From Flavobacterium sp. N502536 (GTDB taxonomy: Bacteria; Bacteroidota; Bacteroidia; Flavobacteriales; Flavobacteriaceae), in assembly GCF_025947345.1 (NCBI RefSeq), contig NZ_CP110011.1:2046001-2110000 (forward strand): a stretch of 64,000 bases of DNA. Reading direction: 5' to 3'. The notes beneath the pieces are model-generated. The model worked only from the letters and a program-made list of their open reading frames with translations. It made no database searches and was not told the DNA's origin. Below are positions 1 through 64,000 of this stretch, one piece after another. Both the position numbers and the translations under genes were made by a program. Numbering within the stretch: the stretch's first letter is position 1; every line of letters starts with the position of its first letter.

Positions 1-3000
1 TTCTTTTCAACAAACCTTTCGCGGAAGCGCACAACGCAACTGCCGACGTTGAGGCAACTACGCGTTGTTTTCTGGAGTTAATCAGAAGAGAAGTTTTTAC
101 CAAAGAAGAGCTGGATGTTCCTAAAGATTATTTCAAGGAATTTCAAAATAGAAATCCACAGGAATTTCCGTTAATCGGATTAAAACATATCAATTTAAAG
201 GCTGCCTCGGATAAAATCAGAGAGCAGTTAAAGGCTTTAGAATCTGTTGGAAAAGAACCTGCCGTTTCGCATTCTGACAGAGAAGATTTTAAAGCAGCAA
301 AATATGCGCATTTGCACAATCATACGCAGTTTTCGGTATTGCAATCAACGATAGGAATTGGAAATATCGTTGCGGCTACTGCCAAGAATGGAATGCCGGC
401 CGTTGCTATGACCGATACCGGAAACATGATGGGAGCTTTTCACTTTGTGAGCGCCGTTATGAATCACAATAAAGGGGCATCGGCCAAAAACAAAGCTTTG
501 GTGGAAGCAGGTGAAGAGCCAACCGAAACCGAGATAAAACCGATTGTGGGCTGCGAATTTAATGTTTGTGAGAACCACCTGGATAAAAGCAAAAAAGACA
601 ACGGTAATCAGGTTGTATTATTAGCCAAAAACAAAAACGGTTATCACAATCTGGCCAAAATGTCGTCGATTGCCTTTACCAACGGATTTTATTATGTTCC
701 GAGGATTGACCGCACCATTATTGAAAAATACAAAGAAGACATCATGGTGTTGTCGGGGAATTTATACGGAGAGATTCCGAGTAAAATTCTGAATATTGGT
801 GAAAACCAGGCCGAAGAAGCTTTGATTTGGTGGAAAGAACAATTTGGAGATGATTTTTATCTGGAAGTGATGCGTCACAATCAGGAAGATGAAAACCGTG
901 TAAACAAAACACTGATTGAATTTTCTAAAAAACACGATGTCAAATTAATTGCCACCAATAATACCTACTATTTAAATAAGGAAGACGCCAACGCCCACGA
1001 CATTTTGCTGTGTGTAAAAGATGGTGAAAAACAAGCGACACCAATTGGCCGTGGCCGTGGATATCGTTACGGATTGCCAAATCAGGAGTACTACTACAAG
1101 TCGGGAGAAGAGATGAAAAAGCTCTTTACCGATTTGCCGGATGCGATCATTAACATTCAGGAAATCATAGACAAAGTGGAAGGGTACTCGCTTTATCGGG
1201 ATGTATTGCTTCCTAAATTTGATATTCCGGAAGAGTTTGTGGTTGCCGAAGATGAAGCTGACGGAGGTGTTAGGGGAGAGAATAAATATTTGCGTCATCT
1301 TACTATGGTGGGTGCAAAAAAACGATACGGCGAAATTACAGAGTCTATTCAGGAACGTTTGGATTTTGAGCTTCTGACCATTTCGAACTCCGGATATCCG
1401 GGTTACTTTTTGATCGTTCAGGATTTCATCGCCGAAGCCAGAAATATGGACGTTTCGGTGGGTCCCGGTCGTGGATCTGCTGCCGGTTCTGCGGTAGCGT
1501 ATTGTTTAGGAATTACCAATATTGACCCGATTAAGTACGATTTGCTTTTTGAGCGTTTCTTAAATCCGGATCGTGTATCGATGCCCGATATTGATATCGA
1601 TTTTGATGACGAAGGCCGTGGCCGTGTTATGGACTACGTAATTAATAAATACGGTCAGAATCAGGTAGCGCAAATTATTACCTATGGTAAAATGGCAACC
1701 AAATCGGCGATTCGTGATACGGCTCGTGTACTGGATTTACCATTGTTTGAAGCCGATAGAATTGCAAAACTGATTCCGGCAATGATGCCTTCCAAATGGA
1801 ATTTAGCGCGTTTTATTTCAGAAAGCGAGGATGAAGTTAAAAAAGCACTTCGTTCTGATGAATACGACAATGTAAAAGAATTAATCGCCATTGCCAATGA
1901 AGATGATTTGGCGGGAGAAACCATTCAACAGGCAAAAATTCTTGAAGGATCGATGCGAAATACCGGAATTCACGCCTGTGGTGTAATCATTACGCCATCG
2001 GATATTACGAATTTCGTTCCTGTTACCACAGCAAAAGATTCTGATTTGTATGTGACCCAGTTTGATAACTCGGTAGCAGAAAGTGCAGGATTGCTGAAGA
2101 TGGACTTCTTGGGTCTGAAGACCCTTACCCTGATAAAAGACACCGTTAAACTGGTAAAATATAGAAACGGAATTGATCTGGATCCCGACACATTCCCCAT
2201 TGATGATGTAGAGACGTATGCACTGTTCCAAAGAGGAGAAACGGTTGGAATCTTCCAATACGAGTCGCCCGGAATGCAGAAGTACATGAAGGATCTGAAA
2301 CCTACGGTTTTTGGAGATTTAATTGCGATGAATGCCCTATATCGTCCGGGACCTTTGGAGTATATTCCGTCTTTCGTTCGAAGAAAAAATGGAGAAGAGG
2401 AAATCAAATACGATTTAGATGCCTGTGAAGAATATTTAGGAGAAACCTATGGAATTACGGTTTATCAGGAGCAGGTAATGCTTTTGTCGCAATCGCTGGC
2501 TGACTTTACAAAAGGTGAGGCCGACGTTTTGCGTAAGGCGATGGGTAAGAAACAAAAGGATGTACTGGACAAGATGAAGCCTAAATTTGTGGAACAGGCA
2601 GCAAAAAAAGGTCATGATGCCAAAGTTCTGGAGAAAATCTGGAAAGACTGGGAAGCTTTTGCGAGTTACGCCTTCAACAAATCGCACTCGACTTGTTATG
2701 CCTGGATTGCTTATCAGACCGCTTACTTAAAAGCGCATTATCCTGCAGAATATATGGCGGCGGTTCTTTCGAATAACATGAACGATATCAAACAAGTGTC
2801 GTTTTTTATGGAAGAATGTAAACGAATGGGCTTACAGGTTTTAGGACCGGACGTAAACGAATCTTACTATAAATTTACCGTAAATGACGAATATGCGGTT
2901 CGTTTTGGAATGGGCGCTATTAAAGGAGTTGGTTCCGGAGCCGTTGCAACTATTGTAGAAAACAGAAAAGACGGACGATATAAATCGATTTTTGATTTGG

Positions 3001-4058
3001 CCAAGCGTATTGATTTGCGTGCTGCCAATAAAAAAGCAATTGAAAACCTGGCGCTGGCAGGAGGTTTCGATTCATTTGAAGGAACAACAAGAGCGCAGTA
3101 TTTTCATGATGATGGCGACGGAATAACGTTTTATGAAAAAGCGATGCGTTACGGATCAAAATTTCAGGAAAACGAAAACTCGTCACAGGTGAGTTTGTTT
3201 GGAGAAGCCAGTGAAGTGCAGATTGCCGAGCCTGTAGTACCACCATGTGAAGACTGGAGTACCATGGAGAAACTGGCAAAGGAAAAAGAAGTAGTCGGAA
3301 TTTATATTTCAGGACATCCGCTCGACGATTTTAGATTTGAGATGAAATATTTCTGCAATAACCGCTTAGAATCTCTGAAAAGCATGAACGAATTTGTGGG
3401 TAAAAATCTAAATTTTGCCGGAATCATAAACAATGTTCAGCATCGTGTGGCCAAGAACGGAAAGGGCTGGGCGGTATTTAACTTAGAAGGTTATGACGAA
3501 AGTTATGAGTTCAAGATTTTTGGTGAAGAATACTTAAAATTCCGCCATTTCCTGATTCAGAATAATTTTGCTTTCATCAAAATATTAATAAAAGACGGCT
3601 GGGTCAATCATGACACCGGTAAAAAATCGGATCCAAGAATGCAGTTTGTCGAGATAAGGCAATTGCAGGATATTCTGGAAGCTTTTGCTAAAAAGCTGAT
3701 TTTGTTATTGAACATAAAAGATCTGGGCGCAGAATTTATTCATAGATTAAGTCATTTGTTTAGTGAAAACAAAGGTGATAATTCAGTGACTTTTGAGATC
3801 ATGGAATTAGAAAAAGTAAAGCGACTGGTTGAGGTAGAAACGCCAACAGATTTTGAAGAAACGGAAGATGCTGTTTTTGTAGAAGAAAATGATCGGGAAG
3901 ATGGTATTGAAGAAACAAAAATTCAGGAAGTAAATGAAGTGGAAGAAATAAAGGTCGTGACCAAATTAACGATGCCAAGCCGCAGGTTAAAAGTTAAAAT
4001 CTCAACTGAGTTATTGATGGAATTGGAAAAAATGCAGATCAATTTTAAGCTAAATTAA
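1..4058 (+). CDS. dnaE: DNA polymerase III alpha subunit with N-terminal exonuclease domain (5' truncated by window edge)
   Basis: Replicative DNA polymerase catalytic subunit. The reading frame is open from base 3, so the gene begins outside the window; the TTG at 312 is internal. Bases 30-47 encode HNATAD, the H-x4-D motif that ends DEDDh proofreading exonucleases (DnaQ type), so a 3'-5' exonuclease domain is fused ahead of the polymerase. The PHP domain starts near base 307 (AHLHNHTQFS). The polymerase core shows VGPGRGSAAGS, the catalytic PDIDIDFDD at 1584-1610 and LKMDFLGLK with the third Asp codon at 2103. A helix-hairpin-helix (IKGVGSGAVATI) and an OB fold near 3400-3540 follow. The C-terminal tail is acidic and low in complexity. 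Family assignment is secure; the missing 5' part should hold the rest of the exonuclease. Confidence 0.96.
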   Translation, partial: LFNKPFAEAHNATADVEATTRCFLELIRREVFTKEELDVPKDYFKEFQNRNPQEFPLIGLKHINLKAASDKIREQLKALESVGKEPAVSHSDREDFKAAKYAHLHNHTQFSVLQSTIGIGNIVAATAKNGMPAVAMTDTGNMMGAFHFVSAVMNHNKGASAKNKALVEAGEEPTETEIKPIVGCEFNVCENHLDKSKKDNGNQVVLLAKNKNGYHNLAKMSSIAFTNGFYYVPRIDRTIIEKYKEDIMVLSGNLYGEIPSKILNIGENQAEEALIWWKEQFGDDFYLEVMRHNQEDENRVNKTLIEFSKKHDVKLIATNNTYYLNKEDANAHDILLCVKDGEKQATPIGRGRGYRYGLPNQEYYYKSGEEMKKLFTDLPDAIINIQEIIDKVEGYSLYRDVLLPKFDIPEEFVVAEDEADGGVRGENKYLRHLTMVGAKKRYGEITESIQERLDFELLTISNSGYPGYFLIVQDFIAEARNMDVSVGPGRGSAAGSAVAYCLGITNIDPIKYDLLFERFLNPDRVSMPDIDIDFDDEGRGRVMDYVINKYGQNQVAQIITYGKMATKSAIRDTARVLDLPLFEADRIAKLIPAMMPSKWNLARFISESEDEVKKALRSDEYDNVKELIAIANEDDLAGETIQQAKILEGSMRNTGIHACGVIITPSDITNFVPVTTAKDSDLYVTQFDNSVAESAGLLKMDFLGLKTLTLIKDTVKLVKYRNGIDLDPDTFPIDDVETYALFQRGETVGIFQYESPGMQKYMKDLKPTVFGDLIAMNALYRPGPLEYIPSFVRRKNGEEEIKYDLDACEEYLGETYGITVYQEQVMLLSQSLADFTKGEADVLRKAMGKKQKDVLDKMKPKFVEQAAKKGHDAKVLEKIWKDWEAFASYAFNKSHSTCYAWIAYQTAYLKAHYPAEYMAAVLSNNMNDIKQVSFFMEECKRMGLQVLGPDVNESYYKFTVNDEYAVRFGMGAIKGVGSGAVATIVENRKDGRYKSIFDLAKRIDLRAANKKAIENLALAGGFDSFEGTTRAQYFHDDGDGITFYEKAMRYGSKFQENENSSQVSLFGEASEVQIAEPVVPPCEDWSTMEKLAKEKEVVGIYISGHPLDDFRFEMKYFCNNRLESLKSMNEFVGKNLNFAGIINNVQHRVAKNGKGWAVFNLEGYDESYEFKIFGEEYLKFRHFLIQNNFAFIKILIKDGWVNHDTGKKSDPRMQFVEIRQLQDILEAFAKKLILLLNIKDLGAEFIHRLSHLFSENKGDNSVTFEIMELEKVKRLVEVETPTDFEETEDAVFVEENDREDGIEETKIQEVNEVEEIKVVTKLTMPSRRLKVKISTELLMELEKMQINFKLN

Positions 4059-4204
4059 ATTTTAACAGTTAAAATTTAAAAGAATGCATTTTTTTTAAGT
4101 TAAAATTATGCATGCATAATAGTTTTTTAGTAATATTGCTCAAAATTACAACGATTTCGTTCCAAGTCTAACATTGCAAACGGCAGGATTATGTTAAAAT
4201 AATC

Positions 4205-4212
4205 TATGTTTG
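4205..4212 (+). promoter_or_regulatory. -7 promoter box (TATGTTTG) that decides the start of the following gene
   Basis: TATGTTTG fits the Bacteroidota -7 consensus TAnnTTTG. It overlaps the ATG at 4206, so that ATG cannot be the translation start; the ATG at 4236 follows it at a suitable distance. No convincing -33 TTG lies at the usual spacing. Confidence 0.55.
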
Positions 4213-4235
4213 TAAAAATTAATTTAATCAAAATT

Positions 4236-5204
4236 ATGAAAAAGAACCTATTTTTATTAGGATTATTAGTTTGCTCTATGGCCACAATGGCGCAAACAGA
4301 AAAAGCGGATAAACCAGAAAGCTGGTATTTTAAATTAGGAGGATCTTATTTTAATCAAACTGCTTCGACAGAATTTCCTGTTGTTGGAGGTCAATTGCCA
4401 AACAGAGATGTTTATGCAGGTACTTTAGCAAATAATAAATTAGCTTCCAGAGAAAGTGTTACAGGATCTTTTGGACAAGGTTTCAGAAGTGGAGTTACTG
4501 CTGGTTATAGATTTTCAGCACGTTTAGGAGTTGAGATGTCAGCAAACTACTATGTTAGTAATGAAAAAACAATGTCTCAAACAACAAACAGACTTATTTC
4601 ATATAACCCAGCTGTTAGCCCGGCAGCTACTTATGTAAGTTTTACAGCAAATGGTGAAATCAAAGCTTTTGATTTAGCACCGGCAATTGTAATGTTTTTA
4701 GGAGAATCTCATGGTTTTGAACCGTATACTAAAGTTGGAGTTATTGTTCCGGTTCATGGTACATTAGACATTAAAACGGACAGACAATATTCTACGTTTG
4801 TAGGAGCTAATCAAGTTGCTTCAACAAATGCTTTCTCAAAAGATGTAGTTAAACCAAATCCAACACTTGGATTTATGGCGTCTTTAGGAACTTCTTATAA
4901 ATTAGGAAAACACATTTCTGCTTTCGCTGAATTAGAGTACCGTAACTTTACTGTACACGGAAAAACGAAAGAAACTACAATTTATACTGAAAATGGTGTA
5001 GATAAATTAAATGAAACTACTGCTTTCAGAACGGCTTCATATTCTGCAATTCATACTAAATATGTAGATCATTTAGACGGAAGCTCTAACAATAAAGAAT
5101 ATAATGCAGCAGGATACGATTCTACTAAACCAATGAATGAATTAAGTTCTTACGTTGGAATTTCAGGTTTAGGATTGACTTTAGGTCTTAAATACAGCCT
5201 ATAA
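4236..5204 (+). CDS. Outer-membrane beta-barrel protein, signal peptide
   Basis: 322 residues from ATG 4236. The frame opens 30 bases earlier, but that ATG lies inside a -7 promoter box. The N-terminus is a classical signal peptide (MKKNLFLLGLLVCSMATMAQ). The rest alternates short amphipathic strands with polar loops (YFKLGGSYF, GVTAGYRFSARLGVEMSANYY, SAFAELEYRNF) and ends in a strand with an aromatic residue, LGLTLGLKYSL, as expected for an OmpA/OmpW-like eight-stranded barrel exported to the outer membrane. It stands alone and is followed by a strong terminator. Codon use looks highly biased, consistent with an abundant protein (inference). No specific ligand can be named. Confidence 0.8.
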   Translation: MKKNLFLLGLLVCSMATMAQTEKADKPESWYFKLGGSYFNQTASTEFPVVGGQLPNRDVYAGTLANNKLASRESVTGSFGQGFRSGVTAGYRFSARLGVEMSANYYVSNEKTMSQTTNRLISYNPAVSPAATYVSFTANGEIKAFDLAPAIVMFLGESHGFEPYTKVGVIVPVHGTLDIKTDRQYSTFVGANQVASTNAFSKDVVKPNPTLGFMASLGTSYKLGKHISAFAELEYRNFTVHGKTKETTIYTENGVDKLNETTAFRTASYSAIHTKYVDHLDGSSNNKEYNAAGYDSTKPMNELSSYVGISGLGLTLGLKYSL

Positions 5205-5230
5205 TTTTATAAAAGTTTTTTAGTTTTTTA

Positions 5231-5267
5231 AAAAAGAGGATATTCGTAACGAATATCCTCTTTTTTT
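5231..5267 (+). terminator. Rho-independent terminator
   Basis: An 11-bp perfect stem, GAGGATATTCG / CGAATATCCTC, with a TAA loop, flanked by A and T runs. It ends the outer-membrane protein gene. Confidence 0.9.
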
Positions 5268-5284
5268 GTTTCTTGTCATTTCTC

Positions 5285-5400
5285 TTGTTTTTTGTCATTT
5301 CGACTAAAAGGAGAAATCACACAAGAAACTCCGCACAGAAAATCGCCAATCTTTGGTGAGCTGCTAGTGGATTCCTCATTCTTCGGAATGACAAGATTGT
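5285..5400. repeat. Dispersed intergenic repeat, TCATTTCGA/GGAGAAATCACAC family (copy 1)
   Basis: Contains TTGTCATTTCGACT, GGAGAAATCACACAAG, AACTCCGC and, in inverted sense, TTCGGAATGACAA, so the two ends are inverted relatives. Related copies lie near 35211, 39227, 56868 and 57417. The open frame through it (5292-5576) is not credible as a gene. Confidence 0.7.
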
Positions 5401-5440
5401 GGTTAAGGCTAATGATAACAGAGAAAAAACTGCCAGCCCT

Positions 5441-6433
5441 TTATTTTGAGTTCCTGAATTCCTTTAAAACTTCATCGATTACCCAGGTGGTTCTTGCGGC
5501 TGTTGTTCCTTTTGATGGAGAAAAATCCTCTTTGCCTAAAATTTCCGCAACCACAGTCTCAACAAGTGGTAGTTGAATGTGAAGCGGATTTTCGATCGTG
5601 ATACTTTCTTTTTCACCATTTGTATATTGAATATGAATGGGATCATTCCCGAAAGTAGAGAACGAAATTTTTCCTTTATCGCCTACAATATCCGTATTGT
5701 CATAACGTTCAAAACTGGCAAAATTCCACAAACCGGTTCCGTGAATTCCGTTCTCGAATAAAAAAGACATAGAAACCGAATCTTCCGCCGGATAGGCTTT
5801 GAGTTGTGAGCTGGCATGTCCGCGAACTGATTTTATAGGTCCAAACACAAAGTCAAGAAAATCTAAAGTGTGGCAAGCCAAATCAACAAATATTCCACCA
5901 CCGGAAATGTGCGGTAAAACCGTCCAGGGCAAATTGATTTCGTCGTCATAACGCTTTTCAAACGAATGGTATAGAACGCAATTGACATGTCGGACAGTTC
6001 CTATTTTGTTTTGGTCGATTAGTTCTTTTATTTTTAGGAATCTTGGAAGACGTCTTCTGTAATAGGCAACAAATAGGGGTACATTGTGTTCTTTACAAAC
6101 ACGGATCATTTCATTGCATTCTTCAAAATTCAAAGCCATTGGTTTTTCCACGTAGACAGGTTTTCCGGCTTTGGCGCATAAAATGGTATATTCTTTATGA
6201 GATGATGGAGGTGTCGCAATATAAACGGCATCAACTTCAGGATCGTTAATTAAATCGATGGCGTTGGAATACCATTTAGGGACATTATGACGTTTGGCGT
6301 AATCTTCAGCCAGAGCTGCATCCCTGCGCATAACAGCAACTAAAGCCGAATTTGAAGCTTTTTGAAAAGCAGGACCGCTTTTAACTTCAGTTACATTGCC
6401 GCAGCCTATAATTCCCCATTTTACAATTTTCAT
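5441..6433 (-). CDS. Gfo/Idh/MocA family oxidoreductase
   Basis: 330 residues, the usual length for this NAD(P)-dependent sugar or inositol dehydrogenase-like family. The N-terminal Rossmann fold begins VKWGIIGCGNVTEVKSGPA; the second Rossmann half contains AVYIATPPSSH and the family signature YVEKPMALNFEECNEM, whose EKP lysine is catalytic. The C-terminal half is the alpha/beta domain with GGGIFVDLACHTLDFL, where the His is the expected active-site residue. It is cytoplasmic, with no signal peptide. The gene is monocistronic, convergent with the outer-membrane protein gene. The substrate cannot be deduced. Confidence 0.93.
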   Translation of the reverse strand: MKIVKWGIIGCGNVTEVKSGPAFQKASNSALVAVMRRDAALAEDYAKRHNVPKWYSNAIDLINDPEVDAVYIATPPSSHKEYTILCAKAGKPVYVEKPMALNFEECNEMIRVCKEHNVPLFVAYYRRRLPRFLKIKELIDQNKIGTVRHVNCVLYHSFEKRYDDEINLPWTVLPHISGGGIFVDLACHTLDFLDFVFGPIKSVRGHASSQLKAYPAEDSVSMSFLFENGIHGTGLWNFASFERYDNTDIVGDKGKISFSTFGNDPIHIQYTNGEKESITIENPLHIQLPLVETVVAEILGKEDFSPSKGTTAARTTWVIDEVLKEFRNSK

Positions 6434-6738
6434 TTTTCTAGTTTTTTAGTTCTTTCAAATTTAAAAAGTTTGCGATGAATTCAACGAATTATTTTTCACG
6501 CAGATTTGTAAAAAGTTAGCCACGGATTAAATGATTCTCACGGATTATAAAATCGTATTAATTTTTTTAATCTGTGGCAAAAAAAATAGCCACGAATTCA
6601 CGAATTATCTTTTATTCAGATTAATACACACAGCTTATAAAAATCACCATAATCCTTTTAATCTGTGGCAAAAAAAATAGCCACGAACTCACAAAAATAA
6701 TTCGTGAATTCGTGGCTAATAAAACTTAGCTTAAAGTA
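6434..6738. repeat. Intergenic block of AATCTGTGGC / GCCACGAATTC repeats
   Basis: This 305-base gap holds no gene. It has at least three alternating copies of AATCTGTGGCAAAAAAAAT and AGCCACGAATTCACGAATTA, in part mutually inverted. The family recurs at 13290-13570, 31150, 32900-32950, 37850-38080, 47020-47110, 52500-52560 and 60240. Confidence 0.7.
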
Positions 6739-8847
6739 TTATTTTTTAGGTAAAGCTTTAAAACCCATATTGTAAAGTGTAAACGCCTGGATGTCTACGC
6801 TTTCCTGAATTGTTGCAGCAACAGATTTTCCTGCTCCGTGACCTGCTTTTACGTCAATACGAATTAAAACCGGATTGTTTCCTGTTTGTTTCTCTTGCAA
6901 TTCCGAAGCAAATTTAAAACTGTGTGCAGGAACTACACGGTCATCGTGATCACCGGTTGTTACCATAGTTGCAGGGTACTGAACACCTTTTTTTACGTTT
7001 TGTACCGGAGAGTATCCTTTAAGGTATTCAAACATTTCTTTGTTATCCTGTGCCGTTCCGTAATCGTAAGCCCAACCTGCACCAGCAGTAAAAGTATGGT
7101 AACGTAACATATCCATTACACCAACAGCCGGTAAAGCTACTTTCATTAAATCAGGACGTTGTGTCATAGTTGCTCCAACTAACAAACCTCCGTTAGAACC
7201 TCCGCGAATAGCAAGGAAATCAGAAGAAGTGTATTTTTGTGCAATCAAATATTCACCTGCAGCAATAAAGTCGTCAAACACATTTTGCTTTTGCAATTTA
7301 GTTCCTGCATCGTGCCATTTTTTACCATATTCACCACCACCTCTTAAATTGGCAACCGCATAAACACCTCCGTTTTCTAACCAAACGGCATTTGCAATAC
7401 TGAAACTTGGCGTTAAACTAACGTTGAATCCACCATATCCATAAAGGATGGTTGGGTTTTTACCGTCTAATTTTAATCCTTTTTTATACGTAATAATCAT
7501 CGGGATTTTTGTTCCGTCTTTTGACGTATAGAATACTTGTTTTGATTCGTAATCCTCGCTTTTAAAATCAACTTTTGGTTTTTGATATACTTCTGACTTA
7601 CCTGATTTTGGTTCGAAAGAGTAAATTGTTCCCGGAGTTGTATAGTTTGTAAAGCTGTAGTATAACGTTTTCTCGTCCTTTTTTCCTCCAAATCCTCCAG
7701 CGGTTCCTACTGCCGGAAGTTTGATTTCACGGATTAATTTTCCGCTGTAATCGTATTGTTGTACAAACGAAACGGCATCTTTGGTATAATTGGCAAAGAA
7801 GAATCCTCCACCTGTTGAAGGAGACAGGATGTCTTTCGTTTCTTTAATAAAATCTTTCCAGTTTTCAGGTTTTGGATTGCTTACATCAACGGTAACCACA
7901 CGCGTGTTTGGTGCGTTTAAATCTGTTTCGATAAACAATTTAGTGCCTTCATTCTCGATAATCTGATTGCTGCTGTTAAAATTGTCTACAATCGTTACAA
8001 TCGGACTATTCGCTTTCGTTAAGTCTTTAATGAATAACTCATTTCCGTAAGTCGAATTGGCCGCAGAAATTACCAGATATTTATCATCTTCAGTAACGTA
8101 ACCACCGATATATCTACGTTTTTGATCGGCTCCGTAAATCACTTTGTCTTCTTTTTGAGAAGTTCCCAGTTTGTGGAAATACAATTTGTGCTGATCAGTT
8201 TTTGCAGATAATTCGCTTCCTTTTGGTTTGTCGTAACTAGAGTAGTAAAACCCACTGTTGCCATGCCATGAAACGCCGCTGAATTTTACATCGACCAAAG
8301 TATCTTCTAAAACTTTTTTAGAGATCGCATCGATGATGATTACTTTTCTCCAGTCGCTTCCTCCTTCAGAAATAGCATAAGCAGCTTTTGAGCCGTCTTT
8401 AGAGAAATTTAATCCACCAAGAGAAGTTGTTCCGTCTTTAGAAAAAGTATTCGGATCTAGGAAAACCTCTTCTTTACCGTCTTTACCTTTTCTATATACT
8501 ACAGATTGATTCTGAAGTCCGTTGTTTTTAGAATAATACGTAAATTTTCCTTCTACAAATGGAGCACTGATTTTCTCGTAGTTCCATAATTTTTCCATGC
8601 GTTTCTTAAGTTCATCACGGAATGGAATTTTATCTAAATAACCGTAAGTTACCTCGTTTTGAGCCTTTACCCAGGCTCCTGTTTCAGCTGATTTGTCATC
8701 TTCAAGCCAACGATACGGATCGCTTACTTTAGTGTCAAAATACACATCAACAGTTTCGCCTTTTTTAGTTTCGGGATATTGGATTTTGTTTTGCCCGAAT
8801 GAAATCCCTGCAGTTGTGATTGCCATTAGAAGAAATGTTTTTTTCAT
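6739..8847 (-). CDS. Prolyl oligopeptidase (S9A), periplasmic/secreted prolyl endopeptidase
   Basis: 702 residues, close to the well-known Flavobacterium meningosepticum prolyl endopeptidase. It cleaves peptides after proline. The signal peptide is MKKTFLLMAITTAGISFGQ. An N-terminal segment (YPETKKGETVDVYFDTKVSDPYRWLEDD) is the family hallmark and is followed by a seven-bladed propeller. The C-terminal alpha/beta hydrolase domain holds the triad: Ser in GGSNGG near residue 551, Asp in DHDDRVVP near 632 and His in GHGAGKS near 670. A TATTTTTG -7 box lies at 8870-8877. It is downstream of the TonB-receptor gene in the same orientation, but a long hairpin separates them, so it is probably a separate transcript. 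Confidence 0.95.
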   Translation of the reverse strand: MKKTFLLMAITTAGISFGQNKIQYPETKKGETVDVYFDTKVSDPYRWLEDDKSAETGAWVKAQNEVTYGYLDKIPFRDELKKRMEKLWNYEKISAPFVEGKFTYYSKNNGLQNQSVVYRKGKDGKEEVFLDPNTFSKDGTTSLGGLNFSKDGSKAAYAISEGGSDWRKVIIIDAISKKVLEDTLVDVKFSGVSWHGNSGFYYSSYDKPKGSELSAKTDQHKLYFHKLGTSQKEDKVIYGADQKRRYIGGYVTEDDKYLVISAANSTYGNELFIKDLTKANSPIVTIVDNFNSSNQIIENEGTKLFIETDLNAPNTRVVTVDVSNPKPENWKDFIKETKDILSPSTGGGFFFANYTKDAVSFVQQYDYSGKLIREIKLPAVGTAGGFGGKKDEKTLYYSFTNYTTPGTIYSFEPKSGKSEVYQKPKVDFKSEDYESKQVFYTSKDGTKIPMIITYKKGLKLDGKNPTILYGYGGFNVSLTPSFSIANAVWLENGGVYAVANLRGGGEYGKKWHDAGTKLQKQNVFDDFIAAGEYLIAQKYTSSDFLAIRGGSNGGLLVGATMTQRPDLMKVALPAVGVMDMLRYHTFTAGAGWAYDYGTAQDNKEMFEYLKGYSPVQNVKKGVQYPATMVTTGDHDDRVVPAHSFKFASELQEKQTGNNPVLIRIDVKAGHGAGKSVAATIQESVDIQAFTLYNMGFKALPKK

Positions 8848-8869
8848 AATTTGTGTTTAACAGTTATAG

Positions 8870-8877
8870 CAAAAATA
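8870..8877 (-). promoter_or_regulatory. -7 promoter box (TATTTTTG) of the prolyl endopeptidase gene
   Basis: The minus-strand sequence matches TAnnTTTG and lies about 22 bases before the ATG at 8847. No -33 TTG is visible at the usual spacing. Confidence 0.45.
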
Positions 8878-8912
8878 GCCTTTTTGTTGTGAAATAATAA
8901 GGATAAAAAGTT

Positions 8913-8983
8913 AAACCCTATACGACGTATAAGCTTGCTTAGTCAGGATTTAACTGATTTAAGCTATAGGTCGCATAGGGTTT
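8913..8983 (-). terminator. Long hairpin after the TonB-dependent receptor gene
   Basis: Arms AAACCCTAT-CGAC-TATA and their near-perfect complement give roughly a 20-bp stem with two mismatches and one bulge around a 26-base loop. It starts 7 bases after the receptor's stop codon. It may be a terminator or a palindromic repeat element. Confidence 0.6.
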
Positions 8984-8990
8984 AAAAATG

Positions 8991-11198
8991 TTACAGATTG
9001 AAGTTAACTCCAAGTACAATATTTCGTCCGATATTCGGAATACCGTCTGTTTTTAGTCTGGATAGGTGCGCAATGTATTTTTTATCAAATAAATTGTTTC
9101 CGTTCAGGTTAACATCAAAAGCATGTTTGCCTAATTTTACTGTTCCTCCAAAACCTAAATTCACCAAAGTGTACCCTTTTGAAGCAGTCTCAAAACCACT
9201 TACTTTATCCTGACTAAAAGTCGAAGAAACGTTTAAAGAAGCATACCCTTCTTCAAACCAGTCTTTAATTTTGAACTCTGTTCTTAAAGTATTGTTCCAG
9301 TTGTTGGCAGGAATTAAAGGCAGGTAATCATTGTTTTGTTTTTTACCGGTAACGGTTTCAAAACTGGTTTCAAAATGCAACCAATCCAGTGGGTGCGGGT
9401 GAAAGTGCAATCCTGCTTCACCTCCGTATAATTTGGCATTGTTCTGAACATAAGCAAAAACATCATTCTCATCGCGTACCTCACCGGTTGGAGAAGTGTA
9501 GATATAGTTGTTTACGTGATTGTAAAATCCGTTGATGAAAAATTCAAAATGAGTGTTCTTGTATTCCAGGTTTAAATCTGTTTGAACGTTTTGTTCGGTT
9601 TTCAAATTGCCGTTTCCAATTTCGTAGCGGTTTGTTCCTTCATGAACTCCGTTTGATGTTAGCTCGGCTAAATTTGGAGCTCTGAATCCCGTAGCCACAT
9701 TCAATCGAAGCGTTAGCGGCTCGGCAAGCTTTGTTTTATATCCTAACGAAGCATTAAAGCTGTCAAATGATCGGTTTAAAGGCTGAAAATAACCTTCTTC
9801 GCCTTCAGTTCCGTGTGCTTCAGAAGTTACTTTTCGGTTGTCGAAACGCAGTCCGGCTTGTAAAACGTTGTTGTTCCATTCGTAATTTGCAGTTCCAAAA
9901 GCACCGAAATCATTGGTAGTTGCGTCCGGAATTAAATATTCTTCTCCTGAATTTTTATTGGTCTGGTGCATTCCCTGAACGCCAACAATAGTTTCGATTT
10001 TACCGAATTTCGGGAAATGATATTTGACATTGTAATTAAGAGTGTTCAGTTTCATGTGAAGAGAAGCGTTGTTGCTGTCTTCAAATTCGCTTCTGTCATT
10101 AGCGATATAGCCTAAATCAACATCCAGTTTTGAGTTTTGAAAGAAAATCACATTGTTCAAACTTAATAAATGATTGAAGATGCCTTGTCTTGGGAACATT
10201 GTATTTTTGCTTGACGATTGTTCTGCGATTCCTTCTTCCGGAATTCCAATGTCTAACTTGTTGTAATTGTATCGTAAAACACTTGAAAAACTAGAATTGC
10301 TGTACCCAACTCCGGTTTTAAAATCGGTTTCGTTATAGCGGGAATTGGTTACGCGGTCACCATCGGCAATTTTGTAATCAGAGTGCGTGTTGAAACTTCC
10401 TCTGGCTAAAAATTTCCAGTTGTCCGTTGAGGTTTTTAGTCCAATAGAAGAATTGCTTCCTTGTGTATTCGTAAAATATTTTTGACTGAAATTAGCTTTA
10501 AACGTATTGGCATCGGCAAATTTCTCCGGATTAAAATACAAGACACCACCTAAGGCATCAGAGCCATACAATAAAGAGGCAGGTCCTTTGATGACTTCAA
10601 CACTTTCTATTCCGGCATCATTAAGACCCAGTCCGTGTTCGTCACCAAATTGTTGATTTTCGATACGAACTCCCTGAGAATACACCAAAACGCGATTTCC
10701 GCTTAAACCTCTAATCACCGGTTTTCCAATCGAAGTTCCGGTAGAAATTTGAGAAACTCCGGGAATAGTCGCCAGACCTTCAATTAAAGTGGAAGTTCCT
10801 TTTTGCTGTAATGTTTTAATGCTTTCGTGTTCCACTTTCATTACGTTCTGCGATTGCAGTTTGTTGAAAGGTGTCGACACCACCACTTCATCCATTTCAA
10901 AAACAGATTCAGTAAGGGTAATGTCTAAGGTGTTTTCCTTTAGTAATTTAGCAATTGTTTTGCTTTGTGTTGTATAACCTATTATGGTAAAAGAAAGTCG
11001 GAAACTGCCGTTTGGGAGATTCTTAAATTCATATTTTCCGTTTTCATCTGTTGTAGTTCCTTTGTGTAGTTCAGCTGCATAAACAGATACGCCGGCTAAG
11101 GGTTTGTTTTGAAGATCGATTACAGTTCCCGATACCGAATTTTGGGCAGAAAGGATGCCCGTAAACCCTAAAATAAGGGCTAATATTAGTTTTTTCAT
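8991..11198 (-). CDS. TonB-dependent receptor, probably for a metal ion or metallophore
   Basis: 735 residues. The order is signal peptide (ending GILSAQ), a carboxypeptidase-regulatory-like domain (SVSGTVIDLQNKPLAGVSVYA...TTDENGKYEF), a plug (EVVVSTPFNKL, IRGLSGNRVLVYSQGVRIENQQ, VEVIKGPASLLYGSDALGGVL) and a 22-strand barrel ending NIGRNIVLGVNFNL. It imports a large or scarce ligand across the outer membrane using TonB energy. The GDEHGLG stretch after the RGLSGNRV plug motif resembles ZnuD-like zinc receptors, and the gene follows a His/Cys-rich small protein, so a metal role is inferred. The 158-base gap between them shows no -7 box, so co-transcription is likely. Confidence 0.9.
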   Translation of the reverse strand: MKKLILALILGFTGILSAQNSVSGTVIDLQNKPLAGVSVYAAELHKGTTTDENGKYEFKNLPNGSFRLSFTIIGYTTQSKTIAKLLKENTLDITLTESVFEMDEVVVSTPFNKLQSQNVMKVEHESIKTLQQKGTSTLIEGLATIPGVSQISTGTSIGKPVIRGLSGNRVLVYSQGVRIENQQFGDEHGLGLNDAGIESVEVIKGPASLLYGSDALGGVLYFNPEKFADANTFKANFSQKYFTNTQGSNSSIGLKTSTDNWKFLARGSFNTHSDYKIADGDRVTNSRYNETDFKTGVGYSNSSFSSVLRYNYNKLDIGIPEEGIAEQSSSKNTMFPRQGIFNHLLSLNNVIFFQNSKLDVDLGYIANDRSEFEDSNNASLHMKLNTLNYNVKYHFPKFGKIETIVGVQGMHQTNKNSGEEYLIPDATTNDFGAFGTANYEWNNNVLQAGLRFDNRKVTSEAHGTEGEEGYFQPLNRSFDSFNASLGYKTKLAEPLTLRLNVATGFRAPNLAELTSNGVHEGTNRYEIGNGNLKTEQNVQTDLNLEYKNTHFEFFINGFYNHVNNYIYTSPTGEVRDENDVFAYVQNNAKLYGGEAGLHFHPHPLDWLHFETSFETVTGKKQNNDYLPLIPANNWNNTLRTEFKIKDWFEEGYASLNVSSTFSQDKVSGFETASKGYTLVNLGFGGTVKLGKHAFDVNLNGNNLFDKKYIAHLSRLKTDGIPNIGRNIVLGVNFNL

Positions 11199-11356
11199 TT
11201 GAAAATGATGCTATAGTTAATTGAATTTGCCTCTCCATCAGAAACTAAAAGGAATGGTAAAACTTGCCGATCCTGAAAGTTTCGGGATGGGGAAATTCAC
11301 TAATTTTTTAGAATTAGATAAAAAGATTTAGAATTGATTTCGTGTATTTCGAAATT

Positions 11357-11710
11357 TTAGGAAACTATAGCTTGTGGAGGTCCGCGTAATAAATAGGCAC
11401 TTTCGGAAAATGAAAAGATTCTTTCGGAAAGCGTAAAGAAATAGGGAATTTCGTTATCGAAATGGTGAAACTGAAGCGCCATTTCTTCGGGAACAACATA
11501 ACTGCCAAAAGCAAAATGACAAACATAACATAAGTCATAATTATGGTGCTGATGCGTTATTTCGCCACTTGGATCATTGTAATCGTGGTGGCATTGTTTT
11601 TCTGAAAGCTGCTTTACAATATGCTCATAACTGTGTATGGACTGAAAGAATATTGAGAACAATACCATCAGGGCCAAAGAAACACTTAGTATGAGTTGTT
11701 TTCTTTTCAT
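11357..11710 (-). CDS. Small membrane-anchored His/Cys-rich protein, putative metal binding
   Basis: 117 residues from ATG 11710. The frame opens at a TTG (11719), but that TTG lies in a TACCTTTG -7 box (11717-11724). One N-terminal transmembrane or signal segment (LILSVSLALMVLFSIFFQS) is followed by a possible metal ligand cluster: QCHHDY, THQHHNYDLCYVCHF, then FHHFDN. The tail ends LLRGPP, which I associate with small proteins next to TonB receptors in this phylum. It precedes the TonB-dependent receptor gene and may deliver or sense the same metal. The family is not named with confidence. Given the promoter position, the mRNA may be leaderless or nearly so. Confidence 0.72.
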   Translation of the reverse strand: MKRKQLILSVSLALMVLFSIFFQSIHSYEHIVKQLSEKQCHHDYNDPSGEITHQHHNYDLCYVCHFAFGSYVVPEEMALQFHHFDNEIPYFFTLSERIFSFSESAYLLRGPPQAIVS

Positions 11711-11716
11711 CAAGGG

Positions 11717-11724
11717 CAAAGGTA
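11717..11724 (-). promoter_or_regulatory. -7 promoter box (TACCTTTG), possibly a leaderless transcript
   Basis: The minus-strand match to TAnnTTTG ends only 7 bases before the ATG at 11710, leaving almost no room for a leader. No -33 TTG is seen, so this is tentative. Confidence 0.4.
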
Positions 11725-11835
11725 TAAAAGAAAGGAGAAAAATAGATTTATTTTTTAGATTCTGTTAACGATTCATTGAAAAAAGTTTAGAAAAAGCATT
11801 TTTTCGGGATCGAAAAGCGAATAATGACATTCAAA

Positions 11836-11867
11836 TTGTATCCTGAACTAGCATTATATTATATTTG
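11836..11867 (+). promoter_or_regulatory. Promoter TTG-N21-TATATTTG
   Basis: TTG at 11836-11838 and TATATTTG at 11860-11867 form a near-consensus Bacteroidota promoter. It precedes the barrel protein gene starting at 11932. Confidence 0.65.
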
Positions 11868-11931
11868 TAATTGAAATAAAACTCTCCTAAAAAACGTTTA
11901 CTTGAAAAACTCTTTAAAACCAAAATACGAT

Positions 11932-12645
11932 ATGCGATTACTTTTTAGTTGTTTGTTTTTAGTATCGTTTTTTAATTCTTTTGCCCAAGAAGTTAAACCG
12001 GAGGTAAAGCCAGAAGTGAAGCCTGTGGTTAAAATCGATTCTTTGTATCGGGAAGATCAGTTTTATTTTTCGGTTACCTATAATCTTCTTACAAAGATTC
12101 CACAGGGACTTAAACAAAATAAATTTTCTGCCGGACTTTCTGCCGGTTTCCTGCGTGACATGCCAGTCAATAAAAGCAGAACCGTTGCCATTGCTACAGG
12201 TTTGGGGTTGAGTTATCAGAATTATAATCAAAACCTGACCATCGCTAAAGGGGCAGATGGAGCTTTGACCTATGAAGTAACCGATTATAATGATATTTCG
12301 TCCAACAGATACAAACAATATTCGGTTGATTTGCCAATAGAATTTCGCTGGAGAAATTCGACTTATGAAAGTACTAAATTCTGGAGAATCTATAGCGGAT
12401 TTAAAGTAAGCTATGTATTCTCTAACAAATCCATTTTAGATACCGGGGAAGAAACGTTTAAAATTTCGAACAATCCGGATATAAACAAATTGCAATACAG
12501 CGTATATCTGGCTGTAGGGTATAACACCTGGAACCTTTATCTCAATTATGGATTAAGTCCTTTGTTTAAAGATGTAACAACGGTTTCCGGACAAAATATT
12601 AACGTAAGAACGCTTAATGCCGGATTGATATTCTACATTTTATAA
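11932..12645 (+). CDS. PorT-like outer-membrane beta-barrel protein
   Basis: 237 residues from ATG 11932, chosen over an in-frame TTG at 11902 because it begins a clean signal peptide (MRLLFSCLFLVSFFNSFAQ). The mature N-terminus carries a short tandem VKPE repeat (EVKPEVKPEVKPVVK). The body has barrel strands (FYFSVTYNLL, FSAGLSAGFL, YSVYLAVGYNTWNLYLNYGLS) and ends NAGLIFYIL. The size and fold resemble the PorT/outer-membrane beta-barrel domain family, but I cannot say it is the type IX secretion component, which is usually found in other contexts. Its end overlaps the convergent next gene by 6 bases. Confidence 0.75.
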   Translation: MRLLFSCLFLVSFFNSFAQEVKPEVKPEVKPVVKIDSLYREDQFYFSVTYNLLTKIPQGLKQNKFSAGLSAGFLRDMPVNKSRTVAIATGLGLSYQNYNQNLTIAKGADGALTYEVTDYNDISSNRYKQYSVDLPIEFRWRNSTYESTKFWRIYSGFKVSYVFSNKSILDTGEETFKISNNPDINKLQYSVYLAVGYNTWNLYLNYGLSPLFKDVTTVSGQNINVRTLNAGLIFYIL

Positions 12646-13272
12646 CCACAAATACAAAAACAACAGCTGCGGTAAAATTCCAATAAAAGTTCCTATTACC
12701 AGTTCGTTAGGCGAGTGGGCTTCCATTTCTAAGCGTGAAGAAGCAACGATTCCCGTCATTAAAATCAGGAAAGCACTCCAGTAAGGGTTTTGCATCTGAA
12801 GATGTATGTTCAGCCCAATCACAAAAATGGTGAATCCGCTAATGGCCATCATGTGCAAACTTGCTTTTATTTTAAACAAGGAGCAAATCAAAGCCAAAAT
12901 AGTACTAAACAAAGCACCCAAAAAGAAGAAATGCAATTCAGGATATCGGGTAATGATAATACTTCTTTTGACCAGTAAAATGTATAAAAAACACTGTAAA
13001 ATTAAAGGAATTTTGCGTTGCGAGGTCTCGTGAACCATAACAGAATTTACATGTCCTGTCGAACGAAGCAAAAGATAGAACAGTATGGGCACCAGAATAG
13101 TGATGATCAGAATCTGAAACAACACATAATATTTTTCCTGAGTACTAAAGAGATCCTGCTTGCAAAAAAGATAAAACAGGGTAGCATACATCGATATGAA
13201 AATAGGATGTAAGATATAGGAGAATGTAGGCAGAATTCTTTTCAAAACGTTGTATTTAGTGGTGTTAAGCAA
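12640..13272 (-). CDS. PAP2-like membrane protein
   Basis: 210 residues with about six transmembrane segments. The pattern SSRLEMEAHSPNE matches the third PAP2 phosphatase motif (SR-x5-H-x3-D) with Glu for Asp, and KASLHMM resembles the central His motif. The first motif (K-x6-RP) is weak, so catalysis on lipid phosphates is uncertain. The protein sits in the inner membrane. It is convergent with the barrel gene, overlapping it by 6 bases. It could be a degenerate or divergent PAP2 member of unknown substrate. Confidence 0.7.
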   Translation of the reverse strand: MLNTTKYNVLKRILPTFSYILHPIFISMYATLFYLFCKQDLFSTQEKYYVLFQILIITILVPILFYLLLRSTGHVNSVMVHETSQRKIPLILQCFLYILLVKRSIIITRYPELHFFFLGALFSTILALICSLFKIKASLHMMAISGFTIFVIGLNIHLQMQNPYWSAFLILMTGIVASSRLEMEAHSPNELVIGTFIGILPQLLFLYLWL

Positions 13273-13618
13273 ATATAAACAAATAATGTTTTTTTGTCAC
13301 GAATTGCAAAAATTAGCACAAATTTTAACGTGCGTCCTATTTTTTAAATGCGACAGGCATTTGTTTCAGGCAGATCGATCTATTGAATAAGAAAAAATCT
13401 GCAAAACTCTTTTTTAATCTGTGGCCAAAGTAACCGCAAAGAATTAGCGAAAATTTGTGCAATTCGTAGCAAAAACACACAAAGAATTAGTACTAATTCG
13501 TGCCATTCGTGGCAAACTTTTTTTAGTAGGCTGTAACAAAAATCACCACAAATAATTAGTGAAAATTTGTGATTTTGCTGACAAACCTTTTTTTAAATTT
13601 GACAAAAAGAAAATCTTA
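13273..13618. repeat. Intergenic block of AATTAGTGxxAAATTTGTG / CTGTGGC repeats
   Basis: No gene is visible. Several imperfect direct copies of AAAGAATTAGCGAAAATTTGTGC and AATTCGTGCCATTCGTGGCAAAC-type sequence run up to about 13595, reaching into the alternative GTG start (13559) of the next gene, which is one reason to prefer ATG 13619. Confidence 0.65.
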
Positions 13619-16090
13619 ATGAGCATAAATATAAAAAGCCTGATTCCGGTTCTCGAAGCCGAATGGATGGGTCCAGATTCTGATGTTTTCGTTGATCACA
13701 TTTCGATCGACAGCCGTTCTTTACAAAACGGTTCTAAAACTTTGTTTATTGCCTTGTCAGGGGTTAATAATGATGCTCATTTGTATATAGAAGAACTTAT
13801 AGACAAAGGAGTTCAGAATTTTGTGGTACAGTATATTCCGGAGAATGTAAAAGGCAAAGCTAGTTTTTTGGTAGTCAAAAATACGTTGCAGGCTTTACAG
13901 GAATTTGCGGGTTATTATCGCAAGCTGTTTACCTTTCCTATTATCGGATTGACCGGAAGTAACGGTAAAACGATCGTAAAGGAATGGCTGAATTTCCTTT
14001 TGAGTCCCGACTATAATATTATCCGAAGCCCTAAAAGTTACAACTCTCAGGTGGGGGTTCCATTGTCAGTAATTGCCATTAATGAAAAACATAATCTGGG
14101 TATTTTCGAAGCCGGAATATCGACGGTTAATGAAATGGAGAAACTCGAAAGAATCATTAAACCCAATATTGGAGTTTTAACGAGCATTGGTTCGGCACAT
14201 GATGAGGGCTTTGAAAATCTGGAAGAAAAAATCGATCAAAAATTACTGCTGTTTAAGAATTCGGCCGTTATCATCTATCAGAACAATAAACTTGTAGATG
14301 CCTGTCTGGCGAAGTTAAATCAGGACTATGTTTTACCCGAAAGAGTACTTTTTTCATGGAGTTTTACCGAGGAATCTGCAGATGTTTTTGTGGTAAAACG
14401 GGTGAATGAAGACGAAACAACGAGTATTCAGGCCCGTTACGGGAATGAAATTTTCGATTTGGAAATTCCATTTAGTGATTCGGCCTCCATCGAAAATGCA
14501 ATCTCCTGTTTGTTGGTTATGCTTTACCTGAAGTACGATGCGGAAACCATTCAAAACCGATTTCAAAATTTGTATCCGGTACAAATGCGTCTTGAGGTTA
14601 AAAACGGAATCAACAATTGCAGTATTATCGACGACAGTTACAGTTCAGACTTTCAGTCGCTAAAAATTGCATTGGACTTTTTAGAAAGCCAGCAGAAAAA
14701 AAACGCTTCAAAAACGGTTATACTGTCGGATATTTTTCAAAGTGGATTTTCTAATGAAGAGCTGTACACAAAAGTAGCACAGTTAATTGCAGACAATAAA
14801 ATAAACCGCGTTATAGCCATCGGAGCAACCATTTCTTCCTTTGCGCCTAAATTTTCGAATTGTACCACTTTTCAGAATACAGCCGAATTTATTGCGCAAA
14901 TTGAAAGTCTGAACTTTGAAAATGAAACCATCTTAATCAAAGGAGCGAGATCGTTTCAGTTTGAAGAAATTGTGTCCTTGCTGGAAGAGAAAACCCATGA
15001 AACGATACTGGAGATTAACCTGAATTCGATTAGTCATAATCTCAATTATTATAAATCAAAATTAGCTTCCGGTGTGAAGCTAATGGTCATGGTCAAGGCC
15101 TTTGGTTATGGAAACGGAGGATTGGAAATTGGCAAATTGCTCGAACATCACAAGGTAGATTATTTGGGAGTGGCATTTGCCGATGAAGGGATTTCACTTA
15201 AAAACGGCGGAATAAAATTGCCAATCATGGTTCTGAATCCAGAATCGACCAGCTTTCCTTCGATCATACAATACCATTTAGAACCCGAAATTTATAGTGT
15301 TAAGGGACTAAAAGCCTTTTTGAAAATTGCAAGAGAAAAGAATTTAAAAGACTTTCCGATTCACATCAAACTGGATACCGGAATGCACCGTCTGGGTTTT
15401 GAAGAAGATACTTTAAACGAATTAATTGAAACCCTGAGAGGAAATTCGACCGTAAAAGTAAAAAGTGTGCTGTCGCATTTGGCCACCAGTGATGAGGAAA
15501 AACATTTTGATTTTGTGAGATCTCAGATTCGTTTGTTTGAGACCTTGTCGGTAAAATTAATTACAGCCTTAAATATTAACCCTATTCGTCATATTCTGAA
15601 CACTTCCGGGATAAGTAACTTTCCGGATGCACAATACAATATGGTGCGTTTGGGCATTGGTTTGTATGGTGTATCCAACGATCCGGCTGAGCAGAAGTAC
15701 CTCGAAAATGTGGGAACTTTAAAATCGATTATTTCTCAGGTGCGAACAATTCCGACAGGAGACAGCGTGGGTTACGGACGCCGTTTTATGGCACAGAAAG
15801 AAACCAAAGTCGCTACAATTCCTATTGGTTATGCAGACGGAATTTCGCGTTTATGGGGCAATCAGGTAGGTTATGTGATGATTAAGAATCAAAAAGCATT
15901 CATTTTAGGAAGCGTTTGTATGGACATGCTCATGGTAGATGTAAGCGAGATTGATTGTAAAGAAGGAGATTCAGTAATCATTTTTGGAGAAAATCCGACG
16001 GTTGTCGAAATGGCAACAGCCTTAAAAACAATACCCTACGAAATCATGACCAGCATCTCGCAACGTGTAAAAAGAGTGTTTTTTAGATAA
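13619..16090 (+). CDS. Bifunctional UDP-MurNAc-tripeptide:D-Ala-D-Ala ligase / alanine racemase
   Basis: 823 residues from ATG 13619. The upstream GTG at 13559 lies in intergenic repeat. Residues about 1-455 are MurF (Mur ligase with P-loop GSNGKT at 113-118 and SYNSQVGVPLSV), which adds D-Ala-D-Ala to the peptidoglycan precursor. Residues about 460-823 are a fold-type III PLP alanine racemase: the PLP lysine is K493 in MVKAFGYGNG (canonical VKADAYGHG), and VGYGRRF carries the catalytic Tyr; GYADGISRLWG and VCMDMLMVDVSE follow. Making D-Ala and using it are thus joined in one cytoplasmic polypeptide, a fusion known in Bacteroidota. Both halves look intact. Confidence 0.95.
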   Translation: MSINIKSLIPVLEAEWMGPDSDVFVDHISIDSRSLQNGSKTLFIALSGVNNDAHLYIEELIDKGVQNFVVQYIPENVKGKASFLVVKNTLQALQEFAGYYRKLFTFPIIGLTGSNGKTIVKEWLNFLLSPDYNIIRSPKSYNSQVGVPLSVIAINEKHNLGIFEAGISTVNEMEKLERIIKPNIGVLTSIGSAHDEGFENLEEKIDQKLLLFKNSAVIIYQNNKLVDACLAKLNQDYVLPERVLFSWSFTEESADVFVVKRVNEDETTSIQARYGNEIFDLEIPFSDSASIENAISCLLVMLYLKYDAETIQNRFQNLYPVQMRLEVKNGINNCSIIDDSYSSDFQSLKIALDFLESQQKKNASKTVILSDIFQSGFSNEELYTKVAQLIADNKINRVIAIGATISSFAPKFSNCTTFQNTAEFIAQIESLNFENETILIKGARSFQFEEIVSLLEEKTHETILEINLNSISHNLNYYKSKLASGVKLMVMVKAFGYGNGGLEIGKLLEHHKVDYLGVAFADEGISLKNGGIKLPIMVLNPESTSFPSIIQYHLEPEIYSVKGLKAFLKIAREKNLKDFPIHIKLDTGMHRLGFEEDTLNELIETLRGNSTVKVKSVLSHLATSDEEKHFDFVRSQIRLFETLSVKLITALNINPIRHILNTSGISNFPDAQYNMVRLGIGLYGVSNDPAEQKYLENVGTLKSIISQVRTIPTGDSVGYGRRFMAQKETKVATIPIGYADGISRLWGNQVGYVMIKNQKAFILGSVCMDMLMVDVSEIDCKEGDSVIIFGENPTVVEMATALKTIPYEIMTSISQRVKRVFFR

Positions 16091-16158
16091 TCTTAACAAA
16101 TTGTCAGGAAAATTATGTATTTTCGAGATCAATTAAGTATAAACTAAAATAATCGATT

Positions 16159-16572
16159 ATGGGATTTTTTGCAGATTTTAAAGCTTCTTTGCTAAAAGGT
16201 GATGTGCTTAGTTTAGCGACAGCTGTCGTTATTGGTGGTGCATTTGGAAAAATAGTGGGTTCTGCTGTAGACGATATTATTATGCCAGTTGTTGGTTTAC
16301 TTACAGGAGGAATTGATTTTACTCAAAAATTTGTTACACTGGATGGCAATGCGTATCCAAATTTGGCTGCTGCTAAAGCTGCCGGGGCTGCAGTAATTAC
16401 GTATGGAAATTTAGTTCAGGCGATAATTAATTTTGTAATTATATCGTTTTTTGTATTTGTTGTACTGAGAGCTGCTGAAAAAGCGAAGAAAAAAGAACCT
16501 GTGGTTGCGGCACCTGCCGGACCAACTCAAGAAGAGCTACTTACGCAAATTAGAGATTTGCTTAAAAAATAA
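16159..16572 (+). CDS. mscL: Large-conductance mechanosensitive channel MscL
   Basis: 137 residues, the usual MscL length. The N-terminal amphipathic helix ([15 protein letters not shown]) leads into TM1 with the pore pattern [30 protein letters not shown]2 is [20 protein letters not shown], followed by the charged C-terminal bundle ending TQIRDLLKK. It forms a homopentamer in the inner membrane and opens under hypo-osmotic tension. It is monocistronic, 68 bases after murF-alr and followed by its own terminator. Confidence 0.97.
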
Positions 16573-16595
16573 TTCCGCTACACTAAGTCTAACTT

Positions 16596-16625
16596 AACCG
16601 TTCCTTAATTGGGGCGGTTTTTTTG
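16596..16625 (+). terminator. Rho-independent terminator after mscL
   Basis: Arms AACCGTTCC and GGGGCGGTT pair over 9 bp, with two G-U pairs, around TTAATT, followed by a T run. Confidence 0.8.
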
Positions 16626-16669
16626 TTTTTGTTTGTTTTGTAACATTTTGTTATTTTTTGTGAAGAGCG

Positions 16670-16699
16670 TTGTTTTGACTTTTATTATGTATACTTTTG
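16670..16699 (+). promoter_or_regulatory. Promoter TTG-N19-TACTTTTG of asd
   Basis: TTG at 16670-16672 and TACTTTTG at 16692-16699 match the Bacteroidota consensus in sequence and spacing, about 40 bases before the asd start. Confidence 0.7.
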
Positions 16700-16737
16700 C
16701 ATAACGAAATAGATTAATTCATACTAAAAATATAAAA

Positions 16738-17727
16738 ATGAGAATAGCCGTTGTAGGTGCCACTGGTATGGTTGGCGAAGTAATGCTTAGAGTTTTAGCA
16801 GAAAGAAATTTTCCTGTTACCGAGTTAATTCCTGTAGCTTCTGAGAAATCAGTAGGAAAAGAAATCGAATATAAAGGAACAAAATATAAAGTGGTAGGAT
16901 TGCAAACAGCAGTTGATATGAAAGCTGATATTGCGGTTTTTTCAGCCGGAGGGGAAACTTCACTGGAATGGGCACCAAAATTTGCTGCAGCCGGAACAAC
17001 TGTTATTGATAACTCATCGGCATGGAGAATGGACCCAACTAAGAAATTAGTAGTTCCGGAAATCAATGCTTCGACTTTAACCAAAGAAGATAAAATTATT
17101 GCAAACCCAAACTGTTCAACCATTCAAATGGTGTTGACATTGGCTCCATTGCACAGAAAATACAATATTAAAAGAATTATCGTTTCTACTTATCAGTCGA
17201 TCACCGGAACTGGAGTAAAAGCGGTAAGACAGTTGGAAAATGAGTACGCAGGAGTTCAGGGAGAATTGGCTTACAAATATCCAATTCACAGAAATGCTAT
17301 TCCACATTGCGACAGTTTTGAAGAAAACGGATACACTAAAGAAGAGATGAAATTGGTTCGCGAGACTCAAAAGATTCTTGGAGACAACACCATCAGAGTA
17401 ACGGCTACTGCAGTTCGTGTACCGGTTGTTGGCGGACATAGCGAGGCAGTAAATGTTGAGTTTACGAATGACTTCGATGTAAACGAAGTTCGTGAAATTC
17501 TGCACAATACTGATGGAGTAGTAGTACAGGATAATTTAGATACTTTTACCTATCCAATGCCATTGTATGCCGAAGGTAAAAATGATGTTTTTGTGGGTAG
17601 AATTCGTCGTGACGAAAGCCAGCCAAATACATTGAACCTATGGATTGTTGCCGATAACCTGAGAAAAGGAGCTGCAACCAACACCATTCAAATCGCTGAA
17701 TATTTAATTGCAGCCGGTTTGGTATAA
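16738..17727 (+). CDS. asd: Aspartate-semialdehyde dehydrogenase
   Basis: 329 residues, full length. It makes aspartate semialdehyde for lysine/DAP, threonine and methionine synthesis, using NADPH. The Rossmann start is MRIAVVGATGMVGEVMLRVL. The catalytic cysteine is C126 in NPNCSTIQMV, and RVPVVGGHSEAVNVEF carries the active-site His. It supplies DAP for the peptidoglycan made by the nearby murF-alr product, although a shared transcript is unlikely because asd has its own promoter and a terminator at 17758. Confidence 0.97.
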   Translation: MRIAVVGATGMVGEVMLRVLAERNFPVTELIPVASEKSVGKEIEYKGTKYKVVGLQTAVDMKADIAVFSAGGETSLEWAPKFAAAGTTVIDNSSAWRMDPTKKLVVPEINASTLTKEDKIIANPNCSTIQMVLTLAPLHRKYNIKRIIVSTYQSITGTGVKAVRQLENEYAGVQGELAYKYPIHRNAIPHCDSFEENGYTKEEMKLVRETQKILGDNTIRVTATAVRVPVVGGHSEAVNVEFTNDFDVNEVREILHNTDGVVVQDNLDTFTYPMPLYAEGKNDVFVGRIRRDESQPNTLNLWIVADNLRKGAATNTIQIAEYLIAAGLV

Positions 17728-17757
17728 ACAGAGATTAAATAAAATTGTTATAGAGAG

Positions 17758-17794
17758 AAAACCGTAATTGCAGCACTGCAGTTGCGGTTTTTTT
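17758..17794 (+). terminator. Rho-independent terminator after asd
   Basis: A 14-bp stem, AACCGTAATTGCAG / CTGCAGTTGCGGTT, with two G-U pairs and a short loop, then a run of T. Confidence 0.85.
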
Positions 17795-17848
17795 GATGCA
17801 TAAATTTCAATTAAAAACCATAAATTAGCTACTATAAATAGCAATGAT

Positions 17849-18352
17849 ATGAACTTCGATAATTATAAAATAATACCCAATTACAAGACCAATAAAACCG
17901 ATTTGTTCGTGGCCGATGAAGAAGAGATTCTGGCTTGTGAGAAAACCTTAAATATTACTTTCGATGAAGATTACAAAGCATACGTTTCAGAATTTGGGAG
18001 CGGAATCCTGGGCGGAACTTACGTAAGGATTTATCTTCCTGAAACGATTGTACTAACGTTGGAAGGATGGAAAAGCCGTATCACAGAGTATTGGTTCTGG
18101 GACGAAGGAAAAGAGGTGCTTACTAAAGAGGAAGTGCTGAATTCTGTCAGAATTGGGGATACCTATGATGGTGACGAGATTATTCTTTTAAAAAGCGAAT
18201 ACTTTATTCTGCCAAGGCATAGCGAAATGATCTATAAAGCAGGGAATACGCTTGAAGAGACCATAACCTGGCTGTGTTCGTCAGGAATCCTCACAGAAGC
18301 ATTTTCTGAAAGAGAATTTGAGCCTTTTAATCCGAATAGTATCAAAGAATAA
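17849..18352 (+). CDS. SMI1/KNR4 (SUKH) family protein
   Basis: 167 residues. DEEEILACEKTLNITFDEDYKAYVSEFGSGILGG is the classic SUKH start: a helix, then the LP-x-DYK-like segment and the G-G turn. GDTYDGDEIILLKSEYFILPRHSEMIYKAG is the middle of the domain. Many SUKH proteins are immunity proteins against polymorphic or contact-dependent toxins, others are housekeeping scaffolds. No toxin gene is adjacent; the gene stands alone between terminators at 17758 and 18403. Family assignment is fairly secure; the role is open. Confidence 0.8.
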   Translation: MNFDNYKIIPNYKTNKTDLFVADEEEILACEKTLNITFDEDYKAYVSEFGSGILGGTYVRIYLPETIVLTLEGWKSRITEYWFWDEGKEVLTKEEVLNSVRIGDTYDGDEIILLKSEYFILPRHSEMIYKAGNTLEETITWLCSSGILTEAFSEREFEPFNPNSIKE

Positions 18353-18402
18353 AAAGTAAACCTGGTTTTCAAAACCTGTCGGGTTTGTTAAGGTAACAGC
18401 AT

Positions 18403-18437
18403 AAAAAAAGCGAGAATTTTAGTTCTCGCTTTTTTTT
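18403..18437. terminator. Bidirectional terminator
   Basis: Stem GCGAGAA / TTCTCGC around TTTAG, flanked by A and T runs. It can serve both the SUKH gene (+) and the ferredoxin gene (-). Confidence 0.88.
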
Positions 18438-18443
18438 TGTGTT

Positions 18444-18761
18444 TTAATATTCCGGGGCTAGTTCTAATTCCAGACCTTCTAATTCAGTAGTAATTGGAAT
18501 CTGACAACCTAAGCGGCTATTTGATTTAACATAAAATGCTTCCGACAGCATGGCTTCTTCTTCATCCCCCATTTCTGGTAACGCAACATCATTTAAAACA
18601 TAACATTGGCAGGAAGCACACATGGCCATTCCGCCACAGGTTCCTTCAACAGGAAGCTCGTATGCTTTGCACAACTCCATTATGTTCATTGCCATATCAG
18701 TTGGAGCTTGTAACTCGTGTATAACTCCTTCTCGATCTTTAATCTTTATTAATACATCCAT
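18444..18761 (-). CDS. 2Fe-2S ferredoxin, adrenodoxin/ISC type
   Basis: 105 residues. The cluster ligands C42, C48, C51 and C86 have the C-x5-C-x2-C...C spacing (GTCGGMAMCASC ... LGCQI) of vertebrate-type/ISC ferredoxins. An extra C53 lies next to the second pair. It is a cytoplasmic electron carrier, plausibly for Fe-S cluster assembly. It lies within 2.5 kb of Nfu and Mrp genes on the same strand, supporting an Fe-S maturation context, but a secreted-protein gene lies between, so a single operon is not proven. Confidence 0.93.
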   Translation of the reverse strand: MDVLIKIKDREGVIHELQAPTDMAMNIMELCKAYELPVEGTCGGMAMCASCQCYVLNDVALPEMGDEEEAMLSEAFYVKSNSRLGCQIPITTELEGLELELAPEY

Positions 18762-18820
18762 TTTAATTAGTGGAATTTTACTGATTCGGATTTTATAACG
18801 TGAAAAAATCCTTAATTATA

Positions 18821-19303
18821 TTAACTGTTTTTGATACTAAATGCGTATTCTTTTTTGCTGCCTTCTTTAAGGTGCATTTTTACACCAAGTGTATTTCCGT
18901 TTTTCTCCAGTATGGTAACTATTGCAATTACGGAATAGTAGTCTTTATCAGATTGAAAAACTAAAGTACCTTCGTAGGTCGAATTCATCACGCCTTGTTT
19001 GTCTGTTGTAACAGATATTTTTCTCGGGTGTGAGAATTGTGCAACACTATAAGTCGCTTTGTTGGAGAATTTTGCTTTTCCACCACAAATGTCGAACAGA
19101 AAATCATAGTTTCCTATTCTAAGACTTCCTTCTTCATCATTCGCGTTAGTCGAAAATACGATCTGACCGGCGTATTTAAAATCCGACCATTCTTCAGATT
19201 CATTTAGCCAGGCTTTATCAACAACTAGCGTCTGAGTGGTTTGTTGCGCATAGTTTACAGAAACACAAAATAATAATAAAAAAAGAGCGTAATACTTCTT
19301 CAT
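18821..19303 (-). CDS. Secreted protein of unknown function
   Basis: 160 residues with a clear signal peptide (KKYYALFLLLFCVSVNYAQ). The mature part is predicted mostly beta-stranded (YAGQIVFSTNANDEEGSLRIGNYDFLFD, YEGTLVFQSDKDYYSVIAIVTILEKNG). I see no known domain, catalytic motif or metal cluster, and only one cysteine after the signal region. It probably lies in the periplasm. The gene lies 59 bases upstream of the ferredoxin gene in the same orientation. Confidence 0.65.
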   Translation of the reverse strand: MKKYYALFLLLFCVSVNYAQQTTQTLVVDKAWLNESEEWSDFKYAGQIVFSTNANDEEGSLRIGNYDFLFDICGGKAKFSNKATYSVAQFSHPRKISVTTDKQGVMNSTYEGTLVFQSDKDYYSVIAIVTILEKNGNTLGVKMHLKEGSKKEYAFSIKNS

Positions 19304-19519
19304 AAAATTTAAGATTTAAGGGTTATGTGACAAATTTAAATAAATATGTCACAATACCTTAACTAAAACTCTTAAATATTTGTATTATTTTTTGCTAATT
19401 ATGTAATAACTCGTTTAAATAATGCTATTTTTTTGTGAAATTGCAAATCAAACCATGCAAAGCGCTATTATTCTTGTTAAATCGACAAAATCGATCTGCT
19501 GAGAAAAATCGCGTTTTTA

Positions 19520-19759
19520 TTACATTATATTCACCACAGTTTCTATTTGTGGTGCATATTTTTTTATAGTTGTCTCAACTCCCGCTTTTAGGGTCATCTG
19601 ATTTACACTGCAGCTAATACATGCTCCTTCAAGACGAACTTTAACATGTTTGTCATCGTCTATCGAAATAAGCGTAATGTCTCCTCCGTCAGAATTTAAA
19701 AAAGGTCTGATCTCGTCAAGAGCCAATAATACGTTGCTTGTTAATTCTTCTGTTGTCAT
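19520..19759 (-). CDS. NifU C-terminal-domain Fe-S scaffold (Nfu)
   Basis: 79 residues from ATG 19759; the frame opens at a TTG 27 bases earlier that lies in A+T-rich repeat. The whole protein is the NifU C-terminal domain: DEIRPFLNSDGGDITL, then the cluster-binding C47-x2-C50 in GACISCSVNQMTLKAG. Nfu proteins hold or transfer 4Fe-4S clusters. It is downstream of mrp in the same orientation, about 90 bases away. The gap contains a perfect 17-bp inverted repeat that could attenuate or stabilise the transcript. Confidence 0.93.
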   Translation of the reverse strand: MTTEELTSNVLLALDEIRPFLNSDGGDITLISIDDDKHVKVRLEGACISCSVNQMTLKAGVETTIKKYAPQIETVVNIM

Positions 19760-19784
19760 AATTTTATCAATTAGAAAATTTGTC

Positions 19785-19829
19785 AATTAGATAATTAGAT
19801 AGTGTAAACAATTATCTAATTATCTAATT
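19785..19829. repeat. Perfect 17-bp inverted repeat between mrp and nfu
   Basis: AATTAGATAATTAGATA at 19785-19801 and its exact complement at 19813-19829, around an 11-base loop. The arms are themselves tandem (AATTAGAT twice). Confidence 0.85.
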
Positions 19830-19848
19830 TTCTCATTATCTCATTATA

Positions 19849-20979
19849 TTAATTCTTTTTTACTGCTGAACAGCCTGCCATAGTCGTAATTTTTATGGCT
19901 TCGGTTGCAGGTAAGCTATCGTTTCTGTTTACAGTTTCCTGTACAACATTTCGGGTGATTTCTTCAAAAACAGTTTCGATTGCCGAAGCAGTTTGCAAAG
20001 CAGCCGGACGACCGTAATCACCAGCTTCACGAATAGATTGTACAATTGGAACTTCTCCTAAAAAAGGAACATTTAAGTCTTCGGCAAGATTTTTTGCTCC
20101 TTCTTGTCCAAAGATATAATATTTATTGTCAGGTAATTCTGCCGGTGTAAAATAAGCCATGTTCTCGATGATTCCCAAAACAGGTACATTAATGTTGTCC
20201 TGCATGAACATCGCTACTCCTTTTTTAGCATCAGCCAAAGCCACTGCCTGAGGCGTACTTACTACCACAGCTCCTGTAATTGGTAACGATTGCATGATCG
20301 AAAGGTGGATGTCTCCGGTTCCCGGAGGCAAATCGATTAGCATAAAATCTAATTCTCCCCAATCGGCATCAAAAATCATTTGGTTCAACGCTTTTGCAGC
20401 CATCGGACCTCTCCAGATCACAGCCTGACTTGGAGCTGTAAAGAAACCAATAGAAAGTATTTTAATTTCATAACTCTCAATAGGCTTCATTTTTGATTTT
20501 CCATCAACAGTAATCGAAACCGGTTTTTCGTTTTCAACATCAAACATGATTGGCATTGATGGTCCGTAGATATCGGCATCAAGAACCCCAACCGAAAAGC
20601 CCATTTTGGCAAGTGTTACAGCAAGGTTTGCAGTAACAGTTGATTTTCCAACTCCTCCCTTACCGGAAGCAACCGCAATAATATTTTTGATTCCAGGGAT
20701 AGCACGACCTTTAATTTCGTTTTTCTCCGGAGTTTCTACTTTAATATTTACTTTGATTTTTGCTTCAGGAGATACCAATTCATGAATTGTTTTTTTGATA
20801 TCATCTTCAGCTCTTTTTTTGATATGCATTGCCGGTGTATGCAACACCAAATCAACAACAACTTCATCACCAAAAGTAATGACGTTGGCAACAGCGCCGC
20901 TTTCAACCATATTTTTTCCTTCTCCCGCTATAGTAATTGTTTCTAGAGCTTTAAGAATTTCTTTTCTGTCTAATTTCAT
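19849..20979 (-). CDS. Mrp/ApbC-type Fe-S cluster carrier ATPase
   Basis: 376 residues. The N-terminal MIP18/DUF59 domain (about 1-80) leads into a P-loop ATPase with the deviant Walker A SGKGGVGKST near residue 110; DADIYGPSMPIMF, the switch LIDLPPGTGDIHL and ENMAYFTP follow. These proteins load 4Fe-4S clusters onto apo-enzymes in the cytoplasm. Unlike typical Mrp there is no obvious CxxC near the C-terminus of the ATPase domain; a single Cys sits in the tail AGCSAVKKN. It leads an operon with nfu, driven by TTTG-N18-TATCTTTG at 21051-21080. Confidence 0.92.
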   Translation of the reverse strand: MKLDRKEILKALETITIAGEGKNMVESGAVANVITFGDEVVVDLVLHTPAMHIKKRAEDDIKKTIHELVSPEAKIKVNIKVETPEKNEIKGRAIPGIKNIIAVASGKGGVGKSTVTANLAVTLAKMGFSVGVLDADIYGPSMPIMFDVENEKPVSITVDGKSKMKPIESYEIKILSIGFFTAPSQAVIWRGPMAAKALNQMIFDADWGELDFMLIDLPPGTGDIHLSIMQSLPITGAVVVSTPQAVALADAKKGVAMFMQDNINVPVLGIIENMAYFTPAELPDNKYYIFGQEGAKNLAEDLNVPFLGEVPIVQSIREAGDYGRPAALQTASAIETVFEEITRNVVQETVNRNDSLPATEAIKITTMAGCSAVKKN

Positions 20980-21050
20980 TTTAATGGACTATTTTCGATT
21001 GATTGAAACCGATTTAAAGTATTGTATTTATTTAAACTGATTTCAGACTG

Positions 21051-21080
21051 CAAAGATAACAGATTATGTTCGGATTCAAA
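21051..21080 (-). promoter_or_regulatory. Promoter TTTG-N18-TATCTTTG of mrp-nfu
   Basis: The minus-strand TATCTTTG (21051-21058) has TTTG at 21077-21080, 18 bases upstream, matching the Bacteroidota consensus in both elements. Confidence 0.65.
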
Positions 21081-21265
21081 CCCTTTTTAAATTGTATTTA
21101 TTGATATTGAGATTGCTCAAAATGATTCTTAGGAACTGTTTTTGATTTCGGAACGAAAAAAAGGATGGATCATATTGTATTTACAGGCAAAAAAATGTAA
21201 AAAACAGTACCTGGAAACAGATAAAAAATTAAGAATAAGATCGTTAAAATGTCAATAATCTTAGC

Positions 21266-21273
21266 TATATTTG
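21266..21273 (+). promoter_or_regulatory. -7 box TATATTTG
   Basis: It matches TAnnTTTG 125 bases before the L,D-transpeptidase start. No -33 TTG is seen, so the transcript would carry a long leader. Confidence 0.4.
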
Positions 21274-21397
21274 AGTGCCCTAAATTTGCGATTTTTAAAT
21301 ATTCTAAAAAGTATCTGAAAACTTGCCTTTGGGTAAATTATAGGTTTTCGGTATTTTTTGAATAAAGTTTATTTTCTAAAATTTAAATCTGAAAAAT

Positions 21398-23017
21398 ATG
21401 CGAAATTTTACTTCTTTATCTGTAATCATTACCGTTAGTTTTTTGCTGTTTTCTTTTGAATCTTCTGCTAAAGAAAGCCATGTAAAGCATAAAGTCAGGG
21501 AGCTTGAGAATGTTTTTGCATCCAACAGGTATTTCTTTAAAGCTATTGTTGATGCAGAAGCAATCGGCCAGTTTTATAAAAAATATCCCAACCTGAAAAA
21601 ATACCAAAATGACGTTTTGGATCTGTATAAGAAAAAGGAATTTAAGACGATCTGGTACGATGATAAGAGCGTGAGCGAGTTTGGAGCGCTGCTGTATCAT
21701 AAGGTTCGATTACTCAACGAGCAGGGAATTAAGGCTACGATGCCTTATATGAATTTGGTAGATGATGTTTTTAACGAGAACGTAACGAATGATCTTCCTC
21801 AAATCGACACCGAGCTTTTGCTGTCTAATATGTATGTGTTTTATGCAAGCAATGTTTATTCAGGAGTTGATCCCGCGACACTAAAAAAAATAGGATGGTT
21901 CCTTCCGGCCAAAAGCATTTCGTATTCTAAAATACTAGACTCGCTTATGGTAGATCCCGACCGTTTAAACAAAGACGAGACTCTTTTATTTGGGCAATAT
22001 TACAAGCTTAGAGCGGTGTTGAAAAGATACCGAAACATTGAGAAAAACAATCAATGGACAAAAATTGATATCGACAGCATAAATTATAAAGACTTAAAGC
22101 CGTTTGATAGTGGTGTTGCGGTCAAACAAATCAGACAGCGTTTGTTTGTGGTGGGCGATTTGCCACAAGATTCTAAAAGAGCGGTATACGATGAAGAGAT
22201 GATGGCCGGAGTTTTAAAGTATAAAAAAAGATACGGACTGAAATTGAATTATGCGATCACCCGCGATCACATTAACCAAATGAATGAACCAATTGGGAAT
22301 CGCATTAAAACCATCATGTTAAATATGGAACGATGCCGATGGATTCCGACCGCATTAGCAAAGGCCAATGAGTATGTAATGGTTAACATCCCGTCTTTTA
22401 GGCTGATTTATGTAAAAAATGGTAAATACGAACTTGTTTCAGATGTTTTTGTGGGAACCCGAATGACCGAAACGGTGATCTTTAGCGGTAATATGGATCG
22501 AATTGTATTTAGTCCGTATTGGTATGTGCCGCAGAGTATCATTAAAAATGAGCTGAAATTAAAAATGGCAGAAGATAAAAATTATCTGGCAGATCATAAT
22601 ATGGAATGGAACGGAGGAAACGTAAGACAAAAACCGGGACCTAAAAACTCACTCGGACTGGTTAAATTCATGTTTCCAAACCCAAATGACATTTACCTGC
22701 ATGATACTCCGGCCAAAAGCTTATTCGATTTTGAAAAACGTATTTTCAGTCATGGCTGCATCAATGTTAAAGAAGCAAAAAATCTGGCTCTTGCCATTTT
22801 AAAGGATAATCCGGACTGGCCTGTCGATAAAATAGATAAGGCCATGAGCGGTGAAAAAGAAACTACCTGCATGCTGAAAACCAAAATCCCGATTTACATA
22901 GGGTATTTTACAGCCTGGGTAACTGATGACGGAGAAATTGGTTTTTATCCGGATGTTTATGACAGGGATAAACAATTAGATAAGTTACTGTATTCAGATT
23001 CTGTTGTTTCAAAATAA
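21398..23017 (+). CDS. L,D-transpeptidase, YcbB/LdtD-like
   Basis: 539 residues, the size of YcbB-type enzymes that form 3-3 cross-links in peptidoglycan. The order is signal peptide (VIITVSFLLFSFESSAK), a scaffold domain, a peptidoglycan-binding-like helical segment (GVAVKQIRQRLFVVGDLP ... AVLKYKKRYGLKLNYAI) and a YkuD catalytic domain. The active site is HDTPAKSLFDFEKRIFSHGCINV, with the catalytic Cys in SHGC. It acts in the periplasm. The gene is monocistronic and convergent with the ABC permease gene through a shared terminator. Confidence 0.92.
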   Translation: MRNFTSLSVIITVSFLLFSFESSAKESHVKHKVRELENVFASNRYFFKAIVDAEAIGQFYKKYPNLKKYQNDVLDLYKKKEFKTIWYDDKSVSEFGALLYHKVRLLNEQGIKATMPYMNLVDDVFNENVTNDLPQIDTELLLSNMYVFYASNVYSGVDPATLKKIGWFLPAKSISYSKILDSLMVDPDRLNKDETLLFGQYYKLRAVLKRYRNIEKNNQWTKIDIDSINYKDLKPFDSGVAVKQIRQRLFVVGDLPQDSKRAVYDEEMMAGVLKYKKRYGLKLNYAITRDHINQMNEPIGNRIKTIMLNMERCRWIPTALAKANEYVMVNIPSFRLIYVKNGKYELVSDVFVGTRMTETVIFSGNMDRIVFSPYWYVPQSIIKNELKLKMAEDKNYLADHNMEWNGGNVRQKPGPKNSLGLVKFMFPNPNDIYLHDTPAKSLFDFEKRIFSHGCINVKEAKNLALAILKDNPDWPVDKIDKAMSGEKETTCMLKTKIPIYIGYFTAWVTDDGEIGFYPDVYDRDKQLDKLLYSDSVVSK

Positions 23018-23022
23018 AAAAG

Positions 23023-23056
23023 AAACCCGCCCGATCGTGATGATTGGGCGGGTTTT
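23023..23056. terminator. Bidirectional terminator
   Basis: Stem AAACCCGCCC / GGGCGGGTTT extended by a GATC/GATT segment, flanked by A and T runs, between two convergent genes. Confidence 0.88.
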
Positions 23057-23077
23057 AAAAAAAAATGGTCTACAAGT

Positions 23078-25507
23078 TTATTCGTATTTTAAATATTTTA
23101 AGATATCGATCTTGGTTACCTGATAGGCTTTGGCTAACACAATCATAAGTGTTAAAGCCAGCAGAGAGGCCAAAGCGATACTAAATGGAATTATTGATAC
23201 TCCAATTCGGAAGGCAAAGTTTTCCAGCCATTTCTGTAGCAAAATATATGCCGGAATGATGCCAATTACAAATCCTAGTAAACAAAAGCCAACATATTGT
23301 CTGGATAGTTCTTTTAGTAAAGCATCTGTTTCTGCTCCTAATGTTTTTCGAATGGCGATTTCTTTCAATCTACGTTCCATCGAGAAAGAAGCCAAAGCAA
23401 ACAATCCGAAAATGGCGATGATGATGACCACAAGATTTAAAATGAAAAAGAGGTTTTTCTGTTTTACCTGTTCCTGATAGGTTCGGGCAAAGCCTTTATT
23501 GACAAATTCATATTCAAAAGGATAATCCTGATTGATGTTTTTCGCCCAGAATTTGTCTAGTTTTGATAGGGTTTGATCTAAATTATTAGGAGAAACTTTC
23601 ACATAAATATTATCATAGTTATTCCACTTTAAAGTTTTAAGATTGATAAAAACCATTGGTGGTACTTTGTCCTGTAATCCTGTGATGTGAAAATCCTTTA
23701 CAACACCAACAATTTTAAATTTCAGGTTTCCTTTTTCATTTCCCCAACCCGATGTTATAACCGTATTAATAGGATTTTTAATTCCTAAGGTTTTAACAAG
23801 AGTTTCGTTGACCAGCCAGTTATCAATGGTATCCGAAGCAAATTTTGGAGACAAATCACGTCCCTGAACAATTTTTATTTTCATCATATCCAGAAAGCCA
23901 AAATCCATTTCGACATTTCGGGATTGTACAAAAATACTATTGTGTGTAAATCCTGAACTGGAGTTGGTGCTATTTCCAAAAGAACCGGCAAAGGTGGATA
24001 CATCGGTAACCCCCGGCATTTTTAAAAGTTCTTGTTTGGTGGTTTGATATTTAAGGAATTTCTTGTCGTATTCCTGATAATTAAAAGGAATTTTGATGAC
24101 CTGATCTCCACTAAAACCAAGATCCTTATTCATCATATAGCTTACCTGTGAATTCACGATTAAAGCACCAATAATAAAAAAAGCAGCAATACCAAACTGG
24201 AAAATAAGCATCGAATTTCGAATCCAGATACCACTTTTACTTCTGGAGAAGTTTCCTTTTAAAACCTTAAGCGTTTCGAAATTTGAGATGTAAACGGCAG
24301 GAAAAACACCTGCAAGAACGATTACTAATCCAAATATAAAAAGGAGCTGAAGGTAAAATTCACTGCCATTCATAGTCAGGGATTTTTTCAAAAAAGTATT
24401 GTAGTACGGCAGAGAAAGTTCTACAATTGCCAGAGCAAAAATAATGGCTAAAACTACTATTATCGCGGTTTCGAAAATAAACTGAAGGACGATCTGCTTT
24501 TTAGTGGCTCCCACAATTTTACGAACACCAACTTCTTTAGCGCGTTTTATTGCTGAAGCTGTTGCTAAATTGATATAGTTCACCAAAGAAAGCGCCAGAA
24601 TCAAAATAGAAAGACCGACCATAATATAAAGCAATTGCAGATTTCCTTTTCCTTCCGGAAGATTTGCTCCCTGTGACGATTTTGTACCGTGCAAACGGGT
24701 ATCGCTTAATTTATCTAATATTACAGTTGTCTGTCCATTTTCTTTTACATATTGCTCCGGAGTCTGTCCGTTGGCTTTTGCATCTTTCAAAGTTCGGTTA
24801 ACGTAATCTACATTTTGTATTTTCTTTAAAACAGTTGCAATATCAGTTCCTTTTTTAACTTTAATCATTAAGCCATAATTAAAGTTACCCCAACTTTGCT
24901 CGTCGCCATCACGGGCAACTCCGCTAAAAACGTAATTGGGTTCAAAAGCTGAAGGCGCTATGATTTTATAAACCGATTTTACCGTGTAATCTTTGTAATT
25001 ATAGGTGATTGATTTGCCAATTGGGTCTTCATTCTTAAAAAGTAATTTTGCGGTTTCTTCTGATAACGCCACACTGTTTTTCTCTTTCAGGATATTGGTT
25101 TTGGCTCCTTTTACGATAGGTAGCGGAAACATATCAAAAAAGCCATTGTCGGAAACAGCAATTTTTTTGTGAAAGAATTTTTGCCCCTGATATTTAATCA
25201 TATCATTGTTATACCAGGAATTAAAAAAACAGATCGATTCTATTTCGGGAATTGTTGCTTTACAGGTTCTTCCGAAAGGAATACTGCTGGAAGCCCAGGT
25301 ATCTCCTGTTGCTCCAATTTTATTCAAAACCTGATAGACGTTATCTTTTTCAGGATTCCATTGATCATAGGCATTTTCGTTATTCCAGTACAAAATGGCG
25401 AAAATTACTCCGGAGATTCCAATGCTTAATCCCAGGACATTTAAAAACGAAAACAATTTGTTTTGCTTCAAATGGTATATAAATATTTTAAACCAGTTAA
25501 AAATCAT
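23078..25507 (-). CDS. ABC transporter permease, MacB-PCD/FtsX type
   Basis: 809 residues. It has two repeats of a large periplasmic MacB core domain plus FtsX-like four-TM units: TM1 in the N-terminus (FSFLNVLGLSIGISGVIFAIL), three TMs in the middle (LLYIMVGLSILILALSL, AIIVVLAIIFALAIVEL, LLFIFGLVIVLAGVFPAVY), then a second set at the C-terminus. ALASFSMERRLKEIAIRKTLGA is the coupling-helix signature that docks on the ATPase. It is the last gene of the MFP-ATPase-permease operon. Likely function: export of peptides, lipids or toxic compounds by a mechanotransmission mechanism. The substrate is unknown. Confidence 0.92.
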   Translation of the reverse strand: MIFNWFKIFIYHLKQNKLFSFLNVLGLSIGISGVIFAILYWNNENAYDQWNPEKDNVYQVLNKIGATGDTWASSSIPFGRTCKATIPEIESICFFNSWYNNDMIKYQGQKFFHKKIAVSDNGFFDMFPLPIVKGAKTNILKEKNSVALSEETAKLLFKNEDPIGKSITYNYKDYTVKSVYKIIAPSAFEPNYVFSGVARDGDEQSWGNFNYGLMIKVKKGTDIATVLKKIQNVDYVNRTLKDAKANGQTPEQYVKENGQTTVILDKLSDTRLHGTKSSQGANLPEGKGNLQLLYIMVGLSILILALSLVNYINLATASAIKRAKEVGVRKIVGATKKQIVLQFIFETAIIVVLAIIFALAIVELSLPYYNTFLKKSLTMNGSEFYLQLLFIFGLVIVLAGVFPAVYISNFETLKVLKGNFSRSKSGIWIRNSMLIFQFGIAAFFIIGALIVNSQVSYMMNKDLGFSGDQVIKIPFNYQEYDKKFLKYQTTKQELLKMPGVTDVSTFAGSFGNSTNSSSGFTHNSIFVQSRNVEMDFGFLDMMKIKIVQGRDLSPKFASDTIDNWLVNETLVKTLGIKNPINTVITSGWGNEKGNLKFKIVGVVKDFHITGLQDKVPPMVFINLKTLKWNNYDNIYVKVSPNNLDQTLSKLDKFWAKNINQDYPFEYEFVNKGFARTYQEQVKQKNLFFILNLVVIIIAIFGLFALASFSMERRLKEIAIRKTLGAETDALLKELSRQYVGFCLLGFVIGIIPAYILLQKWLENFAFRIGVSIIPFSIALASLLALTLMIVLAKAYQVTKIDILKYLKYE

Positions 25508-25654
25508 ATTGTATTTTTTATAGTTGTTATGGTAGCTCTTAAAATAGTCTTACAGGTTTTGCTATTGGTCAGGCTTTATAGAGTTGATAGTATTTTGCAA
25601 ACAAATCCCATCAGGATTATGATTGCGGTTACAATAAATTTGATCATTTTATTT

Positions 25655-26362
25655 TTATTTAGCGTCCATAAAAACATCAACATTACGCTGATTGAATTTT
25701 TCAGAAAATATTACACCGTCTTTCATATGAATCGTTTTTTGCGAAAATGAAGCGTCATAATCAGAGTGGGTAACCATTAAAATGGTAGCTCCTTTAGCAT
25801 GTAAATCGGTTAAAAGTTCCATCACCTCATTACCATTTTTACTATCTAAGTTTCCGGTTGGCTCATCGGCCAGGATAATCTTAGGATCGTTTACCAGTGC
25901 TCTTGCCACGGCAACTCTTTGTTGTTGTCCTCCCGAAAGTTGTTGTGGGAAATGTTTAAGGCGGTGTGAGATATTTAGTTTCTCGGCAATAGCCTCAATC
26001 TTTTGTTTTCTCTCTGAAGCTTTTACATTATTGTAAATCAAAGGCAATTCGATATTGTCATAAACCGAAAGCTCATCGATCAGGTTGAAATTCTGGAAAA
26101 TAAAACCAATGTTTTCTTTGCGGACATTTGCTCTTCCTTTCTCTTTTAAACCAATCATTTCCTGATCTAATAATTTGTAGCTCCCGCCTGATGCACTGTC
26201 CAAAAGCCCGATGATATTCAGTAAAGTCGATTTTCCACAACCCGAAGGTCCCATAATGGTTAAAAAATCTCCTTTTTTTATCTCTAAAGAAATGCCGCTT
26301 AAAGCTGCTGTTTCTACTTCTTCTGTTCTAAAAACTTTGGTTAGGTTTTGTATGGTTATCAT
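25655..26362 (-). CDS. ABC transporter ATP-binding protein, MacB/LolD type
   Basis: 235 residues. It has Walker A GPSGCGKST (38-46), the signature LSGGQQQR (142-149), Walker B IILADEP (Asp166) and the D-loop GNLDS, with the H-loop in MVTHSDYD. This is the typical subfamily that energises FtsX-type permeases. It is the middle gene of the efflux operon, 147 bases before the permease gene and about 145 after the membrane-fusion gene; the latter gap contains a minisatellite-like repeat. Confidence 0.95.
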   Translation of the reverse strand: MITIQNLTKVFRTEEVETAALSGISLEIKKGDFLTIMGPSGCGKSTLLNIIGLLDSASGGSYKLLDQEMIGLKEKGRANVRKENIGFIFQNFNLIDELSVYDNIELPLIYNNVKASERKQKIEAIAEKLNISHRLKHFPQQLSGGQQQRVAVARALVNDPKIILADEPTGNLDSKNGNEVMELLTDLHAKGATILMVTHSDYDASFSQKTIHMKDGVIFSEKFNQRNVDVFMDAK

Positions 26363-26439
26363 AAGTTTTAAAAATTTAGTTGTTGTTAATTCTATTTTTT
26401 GATTGATGATTGAAACTTTGTGTATTGTAAAATGTAAAA

Positions 26440-26507
26440 TGTTAATTGTGAACTGTAAACTGCGACTGAGACCGAGAACTGCGACCGAGAACTGCGACTA
26501 AAAACTC
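26440..26507. repeat. Minisatellite-like repeat (GAACTGCGACCGA units)
   Basis: Several degenerate 12-13-base units, such as GAACTGCGACC, GAGACCGA and AAACTGCGACTGA, lie in tandem inside the operon between the fusion-protein and ATPase genes. A relative in the opposite sense (CAGTTTTCAGTCTCAG) occurs near 36232. Confidence 0.6.
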
Positions 26508-27755
26508 CTACTGCGCGCGATTAATCGACAATTCTTCAATATCTTTATAATCGGTATAAGATGATGTAATGACTGATTCTCCTTCTTTTAAGCCTTCCAG
26601 TATCTCATAGTACGATGGGTTTTCGCGGCCTATTTTTATGTTTCTTCTTTCGGCTTTGTTTCCTTTTACGACAAAGATCCATTTTCCGGCTGTTTCCTGA
26701 TTGAAGCTTCCTTTTGGAACAACAAGTGTTTTGTTTTTTCCGGACAGAATTAGTTTTACACCAAAACTAAGTCCGTCCTGCAAAGTGATGTTTTCTTTGG
26801 AGACAAAAGCCAGCTCAACGGTAAAATGTCCGCTTTTTACTTCCGGAATCACTTTTGTAACTAAAACTTCCAGATTTTTCCCTTGAAACTCGACCTGACC
26901 TTTTAAGCCTTCGCGTACTTTTTCGAGATAGAATTCATCTACATCAGCGGTTAATTTATACCCCTGCTTAGAATCGATTCTTCCGATACTTTCGCCCGCC
27001 TGAAAAGTTTTTCCCAAAACAGGTTGAAAAGAAGTCAGCCTGCCCGTTTCAGGTGCTGTGATCAAAAAGTTCTTTTTATTGTTTCTTAAAATGTCCAGAC
27101 TCTTCTCCATGGTCTGAATCGAACGGTTGATTTGAGAAATCTGAACCTGATTGGTTTGTTTTTCTTTTTGAATACTTTGTTGAATGGTTCTCTTGCGTTC
27201 GTCCTGAAAACGTAGGCTTTCTTTAAAGTTATTCCAGTCATTTCTCGAAATCACATCCTTTTCAAACAACTTCGCATTCATATCGTACAGCCTTTTGGCA
27301 TCATTATAATCGTGTTCGATTAAAACCAGGTCTTTGTTTAAGTTTAGCTCCTGATTTCTAATGTTCAGTTTCCCGGTATTTAGATTGTTGATTTGCTCGA
27401 TAATTGCTGTTTCCTGAGTCAGGTAGTTCAGTTCGGTGTTCGGATTGAACAAACGGGCTAATGACTGGCCTTTGGTTACCATAGCGCCATTTTCGACAAA
27501 AATTTCTTTTACAGACCCGCCCTCGGTAACATTCACAAGCATTACATTAAGAGGTACTACTTTAGCCTGAAAAACAACGAAATCTTCAAAGAAGGCTTTT
27601 TCGACTTTCTGAATGCTCAGCTCATCTGCTTTTACATTCAGACTTCTTTTGGTATTAAACGAGAAAAATACGATTGTTGCCAAAACTAAAAAAACTCCAA
27701 TTGCTATTGTGAGATATCTAAATTTTCTATTTTTACGAGGAATTAACTTGTCCAT
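26508..27755 (-). CDS. HlyD/MacA-type periplasmic membrane-fusion protein
   Basis: 415 residues from ATG 27755; a TTG 27 bases upstream would start inside the leader. One N-terminal anchor (YLTIAIGVFLVLATIVFFSF) is followed by a biotinyl-lipoyl half (VNVTEGGSVKEIFVENGAMVTKGQSLARLFN), a long coiled-coil hairpin (about 115-235), the second lipoyl half (ITAPETGRLTSFQPVLGKTFQAG) and beta-barrel/MPD domains. It bridges the inner-membrane ABC pump to an outer-membrane channel, which is not encoded here. It is the first gene of the operon, preceded by a sigma-54-like promoter at 27786-27800, about 20 bases from the predicted RNA start. Confidence 0.92.
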   Translation of the reverse strand: MDKLIPRKNRKFRYLTIAIGVFLVLATIVFFSFNTKRSLNVKADELSIQKVEKAFFEDFVVFQAKVVPLNVMLVNVTEGGSVKEIFVENGAMVTKGQSLARLFNPNTELNYLTQETAIIEQINNLNTGKLNIRNQELNLNKDLVLIEHDYNDAKRLYDMNAKLFEKDVISRNDWNNFKESLRFQDERKRTIQQSIQKEKQTNQVQISQINRSIQTMEKSLDILRNNKKNFLITAPETGRLTSFQPVLGKTFQAGESIGRIDSKQGYKLTADVDEFYLEKVREGLKGQVEFQGKNLEVLVTKVIPEVKSGHFTVELAFVSKENITLQDGLSFGVKLILSGKNKTLVVPKGSFNQETAGKWIFVVKGNKAERRNIKIGRENPSYYEILEGLKEGESVITSSYTDYKDIEELSINRAQ

Positions 27756-27785
27756 TTCTTTAAATAATTTACTGATTACCAATAG

Positions 27786-27800
27786 GTAAATACTGTGCCA
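27786..27800 (-). promoter_or_regulatory. Putative sigma-54 promoter of the efflux operon
   Basis: The minus strand reads TGGCAC-N5-TTAC against the consensus TGGCAC-N5-TTGC. The -24 half is perfect; the -12 half has one mismatch in its GC pair. Transcription would start near 27774, giving a short leader to ATG 27755. An NtrC-type activator is encoded next door. Confidence 0.5.
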
Positions 27801-27863
27801 TAAAAAATATTATCTGTAAAGTATTGATTTTAAAGAAGCTTTAAAAACCATCCAAAAAAGAAG

Positions 27864-27891
27864 TGTTCGAAAATGAACAGTTGACCGTTCA
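27864..27891. promoter_or_regulatory. Putative enhancer for the NtrC-type regulator
   Basis: Three inverted GTTC/GAAC half-sites: TGTTC (27864), TGAAC (27874) and GTTCA (27887). The last two form the 18-base near-palindrome TGAACAGTTGACCGTTCA; the first two give TGTTC-N6-GAACA. They sit about 90-115 bases upstream of the predicted efflux-operon start, where activators of this class usually bind. Confidence 0.45.
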
Positions 27892-27913
27892 GAATCGGAC
27901 AAAAAAAGACAGC

Positions 27914-29260
27914 ATGCGAAAAAAACAAGCCCAAATATTAATCGTTGACGATCAGGAAGAAATTCTTTTTTCGGCAAAAATGATCCTCAAAAAACATTTT
28001 GAAACCATTTTTACAACAAACAGTCCCAAAAAAATCATTTCGATTTTAAACGAAAATGAAATAAATGTGGTTTTGTTAGACATGAATTACCGGATTGGTT
28101 TTGAAGACGGACGTGAAGGGATTCATTGGCTGAAGGAAATAAAAACGCTTTCACCGCAGACAATTGTGATCTTAATGACTGCTTTTGGTAAAATTGATAC
28201 CGCAGTTGAAGGGATCAAAATTGGGGCTTTCGATTATGTTTTGAAACCCTGGAACAATGAGAAATTACTGGAAATCATTGATAAGGCGGTGACGGAGAGC
28301 CGAAAAAACAGCAAAAAAGAAATCGTAGAAAAAACGAGCAAAAGTTATTTTACAGGCACTTCCCTAAAAATCAAACAAGCCTATTCGATTGCCGAAAGAG
28401 TGGCTAAAACAGATGCCAACGTCTTGATACTGGGTGAAAACGGAACCGGAAAGTATGTTTTTGCAGAGTATATCCATCTGAATTCAGAACGCAAAGAACA
28501 GCCTTTTGTACATGTCGATCTGGGTTCGCTAAGTGATAACTTGTTCGAAAGCGAGCTTTTTGGTTATGCCAAAGGCGCTTTTACAGATGCAAAAACCGAT
28601 ACGGCCGGAAGATTTGAAACGGCTTCAGGAGGGACAATTTTTCTCGATGAAATAGGGAATATTCCACTGCATCTGCAATCTAAATTACTACATGTTTTAC
28701 AAACCAAAACTGTAACCCGTCTGGGAGAAAGCAAAGCAAGACCACTAAATGTAAGGATTATTGCGGCTACAAATGCCGACATAAAGGCGGAGGTAAAAAA
28801 TAAAACTTTTAGAGAAGATTTACTGTATCGCATCAACACGATGGAGATTTATTTGCCTTCTTTACGCGAACGAAAAGACGATATCGTTCCGATGGCTAAT
28901 TTTATTCTGGATAAGATTGCCGAAAAATACAATCAGGAGAATTGGCGTTTTGAGGATAATGTGGGGCCTTATTTAGAAAAATATCCGTGGAAAGGAAACA
29001 TTAGAGAGCTCGAGAATAAAATTGAACGGGCTTTAATTTTGGCTGATAACCATACCATTTCGGTGACCAATCTGGACATTTTGGATTTCGAGGAAATTCA
29101 TGAAAATGATGAAAATCCGTTGTCTGAAATGGAAAGAACTGCTATCGAAAAAACATTGTTTAAAAACAACGGAAACATCAGTAAAACAGCCGAAGAACTT
29201 GGGTTGTCAAGAGCAGCTTTGTACCGAAGAATTGAGAAATACGACCTAAAAAACACCTAA
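27914..29260 (+). CDS. Sigma-54-dependent response regulator, NtrC family
   Basis: 448 residues from ATG 27914; an in-frame GTG at 27863 lies before the putative enhancer and is less likely. The receiver domain has acidic pair D12-D13 and the phosphorylated Asp D56 in VVLLDMNYR. The AAA+ domain has Walker A GENGTGKYVFAEYIH (G for the usual E at one position, Y after GK), the sigma-54 contact loop GAFTDA (canonical GAFTGA) and GGTIFLDEIGNIP as Walker B. The C-terminal Fis-type helix-turn-helix is ISKTAEELGLSRAALYRRI. It is paired with the histidine kinase 67 bases downstream and divergent from the ABC efflux operon, which it probably activates. Confidence 0.94.
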   Translation: MRKKQAQILIVDDQEEILFSAKMILKKHFETIFTTNSPKKIISILNENEINVVLLDMNYRIGFEDGREGIHWLKEIKTLSPQTIVILMTAFGKIDTAVEGIKIGAFDYVLKPWNNEKLLEIIDKAVTESRKNSKKEIVEKTSKSYFTGTSLKIKQAYSIAERVAKTDANVLILGENGTGKYVFAEYIHLNSERKEQPFVHVDLGSLSDNLFESELFGYAKGAFTDAKTDTAGRFETASGGTIFLDEIGNIPLHLQSKLLHVLQTKTVTRLGESKARPLNVRIIAATNADIKAEVKNKTFREDLLYRINTMEIYLPSLRERKDDIVPMANFILDKIAEKYNQENWRFEDNVGPYLEKYPWKGNIRELENKIERALILADNHTISVTNLDILDFEEIHENDENPLSEMERTAIEKTLFKNNGNISKTAEELGLSRAALYRRIEKYDLKNT

Positions 29261-29327
29261 ACTCAAGAGCGATTTGAGGCAGACTTTAAGGAATGTTTTT
29301 TAAGCTGCGGTACTAAAAAATAAAATA

Positions 29328-30653
29328 ATGAAGAACTGGAAATTTTATAACGCTTTGTTTGCAAGGGTGCTGCTCGTCATGATCCCCTTTTTCTTTTGTG
29401 TCTTTCTGATTTACAAAACGTTTTATTACAATGCGCTTCTGGTTGGTTTTGTGGTTTTACTATTATTGGCCGAAATGTACTTTTTTGTTAAAAATCAGTC
29501 CTTGTTTTATGATAAAATGCTTCTTTCGATCTTGCAGAATGATTTTTCGAGTAATTTTCCCGAAGAACACAAAACCGATAATTTCAGGAATTTGTTTTTG
29601 CTGTATGATAAGTTAAGGTTTCAGCGACAGGAACAGACTTCAAAAGAACGCATCTATCAGTCTATTTTAAACAACATTGATACCGCTACTTTAATTCTCG
29701 AGAAAGAAGGGGAGGATTGGAATCTTTTTTTAATGAACGATTGCTTTTCTAACTTATTTAAGGTGCCAAAAGTAAGCCACTGGAAATACCTTAAAAATTA
29801 CCTGCCTTCTCTTTGTGAGGAAATTGAAAAAATGGGTTTTACCGAATTGAAATCGGCTATTTCCATCAAAATTGAAGATCAGGATTTGCAGACTTTTATG
29901 CTGCAGACCTCGCATACAAAAACCTATGACAAAGAGTATTTCATTATTTTGCTGGACAGTATTCAGCGGGTCATTGAGAAAAAGGAGAAAGAAGCCTGGA
30001 TTAATCTGATGAAAATTATCTCGCACGAGTTAATGAATTCCTTAACGCCAATTCGTGCGCTTTCGCAGAATTTACTCCAAATCGTAGATCAGGAAGCACT
30101 GGAAGAGGATGATTTTGAGGACATCAAAAGCAGTATTTCAACCATTATCAATCGGAGCGATCACTTGCAGGCTTTTGTCGAAAACTATCGAAAACTGGCG
30201 ATGCTGCCCACTCCGACAAAAAAAATGACACCTATAAATGCTCTTTTTGAAGATTGTCTTCGGGTAATGAGTCCGATTTTAAAAGCGGAAAATGTCGAAC
30301 TGATAAACGATATCAATAGCCCCAGATCGATTTTAATTGACAAAAGTCAGATGGAACAGGTGATTATTAATTTAATCACAAATAGTATTTATGCGCTGAA
30401 AGAAAAGAAGGAGAAGAAGATGTTTTTGTCGGCCCATACCGAAAACAATCGTTTTTTTATTACCATTTCGGATAACGGAAAAGGAATCGATACAGCCATC
30501 AGGGATAAAGTTTTTCTGCCGTTTTTTACCACCAGAAAAGATGGTGCCGGAATTGGACTAACGCTTTCCAAAAATATCATCGAAGCGCATGGAGGCTATC
30601 TGAGTTATCAAACCGATGAAGACCGAACCAGTTTTGTGATTTGTCTGATTTAG
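29328..30653 (+). CDS. Sensor histidine kinase
   Basis: 441 residues. Two N-terminal TM helices (about 11-29 and 35-53) leave almost no periplasmic loop, so sensing is probably within the membrane or through the cytoplasmic PAS-like segment (about 110-215). The H-box is KIISHELMNSLTP with H233; the N-box is MEQVIINLITNSIYAL; the G-boxes are ISDNGKGID and GAGIGLTLSKNIIEAHGG. It phosphorylates the NtrC-type partner encoded just upstream. In related systems such kinases respond to envelope stress or antimicrobials, but that is inference here. Confidence 0.92.
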   Translation: MKNWKFYNALFARVLLVMIPFFFCVFLIYKTFYYNALLVGFVVLLLLAEMYFFVKNQSLFYDKMLLSILQNDFSSNFPEEHKTDNFRNLFLLYDKLRFQRQEQTSKERIYQSILNNIDTATLILEKEGEDWNLFLMNDCFSNLFKVPKVSHWKYLKNYLPSLCEEIEKMGFTELKSAISIKIEDQDLQTFMLQTSHTKTYDKEYFIILLDSIQRVIEKKEKEAWINLMKIISHELMNSLTPIRALSQNLLQIVDQEALEEDDFEDIKSSISTIINRSDHLQAFVENYRKLAMLPTPTKKMTPINALFEDCLRVMSPILKAENVELINDINSPRSILIDKSQMEQVIINLITNSIYALKEKKEKKMFLSAHTENNRFFITISDNGKGIDTAIRDKVFLPFFTTRKDGAGIGLTLSKNIIEAHGGYLSYQTDEDRTSFVICLI

Positions 30654-30816
30654 TTAAGATCAAAGAGTAAATAATAAGAAATATACGGTTCACACAATCA
30701 AATTATGATTGTCCTCTTTGGGCTTTAAGATGCAGAAGGAAGACGGGTGCAGAGCCGTTTGGGACTAAATTTTGCGTCCCTTGCGCTTTCTTTGCGTTCC
30801 TTGCGGTTAAAAAACT

Positions 30817-31143
30817 TTAAAGTTCGATTTTAGGTTGCCAGAAGTGTTTTTCAAAATCTATAATCTGATTGTCTATCACTTCGATGCCCTCGTTTTCGAG
30901 TAGCTGCTGCATTAAATTGGTTCCGTCAAAATGATGTTTACCGGTCAGAAGACCTTTTCGGTTAACCACACGATGTGCCGGAACATCATCTCTGTTATGG
31001 CAGGCGTTCATTGCCCAGCCGACCATTCGGGCAGAGCGGGCGGAGCCTAAAGCTTTGGCAATTGCACCATAAGAAGTTACTTTTCCGTGCGGAATTTGTC
31101 TGGCAATCTCATAAACTCTTTCAAAAAAATTATCTTCAGCCAT
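30817..31143 (-). CDS. Alkyltransferase-like protein (ATL), MGMT family without the acceptor Cys
   Basis: 108 residues, only the DNA-binding/active-site domain of the O6-alkylguanine transferase family. The normal PCHR active site is P55-A56-H57-R58 (VPAHRVV), so the alkyl-acceptor cysteine is replaced by alanine. The HTH (SYGAIAKALGSARSARMVGWAMN) and the GLLTG loop are kept. ATL proteins bind alkylated guanine and flag it for nucleotide excision repair instead of repairing it directly. It has no signal and is monocistronic in appearance. Confidence in the ATL call is high because the substitution is plain. Confidence 0.9.
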   Translation of the reverse strand: MAEDNFFERVYEIARQIPHGKVTSYGAIAKALGSARSARMVGWAMNACHNRDDVPAHRVVNRKGLLTGKHHFDGTNLMQQLLENEGIEVIDNQIIDFEKHFWQPKIEL

Positions 31144-31308
31144 AGATTGGTTTTTGCCACAGATTAAAAGGATTAAAGGGATTTTTTGTCCGCTTTATTA
31201 GTGCATCGGCATGAAAATTATAGTATTTTCATTAGGATAAAATTAATCATTTTGAAATTTTATAAGCGTAATAAAAAGAAATCTTTTTAATCAGTGCACT
31301 ATATTTTT

Positions 31309-31944
31309 CTAACTAAAATAGTAATTCAAAATATTAAAAAGCGTCAGTAGCGCTATTAATCCTGTGATGCTTCCAATAATCGTATTCATATTTCGCATCA
31401 GATAATCTGTTTTCTTTTCGATTCTTCCAAAGAAACCGATGTAGCTGTACAAAGCAGCAAATGAGCCTAAAACAGATCCGAATACAAAGGTAAAAATAAT
31501 GTTGTTTTCGAATACAAAAAGGTGGTAAGAAGCAAGTGTAATACTCACCACTACATAATACGGAATTGGAAAAAAGTTCAGTCCGGAAAGCAGCATTCCT
31601 AAAAAGAAACGACTTTTTTTACTGCTCTTTTTAATCTTCGATTTTTTGGCTTTGGGTTCTTTCGCGATAAACAAAAAGTAAATCGTTAAAACAGAGAAAA
31701 TAGCAAATCCCACTTCGCGTAATAAGGTCACCACATCCGGACGATTGTCGATCACCTGCGCAAATAAAACGGCTATAGAAACCTGAAAAAAGATCACCAG
31801 TACAGCCCCGGCAACAAACCATAAGGCATTCTTTTTACCCTCTTTCAAATTTACTTTGGCTGCAGTCATGTTGATCAGACCTGGAGGAATAATCCCAATG
31901 AAAGCGGCAAGAAAACCTGAAAGTAATGGGGTGAGTAATGCCAT
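31309..31944 (-). CDS. LysE family transporter
   Basis: 211 residues with six predicted TM helices. The first, LSGFLAAFIGIIPPGLINMTAA, holds the PPG motif of the LysE/RhtB exporter family. A basic cytoplasmic loop (AKKSKIKKSSKKSRF) separates helices 3 and 4. It probably exports an amino acid or related small molecule across the inner membrane; the substrate is unknown. The start lies 41 bases downstream of the trmB stop on the same strand, so the two may be co-transcribed. Confidence 0.85.
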   Translation of the reverse strand: MALLTPLLSGFLAAFIGIIPPGLINMTAAKVNLKEGKKNALWFVAGAVLVIFFQVSIAVLFAQVIDNRPDVVTLLREVGFAIFSVLTIYFLFIAKEPKAKKSKIKKSSKKSRFFLGMLLSGLNFFPIPYYVVVSITLASYHLFVFENNIIFTFVFGSVLGSFAALYSYIGFFGRIEKKTDYLMRNMNTIIGSITGLIALLTLFNILNYYFS

Positions 31945-31985
31945 TCAGTTGTTTAATGGGTTTGAAAAACGTTTTTAAAATTAAA

Positions 31986-32663
31986 TTAGTCTTTAATTTT
32001 GAAACGAATATACGTAATTGCCTTGTTAATTTCTAAATATTGTTTCTCATAAAAAGTCTGGAATGCAGTAACCTCTTCCGGGCTTCCTTCGTTTTTATAG
32101 ACATTGTGATTGGCGTATAAAACTTCATGACCTTCACCGTGAAGTAATCCCAGTGTGTAACCGTGCATGAATTCACTGTCGGTTTTTAAGTTTACAACAC
32201 CGTCTTTTTTGAGGATTTTTTTATACAATTTCAAAAACTCCGAATTGGTCATACGGTGTTTTGTTCTTTTGTATTTGATTTGCGGATCCGGAAAAGTAAT
32301 CCAGATTTCGTCTACCTCATGGTCTGCAAAAATATGATTGATCAGTTCGATTTGAGTTCGAACAAATGCAACATTGTGCAATCCGTTTTCTACAGCGGTT
32401 TTAGCACCTCTCCAAAAACGGGCCCCTTTAATATCAATTCCAATAAAATTTTTGTTTGGATATCTTTCTGCTAATCCAACAGAATATTCTCCTTTTCCAC
32501 ATCCTAATTCTAAAACTAATGGATTGTCATTTTTAAAGAAATCAGAATTCCATTTTCCTTTCAAAGGCATTAAATCACCTACAACTTCTTCTCTGGTTGG
32601 TTGAAAAACGTTTTGAAATGTTTCGTTTTCTCTGAATCTTTTTAGTTTATTTTTACTTCCCAC
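31986..32663 (-). CDS. trmB: tRNA (guanine(46)-N7)-methyltransferase
   Basis: 225 residues from GTG 32663 (GSKNKLKRFRENETF). An upstream in-frame TTG at 32684 is ruled out because it lies in a TAATTTTG -7 box. SAM motif I is LVLELGCGKGEYSVGLA; motif post-I is NFIGIDIKGARFW; WITFPDPQIKYKRTKHRMTNSEFL is the TrmB signature. It makes m7G46 in the tRNA variable loop with SAM. The frame and length fit the family well. Confidence 0.95.
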   Translation of the reverse strand: MGSKNKLKRFRENETFQNVFQPTREEVVGDLMPLKGKWNSDFFKNDNPLVLELGCGKGEYSVGLAERYPNKNFIGIDIKGARFWRGAKTAVENGLHNVAFVRTQIELINHIFADHEVDEIWITFPDPQIKYKRTKHRMTNSEFLKLYKKILKKDGVVNLKTDSEFMHGYTLGLLHGEGHEVLYANHNVYKNEGSPEEVTAFQTFYEKQYLEINKAITYIRFKIKD

Positions 32664-32681
32664 TTTTACAAAAATTTTCAG

Positions 32682-32689
32682 CAAAATTA
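32682..32689 (-). promoter_or_regulatory. -7 box TAATTTTG that decides the trmB start
   Basis: The minus-strand TAnnTTTG match overlaps the alternative TTG start of trmB at 32684 and lies 18 bases before the GTG start at 32663. Confidence 0.5.
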
Positions 32690-32958
32690 AGGAATATAAA
32701 CGAATTGAATACAGGTCGTATGTTTTTAAATTTTTTGTTGCAAATTTTGAGAATTCTTCAAGTTTTAAATTTTTAGAAAGAATCCGTTTTTATCAGCGTT
32801 TTTGCGATAGCAAACCCGTATAATCAGCGTCTGATTTTGCGTGACCTTTGTACACGGATCAAGCCGATACACTATCGCGAAGACACAGATTGAGCACGGA
32901 TTTTTTAAGTTTTAAAATATAAAAAATCTTTTTAATCCATTTATCTGTGGCAAAAGAA
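32690..32958. repeat. Intergenic region with degenerate repeats, no gene
   Basis: GCGATAGCAAAC and ACACTATCGCGAAGAC form a rough inverted pair, followed by a CTGTGGCAAAAGAATTAA copy of the dispersed family. No coding frame is supported. Confidence 0.45.
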
Positions 32959-34341
32959 TTAACCGTAATGGACTTCAGTAATAGCTTTTAATTTAGGGTC
33001 AAGGGTTTCATCGTGTTGGGACAAATCCAGTCCGATATGTTCGTTTTCTTCGGAAACACGCAACGGAATAATAAAATTGGTCACTTTGAAGAGGAAATAG
33101 GCTCCGAAAAAGGTGAAAATTGAAACTAAAACCAATGCCATCATATGATGTGCAAATACATTCCAGCCACCGTGTAGTAAACTTGCGTCTTCGCCATGAG
33201 CAAAAACAGCGGTCAAAATCATTCCCATAATTCCCCCTACACCGTGACAGGCAAAAACGTCAAGTGTATCATCGAATTTTTTCGAGAAACGGCAATTTAC
33301 AACCGAATTAGAAACCAAAGCTGTTACAAATCCAAAAAACATACTCTCAGGAACCGATACAAATCCGGCAGCGGGTGTTATGGCCACCAAGCCTACAACA
33401 GCTCCAATACAGGCACCAAGAGCCGACACTTTTCTGCCGTTCATTCGGTCAAAGAAAACCCAGGTCAGCATGGCTGCTGCCGATGAGGTTGTCGTGGTTG
33501 CAAAAGCCATAGCGGCTGTTCCGTTGGCCGCAAGAGCCGAACCGGCGTTGAATCCGAACCACCCAAACCACAACATTCCGGTTCCTAATAATACAAACGG
33601 AATGTTGGTGGGGATATGCTGTTTGTTTTTTCTTTTACCCAGAACCAGAACACCAGCCAAAGCGGCAAATCCGGAGCTCATGTGTACTACTGTTCCTCCG
33701 GCGAAATCTTTTACGCCAAAATAACTTCCTAAAATACCTGTTGGATACCAAACGGAATGGCACAATGGCGCATAAATAAAAATGGTAAACAAACTGATAA
33801 AAAGTAAATACGATATAAAACGAACGCGCTCGGCAAAGGATCCGGTAATAATTGCCGGAGCGATAATCGCAAACTTCATTTGAAACAAAGCAAAAAGCAT
33901 GAACGGAATTGTGCTGGCCAATTGTTTATGAGGTAAAACCCCCACATAATCCATAAAAGCAAAAGTAGTCGGGTTTCCAAAAAAACTATAAAAATGACCT
34001 CCCAGGTTAAGACCTACAGGATCGCCAAAGGCCAGACTAAAGGCAACCACAACCCACAAAAGCGTTACAACCCCCAAGCAGATAAAACTCTGCAGCATGG
34101 TCGAAATCACATTTTTCTTGCCCACCATTCCGCCATAAAAAAAGGATAATCCCGGAGTCATGATCAAAACCAGACAACAGGAGGTTAACATCCAGGCAAC
34201 ATCGGCAGGAACGATATGATCGGTTGTGCCAAATTCAGCTAATACATAACTATTTTCAGTTACAGTTGGCCAAAAGGCCCCCGTAATGCACACAATACTT
34301 ATAATAATAAAGGAAATGATCCAGCGTTTTTCTATTTTCAT
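32959..34341 (-). CDS. amt: Ammonium transporter
   Basis: 460 residues with 11 predicted TM helices plus an N-terminal segment. The twin pore histidines are in GGTVVHMSSGFAAL and TLDVFACHGVGGIMG. FYGGMVGKKN and WFGWFGFNAGS are conserved Amt signatures. It conducts ammonium across the inner membrane as a trimer. No glnK/P-II gene is adjacent, unusual compared with many bacteria. The -7 box TAACTTTG (34380-34387) is followed directly by a CCCTAT/ATAGGG hairpin in the leader. Confidence 0.96.
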   Translation of the reverse strand: MKIEKRWIISFIIISIVCITGAFWPTVTENSYVLAEFGTTDHIVPADVAWMLTSCCLVLIMTPGLSFFYGGMVGKKNVISTMLQSFICLGVVTLLWVVVAFSLAFGDPVGLNLGGHFYSFFGNPTTFAFMDYVGVLPHKQLASTIPFMLFALFQMKFAIIAPAIITGSFAERVRFISYLLFISLFTIFIYAPLCHSVWYPTGILGSYFGVKDFAGGTVVHMSSGFAALAGVLVLGKRKNKQHIPTNIPFVLLGTGMLWFGWFGFNAGSALAANGTAAMAFATTTTSSAAAMLTWVFFDRMNGRKVSALGACIGAVVGLVAITPAAGFVSVPESMFFGFVTALVSNSVVNCRFSKKFDDTLDVFACHGVGGIMGMILTAVFAHGEDASLLHGGWNVFAHHMMALVLVSIFTFFGAYFLFKVTNFIIPLRVSEENEHIGLDLSQHDETLDPKLKAITEVHYG

Positions 34342-34361
34342 TTTTCAAATACTTTATTTAG

Positions 34362-34387
34362 CCCTATTTTTTATAGGGTCAAAGTTA
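34362..34387 (-). promoter_or_regulatory. amt -7 box plus leader hairpin
   Basis: On the minus strand, TAACTTTG (34380-34387) is followed at once by CCCTAT and its complement ATAGGG around a run of A, at the predicted 5' end of the mRNA. It may stabilise the transcript or act as an operator. Confidence 0.4.
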
Positions 34388-34603
34388 TGAAAAAATGAAT
34401 ATTCTTCTTTTTAAGGCTTTAAAAATAAGGGTGTAGTTTTTATTTTAGTCAATTTTGTAAAATCGGATCCATTTTTTTGAGAGTATCTTATTTTGCACTT
34501 CCCAAAAACGGGTAAAATTGCCAATTGTATTATAATGAAATCACCACTACATTCTCTAAAGCGCTAGAAAAGTTAGGATTATAAAAAGAAAACCCAAAAA
34601 TGT

Positions 34604-35095
34604 TTATTTTTTTTGAAGCTTTGTAATCAAAACGTCTTCAAGTGGAGCCTTAATTTTGATCGCAGCATTCACTTCATCATTAGGAACCGTCATCGATAAA
34701 ACATAATGTTGTATTTTCCAGTCTTTCCCTACTTTAACCAAAACTCCCGATCCGCGGCAAATTTTCATTTGAGTGTTAAGCAACTCGTCAAACCAGGCAA
34801 TTTTTCCGGTTTTGTCAAAAAAGATATGACGCTCTAAAGCGGTAAAATTCCAGGCAGTTCCTTTGTCAAAATAAGGTTTTGCCCAAACTTTAAAATCTTT
34901 TTTGTTCCAGTTTTCGGTAGCATCAGTGCCAATGAAAATCGCATCGTCGGCCATTAAATCAAAATAAGCATCAAATTTCACCTCACCGGCTGCTTTGTGC
35001 CAGGCATCGATAGTTTGGTTCACTTTGTCTTTTTCAGAAGTTTGTGCGTTTGCAAAAACAGTAACAAATAATAATAGTAAGATTGATTTTTTCAT
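34604..35095 (-). CDS. Exported NTF2-like (SnoaL/DUF4440-type) protein
   Basis: 163 residues. A signal peptide (KKSILLLLFVTVFANAQ) is followed by one NTF2-like cone domain: KVNQTIDAWHKAAGEVKFDAYFDLMADDAIFIGTDA at the start and GKDWKIQHYVLSMTVPND near the end are typical. Members range from binding proteins to small-molecule enzymes; I see no fixed catalytic pattern. It lies in the periplasm and is monocistronic. The function is unknown. Confidence 0.78.
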   Translation of the reverse strand: MKKSILLLLFVTVFANAQTSEKDKVNQTIDAWHKAAGEVKFDAYFDLMADDAIFIGTDATENWNKKDFKVWAKPYFDKGTAWNFTALERHIFFDKTGKIAWFDELLNTQMKICRGSGVLVKVGKDWKIQHYVLSMTVPNDEVNAAIKIKAPLEDVLITKLQKK

Positions 35096-35385
35096 AAGAG
35101 GTTTGTTTTGGATTTAAAGTTAGCAAAAAATATAGTTTAATCTCGCAAAGACGCAGAGCCGCAACGTTTTTTATTTAAAGAGAAAACTTAAAAAGGATTA
35201 AACGCACCGTTTGTCATTTCGACGAAGGAGACCCGAGCGATAGCGAACAGGCGAAGCAAATCTTCGCAAGTAACTCCGCAACGTTTTTACTTTAAAACCT
35301 GCACGAAACATTATCTTTGCGAGCCCAATTCACCAGCCAAAACGTAAATTATCGTACATCACTTATATGGTATAAGATGATTTAG
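35096..35385. repeat. Intergenic region with TCATTTCGA-family and CGCAAAGACGC repeats
   Basis: TTAATCTCGCAAAGACGCAG (shared with 56806) lies near 35138. A full TTTGTCATTTCGACGAAGGAG ... AAGTAACTCCGCAACG copy lies at about 35211-35290. No gene is supported. Confidence 0.6.
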
Positions 35386-35393
35386 TATATTTG
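35386..35393 (+). promoter_or_regulatory. -7 box TATATTTG of the repeat lipoprotein gene
   Basis: It matches TAnnTTTG 23 bases before ATG 35416; no clear -33 TTG. Confidence 0.45.
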
Positions 35394-35415
35394 ATAGCTT
35401 TAAAATCGATACATC

Positions 35416-36084
35416 ATGAATCCAAAAATACTCATCACCTCATTAGTCCTCTCCTCAATTTTTTTAACCTCCTGTAAAAAGGAATTAGAGCCTCAGGAAA
35501 ACACCCCAAATTCTGAATTGGTAAAACTGGGATTGGCAAAAGATACGACAAAAGTAAATTCAGTTGCACAGGCTCCTGCAGCTGCAGCTGCAAATCCAAA
35601 TACAGTTTTGAGTGCCAATGGCGGAATGAATCCGGCACACGGGCAACCCGGGCATCGCTGTGACATTGCGGTTGGTGCGCCATTAAATTCGGCTCCGACA
35701 CAAGGACAAACAACAACTGTACAGCCAGCACAAACGGTTCAGGTAAAACCGGGCCAACAAAATATAGTAACTACAACCACTACCACACCGGCAAAAGTGG
35801 CCAAAGGTATGAATCCGGCACACGGACAACCCGGACACCGCTGTGATATTCCGGTTGGAGCACCTTTAAACTCTCCTGCGGCTAAGCAACCGGCAGCTGC
35901 CAATACAGCTCAAAGTGGAACTACTTCGCAAACCTTTACCGTAACACCGCCTGCAACAGATAATACTGTTCCGGCTTTGTTGAGTACAGAACAAACCGCT
36001 GTGGCAGATGGAAAGAATCCGGCACACGGAAAACCGGGACACCGCTGCGATATTGCAGTAGGGGCACCGTTACCAAAATCATAA
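35416..36084 (+). CDS. Lipoprotein with three NPAHGQPGHRCDIxVGAPL motifs
   Basis: 222 residues. The signal sequence ends in the lipobox LTSC (C20), so it is lipid-anchored. Three near-identical 20-residue modules, at residues 71-90, 132-151 and 200-219, share NPAHG(Q/K)PGHRCDI(A/P)VGAPL; each has two His and one Cys in fixed order. Linkers are rich in Ala, Thr, Gln and Pro and look disordered. The H...H-R-C pattern suggests metal or haem binding, or a covalent attachment point, but this is inference. I recall the same module, often as a single copy, at the ends of other Bacteroidota proteins of unknown role. The module copies are also well conserved at DNA level. Confidence 0.82.
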   Translation: MNPKILITSLVLSSIFLTSCKKELEPQENTPNSELVKLGLAKDTTKVNSVAQAPAAAAANPNTVLSANGGMNPAHGQPGHRCDIAVGAPLNSAPTQGQTTTVQPAQTVQVKPGQQNIVTTTTTTPAKVAKGMNPAHGQPGHRCDIPVGAPLNSPAAKQPAAANTAQSGTTSQTFTVTPPATDNTVPALLSTEQTAVADGKNPAHGKPGHRCDIAVGAPLPKS

Positions 36085-36128
36085 GAAAGCCGGGATTATC
36101 TAAATCATAATCTGGGCGTGCCACCAAT

Positions 36129-36175
36129 ATAAAAAGGGGCTGACTATTGCAATCGCTTAGTCGCCCCTTTTTATA
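36129..36175 (+). terminator. Rho-independent terminator
   Basis: Arms AAAAAGGGGC-T-GACTA and TAGTCGCCCCTTTTT with a single bulged T around a 10-base loop; it can work in both directions. Confidence 0.85.
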
Positions 36176-36180
36176 TTGCT

Positions 36181-36295
36181 GTCGGGCTTTCGCTGCTACT
36201 TCGGTAGCTTAGCTCTATCCCTCACGCGAAACAGTTTTCAGTCTCAGTTTTCACTCTAATTTTGTCATCCTGAACGTAGTCGAAGGGTGACAATA
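36181..36295. repeat. Intergenic repeats (CGGGCTTTCG...CTCTATCCCT and TCATCCTGAACGTAGTCGAAGG)
   Basis: GTCGGGCTTTCG with CTCTATCCCTCACGC recurs at about 59226-59325. CAGTTTTCAGTCTCAG resembles the 26440 minisatellite in reverse. TCATCCTGAACGTAGTCGAAGG is a form of a widespread bacterial intergenic repeat, also at 39361. Confidence 0.55.
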
Positions 36296-36308
36296 TATAA
36301 AGATTCTT

Positions 36309-37469
36309 TTACTCAATTTCAAAAATCGCCTGAATTTCAACAGCCGAATTTATCGGTAACGAAGCCGCTCCAATGGTTGCTCTGGCGTGTTTTCCTTTTT
36401 CTCCAAAAACCAAAGCCGTCAGGTTTGAAGCCGAATTCATAAGGGCTGCATGTTGCGTATATTCCGGAGTTGTATTAAAATAACCTGTCAACTGTACGCA
36501 TTGTTTTACTTTGTTCAAATCGCCACCGCAAGCCTCTTTCAAAACCGCAATTACATTTAGCATCGTTTGGTAGGTAGCTTCTTTTGCCTGATCATCAGTA
36601 ACCGTTGCGCCAACTTTACCCGGATTCAAAATCTTACCGTCCTTCAACGCCACCTGATTAATGTATACTTTATGATCTGAAATCGTAAACGGAACATAAT
36701 TTCCAACAGGTTTAGGAGCCTCAGGAAGTACAATGTTATTGTCTTTTAAAGTTTTGTTGATATCGTTTTTAGTTTCAACAGCAGTTGTTTTTACCACTTT
36801 ACCACTTTCTGTATTTCTCAATCCCGAAGCTACTCTGGCCAACGCTTTCCCTTGTTCTTTAGCCAAATTCAATTCGCTTTGTGACGGACGTGTTCCAACA
36901 GATCCTGCCAATGAAGTAGCACCAAACGGGGTATTTCCTTGTGGAACCGTTTTGTCTAACGCAGCCGTTCCCATAATTCCGGTAGGCACGATCACCATTC
37001 CGTGAGACGCAAGAATATTCCAAAACGATAAAATAGCAGCTTCTTTTCCTGCTCCCGATCCTGCCGACATAAACACAGTGGCTGGTTTTCCTTCTAAAGC
37101 CCTTGAAGTCCAAAGCGGAATACTCTGACTGAAGAAGTGATTCATATCGGCGCTGATATTCGCAAAATGAACAGGGCTTCCAAAAGCGATTCCGTCATAA
37201 TTTGCAAGTTCTTCGATAGTTGCAATTGGTAATTTCTCTACATCAGCATTCAATTTTTCTTTCGGATTGATCGAAGGAATACGTTTTAAAATTGCTTTTG
37301 TATTTGGGTATTCCTGAACTCCTTCGGCAATAGATTTGGCCATTTTATAAGTTCCGCCATTTTGAGAATAAATCAAAACCAGCACATTTGTTTCAGATGA
37401 TTTTACTTGCGCATTTACGCCAAAGCCTATAAATACTGCGATTAATAATACGAGTAGTTGCTTTTTCAT
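36309..37469 (-). CDS. Exported WrbA-like flavodoxin fused to a RidA (YjgF) domain
   Basis: 386 residues. A signal peptide (KQLLVLLIAVFIGFGVNAQ) is followed by a flavodoxin fold: VLVLIYSQNGGTYKMAKSIAEG is the FMN phosphate loop, and YDGIAFGSPVHFANISADMNHFFSQ plus VFMSAGSGAGKEAAILSFWNIL match the WrbA NAD(P)H:quinone reductase family. Residues about 250-386 are RidA: QLTGYFNTTPEYTQHAALMN and HARATIGAASLPINSAVEI, with the conserved Arg that binds carboxylates. Both domains are normally separate cytoplasmic proteins; here they are joined and exported. Periplasmic quinone or reactive-metabolite detoxification is a guess. Confidence 0.85.
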   Translation of the reverse strand: MKKQLLVLLIAVFIGFGVNAQVKSSETNVLVLIYSQNGGTYKMAKSIAEGVQEYPNTKAILKRIPSINPKEKLNADVEKLPIATIEELANYDGIAFGSPVHFANISADMNHFFSQSIPLWTSRALEGKPATVFMSAGSGAGKEAAILSFWNILASHGMVIVPTGIMGTAALDKTVPQGNTPFGATSLAGSVGTRPSQSELNLAKEQGKALARVASGLRNTESGKVVKTTAVETKNDINKTLKDNNIVLPEAPKPVGNYVPFTISDHKVYINQVALKDGKILNPGKVGATVTDDQAKEATYQTMLNVIAVLKEACGGDLNKVKQCVQLTGYFNTTPEYTQHAALMNSASNLTALVFGEKGKHARATIGAASLPINSAVEIQAIFEIE

Positions 37470-38098
37470 GAGGGTAATTTTTAATAATTTATAGTAAATA
37501 ATCCCAGTTATGTGCTTGTTTCAAAGCTTCATTTTTGGGATTGCAAAATTACTTCTTACAATATCAAAAAGCGTTATTATTATCTTAATTAAGGTTTTTG
37601 GGTATAATTTATTTTAAATCCCATCCCGACGAATATATTTATAAAAAAAATCGAAACTATATATTTAGAGCTCCAGCGGGGCGATAAATTTATAGGAAAT
37701 TAAAAAACACACATTAACAGAACCCCATCGGGGTGACATATCGAATAGTACTAAAAATTATATGTCGCTCCGCCGGAGCTGGATTATAATAGCGCATACT
37801 AAAATTAGCTATAGATCTATCACTCCGCTGGAGTCTTAGATTAAAAAAGATTAAAAAAATTTGCTCAATCTGCGAGAAAAAAACACACACATTTCTCTCA
37901 CATAGCTATGTGTTATTTAGACAAATAAAATGCCTTTTCTGAGTCTATAAAATCTATGTTTCTATGTGTTTAAAAAATTAAAGACATAGAGAAAAAATCT
38001 GCTCAATCTGCTCAATCTGCGAGAAAAAAAGTAATCATTCTAATCTGTGAAATCTGTGGAAAAAAAAATTAACTTCGAGCAAACAAATCGCCTTACTT
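37470..38098. repeat. 629-base intergenic region rich in palindromic and CTGTGGC-type repeats
   Basis: No gene is seen. From 37660 to 37850 there are four related modules: GAGCTCCAGCGGGGCGATA, CCCCATCGGGGTGACATA, TATGTCGCTCCGCCGGAGCT (inverted) and CACTCCGCTGGAGTC. They look like REP/BIME-type elements. From about 37855 to 38080 follow direct repeats of GCTCAATCTGCGAGAAAAAAA and AATCTGTGGAAAAAAA. Confidence 0.65.
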
Positions 38099-38755
38099 AT
38101 GAAAAAAGCAATTCTGTACGGAGCAAGCGGGCTAGTTGGCTCTTATATTCTCGAAAATTTGTTGAACAACAATAACTACGAACAAATAATAATTGTAGTA
38201 AGGAAAGACTTAAACATCCAGCATCCAAAACTAAAAACAATCATAGCTGATTTTAACTCCCTATCAAAAGTGGTCAAGGACATTCAGGCCGATGATGTTT
38301 TTATCGCTCTCGGCACCACACAAAAGAAAACGCCTGATAAAAAGTTATACTATCAAATAGATCACGATTACCCGATTCTGGCAGCAGAACTGGCGAAAAA
38401 AAACGGAGCAAAAGCTGTTTTTCTGGTTTCGGCACTTGGTGCAAATGCAAAATCATCGATATTTTATACCAAATTAAAAGGAGAAACCGAACGGGGTATC
38501 ATAAATCTGAATTTAGAACATACTTATATCTTTCGTCCTTCAATGATTTTAGGAGACCGAAAAGAAAGCCGACCGATGGAAAAAGTATTCATTGGAATAT
38601 TCAAATTGATCAACCCATTGTTTGTGGGAAGCTTAAGTAAATACAAAGGAATAGAGGCCGAAGATATCGCCAAAGCAATGGTAAAAAGTACAGCGCAATT
38701 AGATCAGAAAGTAAAAATATTGCATTGGGCAGAAATGACGGCTTTGCTAAAATAA
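38099..38755 (+). CDS. NAD(P)-binding oxidoreductase, atypical SDR (HTATIP2/TIP30-like)
   Basis: 218 residues. The Rossmann start is KKAILYGASGLVGSYILENLL (GxxGxxG). DDVFIALGTTQKKTPDKKLYYQIDHDYP and VFLVSALGANAKSSIFYTKLKGETE carry the Ser and Y-x3-K-like positions of extended SDRs in the order seen in TIP30-like proteins. YIFRPSMILGDRKESRP is the family's substrate-side motif. It is soluble and monocistronic, ended by a strong terminator. The substrate is unknown. Confidence 0.85.
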   Translation: MKKAILYGASGLVGSYILENLLNNNNYEQIIIVVRKDLNIQHPKLKTIIADFNSLSKVVKDIQADDVFIALGTTQKKTPDKKLYYQIDHDYPILAAELAKKNGAKAVFLVSALGANAKSSIFYTKLKGETERGIINLNLEHTYIFRPSMILGDRKESRPMEKVFIGIFKLINPLFVGSLSKYKGIEAEDIAKAMVKSTAQLDQKVKILHWAEMTALLK

Positions 38756-38793
38756 AAAATGGCCTTATCCGGATTAGAGATAAGGCCATTTTT
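38755..38793. terminator. Bidirectional terminator
   Basis: Stem ATGGCCTTATC / GATAAGGCCAT with a 9-base loop and flanking A/T runs, between convergent genes. Confidence 0.9.
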
Positions 38794-38809
38794 ATGGATG
38801 GGATATAAA

Positions 38810-39124
38810 TTAATACGCTTTCATTTTTTCGAAAGTAGTCGTAAGAGATTTTTTTGCCTTCGCCAATGCACCACTAAAAGCTCTTTCGAGTGTATCGGCA
38901 TGTTCTGTAACGGTTACTGGTTGTAATTTTGCAGTACGAACTTCAATCACACATTTTTTATCGTTTAGGCTAAATTTCTCTCCGTTTTCATCGCCGAAAT
39001 GTACTTCGACGCGGGTTATTTTTTCCTCAAAACGCGCTAAACCTTTTTCTAATTCGCCAGAGAAATAAGCTTCTAATCTTTCGTGTCCTTCGATGTTCTT
39101 GTCGGTATTGATCTGAATTTTCAT
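38810..39124 (-). CDS. HPF/RaiA family ribosome-associated factor
   Basis: 104 residues, a short single-domain member (beta-alpha-beta3-alpha): MKIQINTDKNIEGHERLEAYFSGEL, RVEVHFGDENG, KCVIEVRTAKLQPVTVTEHADTLERAFSGALAKAKKSL. Such factors bind the 30S subunit near the decoding site and promote ribosome hibernation or stress tolerance. It is driven by TTG-N20-TAGCTTTG at 39152-39182. It is more divergent than E. coli HPF, so the exact class is left open. Confidence 0.85.
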   Translation of the reverse strand: MKIQINTDKNIEGHERLEAYFSGELEKGLARFEEKITRVEVHFGDENGEKFSLNDKKCVIEVRTAKLQPVTVTEHADTLERAFSGALAKAKKSLTTTFEKMKAY

Positions 39125-39151
39125 ATGGGTTTATATTTAATGATTGTTTCT

Positions 39152-39182
39152 CAAAGCTATCTTTTTTTTAATAAAAACACAA
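39152..39182 (-). promoter_or_regulatory. Promoter TTG-N20-TAGCTTTG of the HPF gene
   Basis: The minus-strand TAGCTTTG (39152-39159) has TTG at 39180-39182, in good agreement with the Bacteroidota consensus, 28 bases before the ATG. Confidence 0.65.
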
Positions 39183-39219
39183 GTAGGTTAATAAAACATT
39201 AAGAAATTAATTAGGCTTT

Positions 39220-39400
39220 TTTTGCGCCTAGTTTGCCATTCCAAGGAACGAGGAATCACACCCGAAACTCCGCAAAGTTTGTCCTTTCAGAAAATGAATA
39301 ATCTCATCAACATTGTCAACTGGGCGAAGCCAAACAAAAACAAAAATCGTTAATAACACATTGTCAGACTGAGCGAAGTCGAAGTCCCCGCACAAACACC
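39220..39400. repeat. Dispersed repeats (TCATTTCGA family and CTGAGCGAAGTCGAAG)
   Basis: CATTCCAAGGAACGAGGAATCACAC...AACTCCGCAAAG at about 39234-39280 is a diverged copy of the 5285 repeat. TTGTCAGACTGAGCGAAGTCGAAG lies at 39361-39384. Confidence 0.6.
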
Positions 39401-39406
39401 CTTCCC

Positions 39407-39620
39407 AAAGAAACTGAATTATGGTTAACTGATTTTTTTCAGCAATTCGATTGATCCCGAAACGATGGCAAAAACCATTCGACAGGTAAACTATGCGCTT
39501 CCTTTAAGTGTAATTTGGGAACACGAATCCTTATAATCCGAAAAAACAAACCTCCAAAATGGGTTTTACTGACTGAATCAATTAGCCGAAATTTTAAACC
39601 CTTATCTGGATGTTGAATAA
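39407..39620 (+). pseudogene. Decayed paralogue of the small conserved gene at 57162
   Basis: The translation aligns along almost its full length with the 77-residue protein at 57162: KETELWLTDFF against KETETRLMDFF, SNSIDPETMAKTIRQVNYALPLSV against NNAIDPKDMAKSIRQINHVLSLCV, and LNQLAEILNPYLDVE against LNKLAEVLDPYLDVR, ending in a matching stop. It is broken by one extra base at about 39440, a stop at 39534 (Gln position) and a TGA at 39570 in place of the conserved Trp. No start codon is visible upstream. A repeat is fused to its 5' side. The function of the family is unknown. Confidence 0.85.
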
Positions 39621-39831
39621 ACTTGAAAGAGGCTGTTCTAGATCTCAAAAAACAAAAAGAGGAAATCTATCTCATGGGAGTGAAACTTCCTATTTTTATT
39701 TTGTTTAGGAATTACTATAAAGTTTAATGGTTCATTTTAACTTTTAATTAGTGAGGTATAAAGAAAGTATTTTATTATAAATGTTCGCATTTGATTGTTT
39801 GTAAGATATTTATTTAGGTTTAAATGTATTT

Positions 39832-40671
39832 CTAGTCATATTCCTCCTGGCTTTCAAGCAACTCTTTTTCTCTTTCCATTTTAATCCGGAATTTTCTTAA
39901 ATAATTATAAGTTACTTGAAACGCAACGTCCTTGATATCTTTTAAGGGTTTTATGATATTAAAATGGTCTTTGTTTGCAATTGTATGAACATGGTCGTCA
40001 TGCTCATTAAAGCGAGCGCTATTGTTTCTAACAACCCAATCTTGCATCCCTACTACCCTAATAAAATCGATTTTATCTTCAACTCTTAAGTCGCTCCAAT
40101 CTTTATTTAAGTTTTTTATAAATGAGCTATTCTTAGAAAGTTCAAAAACTTGAATGAGTTTCGAAATAAAGAGAAACTTTAAGGGGCGGTATAGTATTAT
40201 TGAAAAGAGATTTCCTATAAATGAGCCGTGATGCGGTGTTGCATATGTGATTAGGCATTTTATTTTTCCAAGATGTTTATCTTTTTTTAATTTTTCGACT
40301 AGAAACTTTCGGGCTATAAGGCCACCCATACTGTGACAAACTATTATTATATTGTCATATTCTGAACAATTTTGAGTTATTACAGATTTTAAATGTTCAG
40401 ATAGCATAGTAATATTTTTTCCATTAAAAATATTGACCATTATCATGATTTGTGATATTATAGGGATTGAGGTATATCTTTTGTAATATTCATCGTACTC
40501 TAAGGAAAATGAATCTTTCTCATTCCAAGCTTCGTTTAGATGTGTTGCGAAATTTAACCACGTATAACAATTGCCTCCTAGTCCATGTATGAAAAGGACA
40601 GCAGTATCTGAATCTTCAGTTCCAATAAATGTAGGAAGAGGATTTTTTTTGTTCTTTAAATTTAATACCAT
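39832..40671 (-). CDS. Alpha/beta hydrolase (lipase/esterase-like), third gene of the methyltransferase island
   Basis: 279 residues. TAVLFIHGLGGNCYTW is the oxyanion-loop HG motif, VCHSMGGLIARKFL is the nucleophile elbow (Ser in CHSMGG), and ITYATPHHGSF is typical of triacylglycerol lipase-like/PGAP1-like enzymes. DHFNIIKP near the C-terminus offers the catalytic His. Hydrophobic stretches (IISQIMIMVNIF, IGNLFSIILYRPLKFLFI) may contact membranes. There is no signal peptide, so it acts inside the cell. It starts 5 bases after the ParB-like gene stops. If the locus is a defence system, this could be a membrane-lipid or small-molecule-degrading effector; that is inference. Confidence 0.8.
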   Translation of the reverse strand: MVLNLKNKKNPLPTFIGTEDSDTAVLFIHGLGGNCYTWLNFATHLNEAWNEKDSFSLEYDEYYKRYTSIPIISQIMIMVNIFNGKNITMLSEHLKSVITQNCSEYDNIIIVCHSMGGLIARKFLVEKLKKDKHLGKIKCLITYATPHHGSFIGNLFSIILYRPLKFLFISKLIQVFELSKNSSFIKNLNKDWSDLRVEDKIDFIRVVGMQDWVVRNNSARFNEHDDHVHTIANKDHFNIIKPLKDIKDVAFQVTYNYLRKFRIKMEREKELLESQEEYD

Positions 40672-40676
40672 TAAAA

Positions 40677-41933
40677 CTATATATTAATTTTGTTTTTAAT
40701 ATCTGTAAGTTTAATGTCAATATTCTCTATTGTCTTTTTTACTTCTTCCAAGGTTGTATTTTCAATTGTCTCACAATCAATTTGGCCTAGACTATTAAGA
40801 ACTCTCTTTAGAATTTTTAATGGATTGTAGGTCTCAATAATATCTTTTAAATTACCTTCATTAAAAGATAAATTGTCTAATAGTTTTTCTTCTAATTTTT
40901 CTTTCCAGTTATTGTCTAACCGTCTAATTAAGTCTTCATTACTTTTGTCTGATTCTTGCTTCTTTAATTCAGTAAAAGATTCTTCTGTATAGGTTTGCTT
41001 AATGTTTTCATGCTCGATAACAAAGTCATCCCAAATAGTTTTTTGACAAAAAAAGCTACTACTTGAGGTTGGTTTTGCTAATATTCTAGCTCTTTGAACA
41101 GGAATTCCAATTCTTATGTAATCAAAATATATGTTTTGTAGCTTTGTAACATCTTCGGGGTTGTATATCCAGTTAACAGAATTGTTTTGTTTCGTTTTAT
41201 ATGATTTTAAATATCCATTTAAATCAACAAAATGACCTTCTCGTTTTTCTAATCTTGTATATACTTCTGGAGAACCGAGGTAGATTAAATAATCTTCCAT
41301 ACGAGAAAGTATGTTTAACCATTCTACTATTCTTAATTCGGTTTCAGCCATAATATTAGCAATTTCTAAGTTGCTTAAGCCATGTTTTACAGATAGTTCT
41401 TTACATCTAATATATTTCTCAATTGGATTGTAATCAACTTTGCTATCAACTCCCATTTGGTAGCTTGTTTCTAGTAACGTTATTTCCTTTTCATTATCTG
41501 CTAATTCATCAGGAAGAACGACTGCTTTAAAAAAATCTTTACTATTATCATCATTATAAATAATATTTAAGAGCATTGCTCTCCTATTGCCATCTATAAT
41601 GACTCCATCTTTAGTGATAATTCCAATTTCTTGCTGGCCATTATCTCTTAAACTGTCTTTTGTTTTTTCATTTTTGCCAATTGCTGAATCATAAAGAAAT
41701 TGTTCAATAATTAACTTGTCTTCGGGCTTTTCAGGATTTAATAATCTATTATTAGATGACTCAAAAGATTTGGTAGAGCTTCTAATTCTTCCGTTGTAGG
41801 GATTGTATATTAGTGCATTCAATTTAATTTCTTTAACGGGCAGTTTTAAAGTGTCTCCTTTGTAATTAATTGATTTAATCTCACCTGTTGTTCTAGAAGA
41901 ATCAATTTCGGTTATTCTTTCAGCTTTAGTCAT
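40677..41933 (-). CDS. ParB/Srx-fold protein, second gene of the methyltransferase island
   Basis: 418 residues. LPVKEIKLNALIYNPYNGR opens a ParB/sulfiredoxin-like domain; GIITKDGVIIDGNRRAMLLNII carries its G-x-x-DGNRR motif. KHGLSNLEIANIMAETELRIVEWLNIL is a helix-turn-helix like that following ParB_N domains. The C-terminal third is Lys/Glu-rich and probably coiled (LRRLDNNWKEKLEEKLLDNLS, ENTTLEEVKKTIENIDIKL). It could bind DNA, hydrolyse nucleotide, or act as the nuclease of the locus; ParB-like domains occur in restriction enzymes such as DUF262 proteins. It is not a chromosome-partition gene by context. It lies 5 bases downstream of the methyltransferase gene. Confidence 0.8.
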   Translation of the reverse strand: MTKAERITEIDSSRTTGEIKSINYKGDTLKLPVKEIKLNALIYNPYNGRIRSSTKSFESSNNRLLNPEKPEDKLIIEQFLYDSAIGKNEKTKDSLRDNGQQEIGIITKDGVIIDGNRRAMLLNIIYNDDNSKDFFKAVVLPDELADNEKEITLLETSYQMGVDSKVDYNPIEKYIRCKELSVKHGLSNLEIANIMAETELRIVEWLNILSRMEDYLIYLGSPEVYTRLEKREGHFVDLNGYLKSYKTKQNNSVNWIYNPEDVTKLQNIYFDYIRIGIPVQRARILAKPTSSSSFFCQKTIWDDFVIEHENIKQTYTEESFTELKKQESDKSNEDLIRRLDNNWKEKLEEKLLDNLSFNEGNLKDIIETYNPLKILKRVLNSLGQIDCETIENTTLEEVKKTIENIDIKLTDIKNKINI

Positions 41934-41938
41934 TTGGA

Positions 41939-43645
41939 TTATAATTTATTAGCAGTTGTAGATATTTTGTTTATCGCGTATAATGCGAAAAGTTGTTTGG
42001 TTGGAACTGTTTTTTTTAGAAATACTGTGGCGTCAATTTGAATAAATTCAGGCTCATCAATTGCTATTTTTTCAATAATATTTCTTACTTCCTCAACAAG
42101 TCGAGTTGGTTCTAAAAGAATTCCACTAGACCTTTGATTTTCAAACATTACTTGAAGCTTTTTAGCATCTCCAATTTTTTCAGAGAATCCATTGTTAATT
42201 GTTTTTATAAAATTTTCTCCATCTTTAAATTTTGAAATAATAGATTCAATTTTTTTATAATAACCATCTTCAATATGTTGTATTGGAAATCCTTTTCCAG
42301 TTCCGTATTGGATAGATGTTCTCCATTTACCGTCTGTTTTGTTGTTTTTTTCAATATTGTAATTTGAAAGTGTGACAGTCAAATTTCCATCCTTAATGGG
42401 TTGCCACCTACATCTAGCATCCTTGTTTTTTATAGGAGGATTGTCAAATATCTTTTGCTTATAATTATTTAAGTTTATCACCCCCTCTAAATTTGGAATA
42501 GAATTGACGATTAATTCTTTTTTTTGTTTTATTCCTAACGAATTTAAAACGATTGCTGCAAATGCACTACTTACAGAAGCACAAACAGCATTTCCTACTA
42601 AACGCCATTTTGCGCCTTCAGAACCGATAAATTGATATGTTATAGGGAAGCCCATAATTATTGCGGCTTCTCTTACTGTGGGTAATCTATATTCTCCATC
42701 CCCCTTTCTATTTACCTCTGATTTATAAATTACGGATTCTCTTGAATTCGCTATTTTTGTAGCGGTAATTGTTCTACTTGGATTATTTTCATTTTCTGGG
42801 AATGACATTTTTCCCATGAAAGGATGGTTAGTTTTCCAATGTCTTGAAAATCTCCATTCTGATTCATAAACACCAGTGTCATAAAAATGATCTGTTATTT
42901 TGTTTTGTTCAATTTCAATAGGATAAAGAATATCGTTAATTAATTTATTGCTCTTTTTTTCAAATGGAGAAGGGAAATTTTTCTTGATTAAGCCTATTGA
43001 TTTATAAAGGGGTAAGTTAAGTTCTGTGTCCTTTTTTTGATGTGTTGGTGTAGGGACAATTAATTTTTTCTTTTTTATAATTTCACCAGAAATAAGCCTT
43101 TTTCTTGATTGGATTGAGCCATAGTCTGCTGAATTTATAATAGTTGTATTGTCGTATAAGTCTATAGCGGTATTTAAAGGGCCAATTCTATGTTTTTTTG
43201 CCCAATCTTCAAGACCTAAATCTTTAAACGTATAAGATGTTTGTAGGTATCTTTTTGAGTTTACAACATTTTCCATAAACCAAGCTTTCAAAATAGAATT
43301 TGGTTTATGCTTTTTTACTGCAACAATTCTTAAAAATGTTTCGGTCAATGAAACCCCAAGTGACTTGTCAGCATTTCCTGATTTATTTGAACTTGAGAAA
43401 CTTACACAAGGAGGACTTCCAATGATAACATCTGTGTCAGGAACAGCTTCAATTTCTTCAATTGAATTTTTAAAATCTAGTATATTTTTAACTTCACAAT
43501 TTAAATTAAAATTATGATTATAGGTGTCGATTGCTGGTTTCCAGTGGTCATAACCATGCTTGATGTCAAACCCTTTTTGTCTGAAACCTTCAGAAAATCC
43601 TCCCGCGCCACAGAAAAAATCGACAACGGTTAATTTATTCTCCAT
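41939..43645 (-). CDS. DNA (cytosine-5) methyltransferase with long C-terminal extension
   Basis: 568 residues, long for this family. The m5C motifs appear in order: I VVDFFCGAGGFSEGF, IV GSPPCVSFSS (catalytic Cys), VI FMENVVN, VIII IQSRKRLI, IX-region RLPTVREAAIIMGFP and X VGNAVCASVSSAFAAI. All key residues are kept, so it should be active. Residues about 370-568 form an extension I do not recognise. It is the first gene of a three-gene minus-strand operon. Its ATG overlaps the end of a truncated XRE-type reading frame (ATGGAGAATAA), as in controller-methyltransferase pairs of restriction systems. Base composition is visibly more A+T-rich than the flanking housekeeping genes, suggesting acquisition. 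Confidence 0.93.
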   Translation of the reverse strand: MENKLTVVDFFCGAGGFSEGFRQKGFDIKHGYDHWKPAIDTYNHNFNLNCEVKNILDFKNSIEEIEAVPDTDVIIGSPPCVSFSSSNKSGNADKSLGVSLTETFLRIVAVKKHKPNSILKAWFMENVVNSKRYLQTSYTFKDLGLEDWAKKHRIGPLNTAIDLYDNTTIINSADYGSIQSRKRLISGEIIKKKKLIVPTPTHQKKDTELNLPLYKSIGLIKKNFPSPFEKKSNKLINDILYPIEIEQNKITDHFYDTGVYESEWRFSRHWKTNHPFMGKMSFPENENNPSRTITATKIANSRESVIYKSEVNRKGDGEYRLPTVREAAIIMGFPITYQFIGSEGAKWRLVGNAVCASVSSAFAAIVLNSLGIKQKKELIVNSIPNLEGVINLNNYKQKIFDNPPIKNKDARCRWQPIKDGNLTVTLSNYNIEKNNKTDGKWRTSIQYGTGKGFPIQHIEDGYYKKIESIISKFKDGENFIKTINNGFSEKIGDAKKLQVMFENQRSSGILLEPTRLVEEVRNIIEKIAIDEPEFIQIDATVFLKKTVPTKQLFALYAINKISTTANKL

Positions 43646-43718
43646 AATTAAATAATTCTTGAATGTTTACTTCGAGTGCTTTTGCAAGTTTCCAATGATT
43701 AGCATTAAAGATTTCTCT
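43635..43718 (-). pseudogene. C-terminal remnant of an XRE-type (controller-like) regulator
   Basis: The frame REIFNANHWKLAKALEVNIQELFNYGE then stop is open on the minus strand and looks like the last helices of a Cro/C1-type HTH protein (WKLAKALEV-x-I-x-ELF is the usual tail). A TAA precedes it, there is no start codon, and the distance to the predicted promoter leaves no room for an HTH, so the N-terminal part is lost. Its stop codon overlaps the methyltransferase start by 11 bases, the layout expected for translational coupling. Recognition rests on a short stretch. Confidence 0.5.
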
Positions 43719-43770
43719 TTATTTTAAATAACATTCGCCGCATTTGTAATATTAATAAAAATTTTCTTTC

Positions 43771-43792
43771 AAATTTACATCGTGTACAATTT
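43771..43792. promoter_or_regulatory. Imperfect palindrome in the methyltransferase leader
   Basis: AAATTTACA-TCG-TGTACAATTT is an inverted repeat with one bulged base. It lies just downstream of the -7 box TATATTTG on the minus strand (43797-43804), a fitting place for an XRE-type controller operator. Confidence 0.4.
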
Positions 43793-43796
43793 ATAA

Positions 43797-43804
43797 CAAA
43801 TATA
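43797..43804 (-). promoter_or_regulatory. -7 box TATATTTG of the methyltransferase operon
   Basis: The minus-strand match to TAnnTTTG lies about 150 bases before the methyltransferase ATG. No -33 TTG at good spacing. Confidence 0.45.
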
Positions 43805-43930
43805 GCTTATTAACTAATTAAATTTTATGGAAAACAATAATATATTAAAAAATTCTATTGGCAAGTGTATTAATAAATAAAAAGTTATAATAGCGTATTT
43901 ATACGTGTTTTTAGGATGCGATGAAAAAAA

Positions 43931-46393
43931 CTACTTCTCCCTCTTCCCCCATTTAATTTTCATTTTTCCTTCCTCGTCGAGTGCGATTAGATGCAGGACG
44001 ATTCCGCGTTCGCGGACGGCATCGCGTTCGGCTTTGGTGGCGAGTTTGATGTCGTTTTTGGAGTTTCGGAGAGGGATGGTGAGAGCAAGATTGGTGCCTC
44101 GGCCAAAAGAATAAACGCCTTCGGCATCAAGGTTTAAAACACTCGAACTAATGGTGAAATTATTCACATCGACCTGCTCTCCGCGCAATTTAAGTGTACC
44201 GGATAAATCGCTAAACGTAATGTTCTTGACATCGCGGAACGGAAAAGCAAACTTGCCGATCTTCACAATAGGCTCAAAGTTTAACAAAGCACCCTGATTG
44301 ACGTTGAAAGTCAGATTGCCGTGCATCGAATTCGTGATCAATTCGCCGTTGCCGTTGATGAACCCGGTTACATTGGCCTGGCTGCTTAGCTTCCCTTTGA
44401 TATTAGCAGGGCTAAAAGACTGAATCCCGAAGTTGTTGAACGACTTTAAAAAACTGGCAATATCAACCCGATTTACGTTGGCGTTTGAGCTAAAAGCAAA
44501 GTTCTTCCCGCTTGGTTTTACTTCACTGTTAAAGGTGATACTTCCGCCCGAAGTTTGCAGTGAACCGTTTTTAATGACCAATCTCGAATCGATCATTTGT
44601 ACCGTGGCAGTTGTATTGGTTGCGGTTAATTTGTTGTAATTGATTTTATCGGCTTTGATGTCGATGACCACCACACATCTGTCGATTACGGTTCGTAGAT
44701 GGTTTGAAATAGTTGGCTTTTTGGTGGTTTTGGCCGTGGCTTTTACTTTTTGAGAAGTCGCTAAAACTCCCAGAAATTGTTTCAAATCAATATTCGGGCA
44801 ATAGATCTTCCAGTTTACGATCATTTTCTCGGGAGCATCATAATAGAGGTTGAGGAAATTGTCAATTTTTCCTTCTACGAAAATCGTATTCTTATTGTGT
44901 TTGTAGGCAATTTGCTTGATCAGTAAAGCTTTCTCGGTAAAGTCAAGATGAATGTTGGTCTTAACGGCATGAACATTCTTTGGAATATAATGAAAGGAAG
45001 CGTCGTCGACATCTATTTTACCGATAAAACGAGGTTTGGTAATATACAAATCGACAATGTCAAACTGAAATTTTAAGTTGGCTTTGGCGTGGCCTGCCGT
45101 AAACTGAATCCATTTATCGTTGCTTATTTCGTTGAGCCTTTCGATATCAAAGTCAGAACTAACGTTTCCGGTAGCCAGTGGTTTTTCGAGATTATTGATA
45201 GACAATTGCGGAATGGTGAGCGGAATATTTTCGTATTCGCCCACAAAATTCGTTAAAATAATGGCTGAATTAGCATCGTTATAACCGGCTGTAGGTTTGA
45301 AATTATTGGTAAAAATCCCTTTGAAGTGGCAGTTTTTGATCAATCCGTCCGGAATGCTTAATTCGTTGTTTTTGATAATGGCCTGAACAACAATTCTGGG
45401 ATCCCCCTCGGCATTAAAATCCCCCTTGATATCACAATTAACATCGATTGGTTTTTGTAAATTAAATCGGTTAAGCTTAGAACTGATGTTTGCCGATAAT
45501 AAATTGGATGCATTTTGCCATAAAATAGTAGTCCCAATATTGATTCCGAAAAGTGCATTTCCTTTGGCAAGATTAAAAAAAGCGGTAATGTCAAAAGCGT
45601 CTGATCCAATTTTCAGGCCTTTGGTAACAACGTCAATTTTTTCATTTGAAGCAGAGTAGGAAACGGCAAAAGTACCTTTGAGTTCTTTTTGTTTTGCAAA
45701 ACTTCCGTGTACGGTATTAAAGGCCAGGCTTTTAATTTGCGTGTCTAAAAAAACATCGGTTTGCCAGTTGTCCCCATCAAAATTTACTTTTGACTGTAAG
45801 CGGTCCAGATCAAAATCAAACAATTTATGCCCCAGTAGATTGTTTAACGTAAAGTGGACTCCGTTTAGTTCAATCTGGTCGATTGTAGTCTCGGTATCCG
45901 ATTTGTTTTCAGGTGTTTTTTTCTTTTTCGGCTTAAAAATATTGGCATTCGAATAGCCGTTTTGTGCCTTATACACGTAGATTGCTGCGTCGTTGATGAG
46001 GATTTTGTGAATGTTGATTTCGTCATGTACCAAACTCCAAATGTTCAGGCGCACCTCAATTTCTTTAGCTTTTAATAAAGTATGCTGGTGCGTTGCCCAT
46101 TGATTGTCTTTGACTTCAACCTCCTTTAGGGCCAAAGTAAAGTTAGGGAAACCGGTTAGAAATTTATAATGAAAATCGCCAATATGGAATTTCCCGTTGA
46201 TGTTTTCATTGATTTTGGTGTTGATCCTGGCGATGATTTCGGTTTTGTTCCGATTAAAATATATAGACAATCCGCCACAAGCGATAAGCAGTAAAGCAAT
46301 AAGTCCCAGAACGAAAAAGCAAAAACGCCTGGCATATTTTTTAAAATGAATCGATTGAAAAAAGTTTTTTATGTAGAGTAAAGTAGCTTTCAT
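43931..46393 (-). CDS. AsmA-like envelope protein
   Basis: 820 residues. An N-terminal TM anchor (FCFFVLGLIALLLIACGGLSIYF) leads to a long periplasmic chain of beta strands. NKTEIIARINTKINENINGKFHIGDFHYKFLTGFPNFTLALKEVEV is the typical AsmA N-terminal domain; the C-terminal DUF3971/AsmA-like part (GSLQTSGGSITFNSEV, LRGEQVDVNNFTISSSVLNLDAEGVYSFGRGTNLALTIPLRNS) forms the lipid-groove-like fold. Members of the family help move or balance phospholipids between the membranes. The gene is monocistronic and marks the right edge of the accessory block, whose base composition it does not share. Confidence 0.88.
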   Translation of the reverse strand: MKATLLYIKNFFQSIHFKKYARRFCFFVLGLIALLLIACGGLSIYFNRNKTEIIARINTKINENINGKFHIGDFHYKFLTGFPNFTLALKEVEVKDNQWATHQHTLLKAKEIEVRLNIWSLVHDEINIHKILINDAAIYVYKAQNGYSNANIFKPKKKKTPENKSDTETTIDQIELNGVHFTLNNLLGHKLFDFDLDRLQSKVNFDGDNWQTDVFLDTQIKSLAFNTVHGSFAKQKELKGTFAVSYSASNEKIDVVTKGLKIGSDAFDITAFFNLAKGNALFGINIGTTILWQNASNLLSANISSKLNRFNLQKPIDVNCDIKGDFNAEGDPRIVVQAIIKNNELSIPDGLIKNCHFKGIFTNNFKPTAGYNDANSAIILTNFVGEYENIPLTIPQLSINNLEKPLATGNVSSDFDIERLNEISNDKWIQFTAGHAKANLKFQFDIVDLYITKPRFIGKIDVDDASFHYIPKNVHAVKTNIHLDFTEKALLIKQIAYKHNKNTIFVEGKIDNFLNLYYDAPEKMIVNWKIYCPNIDLKQFLGVLATSQKVKATAKTTKKPTISNHLRTVIDRCVVVIDIKADKINYNKLTATNTTATVQMIDSRLVIKNGSLQTSGGSITFNSEVKPSGKNFAFSSNANVNRVDIASFLKSFNNFGIQSFSPANIKGKLSSQANVTGFINGNGELITNSMHGNLTFNVNQGALLNFEPIVKIGKFAFPFRDVKNITFSDLSGTLKLRGEQVDVNNFTISSSVLNLDAEGVYSFGRGTNLALTIPLRNSKNDIKLATKAERDAVRERGIVLHLIALDEEGKMKIKWGKREK

Positions 46394-46575
46394 CTGGAAG
46401 AATTTTCAAGAACTTTAAAGATAACGTAAAAAACTGACGTTTCTCTAAAAAGATAAAATCCACAGCTGCGTAGGTTAAAACTTATGATTTTACGTTTTCG
46501 GATTAATATAATTAATGACAATACATTTATAATGAAAACTAATTTGGTTATGGTGTTTCATTTGCATTTAATTTT

Positions 46576-46583
46576 TAAATTTG
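46576..46583 (+). promoter_or_regulatory. -7 box TAAATTTG of trxA
   Basis: It matches TAnnTTTG, 55 bases before ATG 46638. No -33 element at standard spacing. Confidence 0.4.
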
Positions 46584-46637
46584 TGGTCTAGTTTGAAACG
46601 AAACAATTCAGACGATAATTTTAAAAGATAAGAAATT

Positions 46638-46955
46638 ATGGCATTAGCAATAACAGATGCTACTTTTGATGAAGTAGTTTTGAAATCAGACAAACCAGTA
46701 ATGGTAGATTTTTGGGCAGCATGGTGTGGTCCTTGTAGAATGGTTGGTCCAATCATTGACCAATTAAGCGATGAATACGCAGGTAAAGTAGTTGTTGGTA
46801 AAGTAGATGTAGATGCTAACCAGGAATTTGCTGCAAAATATGGTGTGCGTAACATACCTACCGTTTTGGTTTTTCATAACGGTGAAGTAGTAGGAAAACA
46901 AGTTGGAGTAGCTCCAAAACAAACCTACGCAGATAGTTTAGACGCTTTGTTGTAA
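46638..46955 (+). CDS. trxA: Thioredoxin
   Basis: 105 residues, standard length. The redox active site is W29-C30-G31-P32-C33 in DFWAAWCGPCRMVGP, with the cis-Pro in VRNIPTVLVF and the buried Asp in VMVDFWA. It is a cytoplasmic protein disulfide reductase. It has its own promoter and a strong terminator, and sits divergently from the AsmA-like gene. Confidence 0.97.
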   Translation: MALAITDATFDEVVLKSDKPVMVDFWAAWCGPCRMVGPIIDQLSDEYAGKVVVGKVDVDANQEFAAKYGVRNIPTVLVFHNGEVVGKQVGVAPKQTYADSLDALL

Positions 46956-46977
46956 TCGTAAAGATTATGATTTATAT

Positions 46978-47009
46978 AAAAAAGGTTCGACGAAAGTCGG
47001 ACCTTTTTT
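46978..47009 (+). terminator. Rho-independent terminator after trxA
   Basis: Arms AAAAAGGTTCGAC and GTCGGACCTTTTT pair with a GAAA tetraloop and one T-G mismatch, then a T run. Confidence 0.88.
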
Positions 47010-47019
47010 ATGTTTAAAG

Positions 47020-47120
47020 GTTTTTGCCGCAGATTAAAAAAATCATTCTTACTGTGTAATCTGTGGCAAAAAGAATTTTAATTCGTGCCAATTCGTAAAA
47101 TTGCTGGCAAACTTTTTTTA
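47020..47120. repeat. CTGTGGC / AATTCGTGCCAATTCG repeat
   Basis: TGCCGCAGATTAAAAAAATCATT, TAATCTGTGGCAAAAAG and AATTCGTGCCAATTCGTAAAA are members of the family described at 6434. Confidence 0.6.
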
Positions 47121-47149
47121 TTTTTAACGAATCTTATATTTCTTTAAAA

Positions 47150-49729
47150 ATGAAAATTCTCTATAGCTCTCTTTGTATTCTTGCATGTACTACAATTGGT
47201 TTTTCTCAATCGAAACAAAAAGAAATTTATCTTTTAGATAAAGGCGTTTCGAAAGAGTTAGCAACTTACCGAAAACAAGAAATTTCCAATGTAAAATATG
47301 CGCTCTCATTTGAAATTCCAGGTCAGAGAGAAAAGGAAATTAAATCCAATCTTGTTTTAGAATTGACCTTATTAGATCATCCTTATCGAAGTGTGTATTT
47401 GGATTTTAAAGAGAAATCAGAAAATATAAAAGCAATTGAGGTTAATGGTAAACCGGTTTCAATTGTTCATGAAAATGGGCATATTGTTATTCCTACAGAA
47501 GCTTTAAACTCAGGAAAAAATACAATTGGTATTTCTTTTATAGCTGGAAATCTATCTTTAAACCGAAATGATGATTTCTTGTATACCTTACTGGTTCCGG
47601 ATCGGGCGAGTACCTTATTTCCGTGTTTTGACCAACCGGATATCAAAGCAACTTATAAGTTAAGTTTGACTGTTCCTAAAGACTGGTCGGTTTTGGCTGG
47701 TGCCGATGTGAAAGAGAAAACGGAGAAAGGAGACTTTACCGCTTATACCTTTGGAGAATCGGATAAAATGAGTACCTATTTGTTCTCTTTTGTAGCCGGA
47801 AAATTCAAAAGTGTGACGAAGAAACCAGGTAATCGGGAAATGACGATGCTGTATCGCGAAAACAATGCAGAAAAATTAAGAAGCAGCACCGATACGATCT
47901 TTAATTTGCACCAGCAATCGTTAGATTTTCTGGAAAAATATACCCGTTATAAATTTCCGTTTCAGAAGCTGGATTTTGCTTCAATTCCGGTTTTTCAGTA
48001 TGGCGGAATGGAGCATGTAGGAGCTATTCAGTACAAAGAATCTACTTTGTTTTTGGATAATAGTGCTACAGACAGTGAGAAATTAGACCGTGCCAAATTG
48101 ATTGCACACGAAACTTCACACATGTGGTTTGGTGATTTGGTGACCATGAAATGGTTTGATGATGTCTGGATGAAGGAAGTGTTTGCTAATTTTATGGCAG
48201 ACAAAATTATGAATCCGATTTTCCCGAAAGTAAATCATAATCTACAATTTTTAACGGCTCATTATCCAAGTGCTTATGGCGAAGATCGTTCGCTGGGGAC
48301 ACATCCGATCAAGCAAAATTTAGCCAATCTAAAAAATGCGGGTTCATTATACGGAGCGATCATTTACAACAAAGCACCCATAATGATGCGTCAGTTAGAA
48401 GCTTCGATGGGGAAAGAAGCCTTTCAGAAAGGAATCGAAAAATACATTAAAAAATATGCCAACGACAACGCCGACTGGAACAATCTGGTCGAAATTCTCG
48501 ACGCCGAAACACCGCTCGATATGCAAAAATGGAGCACGGTTTGGGTCAATAAATCGGGAAGGGCGATTTTTAAAGATCAAATCAAATACGATGCTCAAAA
48601 CCGAATTGCGATTTTTGAAATTACACAACAGGCAGAAGATCAATCTGCAAATGTGTGGCCTCAGACTTTTGAAATTGGCCTGGTTTATCCTAATAGTGTA
48701 AAAGTGATCAATGCTACTATAAAAGATAAAAGTCTGTTGCTAAAAGAAGCCGTTGGACTTGAGAAACCATTGGCTGTTATTTACAACTATAATGGTTTTG
48801 GATACGGTGTTTTTCCGCTTGACGGGAATAATTTAGAGTCTGTTTTAACATTGAAAGATGAGGTGGCAAGGGCTTCAACTTATATTAACATTTACGAAAA
48901 TACGTTAACGGGGAATATTGCTCCTGCAAAAGCTTTTGCTTGTTTTTTAAAAGGAATTCAGCAGGAACAAAACGAATTGGTTTTGAAAATTATCACCAAT
49001 CAAACTAGTGCCGTTTTCTGGAAGTTTCTGACGGAAAAGCAGCAAAATATTGGACAAAAAGAACTTTCGGCTATTGTATATACGCGTTTGCAGGCCAGTT
49101 TGCCAAGCAATATCAAGAAGACTTTGTTTAATTTATTTAGTTCAGTTGCTTATTCGGCTACTGATAAGGAACAATTGTATAAAATTTGGAACAAAGAAAC
49201 TGTGATTCCGGGCTTAAAACTAAATGAAGACGATTATACCAATATGGCTATGAATTTGGCTATATTTAAACATGAAAAAGCAGATGAAATTTTAAACAAA
49301 ACCAGAACTACGATTGCGAATCCCGACAAGCAAAAGCGATTTGAATTCCTGCTTCCGTCTTTGTCAAAAGACGAATCGGTTCGTGATGCTTTTGTGCAGT
49401 CTTTAAAAGATGATGCGAACAGAGAAAAGGAATCCTGGGTTGCTGTAGGTTTAGCGAATATCAATCACCCGTTGCGTCAGGAAAGTGCTCAAAAGTACAT
49501 TAGATTTTCGTTAGATTTGGTGGAAGAAATTCAGCGTACCGGAGATATCTTTTTCCCAAAAGACTGGCTGAATAACACGGTTGGGAAATATTCGTCGAAA
49601 TATGCTTTTGATGAAGTGCAGCGATTCCTGAAAGAGAATCCGGAGTTTAGTCCCATTTTGAAAAGAAAATTATTGCAGGCAACCGATGGTTTGTATCGTG
49701 CGCAAAATATTAAAAAAGAAACCGAATGA
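47150..49729 (+). CDS. M1 family aminopeptidase, exported
   Basis: 859 residues. A signal peptide (KILYSSLCILACTTIGFSQ) comes first. The exopeptidase motif is GGMEH (285-289; GAMEN in most members), followed by the zinc motif H320-ETS-H324 and the third ligand Glu in WMKEVFANFMADKI. The catalytic Tyr is expected in SLYGAIIYNKAPIMMRQLE. The long C-terminal part is helical, as in ERAP/aminopeptidase N-like enzymes. It removes N-terminal residues from peptides in the periplasm or outside. Its stop overlaps the start of the DUF58 gene by 4 bases, so the two are translationally coupled. Confidence 0.93.
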   Translation: MKILYSSLCILACTTIGFSQSKQKEIYLLDKGVSKELATYRKQEISNVKYALSFEIPGQREKEIKSNLVLELTLLDHPYRSVYLDFKEKSENIKAIEVNGKPVSIVHENGHIVIPTEALNSGKNTIGISFIAGNLSLNRNDDFLYTLLVPDRASTLFPCFDQPDIKATYKLSLTVPKDWSVLAGADVKEKTEKGDFTAYTFGESDKMSTYLFSFVAGKFKSVTKKPGNREMTMLYRENNAEKLRSSTDTIFNLHQQSLDFLEKYTRYKFPFQKLDFASIPVFQYGGMEHVGAIQYKESTLFLDNSATDSEKLDRAKLIAHETSHMWFGDLVTMKWFDDVWMKEVFANFMADKIMNPIFPKVNHNLQFLTAHYPSAYGEDRSLGTHPIKQNLANLKNAGSLYGAIIYNKAPIMMRQLEASMGKEAFQKGIEKYIKKYANDNADWNNLVEILDAETPLDMQKWSTVWVNKSGRAIFKDQIKYDAQNRIAIFEITQQAEDQSANVWPQTFEIGLVYPNSVKVINATIKDKSLLLKEAVGLEKPLAVIYNYNGFGYGVFPLDGNNLESVLTLKDEVARASTYINIYENTLTGNIAPAKAFACFLKGIQQEQNELVLKIITNQTSAVFWKFLTEKQQNIGQKELSAIVYTRLQASLPSNIKKTLFNLFSSVAYSATDKEQLYKIWNKETVIPGLKLNEDDYTNMAMNLAIFKHEKADEILNKTRTTIANPDKQKRFEFLLPSLSKDESVRDAFVQSLKDDANREKESWVAVGLANINHPLRQESAQKYIRFSLDLVEEIQRTGDIFFPKDWLNNTVGKYSSKYAFDEVQRFLKENPEFSPILKRKLLQATDGLYRAQNIKKETE

Positions 49730-50652
49730 AAATTGAATCGGAAATAGAGAAAGTCTCCAGTTTCCAGCATCTCGAAATGTTGGCGAATCAGGTGGTAGAA
49801 GGGTTTATCTCGGGAATGCACAAGAGTCCGTTTCATGGATTTTCGGCTGAATTTGCCGAGCATAAAGTCTACAATGCCGGAGAAAGCACCAAACACATCG
49901 ATTGGAAATTATTTGCCAAAACAGATCGTTTGTACACGAAACGTTTTGAGGAAGAAACCAATTTGCGATGTCATTTAATTGTCGATAACTCATCGTCGAT
50001 GCATTATCCGGAGCTCAGGCCAAATCAGCCTTTTTATGAGAAGAAGATTGGTTTTGCTGTTTTGGCGTCGGCTGTTTTAATGAATATCCTTAAGAAGCAG
50101 CGTGATGCTGTAGGGTTGAGTGTTTTCTCCGACAGCTACGAATATTATGCTCCCGAAAAAGGAAGTGATCGTCACCATCGAATGTTGCTCAATAAACTGG
50201 AAGAGTTGCTGCAGCAGCCAAAAGTCAAAAAAAGCACTGATACCATTACCTATCTGCATCAAATCGCTGAGAAGATTCACCGTCGCTCGATGATTATTTT
50301 ATTTACCGATATGTTTCAGTCAGAAGACGATGAGAAGCTTTTTAACGCTTTACAGCATTTAAAACACAACAAACACAAAGTGGTTTTGTTTCATGTAGTG
50401 GATGATAGAACAGAGCTTAAATTTGACTTTGATAACACGCCGCGCAAGTTTATCGACTTAGAATCAGGCGAAGAGGTATCGCTTTTTGCGGATAATGTAA
50501 AAGCAGAATACGAAAAAAGGGCAGAGGAGTATTTCAAGAAACTGTCTTTAACCTGTGCTAAGAATCAAATTAAGTATGTTTCGGTGAATGTAGGGGATGA
50601 TTTTGAAAAAATATTGACGACATATTTGGTTGAAAAACAAAACTTTGGCTAA
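49726..50652 (+). CDS. DUF58 domain protein (vWA-like)
   Basis: 308 residues. GFSAEFAEHKVYNAGESTKHIDWKLFAKTDRLYTKRFEEE is the DUF58 core, followed by a von Willebrand A-like fold with a MIDAS-like DNSSSM and a LFTDMFQSEDD strand. DUF58 proteins usually accompany MoxR ATPases and other vWA proteins in envelope-stress loci; no moxR gene is present here. It overlaps the M1 peptidase gene by 4 bases (ATGA). It is cytoplasmic by sequence, with no TM segment. Confidence 0.88.
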   Translation: MKIESEIEKVSSFQHLEMLANQVVEGFISGMHKSPFHGFSAEFAEHKVYNAGESTKHIDWKLFAKTDRLYTKRFEEETNLRCHLIVDNSSSMHYPELRPNQPFYEKKIGFAVLASAVLMNILKKQRDAVGLSVFSDSYEYYAPEKGSDRHHRMLLNKLEELLQQPKVKKSTDTITYLHQIAEKIHRRSMIILFTDMFQSEDDEKLFNALQHLKHNKHKVVLFHVVDDRTELKFDFDNTPRKFIDLESGEEVSLFADNVKAEYEKRAEEYFKKLSLTCAKNQIKYVSVNVGDDFEKILTTYLVEKQNFG

Positions 50653-50690
50653 AACTTTGAAAAAATATTTAATTTTTTTTCAAAAAACAC

Positions 50691-50720
50691 TTGCAGAAAC
50701 GAAATTCTGTACTATCTTTG
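50691..50720 (+). promoter_or_regulatory. Promoter TTG-N19-TATCTTTG of tRNA-Asp (copy 1)
   Basis: TTG at 50691-50693 and TATCTTTG at 50713-50720 lie just before the tRNA, with the same layout as the second copy. Confidence 0.8.
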
Positions 50721-50738
50721 CAACCGCAATAACGCAGA

Positions 50739-50812
50739 GGTTTGGTAGTTCAGTTGGTTAGAATACATGCCTGTCACGCATGGGGTCGCGGGTTCGAGTC
50801 CCGTCCAGACCG
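50739..50812 (+). tRNA. tRNA-Asp (GUC), copy 1
   Basis: 74 bases. The acceptor stem GGTTTGG pairs with CCAGACC; the D-arm contains AGTTGGTTAGA; the anticodon stem-loop TGCCT-GTC-ACGCA gives GUC; the T-arm is CGGGTTCGAGTCCCG. The CCA end is not encoded. A second, identical copy lies 578 bases downstream. Confidence 0.95.
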
Positions 50813-50822
50813 CAATATTGGG

Positions 50823-50852
50823 AAAAGCCTTTCTTAACGGAAAGGCTTTTTT
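50823..50852 (+). terminator. Terminator of tRNA-Asp copy 1
   Basis: Arms AAAAGCCTTTC and GGAAAGGCTTTT around TTAAC. Confidence 0.88.
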
Positions 50853-50989
50853 GCCCAAATACGGTATCTAAGATTAGTTGTGTTGTTTTGCTACGACTTT
50901 GTAACTCGTAGCTGGTTTAGTAGTTAGACCAATGAAAAGCTTTCCACTTTTGTGGATGGCTTTTTTGATTTAGGACACTTTTGGTTTTT

Positions 50990-51215
50990 GTTTTTAAATG
51001 CAAAGAGCGCTAAGATTTAAGTAAAGTCCGCAAAGTTTTTTATAAGCTTTGCGGATTTTTTGGTTTTTGGTTTAGCCGCAAGGGGTGCTAAGGTTTGCGC
51101 GAAGTTCGCAAGGTTTTTTATGGGCTTTGCGGATTTTTTGGTTTTGCTTGTTTGGTTTAGCCGTAAAGTGCGCTAAGGTTTACGCGAAGTTTTTTAAGTT
51201 TTGCGGAGTTGGCGC
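50990..51215. repeat. Tandem degenerate repeat, about 80-85 bases, three units
   Basis: Each unit reads roughly GCAAAG-GCGCTAAG-TTT-CG-AAGT-CGCAAAG-TTTTTTAT, then GCTTTGCGGATTTTTTGG, then TTTGGTTTAGCC. Units begin near 50998, 51078 and 51162; the third is shortened. Inside each, CCGCAAAG and CTTTGCGG form a hairpin. No gene is supported. Confidence 0.7.
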
Positions 51216-51341
51216 TTTCCGTTTTGGGTTCTTTGAAGTCAAAAAGAAAGAAAGTTCTTCTTTTTTGATTTGACAGGCGAATTTTAAAATATTGGAATCT
51301 AATCAATTAAAAATTTCTTAAAATTTATTCGCAAAAAAAGC

Positions 51342-51371
51342 TTGTAGAATCAAAGATCTGTTGTATTTTTG
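51342..51371 (+). promoter_or_regulatory. Promoter TTG-N19-TATTTTTG of tRNA-Asp (copy 2)
   Basis: TTG at 51342-51344 and TATTTTTG at 51364-51371, the same spacing as copy 1. Confidence 0.8.
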
Positions 51372-51390
51372 CACTCGCAATAACGCAGTT

Positions 51391-51464
51391 GGTTTGGTAG
51401 TTCAGTTGGTTAGAATACATGCCTGTCACGCATGGGGTCGCGGGTTCGAGTCCCGTCCAGACCG
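51391..51464 (+). tRNA. tRNA-Asp (GUC), copy 2
   Basis: Identical 74-base gene to the copy at 50739. The similarity extends into the 5' flank (CGCAATAACGCAG) and the 3' terminator, which marks a recent tandem duplication. Confidence 0.95.
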
Positions 51465-51475
51465 CAATATTGGGA

Positions 51476-51504
51476 GAAGCCTTTCTTAATGGAAAGGCTT
51501 TTTT
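51476..51504 (+). terminator. Terminator of tRNA-Asp copy 2
   Basis: AGAAGCCTTTC / GGAAAGGCTTTT around TTAAT, a near copy of the first tRNA terminator. Confidence 0.85.
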
Positions 51505-51594
51505 GTTTTAGAAAACTTTCTAGAATAAATTGTAAACTCCAAAGTTCCAAATTCCAATAAAACATATAGTCGTGTTGGAGTTTGGAATTTTTTA

Positions 51595-51628
51595 TTTGGA
51601 ATTTAAATTCTATTTCTTCTTATCTTTA
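51595..51628 (+). promoter_or_regulatory. Promoter TTTG-N22-TATCTTTA of the AraC gene
   Basis: TTTG at 51595-51598 and TATCTTTA at 51621-51628, with A for the final G. It lies downstream of the ATG at 51572, so that codon cannot be the start. Confidence 0.45.
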
Positions 51629-51658
51629 ATATCGCAAGAGACATCGTATCAAGCTTCA

Positions 51659-52480
51659 ATGGAATATTCCGGTCAGAAATTAGATAAATATTACATCAAA
51701 AAAGTAGATGCCGATAAAAAGAGCATTTACTGCCACCACGATTTGATGGGCGAATTGTTTGTGCCTACACATAAACACGACAAAGCACAATTGTTGTATG
51801 CTGAAGGTGATGTGGTTTTTGTAACTACAGAAACGAAAACCTACTTTTTACCGGCAAGACATTTTATCTGGATTCCGAGCGGGGTGGAGCACAGTATTGA
51901 GCCAAAGTCGGAAAGTGTTACGATGCGTAATTTGTATTTTCCTGTCGAAAAAGACGAAGATGTTTTTTATAAGAGTGAAGGAATTTATCCGGTCAATAAT
52001 TTATTGTTGCAAATGATGCTTTTTACCAATCGATGGAATGGGGATCTTAAGAAAGGAAGCCCGAATTTTGCCATTGCCAAAGCGATTAAAGCAATATTGC
52101 CTCAAATTTGTCTGACCAACTTACCTTTAGAATTACCGCAACCAAAAGATCCTCGCTTGGGTAAAATTCTGCGTTATATTGAAAATAATCTGGGGGAAAC
52201 TATTCTATTTGCAGCTGTTGCGCATGAGTTTGGGTATAGTGAACGGTCTTTGTATCGCTTGTTTCAAAGAGATCTCAATATGTCCTTTATTCAATATTAT
52301 ACGATTCGAAGAATTCTAAAAGCTATAGAGCTTCTACTGGATCGAAAACTTTCAGTTAAAGAAGTCGCTCAGGAAGTAGGATATAGTAGTGTGCCAACAT
52401 TTAGTAATACATTCTTTAAAATCCTCGGGCAACGCCCGTCCGATTACTTAAACGGAGAGGATATTTTAAAAAGCAGATAG
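51659..52480 (+). CDS. AraC family transcriptional regulator
   Basis: 273 residues from ATG 51659; the frame opens at 51572, but the extra 29 residues are hydrophobic and cross a likely promoter. The N-terminal cupin-type sensor has HKHDKAQLLYAEGDVVFVTT and FIWIPSGVEHSI. The C-terminal double HTH is ILRYIENNLGETILFAAVAHEFGYSERSLYRLFQRDL and LSVKEVAQEVGYSSVPTFSNTFFKILGQRPSDYL. It precedes a three-gene efflux set by 250 bases in the same direction and probably controls it in response to a small molecule. Confidence 0.92.
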   Translation: MEYSGQKLDKYYIKKVDADKKSIYCHHDLMGELFVPTHKHDKAQLLYAEGDVVFVTTETKTYFLPARHFIWIPSGVEHSIEPKSESVTMRNLYFPVEKDEDVFYKSEGIYPVNNLLLQMMLFTNRWNGDLKKGSPNFAIAKAIKAILPQICLTNLPLELPQPKDPRLGKILRYIENNLGETILFAAVAHEFGYSERSLYRLFQRDLNMSFIQYYTIRRILKAIELLLDRKLSVKEVAQEVGYSSVPTFSNTFFKILGQRPSDYLNGEDILKSR

Positions 52481-52731
52481 ATTATTTTTCTCTTGTAGAT
52501 TAAGTATATAGGGGAATAAATCTGCTTAATCTGCTTAATCTGCGGGAGTTTTTTTTAAATAACTAAAAAGTAAATCTTATTCGTAACGGTTTGTTTGTCA
52601 TTGTTTTAGTGTGGAGTTGTTGAAAAATAATATTTTAACATTTGTCTGAAATGAATATGTTATTGACTTTTTAGAATTATCAGTCACCAAAAAAATGCAG
52701 GAACTTTGCATCATAAATTATTTATGTATTC
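52481..52731. other. Intergenic region with a CTGCTTAATCTGC direct repeat
   Basis: TCTGCTTAATCTGCTTAATC near 52526 is part of the dispersed CTGTGGC/CTGCGAG group. No gene or clear TAnnTTTG box for the downstream efflux operon is seen; GGAACTTTG at about 52701 is a one-base miss. Confidence 0.45.
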
Positions 52732-54084
52732 ATGTTCCTTAAAAAACAGATTTCCGCACTACAGTGTTTCCTGAAAAATAGAGCTTATGTCTTATTTATG
52801 CTCGGATTCACCACACTACATGCGCAAGAAGTAAAATCGATTTCATTAAATGAGGCGATTAAAATTGCGAAAGAGAATAACCGAAACATTCTCAAATCTA
52901 AACTCGAAGTAACACTTTCTGAAGAAAACATCAAAGAAAATAAAGAGTTACGACTGCCGGAAATTGAGATGAACGGCGCTTATTCGAGAATAACCAATAT
53001 TACCGAATTTAAAGGCGGCTTCTTAAAAGGCAAAGAAGTTACCAGGACCATCCCTGAGATTTACGAGGTTGGAACAACATTTAAAATGCCATTGTATGTT
53101 GGAAATAAAATCAATAATGCGATTAAAATTGCCAATCAGGAAAATCAAATCGCTCAAATCAAAAAGGAGAAGACCGAAAATGATATCGAGTTAGAAGTGA
53201 TTGGGACCTATTTGGGAATTTATAAAATGATGGAGCTTCAGCAAATCATTGCTGAGAATATCAAAGAAGAGCAAAATCGGTTAAGAGAAGTTCAATCCCT
53301 GAAAAAACACGGAACGGTAACCAAAAATGAGGTATTGCGTGCAGAATTACAGCTTTCGGACCGAGAGTTGAATGCTTTGACGAATTCTAAAAACATCAAA
53401 ATTGCGCTGCACGATTTAAAAACATTGCTTCAGTTGCCCGAACAAGAGGAAATAACAATCGACACAACGGCAAATATTGAAATGCAAGGCCTTGATCCTT
53501 ATGAAGTGTATATGAATCATGCTTTGCAGAACGAAGAAATGCGAATCTCAAGTCAGGAAATAGCGATCAAAAAAACGGAGTTGAAATTGGCAAAAGGGAA
53601 TTATTATCCAAGTATTAATTTCTTTGGGAACTATAGTTTCAATTATCCCAACTACAAATTTTTTCCTCCAAACCCGTATTTGTACACCTTAGGACAAGTG
53701 GGAGTTGAAGCCAGTTTTGATATTTCGGGTTTATATAAAAATAAAACTAAGGTTCAGATGGCGACGACCAGAATTCAATGGCAGGAAATGCAGTCTGAGA
53801 TTGTGAAAGATAAAATTCAGGACGAGTTGTTCAGGAATCATACGCAATATAAGGAAATCGTTGAGAAGTTTAAAGTTGTCGATAAAGCCGAAGAATTGGC
53901 TAATGAAAATTACCGAATCGTAAAACTAAAATACCTGAATCAACTGGTTCTGATAACCGAAATGGTGGATGCAGACAATGCGTTGTTACAGGCAAAATAC
54001 AACAAAATTTCAACCCGAATTGACGCTGTGATGAAACATTACGAACTGCTGCGTACCGCCGGGATGTTGCCGGGAGAGATTTAA
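52732..54084 (+). CDS. TolC-family outer-membrane efflux channel
   Basis: 450 residues. The signal sequence is somewhat long (to TLHAQ, near residue 31). The mature protein has the two-repeat OEP layout: long helices (ISLNEAIKIAKENNRNILKSKLEV, NDIELEVIGTYLGIYKMMELQ, LKKHGTVTKNEVLRAELQLSDREL) alternating with strands (PSINFFGNYSF, VGVEASFDISGLYKNKTKV). It forms the trimeric outer channel for the HlyD and MFS partners encoded next. It is the first gene of the operon, 62 bases before the fusion-protein gene. Confidence 0.92.
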   Translation: MFLKKQISALQCFLKNRAYVLFMLGFTTLHAQEVKSISLNEAIKIAKENNRNILKSKLEVTLSEENIKENKELRLPEIEMNGAYSRITNITEFKGGFLKGKEVTRTIPEIYEVGTTFKMPLYVGNKINNAIKIANQENQIAQIKKEKTENDIELEVIGTYLGIYKMMELQQIIAENIKEEQNRLREVQSLKKHGTVTKNEVLRAELQLSDRELNALTNSKNIKIALHDLKTLLQLPEQEEITIDTTANIEMQGLDPYEVYMNHALQNEEMRISSQEIAIKKTELKLAKGNYYPSINFFGNYSFNYPNYKFFPPNPYLYTLGQVGVEASFDISGLYKNKTKVQMATTRIQWQEMQSEIVKDKIQDELFRNHTQYKEIVEKFKVVDKAEELANENYRIVKLKYLNQLVLITEMVDADNALLQAKYNKISTRIDAVMKHYELLRTAGMLPGEI

Positions 54085-54146
54085 GATCGAGGAGAAAATA
54101 GAAGTAAGAAGAAAGAAGCAAGAGAATAGAAAAAGATATAGAATTT

Positions 54147-55199
54147 ATGGTAAAGATTAAAAATGAAACCAGAGCAAACCAATCGTTTCATATCATTATA
54201 ACAATAATTGCCTGCCTGTTGGTGGTAAGCGGAGTCATTTTAGGAATTTGGTTTTATGTGTTCAGTCAAAATCATGAAGAAACCAATGATGCTCAGGTAG
54301 AGCAATACGTTACGCCAATTATGTCCCGAATTACAGGGTATGTTCAGGAGGTTCGTTTTGAGGAAAATCAGTTTGTACACAAGGGAGATACTTTGGTGGT
54401 GATTGATAACAGAGAGTACAAATCGAAACTGAATGTGGCTTTGGCTGATGTTCAAAGTGCGAAACAAAGCAGTGTAGTGGCCCAGAAAAATGTGGCGACA
54501 ACAGCAAGTTCAACAGCAATTGGAGAATCGCAATTGGCGGTGGCGAAAACGAATCTTTGGAAAACAAAATTAGAGTACGACCGATACAAGGCTCTTGTGA
54601 AGGAGGAGGCAGCGACTTCTCAGCAATTAGAAAAAGTAAAAGCCGATTACGAGTCGGCGCAGGCACATTTTCAGGAAATGCGAGAGAGGATTCAGTCTTC
54701 CAATTTGAGTACTTCTCAGGCGCAGGCAAATGTTCCTACCATGCAAACGGTTGTCGAGTCTAAGCAAGCTGTTGCTGATAATGCGGCATTGTTTCTTTCG
54801 TACACCATAATCACGGCGCCTTATGACGGCTGGGTTGGAAAAAGAATTTTACAGCCGGGACAAATGGTTAAAGAAGGGCAATCATTGCTTTCGATTGTGA
54901 GTAAAGAGAAATGGATTACTGCAAATTTTAAAGAAACACAGTTACAATATTTAACCGTAGGTCAGGAAGTTCAAATTAAGGCTGATGCTCTAAAGGATAA
55001 AGAGTTTACGGGAATTGTTAAGTCATTGTCACCTGCCAGTGGTGCTCGATTTTCGTTATTGCCTCCAGATAATGCCACAGGAAACTTTGTGAAAATAGAA
55101 CAGAGGATTCCGGTTCGAATTCAATTAAAAGAAGCCGACAAACAAGTCGATTTTTTAAGAGCCGGAATGAATATTACGGTTATTGCCGAACACCAATAA
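54147..55199 (+). CDS. HlyD/EmrA-type membrane-fusion protein
   Basis: 350 residues. One N-terminal TM (HIIITIIACLLVVSGVILGIWFYVF) is followed by EETNDAQVEQYVTPIMSRITGYVQEVRFEENQFVHKGDTLVVIDNREY, the EmrA lipoyl start. A coiled-coil hairpin spans about 80-200 (Ala/Gln-rich), then TIITAPYDGWVGKRILQPGQMVKEGQSLLSIV and beta-barrel strands to WITANFKETQLQYLTVGQEVQIK. It is the adaptor between the MFS pump and the TolC channel. Its stop is one base before the ATG of the MFS gene. Confidence 0.93.
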   Translation: MVKIKNETRANQSFHIIITIIACLLVVSGVILGIWFYVFSQNHEETNDAQVEQYVTPIMSRITGYVQEVRFEENQFVHKGDTLVVIDNREYKSKLNVALADVQSAKQSSVVAQKNVATTASSTAIGESQLAVAKTNLWKTKLEYDRYKALVKEEAATSQQLEKVKADYESAQAHFQEMRERIQSSNLSTSQAQANVPTMQTVVESKQAVADNAALFLSYTIITAPYDGWVGKRILQPGQMVKEGQSLLSIVSKEKWITANFKETQLQYLTVGQEVQIKADALKDKEFTGIVKSLSPASGARFSLLPPDNATGNFVKIEQRIPVRIQLKEADKQVDFLRAGMNITVIAEHQ

Positions 55200-55200
55200 A

Positions 55201-56784
55201 ATGGAAGATAAAAGTATTTTTAAGTCCTGGGTTCCTAATTGGGCGATCATTATTATCTTGTTTGTGTGCTTGCTGCATTCTATGATTTTATTGGGGGTTT
55301 ACAGTTCAAACGTAACTTATGCTGCAAGTTTTCTGGATATCGAAGCCGAGGATTTGCAGTTTGCTATGTGTGTAACCTACGGAACTTTATTGGCGACGAT
55401 CCTTATCGAGAGTAGGTTTTCGAATTATTTTCCAGCCAAAACCTACCTAATGATGTTGTATGTTTTGATTGCTGTAACGATAATTGCATCAGGATATGTG
55501 GCCAATTTTGCTGTTTTTATCATGTTAAGAGTTCTTGAAGGAATCTTAATGGCTTTGCCGGTAATGATTTTGAGGCAGTTGCTGGTAGAACGTTTTAATT
55601 CTAAAAACGCCATTGTCATTGGGTTTTCGTTTTACTACGGATCGCTTTTACTGGCGACGCCCTTTATTATGAACATCGCGGTTTGGTTCCTTGATCATTA
55701 CGATTGGAAATATATGCTGTATGTTTCGGGAATGCTTCAAATTATTAATGTCTTTTTGATTCTGGTAACCTTTAACAGCCACCGAATCACTAAAAAGATC
55801 CCGTTGTATCAAATTGATTTTCTGAGTTTTGTTCTGGTTTTGACATCGATAATAACCGGAGCTTACTTTTTTGTGTATGCCGAAAGAAAATATTGGTTCG
55901 AATCGTCTCAATTGATTCTTTCCTTAATAATATGTCTCATTACGGGAGGTTTGTTTGTTTTCAGACAATTACTGGTAAAGCGACCAAGTTTTAATTTTGA
56001 AGTTTTCAGATATGCGAATCTGCGAATCGGGTTTCTGTTGTTTTTTCTGTTCTACATTGCCAGAGCGACTTTGAGTTTGTGTCATAGTGTAATGTTTACG
56101 ATTTGGAATTGGGACCCGTCGCGTGTTGCGGGAGTGCAATATATAAACGGATTAGGAAATGTAATTGGGTTGATTTTAGCGGCTGTTTTTCTGATGCGAT
56201 CTATGGCGACTAAATACATTTTTATGATAGGTTTTGCGCTTTTGGCGGTATATCATTTTTGGTTTACGTTTTTGTTTGTGTCCGATGTTTCACTGTCGGA
56301 TATTTTGATTCCGTATATTTTGCAGGGGATCGCGGTTGGGGTTTTGTTTGTGCCATTAGTTTTGTTTACGGTTACGGCAGTTCCGGGAAAATTGATGACA
56401 TCCTCCGGGATTATTGGAGTCTCAGGACGTTTTTGGGGAAGTACTATCGGGTTTTGTATCATGCAGAATGCTCAAGTGTTCCTGAATAAAAAACACTTCC
56501 TGAAACTAAGCCAATTTGTAACAGGCGAGAATCCCGAAGCACAGCAAACCATTGCTGCAACAACACAGAGTTTTATAGCAAAAGGATATTCGGTCGATAA
56601 TGCCAATACATTGGCCTTGAAAAAGGTTTTTACTACCGTTGCCAAACAAGCTACCTTATTATCGGATATGGAAATTTATACTGTTGTGGGGTATGGTTTG
56701 GTGGTTTTGGTGGTTTTGATTGGCTTGAACCAACATTTAAGACACACAGCAAACCTGTTTAAAAAGAAAATTTGGATCAGTTAA
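55201..56784 (+). CDS. MFS multidrug transporter (EmrB/DHA2-like)
   Basis: 527 residues from ATG 55201, one base after the EmrA-like gene; the longer frame from 55183 would overlap that gene. About 14 TM helices are visible, starting WAIIIILFVCLLHSMILLGVYSS, with LRVLEGILMALPVMILRQLLVERF as the motif-A/C region. It is the inner-membrane proton-driven pump of a tripartite export system with the adjacent HlyD and TolC proteins. Overall similarity to EmrB is loose, so the substrate is open. Two terminators follow within 300 bases. Confidence 0.88.
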   Translation: MEDKSIFKSWVPNWAIIIILFVCLLHSMILLGVYSSNVTYAASFLDIEAEDLQFAMCVTYGTLLATILIESRFSNYFPAKTYLMMLYVLIAVTIIASGYVANFAVFIMLRVLEGILMALPVMILRQLLVERFNSKNAIVIGFSFYYGSLLLATPFIMNIAVWFLDHYDWKYMLYVSGMLQIINVFLILVTFNSHRITKKIPLYQIDFLSFVLVLTSIITGAYFFVYAERKYWFESSQLILSLIICLITGGLFVFRQLLVKRPSFNFEVFRYANLRIGFLLFFLFYIARATLSLCHSVMFTIWNWDPSRVAGVQYINGLGNVIGLILAAVFLMRSMATKYIFMIGFALLAVYHFWFTFLFVSDVSLSDILIPYILQGIAVGVLFVPLVLFTVTAVPGKLMTSSGIIGVSGRFWGSTIGFCIMQNAQVFLNKKHFLKLSQFVTGENPEAQQTIAATTQSFIAKGYSVDNANTLALKKVFTTVAKQATLLSDMEIYTVVGYGLVVLVVLIGLNQHLRHTANLFKKKIWIS

Positions 56785-56991
56785 GGAATTTGTTTGAAGA
56801 TTTAATCTCGCAAAGACGCGAAGGTGCAAAGTTTTTACTTGCTATAAACGCTTAACGGGGCTGTTTGTCATTTCGAGCGAAGGGAGAAATCACACAAGAA
56901 GCTCCGTTCCAAGTGTCGTCAATCTTTGTTGAATTGCGAGTGTGTAAAAAGAAGGTTTGGATCTGCCAGAATGCTTTTAAAATAACCCCAT

Positions 56992-57022
56992 AGTCAGGGA
57001 GTGATGATCCTGACTTTTTTTT
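56992..57022 (+). terminator. Rho-independent terminator
   Basis: Stem AGTCAGG / CCTGACT with a 10-base loop followed by T8. Confidence 0.8.
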
Positions 57023-57037
57023 CGATTGATGATGATG

Positions 57038-57065
57038 AAAGCCCGTGCTGATTACACGGGCTTTT
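57038..57065 (+). terminator. Rho-independent terminator, second in tandem
   Basis: Stem AAAGCCCGTG / CACGGGCTTT around CTGATTA, then a T run, 16 bases after the previous terminator. Confidence 0.85.
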
Positions 57066-57161
57066 TCTATACGAAAAAATAAAATAGAGATGGACTCATA
57101 TATGCGTCTAAATGAAAATAAAATCTGCGGATTTTTGTGCTATTCTTAAAATTTAGAAATC

Positions 57162-57395
57162 ATGACGACAGAAAACTTCTCAAAAGAAACCGAAACCAGA
57201 TTAATGGATTTTTTTAATAATGCGATTGATCCTAAAGATATGGCAAAGAGTATTCGTCAAATAAATCATGTGCTTTCTTTGTGTGTAATGAGGGAATGTG
57301 AAATGGTTCAGTCTGAATTATCAAATATTGATGACAATTTTTACTGGCTGAACAAATTGGCAGAAGTTTTGGATCCTTATTTGGATGTGAGGTGA
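57162..57395 (+). CDS. Small conserved protein of unknown function
   Basis: 77 residues, predicted all-helical and acidic: KETETRLMDFFNNAIDPKDMAKSIRQINHVLSLCVMRECEM, then NIDDNFYWLNKLAEVLDPYLDV. It has no signal peptide. Evidence for being a real gene is the decayed paralogue at 39407-39620, which keeps the same residues across the helices and the exact C-terminus. I do not recognise a named family. It is monocistronic, preceded by two terminators and followed by a repeat. Confidence 0.78.
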   Translation: MTTENFSKETETRLMDFFNNAIDPKDMAKSIRQINHVLSLCVMRECEMVQSELSNIDDNFYWLNKLAEVLDPYLDVR

Positions 57396-57412
57396 AGAAA
57401 GGTTTTTTCGTC

Positions 57413-57465
57413 TGGTTTGTCATTTCGAGGAACGAGAAATCACACAAGTAATTCGACAACAGTTT
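57413..57465. repeat. TCATTTCGA-family repeat (short copy)
   Basis: GTTTGTCATTTCGAGGAACG, AGAAATCACACAAGTAATTCG. A shortened form of the 5285 repeat, directly after the small conserved gene. Confidence 0.65.
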
Positions 57466-57472
57466 GTATTCT

Positions 57473-57505
57473 AAACCCGACAGGTTTTAAAAAACTGTCG
57501 GGTTT
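57473..57505. terminator. Bidirectional terminator-like hairpin
   Basis: Stem AAACCCGACAG / CTGTCGGGTTT around an 11-base A/T loop. It may end the small conserved gene; a half copy (AACCTGTCGGGTTT) is also seen at 18374. Confidence 0.75.
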
Positions 57506-57514
57506 AATGGAAAA

Positions 57515-57548
57515 CAAAAAAGCTTCTGATTTCTCAGAAGCTTTTTTT
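57515..57548 (-). terminator. Terminator of tRNA-Leu
   Basis: Stem AAAAAGCTTCTGA / TCAGAAGCTTTTT with a TTTC loop, directly downstream of the tRNA on the minus strand. Confidence 0.88.
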
Positions 57549-57551
57549 CGG

Positions 57552-57633
57552 TGCGGATAATAGGACTCGAACCTACACGCCTTGCGGCACCAGATCCTAA
57601 GTCTGGCATGTCTACCAATTTCACCATATCCGC
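57552..57633 (-). tRNA. tRNA-Leu (UAG)
   Basis: 82 bases. The acceptor GCGGATA pairs with TATCCGC; the anticodon stem CCAGA/TCTGG holds the loop CTTAGGA, giving UAG; the variable arm (TGCCGCAAGGCG) is long, as in class II tRNAs; the T-arm is GTAGGTTCGAGTCCTAT. CCA is not encoded. The promoter lies at 57648-57677 and the terminator at 57515-57548. Confidence 0.95.
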
Positions 57634-57647
57634 GGCAATTGTGGGTG

Positions 57648-57677
57648 CAAAGATAGACATAACTTCGAATATTCAAA
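57648..57677 (-). promoter_or_regulatory. Promoter TTTG-N18-TATCTTTG of tRNA-Leu
   Basis: Minus strand: TATCTTTG at 57648-57655 and TTTG at 57674-57677, 15 bases upstream of the tRNA. Confidence 0.8.
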
Positions 57678-57723
57678 GAAAAAAAACGAAAAAATTGAAA
57701 AAAAATATTAATTCTCTTTTTTG

Positions 57724-57731
57724 TACTTTTG
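57724..57731 (+). promoter_or_regulatory. -7 box TACTTTTG of the dipeptidase gene
   Basis: It matches TAnnTTTG 22 bases before ATG 57754; the nearest TTG is too far upstream. Confidence 0.45.
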
Positions 57732-57753
57732 GATTTCTATAAAAATAATTTAA

Positions 57754-59142
57754 ATGGAAAATATAAAGTCTTACGTTCAAGAACATAAGGATCGCTTTAT
57801 CAACGAGTTGATCGAATTATTAAAGATTCCGTCGGTTAGTGCCGACACTGCATACTCGCAAGATGTTATCGATACTGCCGAAGCAGTAAAGGAAAGTTTA
57901 TCAAAAGCAGGTTGCGATTTTGTCGAAATTTGCGACACTCCGGGTTACCCAATCATATATGGAGAGAAAATAATCGACCCAAATTTACCAACTGTTCTTG
58001 TTTACGGACATTATGATGTTCAGCCACCAGATCCGTTAGAGTTATGGACTTCGCCTCCATTCGAACCTGTAATTAAAACAACAGATATTCACCCGGAAGG
58101 AGCAATCTTCGCTCGTGGTGCTTGTGACGACAAAGGTCAGATGTACATGCACGTAAAAGCGTTGGAGTACATGGTTCAGAACAATGTTTTGCCATGTAAC
58201 GTAAAATTCATGATCGAAGGAGAAGAAGAAGTAGGTTCGGCAAGTTTAGCGTGGTTCGTAGAACGCAATCAGGAAAAACTAAAAAACGATGTCATCTTAA
58301 TTTCAGATACCGGAATGATTTCTAACCAACAGCCGTCGATTACGACAGGTTTAAGAGGTCTGAGTTATGTTGAGGTAGAAGTTACAGGTCCAAACCGCGA
58401 TTTACATTCTGGTTTATACGGAGGAGCAGTGGCGAACCCAATAAATATTCTGGCAAAAATGATCGCTTCGCTTCATGACGAAGACAATCATATTACGATT
58501 CCGGGGTTCTACGATAAAGTACAGGAATTGTCTCTTGAAGAAAGAGCCGAAATGGCAAAAGCGCCTTTTAGCTTAGAAAAATATAAAAAAGCCTTAGACT
58601 TAAATGATGTTTATGGTGAAAAAGGATATGTAACTAACGAGCGTAATTCTATTCGTCCAACTTTAGATGTAAACGGAATCTGGGGAGGATATACCGGAGA
58701 GGGTGCAAAAACGGTTATTGCAAGTAAAGCATTTGCTAAAATTTCGATGCGTTTGGTACCTAATCAGGATTGGGAAGAGATCACAGAACTTTTTGCAAAA
58801 CATTTCACAAGTATTGCTCCGGCAGGAGTTACAGTAAAAGTAACGCCACACCACGGAGGTCAGGGTTATGTAACGCCAATTGACAGTATTGGATATCAGG
58901 CGGCAAACAAAGCGTATACAGAAACTTTTGGAGTTCCGGCAATTCCGGTTCGTTCAGGAGGAAGTATTCCGATTGTAGCTTTGTTTGAAAAAGAATTAAA
59001 AAGTAAAACGATCTTAATGGGCTTCGGTTTAGACAGTGATGCAATTCACTCGCCAAACGAGCATTTTGGAATCTTCAATTACTTAAAAGGAATCGAAACT
59101 ATTCCGTTGTTTTATAAGTATTTTGTAGAGCTTTCGAAGTAG
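57754..59142 (+). CDS. M20 family dipeptidase (CNDP-like)
   Basis: 462 residues, the usual length for cytoplasmic M20 dipeptidases. Zinc ligands and catalytic residues are visible: YGHYDVQP near residue 86, ARGACDDKGQ, EGEEEVGS and, in the C-terminal half, GFGLDSDAIHSPNEH with the last His. The dimerisation domain (about 210-330) contains NRDLHSGLYGGAVANP. It hydrolyses dipeptides, probably with broad specificity. It is monocistronic, with its own terminator at 59176. Confidence 0.94.
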   Translation: MENIKSYVQEHKDRFINELIELLKIPSVSADTAYSQDVIDTAEAVKESLSKAGCDFVEICDTPGYPIIYGEKIIDPNLPTVLVYGHYDVQPPDPLELWTSPPFEPVIKTTDIHPEGAIFARGACDDKGQMYMHVKALEYMVQNNVLPCNVKFMIEGEEEVGSASLAWFVERNQEKLKNDVILISDTGMISNQQPSITTGLRGLSYVEVEVTGPNRDLHSGLYGGAVANPINILAKMIASLHDEDNHITIPGFYDKVQELSLEERAEMAKAPFSLEKYKKALDLNDVYGEKGYVTNERNSIRPTLDVNGIWGGYTGEGAKTVIASKAFAKISMRLVPNQDWEEITELFAKHFTSIAPAGVTVKVTPHHGGQGYVTPIDSIGYQAANKAYTETFGVPAIPVRSGGSIPIVALFEKELKSKTILMGFGLDSDAIHSPNEHFGIFNYLKGIETIPLFYKYFVELSK

Positions 59143-59175
59143 TTTTCTAAAAAGAAAGATTTAAAATAAATAAGG

Positions 59176-59204
59176 AATCCGTTCAGAAATGAGCGGATTT
59201 TTTT
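59176..59204 (+). terminator. Terminator of the dipeptidase gene
   Basis: AATCCGTTCA / TGAGCGGATT pair over 10 bp, one G-U, around GAAA, then T7. Confidence 0.85.
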
Positions 59205-59663
59205 ATGGGCGTTTCCGCCGCGGCGGTCGGGCTTTCGGCTATATTCCCAATTAACAAAAACTACGGCTAAAAAGCCTTGTTTTTCTAAATCGGGAGATAC
59301 CGCCTCTATCCCTAACGCTTAAGAGAGGTTCAAAGGGGCAGAGGTTCAAAGGTACAGAGGAACGGGAAAATTGAAATTTTTGTTGAATAGCCTACAGCTT
59401 CAGCTGTAGGTAGGTTTAAAGGAATTAGATAATTGGCTTTAGCCGAATAAATTCCAGATTTAAATTTTGAAAATCTCTGCATGAAATTAGGCTAAAGCCA
59501 ATAAATGCCTTTATTTCTCCAGCCTCCAGCTGAAGCTGGAGACAATTCAGATATTGTTTCTCTTCACCTTTGCACCTCTGCGCCTTTGCCACTCTGAACC
59601 TCAAAAAAAGAAACCCTCAGAACCTTAGTGTCTTAGAGTCTCAGCACCTTTCAAAAAAAAATC

Positions 59664-59693
59664 TTGCATATTAAAAAAATAATTCTACATTTG
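59664..59693 (+). promoter_or_regulatory. Promoter TTG-N19-TACATTTG of the lipoprotein-blaI-blaR operon
   Basis: TTG at 59664-59666 and TACATTTG at 59686-59693, near-perfect consensus. The -7 box lies inside the first BlaI-like operator. Confidence 0.8.
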
Positions 59694-59717
59694 TAGAGCA
59701 ACATCTATAATTGTAGA
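59684..59717 (+). promoter_or_regulatory. Pair of BlaI/MecI-type operators
   Basis: TCTACATTTGTAGA at 59684-59697 holds TACA-NN-TGTA, the BlaI/MecI core. TCTATAATTGTAGA at 59704-59717 is a one-base variant. Centres are 20 bases apart, two helical turns, so dimers would bind on one face and block the promoter. The only BlaI-family gene in the window is 600 bases downstream. Confidence 0.7.
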
Positions 59718-59731
59718 ATTAAAATAGTCAA

Positions 59732-60154
59732 ATGAGACAGCTGGTAATCTTATTATTTTGTGGATTAGTTCTTTTAGGATGCAAAAGCAAACCGATCAAT
59801 CAGATTGTGGATAAGAAACGGGAAGGTGTCTGGATTGACAATTACAAACAAGACAGCACGGTTTACAAATCGTTTGAGTATTACAAACACGGCGAACCCA
59901 TAAAAAAGTGGAAATCGTATATAGACGGGAAAATCTATAAAACAGAGAAATATAAAAAGGGAATCTGCCTTGTAAAATATTATTACGAAAACGGAAAAGT
60001 ACAATCGAAGGGAAAAACAAAGATCGAAGTCAATTCGATAGAAACACACTGGTTTTATTTTGGTGATTGGGAGTTTTATTCGGATAAAGGGAAATTAATC
60101 GAAGTTAAGAAATACGATAACGGTGAGTTGATTTCGGAACGAATAGTGGAGTAG
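59732..60154 (+). CDS. Lipoprotein with MORN_2/YwqK-like repeats
   Basis: 140 residues. The signal ends in lipobox LLGC (C17), so it is lipid-anchored. The mature part has repeating aromatic-Gly strands typical of YwqK/MORN_2 proteins: KSFEYYKHGEPIKKWKSYIDGKIYKTEKYKKG, YYYENGKVQSKGK, DWEFYSDKGKLIEVKKYDNGELI. It is the first gene after the BlaI-controlled promoter, 167 bases before blaI, with no terminator between. It is therefore the likely target of the BlaI/BlaR-like pair. The function is unknown. Confidence 0.78.
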   Translation: MRQLVILLFCGLVLLGCKSKPINQIVDKKREGVWIDNYKQDSTVYKSFEYYKHGEPIKKWKSYIDGKIYKTEKYKKGICLVKYYYENGKVQSKGKTKIEVNSIETHWFYFGDWEFYSDKGKLIEVKKYDNGELISERIVE

Positions 60155-60164
60155 GCCGGAGGGT

Positions 60165-60312
60165 GTAGAAGAAAGAATAAAGAGAATAGAAAGAGTAAAG
60201 ATTATAGAATATAGAATTAGTGTAGCATACAGAAGAAATCATAAAAATCATTTTAATCTGTGGCAAAGAAAAACTCAGCAACTTAGAATCTTAGTAGCTC
60301 AGAACCTTAAAA
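60165..60312. repeat. Purine-rich AGAATAGAAA tract and CTTAG/CTCAG text-like repeat
   Basis: AGAAGAAAGAATAAAGAGAATAGAAA resembles 54097-54145. CTCAGCAACTTAGAATCTTAGTAGCTCAGAACCTT resembles 59613-59652. A CTGTGGC copy lies at 60257. Confidence 0.55.
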
Positions 60313-60321
60313 AGAAAAAAA

Positions 60322-60693
60322 ATGCAATTATCAAACTCAGAAGAACAATTAATGGAGCATCTCTGGAAGCTTGAAAAAGCTTTTATGAAAGATTTGCTTG
60401 AAGCGTATCCGGAGCCAAAACCGGCAACAACAACCGTTGCGACGCTTTTGAAACGAATGATCGATAAAAAATTCGTTGCTTACAATGAATTTGGGAATTC
60501 AAGAGAATATTACCCTTTGGTCAAAAAAACAGCCTATTTCTCTAAACATGTTAATGGGTTAATTAGTAGTTTTTTTAATAATTCGGCATCACAATTCGCT
60601 TCTTTTTTTACGACCGAAACGAATTTAAGTACGACCGAACTGGAAGAACTCAGAAAAATAATCGATTCAGAAATTCAAAAGAAGAAAAAATGA
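60322..60693 (+). CDS. BlaI/MecI/CopY family repressor
   Basis: 123 residues. The N-terminal winged HTH is LSNSEEQLMEHLWKLEKAFMKDLLEAYPEPKPATTTVATLLKRMIDKKFVAYNEFGNSREYYPLV, the family signature. The C-terminal helices (NGLISSFFNNSASQFASFFTTETNLSTTELEELRKII) form the dimer and carry the likely protease-cut region. It overlaps the M56 protease gene by 4 bases. It probably represses its own operon through the TACA-NN-TGTA sites at 59684-59717. Confidence 0.93.
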   Translation: MQLSNSEEQLMEHLWKLEKAFMKDLLEAYPEPKPATTTVATLLKRMIDKKFVAYNEFGNSREYYPLVKKTAYFSKHVNGLISSFFNNSASQFASFFTTETNLSTTELEELRKIIDSEIQKKKK

Positions 60694-61913
60694 TAAACTA
60701 TCTTTTAAAATCAGGAATACTGCTTTTTGTTTTTTATGCAGTATACAAATTGCTGTTGGAAAACGAAAAAATGTTTCGTTTTAATCGCGCTTATTTGCTG
60801 GCGAGTTTGGTTTTTAGTTTTGTAATTCCGCTACAACTTATCTCGTTTGGATCGTTTGTGTCTGCTAAAATTGGGTTGGTTCAATTGAATGAAATAGTAC
60901 TTCAGAAAAGCAGTGAGCAGCTCAATACCATTTCGGTAAATGACTTTTTGTTGGTTTTGATTGTTGCAGCTTACAGCGCCGTAGTTTTAGTGTTGACATT
61001 CAGGTTTGTTCTGGGGCTTAATTCGTTTTATAAAAGGATACAGCGCAGTGAAATTCGTTTTGAAAATGGACAAAAAATAGTGTTGCTTCAGGAGTCTGGT
61101 TTGCCATACTCTTTTTGGACATCTATTTTTATGAATAAAACAGAATTTGAAAATGGCAAAATTCCATCAGAATTAATAGCCCACGAGAAAGCACATTTGA
61201 AACAGAGGCATACTTTGGATATTCTTTTTGTTGAGGTGCTGCAGATTGTTTTCTGGTTCAATCCGTTGCTTCTTCTTTATAAAAAATCCATTAAACTCAA
61301 TCATGAATTTTTGGCCGATGAAGCCGTAAATATGCAGTTTGGTGAAATTAGAAGTTATCAGCATTTATTGCTTGATTTTGCCTCCAATAAAAATACGGTT
61401 GCTCTGGCGAGTAATATCAATTATTTAATAACTAAAAAACGTTTACTTATGATGACTAAAAAAGAATCTCCGATTAAAATTGTATTGAAAGTATTTACAG
61501 TGGGTAGTCTTTATGCCTTGCTTTTGTTTGTTTTTAGTACTCAAGCAATTGCTCAAAAACCGCCCACTAAAGCAGCAATGAAAGACAAAGACCTTTATGT
61601 ATTGGAAGAGGTCGAGAAATTGCCTGAATATCCTGGTGGCATGACAGCGTTTTATAAATTTATTGGGAAGAATTTCAAAATGCCGGCAGCAGTTGGGAAA
61701 AATAAAATTGAAGGAAAAACATACATGCAATTCACCATTGAAAAAGATGGAAGTTTATCCGATATTAAAACAATTAAAGACTCCGGTTATGGAATAGGGA
61801 ATGAGGTTATCCGTGTCCTGAAACTTTCTCCAAAATGGACCGCTGCAACGCAACAGGGGAAATCGGTTAGAGTAATTTACAGTTTGCCAATTACGGTTCA
61901 GCCTGAGAAATAG
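60690..61913 (+). CDS. BlaR1-like M56 membrane metalloprotease with C-terminal TonB domain
   Basis: 407 residues. TM helices are at about 1-20, 30-50, 85-110 and 265-290. The zinc motif is H165-EKA-H169 in SELIAHEKAHLKQRHTLD, with the third ligand in NHEFLADEAVN; this is the M56 protease core that cleaves a BlaI-type repressor in the cytoplasm. Instead of a beta-lactam sensor, the C-terminal periplasmic part (about 300-407) is a TonB C-terminal fold: EKLPEYPGGMTAFYKFIG and GKTYMQFTIEKDGSLSDIK. The signal it senses is unknown. It is the last gene of the operon. Confidence 0.92.
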   Translation: MINYLLKSGILLFVFYAVYKLLLENEKMFRFNRAYLLASLVFSFVIPLQLISFGSFVSAKIGLVQLNEIVLQKSSEQLNTISVNDFLLVLIVAAYSAVVLVLTFRFVLGLNSFYKRIQRSEIRFENGQKIVLLQESGLPYSFWTSIFMNKTEFENGKIPSELIAHEKAHLKQRHTLDILFVEVLQIVFWFNPLLLLYKKSIKLNHEFLADEAVNMQFGEIRSYQHLLLDFASNKNTVALASNINYLITKKRLLMMTKKESPIKIVLKVFTVGSLYALLLFVFSTQAIAQKPPTKAAMKDKDLYVLEEVEKLPEYPGGMTAFYKFIGKNFKMPAAVGKNKIEGKTYMQFTIEKDGSLSDIKTIKDSGYGIGNEVIRVLKLSPKWTAATQQGKSVRVIYSLPITVQPEK

Positions 61914-61919
61914 GTTTTT

Positions 61920-62070
61920 TTTTAAGGTACAGAGGTGCAAAGGTGCAAAGGGGTTAAAGATTTCCTTTTAAATAGCCTCCAGCTTTAGCTGGAGGTTTAA
62001 AATGATAAGGTGAGTGGCTTTAGCCAAATCAGCTCAGGATTCAAATTTTGGTTTTCTGTACCTCGCATCT
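61920..62070. repeat. Palindromic REP-like element (CTCCAGCTTTAGCTGGAG) and GTGCAAAGG repeats
   Basis: GGTACAGAGGTGCAAAGGTG at 61925, then GCCTCCAGCTTTAGCTGGAG at 61974-61993 (a perfect 9-bp-arm palindrome around TT) and GTGGCTTTAGCCAAAT near 62011. Same order and spacing as the element at 59390. Confidence 0.7.
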
Positions 62071-62080
62071 TTTCAAAAAA

Positions 62081-62109
62081 AATCCGCTTCCAGAACCTGG
62101 AAGCGGATT
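62081..62109. terminator. Bidirectional terminator
   Basis: A 13-bp perfect stem, AATCCGCTTCCAG / CTGGAAGCGGATT, around AAC, flanked by A runs on both sides. Confidence 0.85.
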
Positions 62110-62154
62110 AAATAAAAAACTAAAAAAAAATTCTAAAAAACAACAACCCGGATC

Positions 62155-63519
62155 TTAGAACAAATCCGGATTATATCCAAAATAAGGCATTTTTTGCTCG
62201 TTAAAAATAACCCCATATTCTTCTAGCTCCTTTAAAATAGGCAGGTACACTTCTTTTTTTATCGGAAGCTGTACGCCTGGAGTTGTGATTTTTCCATTTA
62301 AAATTAACAGCGTCGCCATTGCAACCGGTAGTCCAACGGTTTTTGCCATTGCAGTATAGGTTTGGTCGTCTCCAATACAAACCATTTTGGAGTCAATTTG
62401 TTTTTTCTCTCCATTGAGTTCATAGCCAAACTTATGGTACATGACAATCATGTCTTTGTCATCCGGTTCCAGAGACCAGCTGTCGGTTAATATTTTTTCT
62501 AAGATCTGCGCAGGAGTGGCATTGGGCAGATTTATTTTCTTGTTGGGATTAAACAAATCCAGTTCCAGAAGCTTGTCCCACATAATATCGTCCTGATCAA
62601 TTTTTAAGATCAGTCGGGTTTTGATTTCTACAGAATCGGTTGGGTGGTACGGTAAAAAGGAATTCACAAATTGACGGTAGCTCATGTTTTCAGAGTCTTC
62701 CATGATATAGCTGTCGTCTGTCATACCCAGTTGTACAAACATATTCCATGCCTTCGAGAAACCTACTCTTCTGATGGTTCCTCTGTACAGCGTTAGCACA
62801 TTGTCTAAACCGTAAACCGATTTGTATTTAAGGGAATCGCGATTGGAATAAGCCTCAAATTTCCCGTAACCTTCTACTTCCAGAAATTCGGTACGGCGAA
62901 ATAAAGCGCTGTACGGAATGTATTTATAAGTACCTTCCTGAATAAATTTTGCTGCGCCTCCTTGTCCCGCCAGAACGACATTTCGAGGAGCCCAGGTAAA
63001 TTTGTAATTCCATAAATTATTATCGGATTCGGGAGCAACTAAGCCACCGCAAAAGGATTCAAAAAGCAGCATTTTGCCACCTTTGGCTCTGATTTCATCA
63101 ATCACTTTCATGGCGCTCATGTGATCGATTCCGGGATCAAGACCAATCTCGTTCATGAAAACCAAATTGTTTTTTCGGGCTTCCTCGTCCAGTGCCTGCA
63201 TGGCATCACTGATATAGGAAGCTGTAACCAGATGTTTTTTAAACTGTAGACAGTCTTTGGCGATTTCGATATGTAAATGGGCAGGCAGCATCGAGATTAC
63301 GATAGACGCTTTTTCGATTGCTGCTTTTCTTTCTTCGGTATCAAAAATATTTAAAGCAATTGGAGTCGCATTAGGATGTTTTTGTGTCTTTTTTTCGGCT
63401 AAGGCCAAAGAAAGGTCGGCCACAACAAGATGTAGGTTTTCGCTTTCTGATTTTGCTAGTAAATAACGTATTAAGGACGATGCAGATCTACCGGCTCCAA
63501 TGATTAAAATGCTTCTCAT
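62155..63519 (-). CDS. Saccharopine dehydrogenase-like protein
   Basis: 454 residues. The N-terminal Rossmann domain begins RSILIIGAGRSASSLIRYLL; ISMLPAHLHIEIAKDCLQFKKHLVTASYISDAM and GLDPGIDHMSAMKVIDEI are the family core; ESFCGGLVAPESDNNLWNYKFTWAPRNVVLAGQGGAAKFIQ matches the substrate domain of saccharopine reductases (LYS9-like). The protein is cytoplasmic. It may work in lysine degradation, although no partner gene is in view. The promoter (63537-63567) overlaps a perfect 9-bp inverted repeat, so regulation by a dimeric factor is likely. Confidence 0.9.
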   Translation of the reverse strand: MRSILIIGAGRSASSLIRYLLAKSESENLHLVVADLSLALAEKKTQKHPNATPIALNIFDTEERKAAIEKASIVISMLPAHLHIEIAKDCLQFKKHLVTASYISDAMQALDEEARKNNLVFMNEIGLDPGIDHMSAMKVIDEIRAKGGKMLLFESFCGGLVAPESDNNLWNYKFTWAPRNVVLAGQGGAAKFIQEGTYKYIPYSALFRRTEFLEVEGYGKFEAYSNRDSLKYKSVYGLDNVLTLYRGTIRRVGFSKAWNMFVQLGMTDDSYIMEDSENMSYRQFVNSFLPYHPTDSVEIKTRLILKIDQDDIMWDKLLELDLFNPNKKINLPNATPAQILEKILTDSWSLEPDDKDMIVMYHKFGYELNGEKKQIDSKMVCIGDDQTYTAMAKTVGLPVAMATLLILNGKITTPGVQLPIKKEVYLPILKELEEYGVIFNEQKMPYFGYNPDLF

Positions 63520-63536
63520 ATTTTATATTTATAACA

Positions 63537-63567
63537 CAAATATATTAAATTGTTAAATATATAACAA
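63537..63567 (-). promoter_or_regulatory. Promoter TTG-N20-TATATTTG of the saccharopine dehydrogenase-like gene
   Basis: Minus strand: TATATTTG at 63537-63544 and TTG at 63565-63567, about 18 bases before the ATG. Confidence 0.65.
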
Positions 63568-63570
63568 TTT
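63547..63570. promoter_or_regulatory. Perfect inverted repeat over the -33 region, candidate operator
   Basis: AAATTGTTA (63547-63555), spacer AATATA, TAACAATTT (63562-63570): 9-bp arms with a 6-base spacer that cover the -33 element. Confidence 0.55.
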
Positions 63571-63678
63571 TAATTTCGGAAAAATGTTGGATATTTTTTT
63601 TTAATGCCAAAAAAAGGGGAATTCTTTTTTCTGAAAAATATTTTTCAAAAGTAAAATGCTTTTTAAGTACGATTGAAG

Positions 63679-63686
63679 TATTTTTG
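63679..63686 (+). promoter_or_regulatory. -7 box TATTTTTG of the DUF423 gene
   Basis: It matches TAnnTTTG, 25 bases before ATG 63712; no good -33 TTG. Confidence 0.45.
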
Positions 63687-63711
63687 TGTGAGAATCGAAA
63701 GTATAGAAAAT

Positions 63712-64000
63712 ATGAAAAGAAGAATTGTTTTGGCAGGAACTTTTATGGGAATGTTAGCGATCATTTTGGGCGCTTTTGGTGCGCATTTACTGAAGAAATA
63801 CTTATCAGTAGAAGAATTAAATACTTTTGAAGTAGGAGTTCGTTACCAAATGTATCATGCTTTATTTTTACTTTTTCTTTCGACCAGAAAAGATATTGCC
63901 GAAAAAACCGTTAAAGCAATCTATAATTTGGTGGTTGCCGGGGTACTTCTTTTTAGCGGATCTATCTATTTGTTAGCGACAAAAAGCATGACTGTTTTTG
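63712..64000 (+). CDS. DUF423 family membrane protein (3' truncated by window edge)
   Basis: The first 96 codons of a small inner-membrane protein. RRIVLAGTFMGMLAIILGAFGAHLLKKYLSVEELNTFEVGVRYQMYHALFLLFL is the DUF423 signature (GAFGAH...Y-x-MYHAL). A second TM, YNLVVAGVLLFSGSIYLLA, follows, and the frame is still open at the window end. Family members have about four TM helices and about 125 residues. The function is unknown. It is divergent from the saccharopine dehydrogenase-like gene. Confidence 0.92.
   Translation, partial: MKRRIVLAGTFMGMLAIILGAFGAHLLKKYLSVEELNTFEVGVRYQMYHALFLLFLSTRKDIAEKTVKAIYNLVVAGVLLFSGSIYLLATKSMTVF

What the first reader, a model, noticed from the sequence alone, without database searches (positions are those of the whole stretch)
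39832..43645. Candidate undescribed defence or modification island: m5C methyltransferase + ParB-fold protein + alpha/beta hydrolase
Seen: three minus-strand genes with 5-bp gaps, more A+T-rich than their surroundings, between a decayed pseudogene plus repeats and the asmA-like gene. The methyltransferase keeps all m5C motifs and has a roughly 200-residue C-terminal extension. The second gene has a ParB/Srx domain (DGNRR) and HTH. The third has a CHSMGG nucleophile elbow. No known restriction endonuclease motif is visible. Known: ParB-like domains occur in modification-dependent restriction enzymes; lipases and esterases occur as effectors in abortive systems. Inference: the ParB-like protein may sense or cut unmodified DNA and the hydrolase may be the effector. 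I cannot match the trio to a named system.
Basis: partly seen in the sequence, partly recalled or inferred. Interest (0 to 1): 0.78.

Follow-up and report, generated by a model that had tools for sequence, protein, structure and literature searches.

The report
DNA-marking defence set with lipase-like effector
Three neighbouring genes in a Flavobacterium-like bacterium look like a variant of a widespread DNA-protection gene set, for which I found no name, with its usual DNA-attacking arm replaced by a lipase-like enzyme related to a known phage-defence effector; this is predicted from comparison only and is untested.

Summary
The trio is real: m5C methyltransferase, ParB-fold protein and alpha/beta hydrolase, intact, 5-bp gaps, low GC. 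Of 81 relatives of the ParB-like gene in 79 genome loci, 74 are followed within two genes by an SNF2 helicase (68 also by NOV_C, a predicted nuclease), 6 directly by this hydrolase, 1 ends at a contig edge; an m5C methyltransferase lies within six genes in 77 of 79. So the window holds a variant of a methyltransferase-ParB-SNF2-NOV_C set with the helicase-nuclease arm replaced. The hydrolase specifically resembles LmuA of Lamassu. Hydrolase-linked ParBs form one clade, but the methyltransferases of hydrolase-only loci are polyphyletic (AU p = 2e-43); the window's is nearest to a helicase-type set's. Two loci carry both arms. The trio sits between hpf and asmA, where 11 of 12 same-genus relatives hold restriction/defence-type domains. 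Most likely the methyltransferase marks self, the ParB-like protein reads unmarked DNA, and the hydrolase is an abortive effector. Context and exchange are well supported; mechanism is inferred. Three ParBs tested match no PADLOC 2023 model, and nine literature searches showed no description. New variant of a known kind.

The parts
41939..43645 (-). m5C DNA methyltransferase, 568 aa, predicted self-marking component; only PF00145 match in the genome
   Evidence: PF00145 2.4e-37; PDB matches 3g7u, M.HaeIII, DNMT1, M.HhaI; only PF00145 hit in G000; nearest relative among the fetched loci L056, 82% identity
41942..42532 (-). C-terminal extension of the methyltransferase (about residues 372-568), present at 188-214 residues in all 45 family methyltransferases compared (members of 500-700 aa)
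40677..41933 (-). ParB-fold protein, 418 aa, predicted DNA reader: N-domain about residues 28-165, HTH about 166-245, helical C-terminal part about 301-418
41580..41594 (-). DGNRR motif (residues 114-118), aligned with GERR of canonical ParB
   Evidence: 15 of 15 hydrolase-type rows; of 73 helicase-type rows, 73 at D114-R117 and 72 (one X) at R118; alignment to canonical ParB
39832..40671 (-). alpha/beta hydrolase, 279 aa, LmuA-like, predicted effector
   Evidence: PADLOC LmuA 2.8e-13; only match of that model in G000 and none in 14 control genomes; PGAP1 2.8e-13
40330..40332 (-). codon of nucleophile Ser114 (CHSMGG elbow)
   Evidence: 40 of 40 rows
40039..40041 (-). codon of Asp211, predicted triad acid
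   Evidence: 40 of 40 rows
39964..39966 (-). codon of His236, predicted triad base
   Evidence: 40 of 40 rows
43634..43691 (-). 3' end of an XRE-type regulator gene (remnant), overlapping the methyltransferase start
   Evidence: 56 of 58 nt identical to the 3' end of an HTH_3 gene and the start of a different methyltransferase at the same site of relative G482 (L110)
39632..43930 (.). extent of the island, between the conserved segment ending at 39631 and the asmA stop
   Evidence: no BLASTN match of 50 bp or more here in the 14 fetched relatives except 43598-43719 (L110) and 43794-43930 (L111) and a few bases at the asmA edge

Best explanation
A restriction-modification-like anti-phage island with an exchanged effector. 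The methyltransferase marks a target sequence on host DNA. The ParB-fold protein surveys DNA, probably as a nucleotide-regulated dimer or clamp, and is licensed by unmarked target sites on incoming DNA. Instead of handing that DNA to the SNF2-helicase/NOV_C arm used by most of its relatives, it activates the LmuA-like alpha/beta hydrolase, which attacks membrane lipid or another acyl-ester substrate and stops the infected cell. Shown by comparison: the gene set, its conserved synteny, the one-clade ParB-hydrolase pairing, the methyltransferase exchange, the LmuA kinship, the hotspot. Inferred: defence function, discrimination by methylation, ParB-hydrolase contact, the substrate and the abortive outcome.
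For: Synteny: of 81 ParB-family genes in 79 loci, 74 are followed within two genes by SNF2 (68 also by NOV_C within three), 6 directly by the hydrolase, 1 truncated; methyltransferase within six genes in 77 of 79. Nine more, non-duplicate loci (L190-L194, L197, L199-L201) are all helicase-type. L006 and L007 carry a helicase-type set and an extra ParB-hydrolase pair (L007's NOV_C is cut by the end of the stretch). Hydrolase-linked ParBs are one clade, SH-aLRT 98, 15 rows (7 seen directly, 8 of the 29 contig-length links). Methyltransferases of the four hydrolase-only loci with a family methyltransferase are not one clade, AU p 2.4e-43. The LmuA model rings only at this gene in G000 and in 0 of 14 controls; a same-genus Lamassu LmuA aligns at 26% over 238 residues; alpha/beta hydrolase is listed among LmuA effector domains (passages of PMC10586767). 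ParB core positions are invariant in both types; the C-terminal part is least alike between types (0.198 against 0.358 and 0.31 within). Hotspot: 11 of 12 intervals hold restriction/defence-type Pfam domains. No NOV_C match in G000 and only weak partial SNF2 matches.
Against: No experiment. The same ParB-hydrolase clade pairs with methyltransferases as distant as L004's, which is hard to square with one shared target; TRD conservation did not differ clearly from a small control. L002 has no family methyltransferase beside it, only an m5C methyltransferase of another group on the opposite strand. The ParB-like protein fails the Pfam cut-off, has no significant PDB sequence match, and nucleotide binding is unproven. 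The set is rare: ParB family in 8 of 398 genus genomes, hydrolase in 3 of 395 order genomes, one of them in a Lamassu, G000 counted in both. The 79 loci are the best 79 by match to the window-type ParB, so 6 of 81 is not a prevalence.
Confidence: 0.55

Rival explanations
1. Guard of the methyltransferase rather than detector of foreign DNA: the ParB-like protein sits on methylated host sites and holds the hydrolase inactive; when a phage destroys host DNA, depletes SAM or blocks the methyltransferase, the hydrolase is released and the cell dies.
For: Same parts. In L006 and L007 the ParB-hydrolase pair stands beside a helicase-type set with one methyltransferase, as expected of a second-line guard.
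Against: Does not explain why the same ParB family elsewhere goes with helicase-nuclease arms, which would act on foreign DNA. No data on toxicity.
Confidence: 0.2
2. The ParB-like protein is itself the restriction nuclease (ParB/Srx nuclease fold) that cuts unmethylated DNA; the hydrolase is a minor accessory.
For: ParB-fold proteins with nuclease activity are mentioned in passages of PMC12839542 and PMC3710099. The island holds no other candidate nuclease among its three ORFs of 80 aa or more.
Against: In 74 of 81 cases a helicase follows, in 68 also NOV_C, and in 23 of those 74 a weakly BanI/DpnII-like protein (below Pfam cut-off in the one member tested) stands directly upstream, so ParB is rarely the only candidate nuclease. 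The hydrolase triad is invariant.
Confidence: 0.12
3. Not defence: an epigenetic or partition-type regulator pair carried by a mobile element.
For: ParB fold and HTH; family members in 13 IMG/VR loci, and weaker matches in 68 plasmid records, all under 60% identity and only 1 covering 80% of the query, and 5 phage records.
Against: Only these three ORFs of 80 aa or more lie in the island; the site is shared with restriction systems; the hydrolase is LmuA-specific.
Confidence: 0.08

Closest known systems
Methyltransferase-ParB-SNF2-NOV_C sets (the helicase-type relatives found here; I found no published name)
   Same: Same methyltransferase family with the same C-terminal extension (45 loci with the family methyltransferase directly upstream), same ParB family, same gene order
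   Different: Window has the hydrolase in place of SNF2 and NOV_C; no NOV_C match in G000
Lamassu with hydrolase LmuA (LmuABC)
   Same: Hydrolase domain of the LmuA model PDLC03851; same-genus example L188
   Different: ParB and a methyltransferase instead of LmuC and LmuB; the match covers model positions 9-196 of 343 only, and the CTD8 domain of the L188 LmuA has no match in the window protein
ABC-3C hydrolase effectors with CTD8 (PF20284)
   Same: Distant homologues of the hydrolase: P0166 and the L188 LmuA carry CTD8
   Different: No CTD8 match in the window protein
Type II R-M with m5C methyltransferase
   Same: Candidate cognate m5C methyltransferase; XRE-gene remnant upstream; Vsr profile near in 23 of 79 loci
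   Different: No restriction-endonuclease family match in the trio
ParB/KorB/Noc DNA-binding CTPases
   Same: N-domain and HTH fold, colinear motifs DGNRR/GERR and YNPIEKY/DPIE
   Different: Fails Pfam cut-off; by eye an insert after the first motif; different C-terminal part; CTP use unknown
DndB / SspE / DpdB ParB-superfamily defence proteins (recalled; DndB also in passages)
   Same: ParB-superfamily protein in a DNA-modification defence locus
   Different: Other modification chemistry and partners; not compared by sequence here

Membership tests
C-5 cytosine DNA methyltransferase | PF00145 over cut-off and conserved catalytic motifs | tested here: met
   129.5 bits against 22; motif columns
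Methyltransferase-ParB family set | family methyltransferase directly upstream of family ParB | tested here: met
Helicase-type subset | SNF2 and NOV_C downstream | tested here: not met
   hydrolase follows instead; no NOV_C match in G000; only weak partial SNF2 matches
Lamassu | LmuA-type effector domain | tested here: met
   hydrolase part of the LmuA model, 2.8e-13; no other match in G000 and none in 14 controls
Lamassu | SMC-like LmuB beside the effector | tested here: not met
   neighbours are ParB and methyltransferase; in G000 only weak partial LmuB-model matches far away (22.1 and 20.2 bits), in a search that also rings in 9 of 14 controls
ParB (Pfam) | sequence match over curated cut-off | tested here: not met
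ParB fold | ParB N-domain plus HTH fold | tested here: met
   [not shown]
ParB CTPase clamp | CTP binding, clamp closure on DNA | not testable with these tools
   core positions conserved, activity unknown
Type II restriction-modification | endonuclease cutting unmethylated target | not testable with these tools
   no endonuclease family match in the trio, but activity cannot be excluded by sequence
ABC-3C | CTD domain on the effector and ABC ATPase partner | tested here: not met
   no CTD match; neighbours are ParB and methyltransferase

The most novel reading that the evidence does not exclude
A ParB-type nucleotide-gated DNA clamp acts as a general reader of missing DNA methylation and is a plug-in hub: the same reader family can be wired to a helicase-nuclease arm that destroys the DNA or to a Lamassu-type lipase that kills the cell, so one R-M lineage switches between restriction and abortive infection by exchanging the ParB-effector pair while keeping methyltransferases of the local lineage.
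Probability: 0.35. Interest if true: 0.8.

Novelty: new variant of a known kind. Interest (0 to 1): 0.62.

Why it matters
It would link three areas that are usually treated apart: methylation-based self/non-self discrimination, ParB-type DNA clamps and abortive lipase effectors. It also gives a natural experiment in effector exchange: one reader family, two kinds of effector, sometimes in one locus (L006, L007). The parent methyltransferase-ParB-SNF2-NOV_C set occurs in Bacteroidota, Bacillota, Chloroflexota, Pseudomonadota and candidate phyla (rows), and I found no name for it, so an assay of either form would help to annotate many genomes.

Tried and rejected
Sequence search of the PDB with the ParB-like family profile: 3 matches at E<=1, none ParB, none significant. 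A first profile-profile comparison with canonical ParB failed; a larger family alignment in local mode gave a modest match. Both are told.

TRD test: I expected the target-recognition region of the methyltransferase to be unusually conserved, which would suggest one shared target. Family pairs at 35-45% catalytic identity have TRD identity 0.318 (29 pairs), controls 0.279 (34 pairs); only 32 family and 10 of 38 control sequences were usable. Not distinguishing; claim dropped. An earlier script stopped with an error after printing family values, and another found only 12 candidate control frames.

29 of the 40 closest hydrolase homologues match, 0 of the 20 others. The ParB list itself is the best 120 of 1196.

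Limits of the locus set: the genome scan used two peptide patterns, 86 relatives were confirmed, the best 80 kept, 79 distinct. Family labels come from profiles built from single seeds whose Pfam identity was checked; not every member was run through Pfam, and the XRE and HNH profiles found few members.

Rows dropped: the ParB tree used 80 of 82 non-window family hits (two pieces of the split L079 gene left out) and 8 of the 29 contig-length-linked proteins. The methyltransferase tree used family members of 500-700 aa without L037. The hydrolase alignment left out P0160, 180 aa. Of 14 hotspot regions fetched, L104 and L108 do not span the interval and were not counted. BLASTN rows under 50 bp were not printed.

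Literature: nine searches answered; no description of the set seen in the listings. Passages only were seen of PMC12839542, PMC10853773, PMC12799240, PMC10586767, PMC3710099 and PMC13190303; no paper was read whole. Subscription papers are mostly outside the library, so a name may exist. PADLOC is version 2.0.0 of 2023: ParBs of the window, L056 and L026 match no model; SNF2 and NOV_C representatives match parts of models of other systems such as ZorD, DrmD, DpdE, TmtA, PDC-S36 and PD-T4-1.
Full report
WHAT IS THERE. The three ORFs are as described, on the minus strand at 41939-43645, 40677-41933 and 39832-40671 with 5-bp gaps, at GC 0.280-0.320; 20 of 23 flanking windows have 0.348-0.494. The window lies in a single-contig 5.05-Mb genome, 99.69% complete. 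Its genus is probably Flavobacterium: a same-genus genome (G618) has a contig of the same length as that of Flavobacterium sp. 9AF (L056). The methyltransferase is the only PF00145 match in the genome.

THE FAMILY SET. A profile of the ParB-like family found 86 relatives in the genome collection (one genome for each of 84,980 species) by two peptide patterns; the best 80, 79 distinct loci, were kept. They were chosen by ParB sequence alone, so the neighbours are independent evidence, but the sample is not a prevalence. Of 81 ParB genes, 74 are followed within two genes by an SNF2 helicase, 68 of them by a NOV_C protein within three; directly upstream of these 74 stand the family methyltransferase in 45, a weakly BanI/DpnII-like protein in 23, and neither in 6. 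Six ParB genes are followed directly by the hydrolase (L002-L007), and one is cut by the contig end. An m5C methyltransferase lies within six genes in 77 of 79 loci (the other two, L035 and L041, are contigs of 5.2 and 5.6 kb) and a Vsr-type gene in 23 (domain identities of seed proteins). Nine further non-duplicate loci from genus and family genomes are helicase-type, and so are the 11 of 13 IMG/VR loci whose downstream gene could be read. Passages of PMC3710099 call DUF3883 a novel REase domain, found fused to an SNF2 helicase in an R-M operon, and mention a HEPN gene in operon with ParB nuclease and DNA methylase genes; that DUF3883 is the NOV_C domain is my recollection.

THE EXCHANGE. Hydrolase-linked ParBs form one clade (SH-aLRT 98; 15 rows against 73 helicase-linked rows). 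Of the 40 closest hydrolase homologues, 29 come from contigs with the same length as a listed ParB-bearing contig, none of the other 20 (indirect). In contrast the methyltransferases of the four hydrolase-only loci with a family methyltransferase (window, L003, L004, L005) fall in four places and reject one clade (AU p 2.4e-43); the window enzyme is sister to that of L056, 82% identical, whose set is helicase-type. So the ParB-hydrolase pair has been combined with several methyltransferase lineages, or the methyltransferases have been exchanged under it. Both ParB types keep N44, N47, R49, Q100, D114-R117, E155, Q159, K165, Y168 and Y174 in 15 of 15 and 73 of 73 rows. Identity between types falls along the protein: 0.49 in the N-domain (0.62 and 0.58 within types), 0.42 in the HTH region (0.63, 0.50), 0.32 at 246-300 (0.52, 0.44) and 0.198 at 301-418 (0.358, 0.31), as expected if the C-terminal part faces the effector. 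L006 and L007 hold a helicase-type set plus an extra ParB-hydrolase pair.

THE EFFECTOR. PADLOC's LmuA model PDLC03851 matches the hydrolase at 2.8e-13; in the whole genome it rings only there, and in 0 of 14 control genomes, so this is not a generic alpha/beta-hydrolase signal. A same-genus genome has a full Lamassu (LmuA 4.4e-81, LmuC 9.7e-34, LmuB 9e-195) near a type I restriction HsdR-type gene; its LmuA, which carries CTD8, aligns with the window protein at 26% over 238 residues. Another distant relative, P0166, also carries CTD8. Passages of PMC10586767 list alpha/beta hydrolase among LmuA N-terminal effector domains and describe the C-terminal part as a possible docking station. The window protein matches only model positions 9-196 of 343. 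The solved relatives found by profile are lipases, BlEst2 and PlaB phospholipase, hence a lipid or acyl-ester substrate is my guess.

HOW IT MOST LIKELY WORKS. Self-marking by the methyltransferase, reading by the ParB-like protein, killing or arrest by the hydrolase. The first step follows from the enzyme family; the second from fold and conserved pairing; the third from LmuA kinship. Whether ParB detects unmarked foreign DNA or guards the host mark cannot be told from sequence. The genome has no NOV_C match and only weak partial SNF2 matches, 28% identity to part of a 968-residue frame, so I see no helicase arm of this family to share.

LIMITS. The set is rare: family ParB in 8 of 398 genus genomes and 8 of 299 family genomes (both count G000), hydrolase in 3 of 395 order genomes, one of which is the Lamassu. 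Eight of the 15 hydrolase-type rows in the ParB tree rest on contig length. L002 has only an m5C methyltransferase of another group on the opposite strand. The TRD comparison did not support a shared target. No activity was tested. The trees used the quick mode.

VERDICT. Observation confirmed, interpretation partly supported, novelty: new variant of a known kind, interest 0.62.

Noticed in passing
39392-39631: Segment conserved at 70-89% in 6 of 12 genus relatives between hpf and the variable part; in L114 it overlaps a short ORF of 111 aa whose peptide resembles one in L107. Probably an old gene remnant of the interval.
   Followed up: partly
[not shown]
   Followed up: partly
50739-51465: Two tRNA-Asp(gtc) genes flank a 78-bp tandem repeat (2.6 copies, 50979-51191).
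   Followed up: no
37996-38020 and 52519-52543: Nearly the same 9-bp unit (AATCTGCTC / AATCTGCTT) repeated 2.8 times at two places 14.5 kb apart.
   Followed up: no
35416-36084: Protein with three copies of a NPAHG.PGHRCDI motif and a lipoprotein-like start, by eye; parts of it also match several places of the same gene region in relatives.
   Followed up: no
[not shown]
   Followed up: partly
L188:1593-11844: Complete hydrolase-type Lamassu in a same-genus genome (PADLOC), near a type I restriction HsdR-type gene.
   Followed up: partly
L163-L175: Family ParB in 13 IMG/VR loci: 11 followed by SNF2, 2 cut by the stretch end, none by the hydrolase; 11 of 13 with the BanI/DpnII-like protein upstream; may be prophage or host sequence.
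   Followed up: partly
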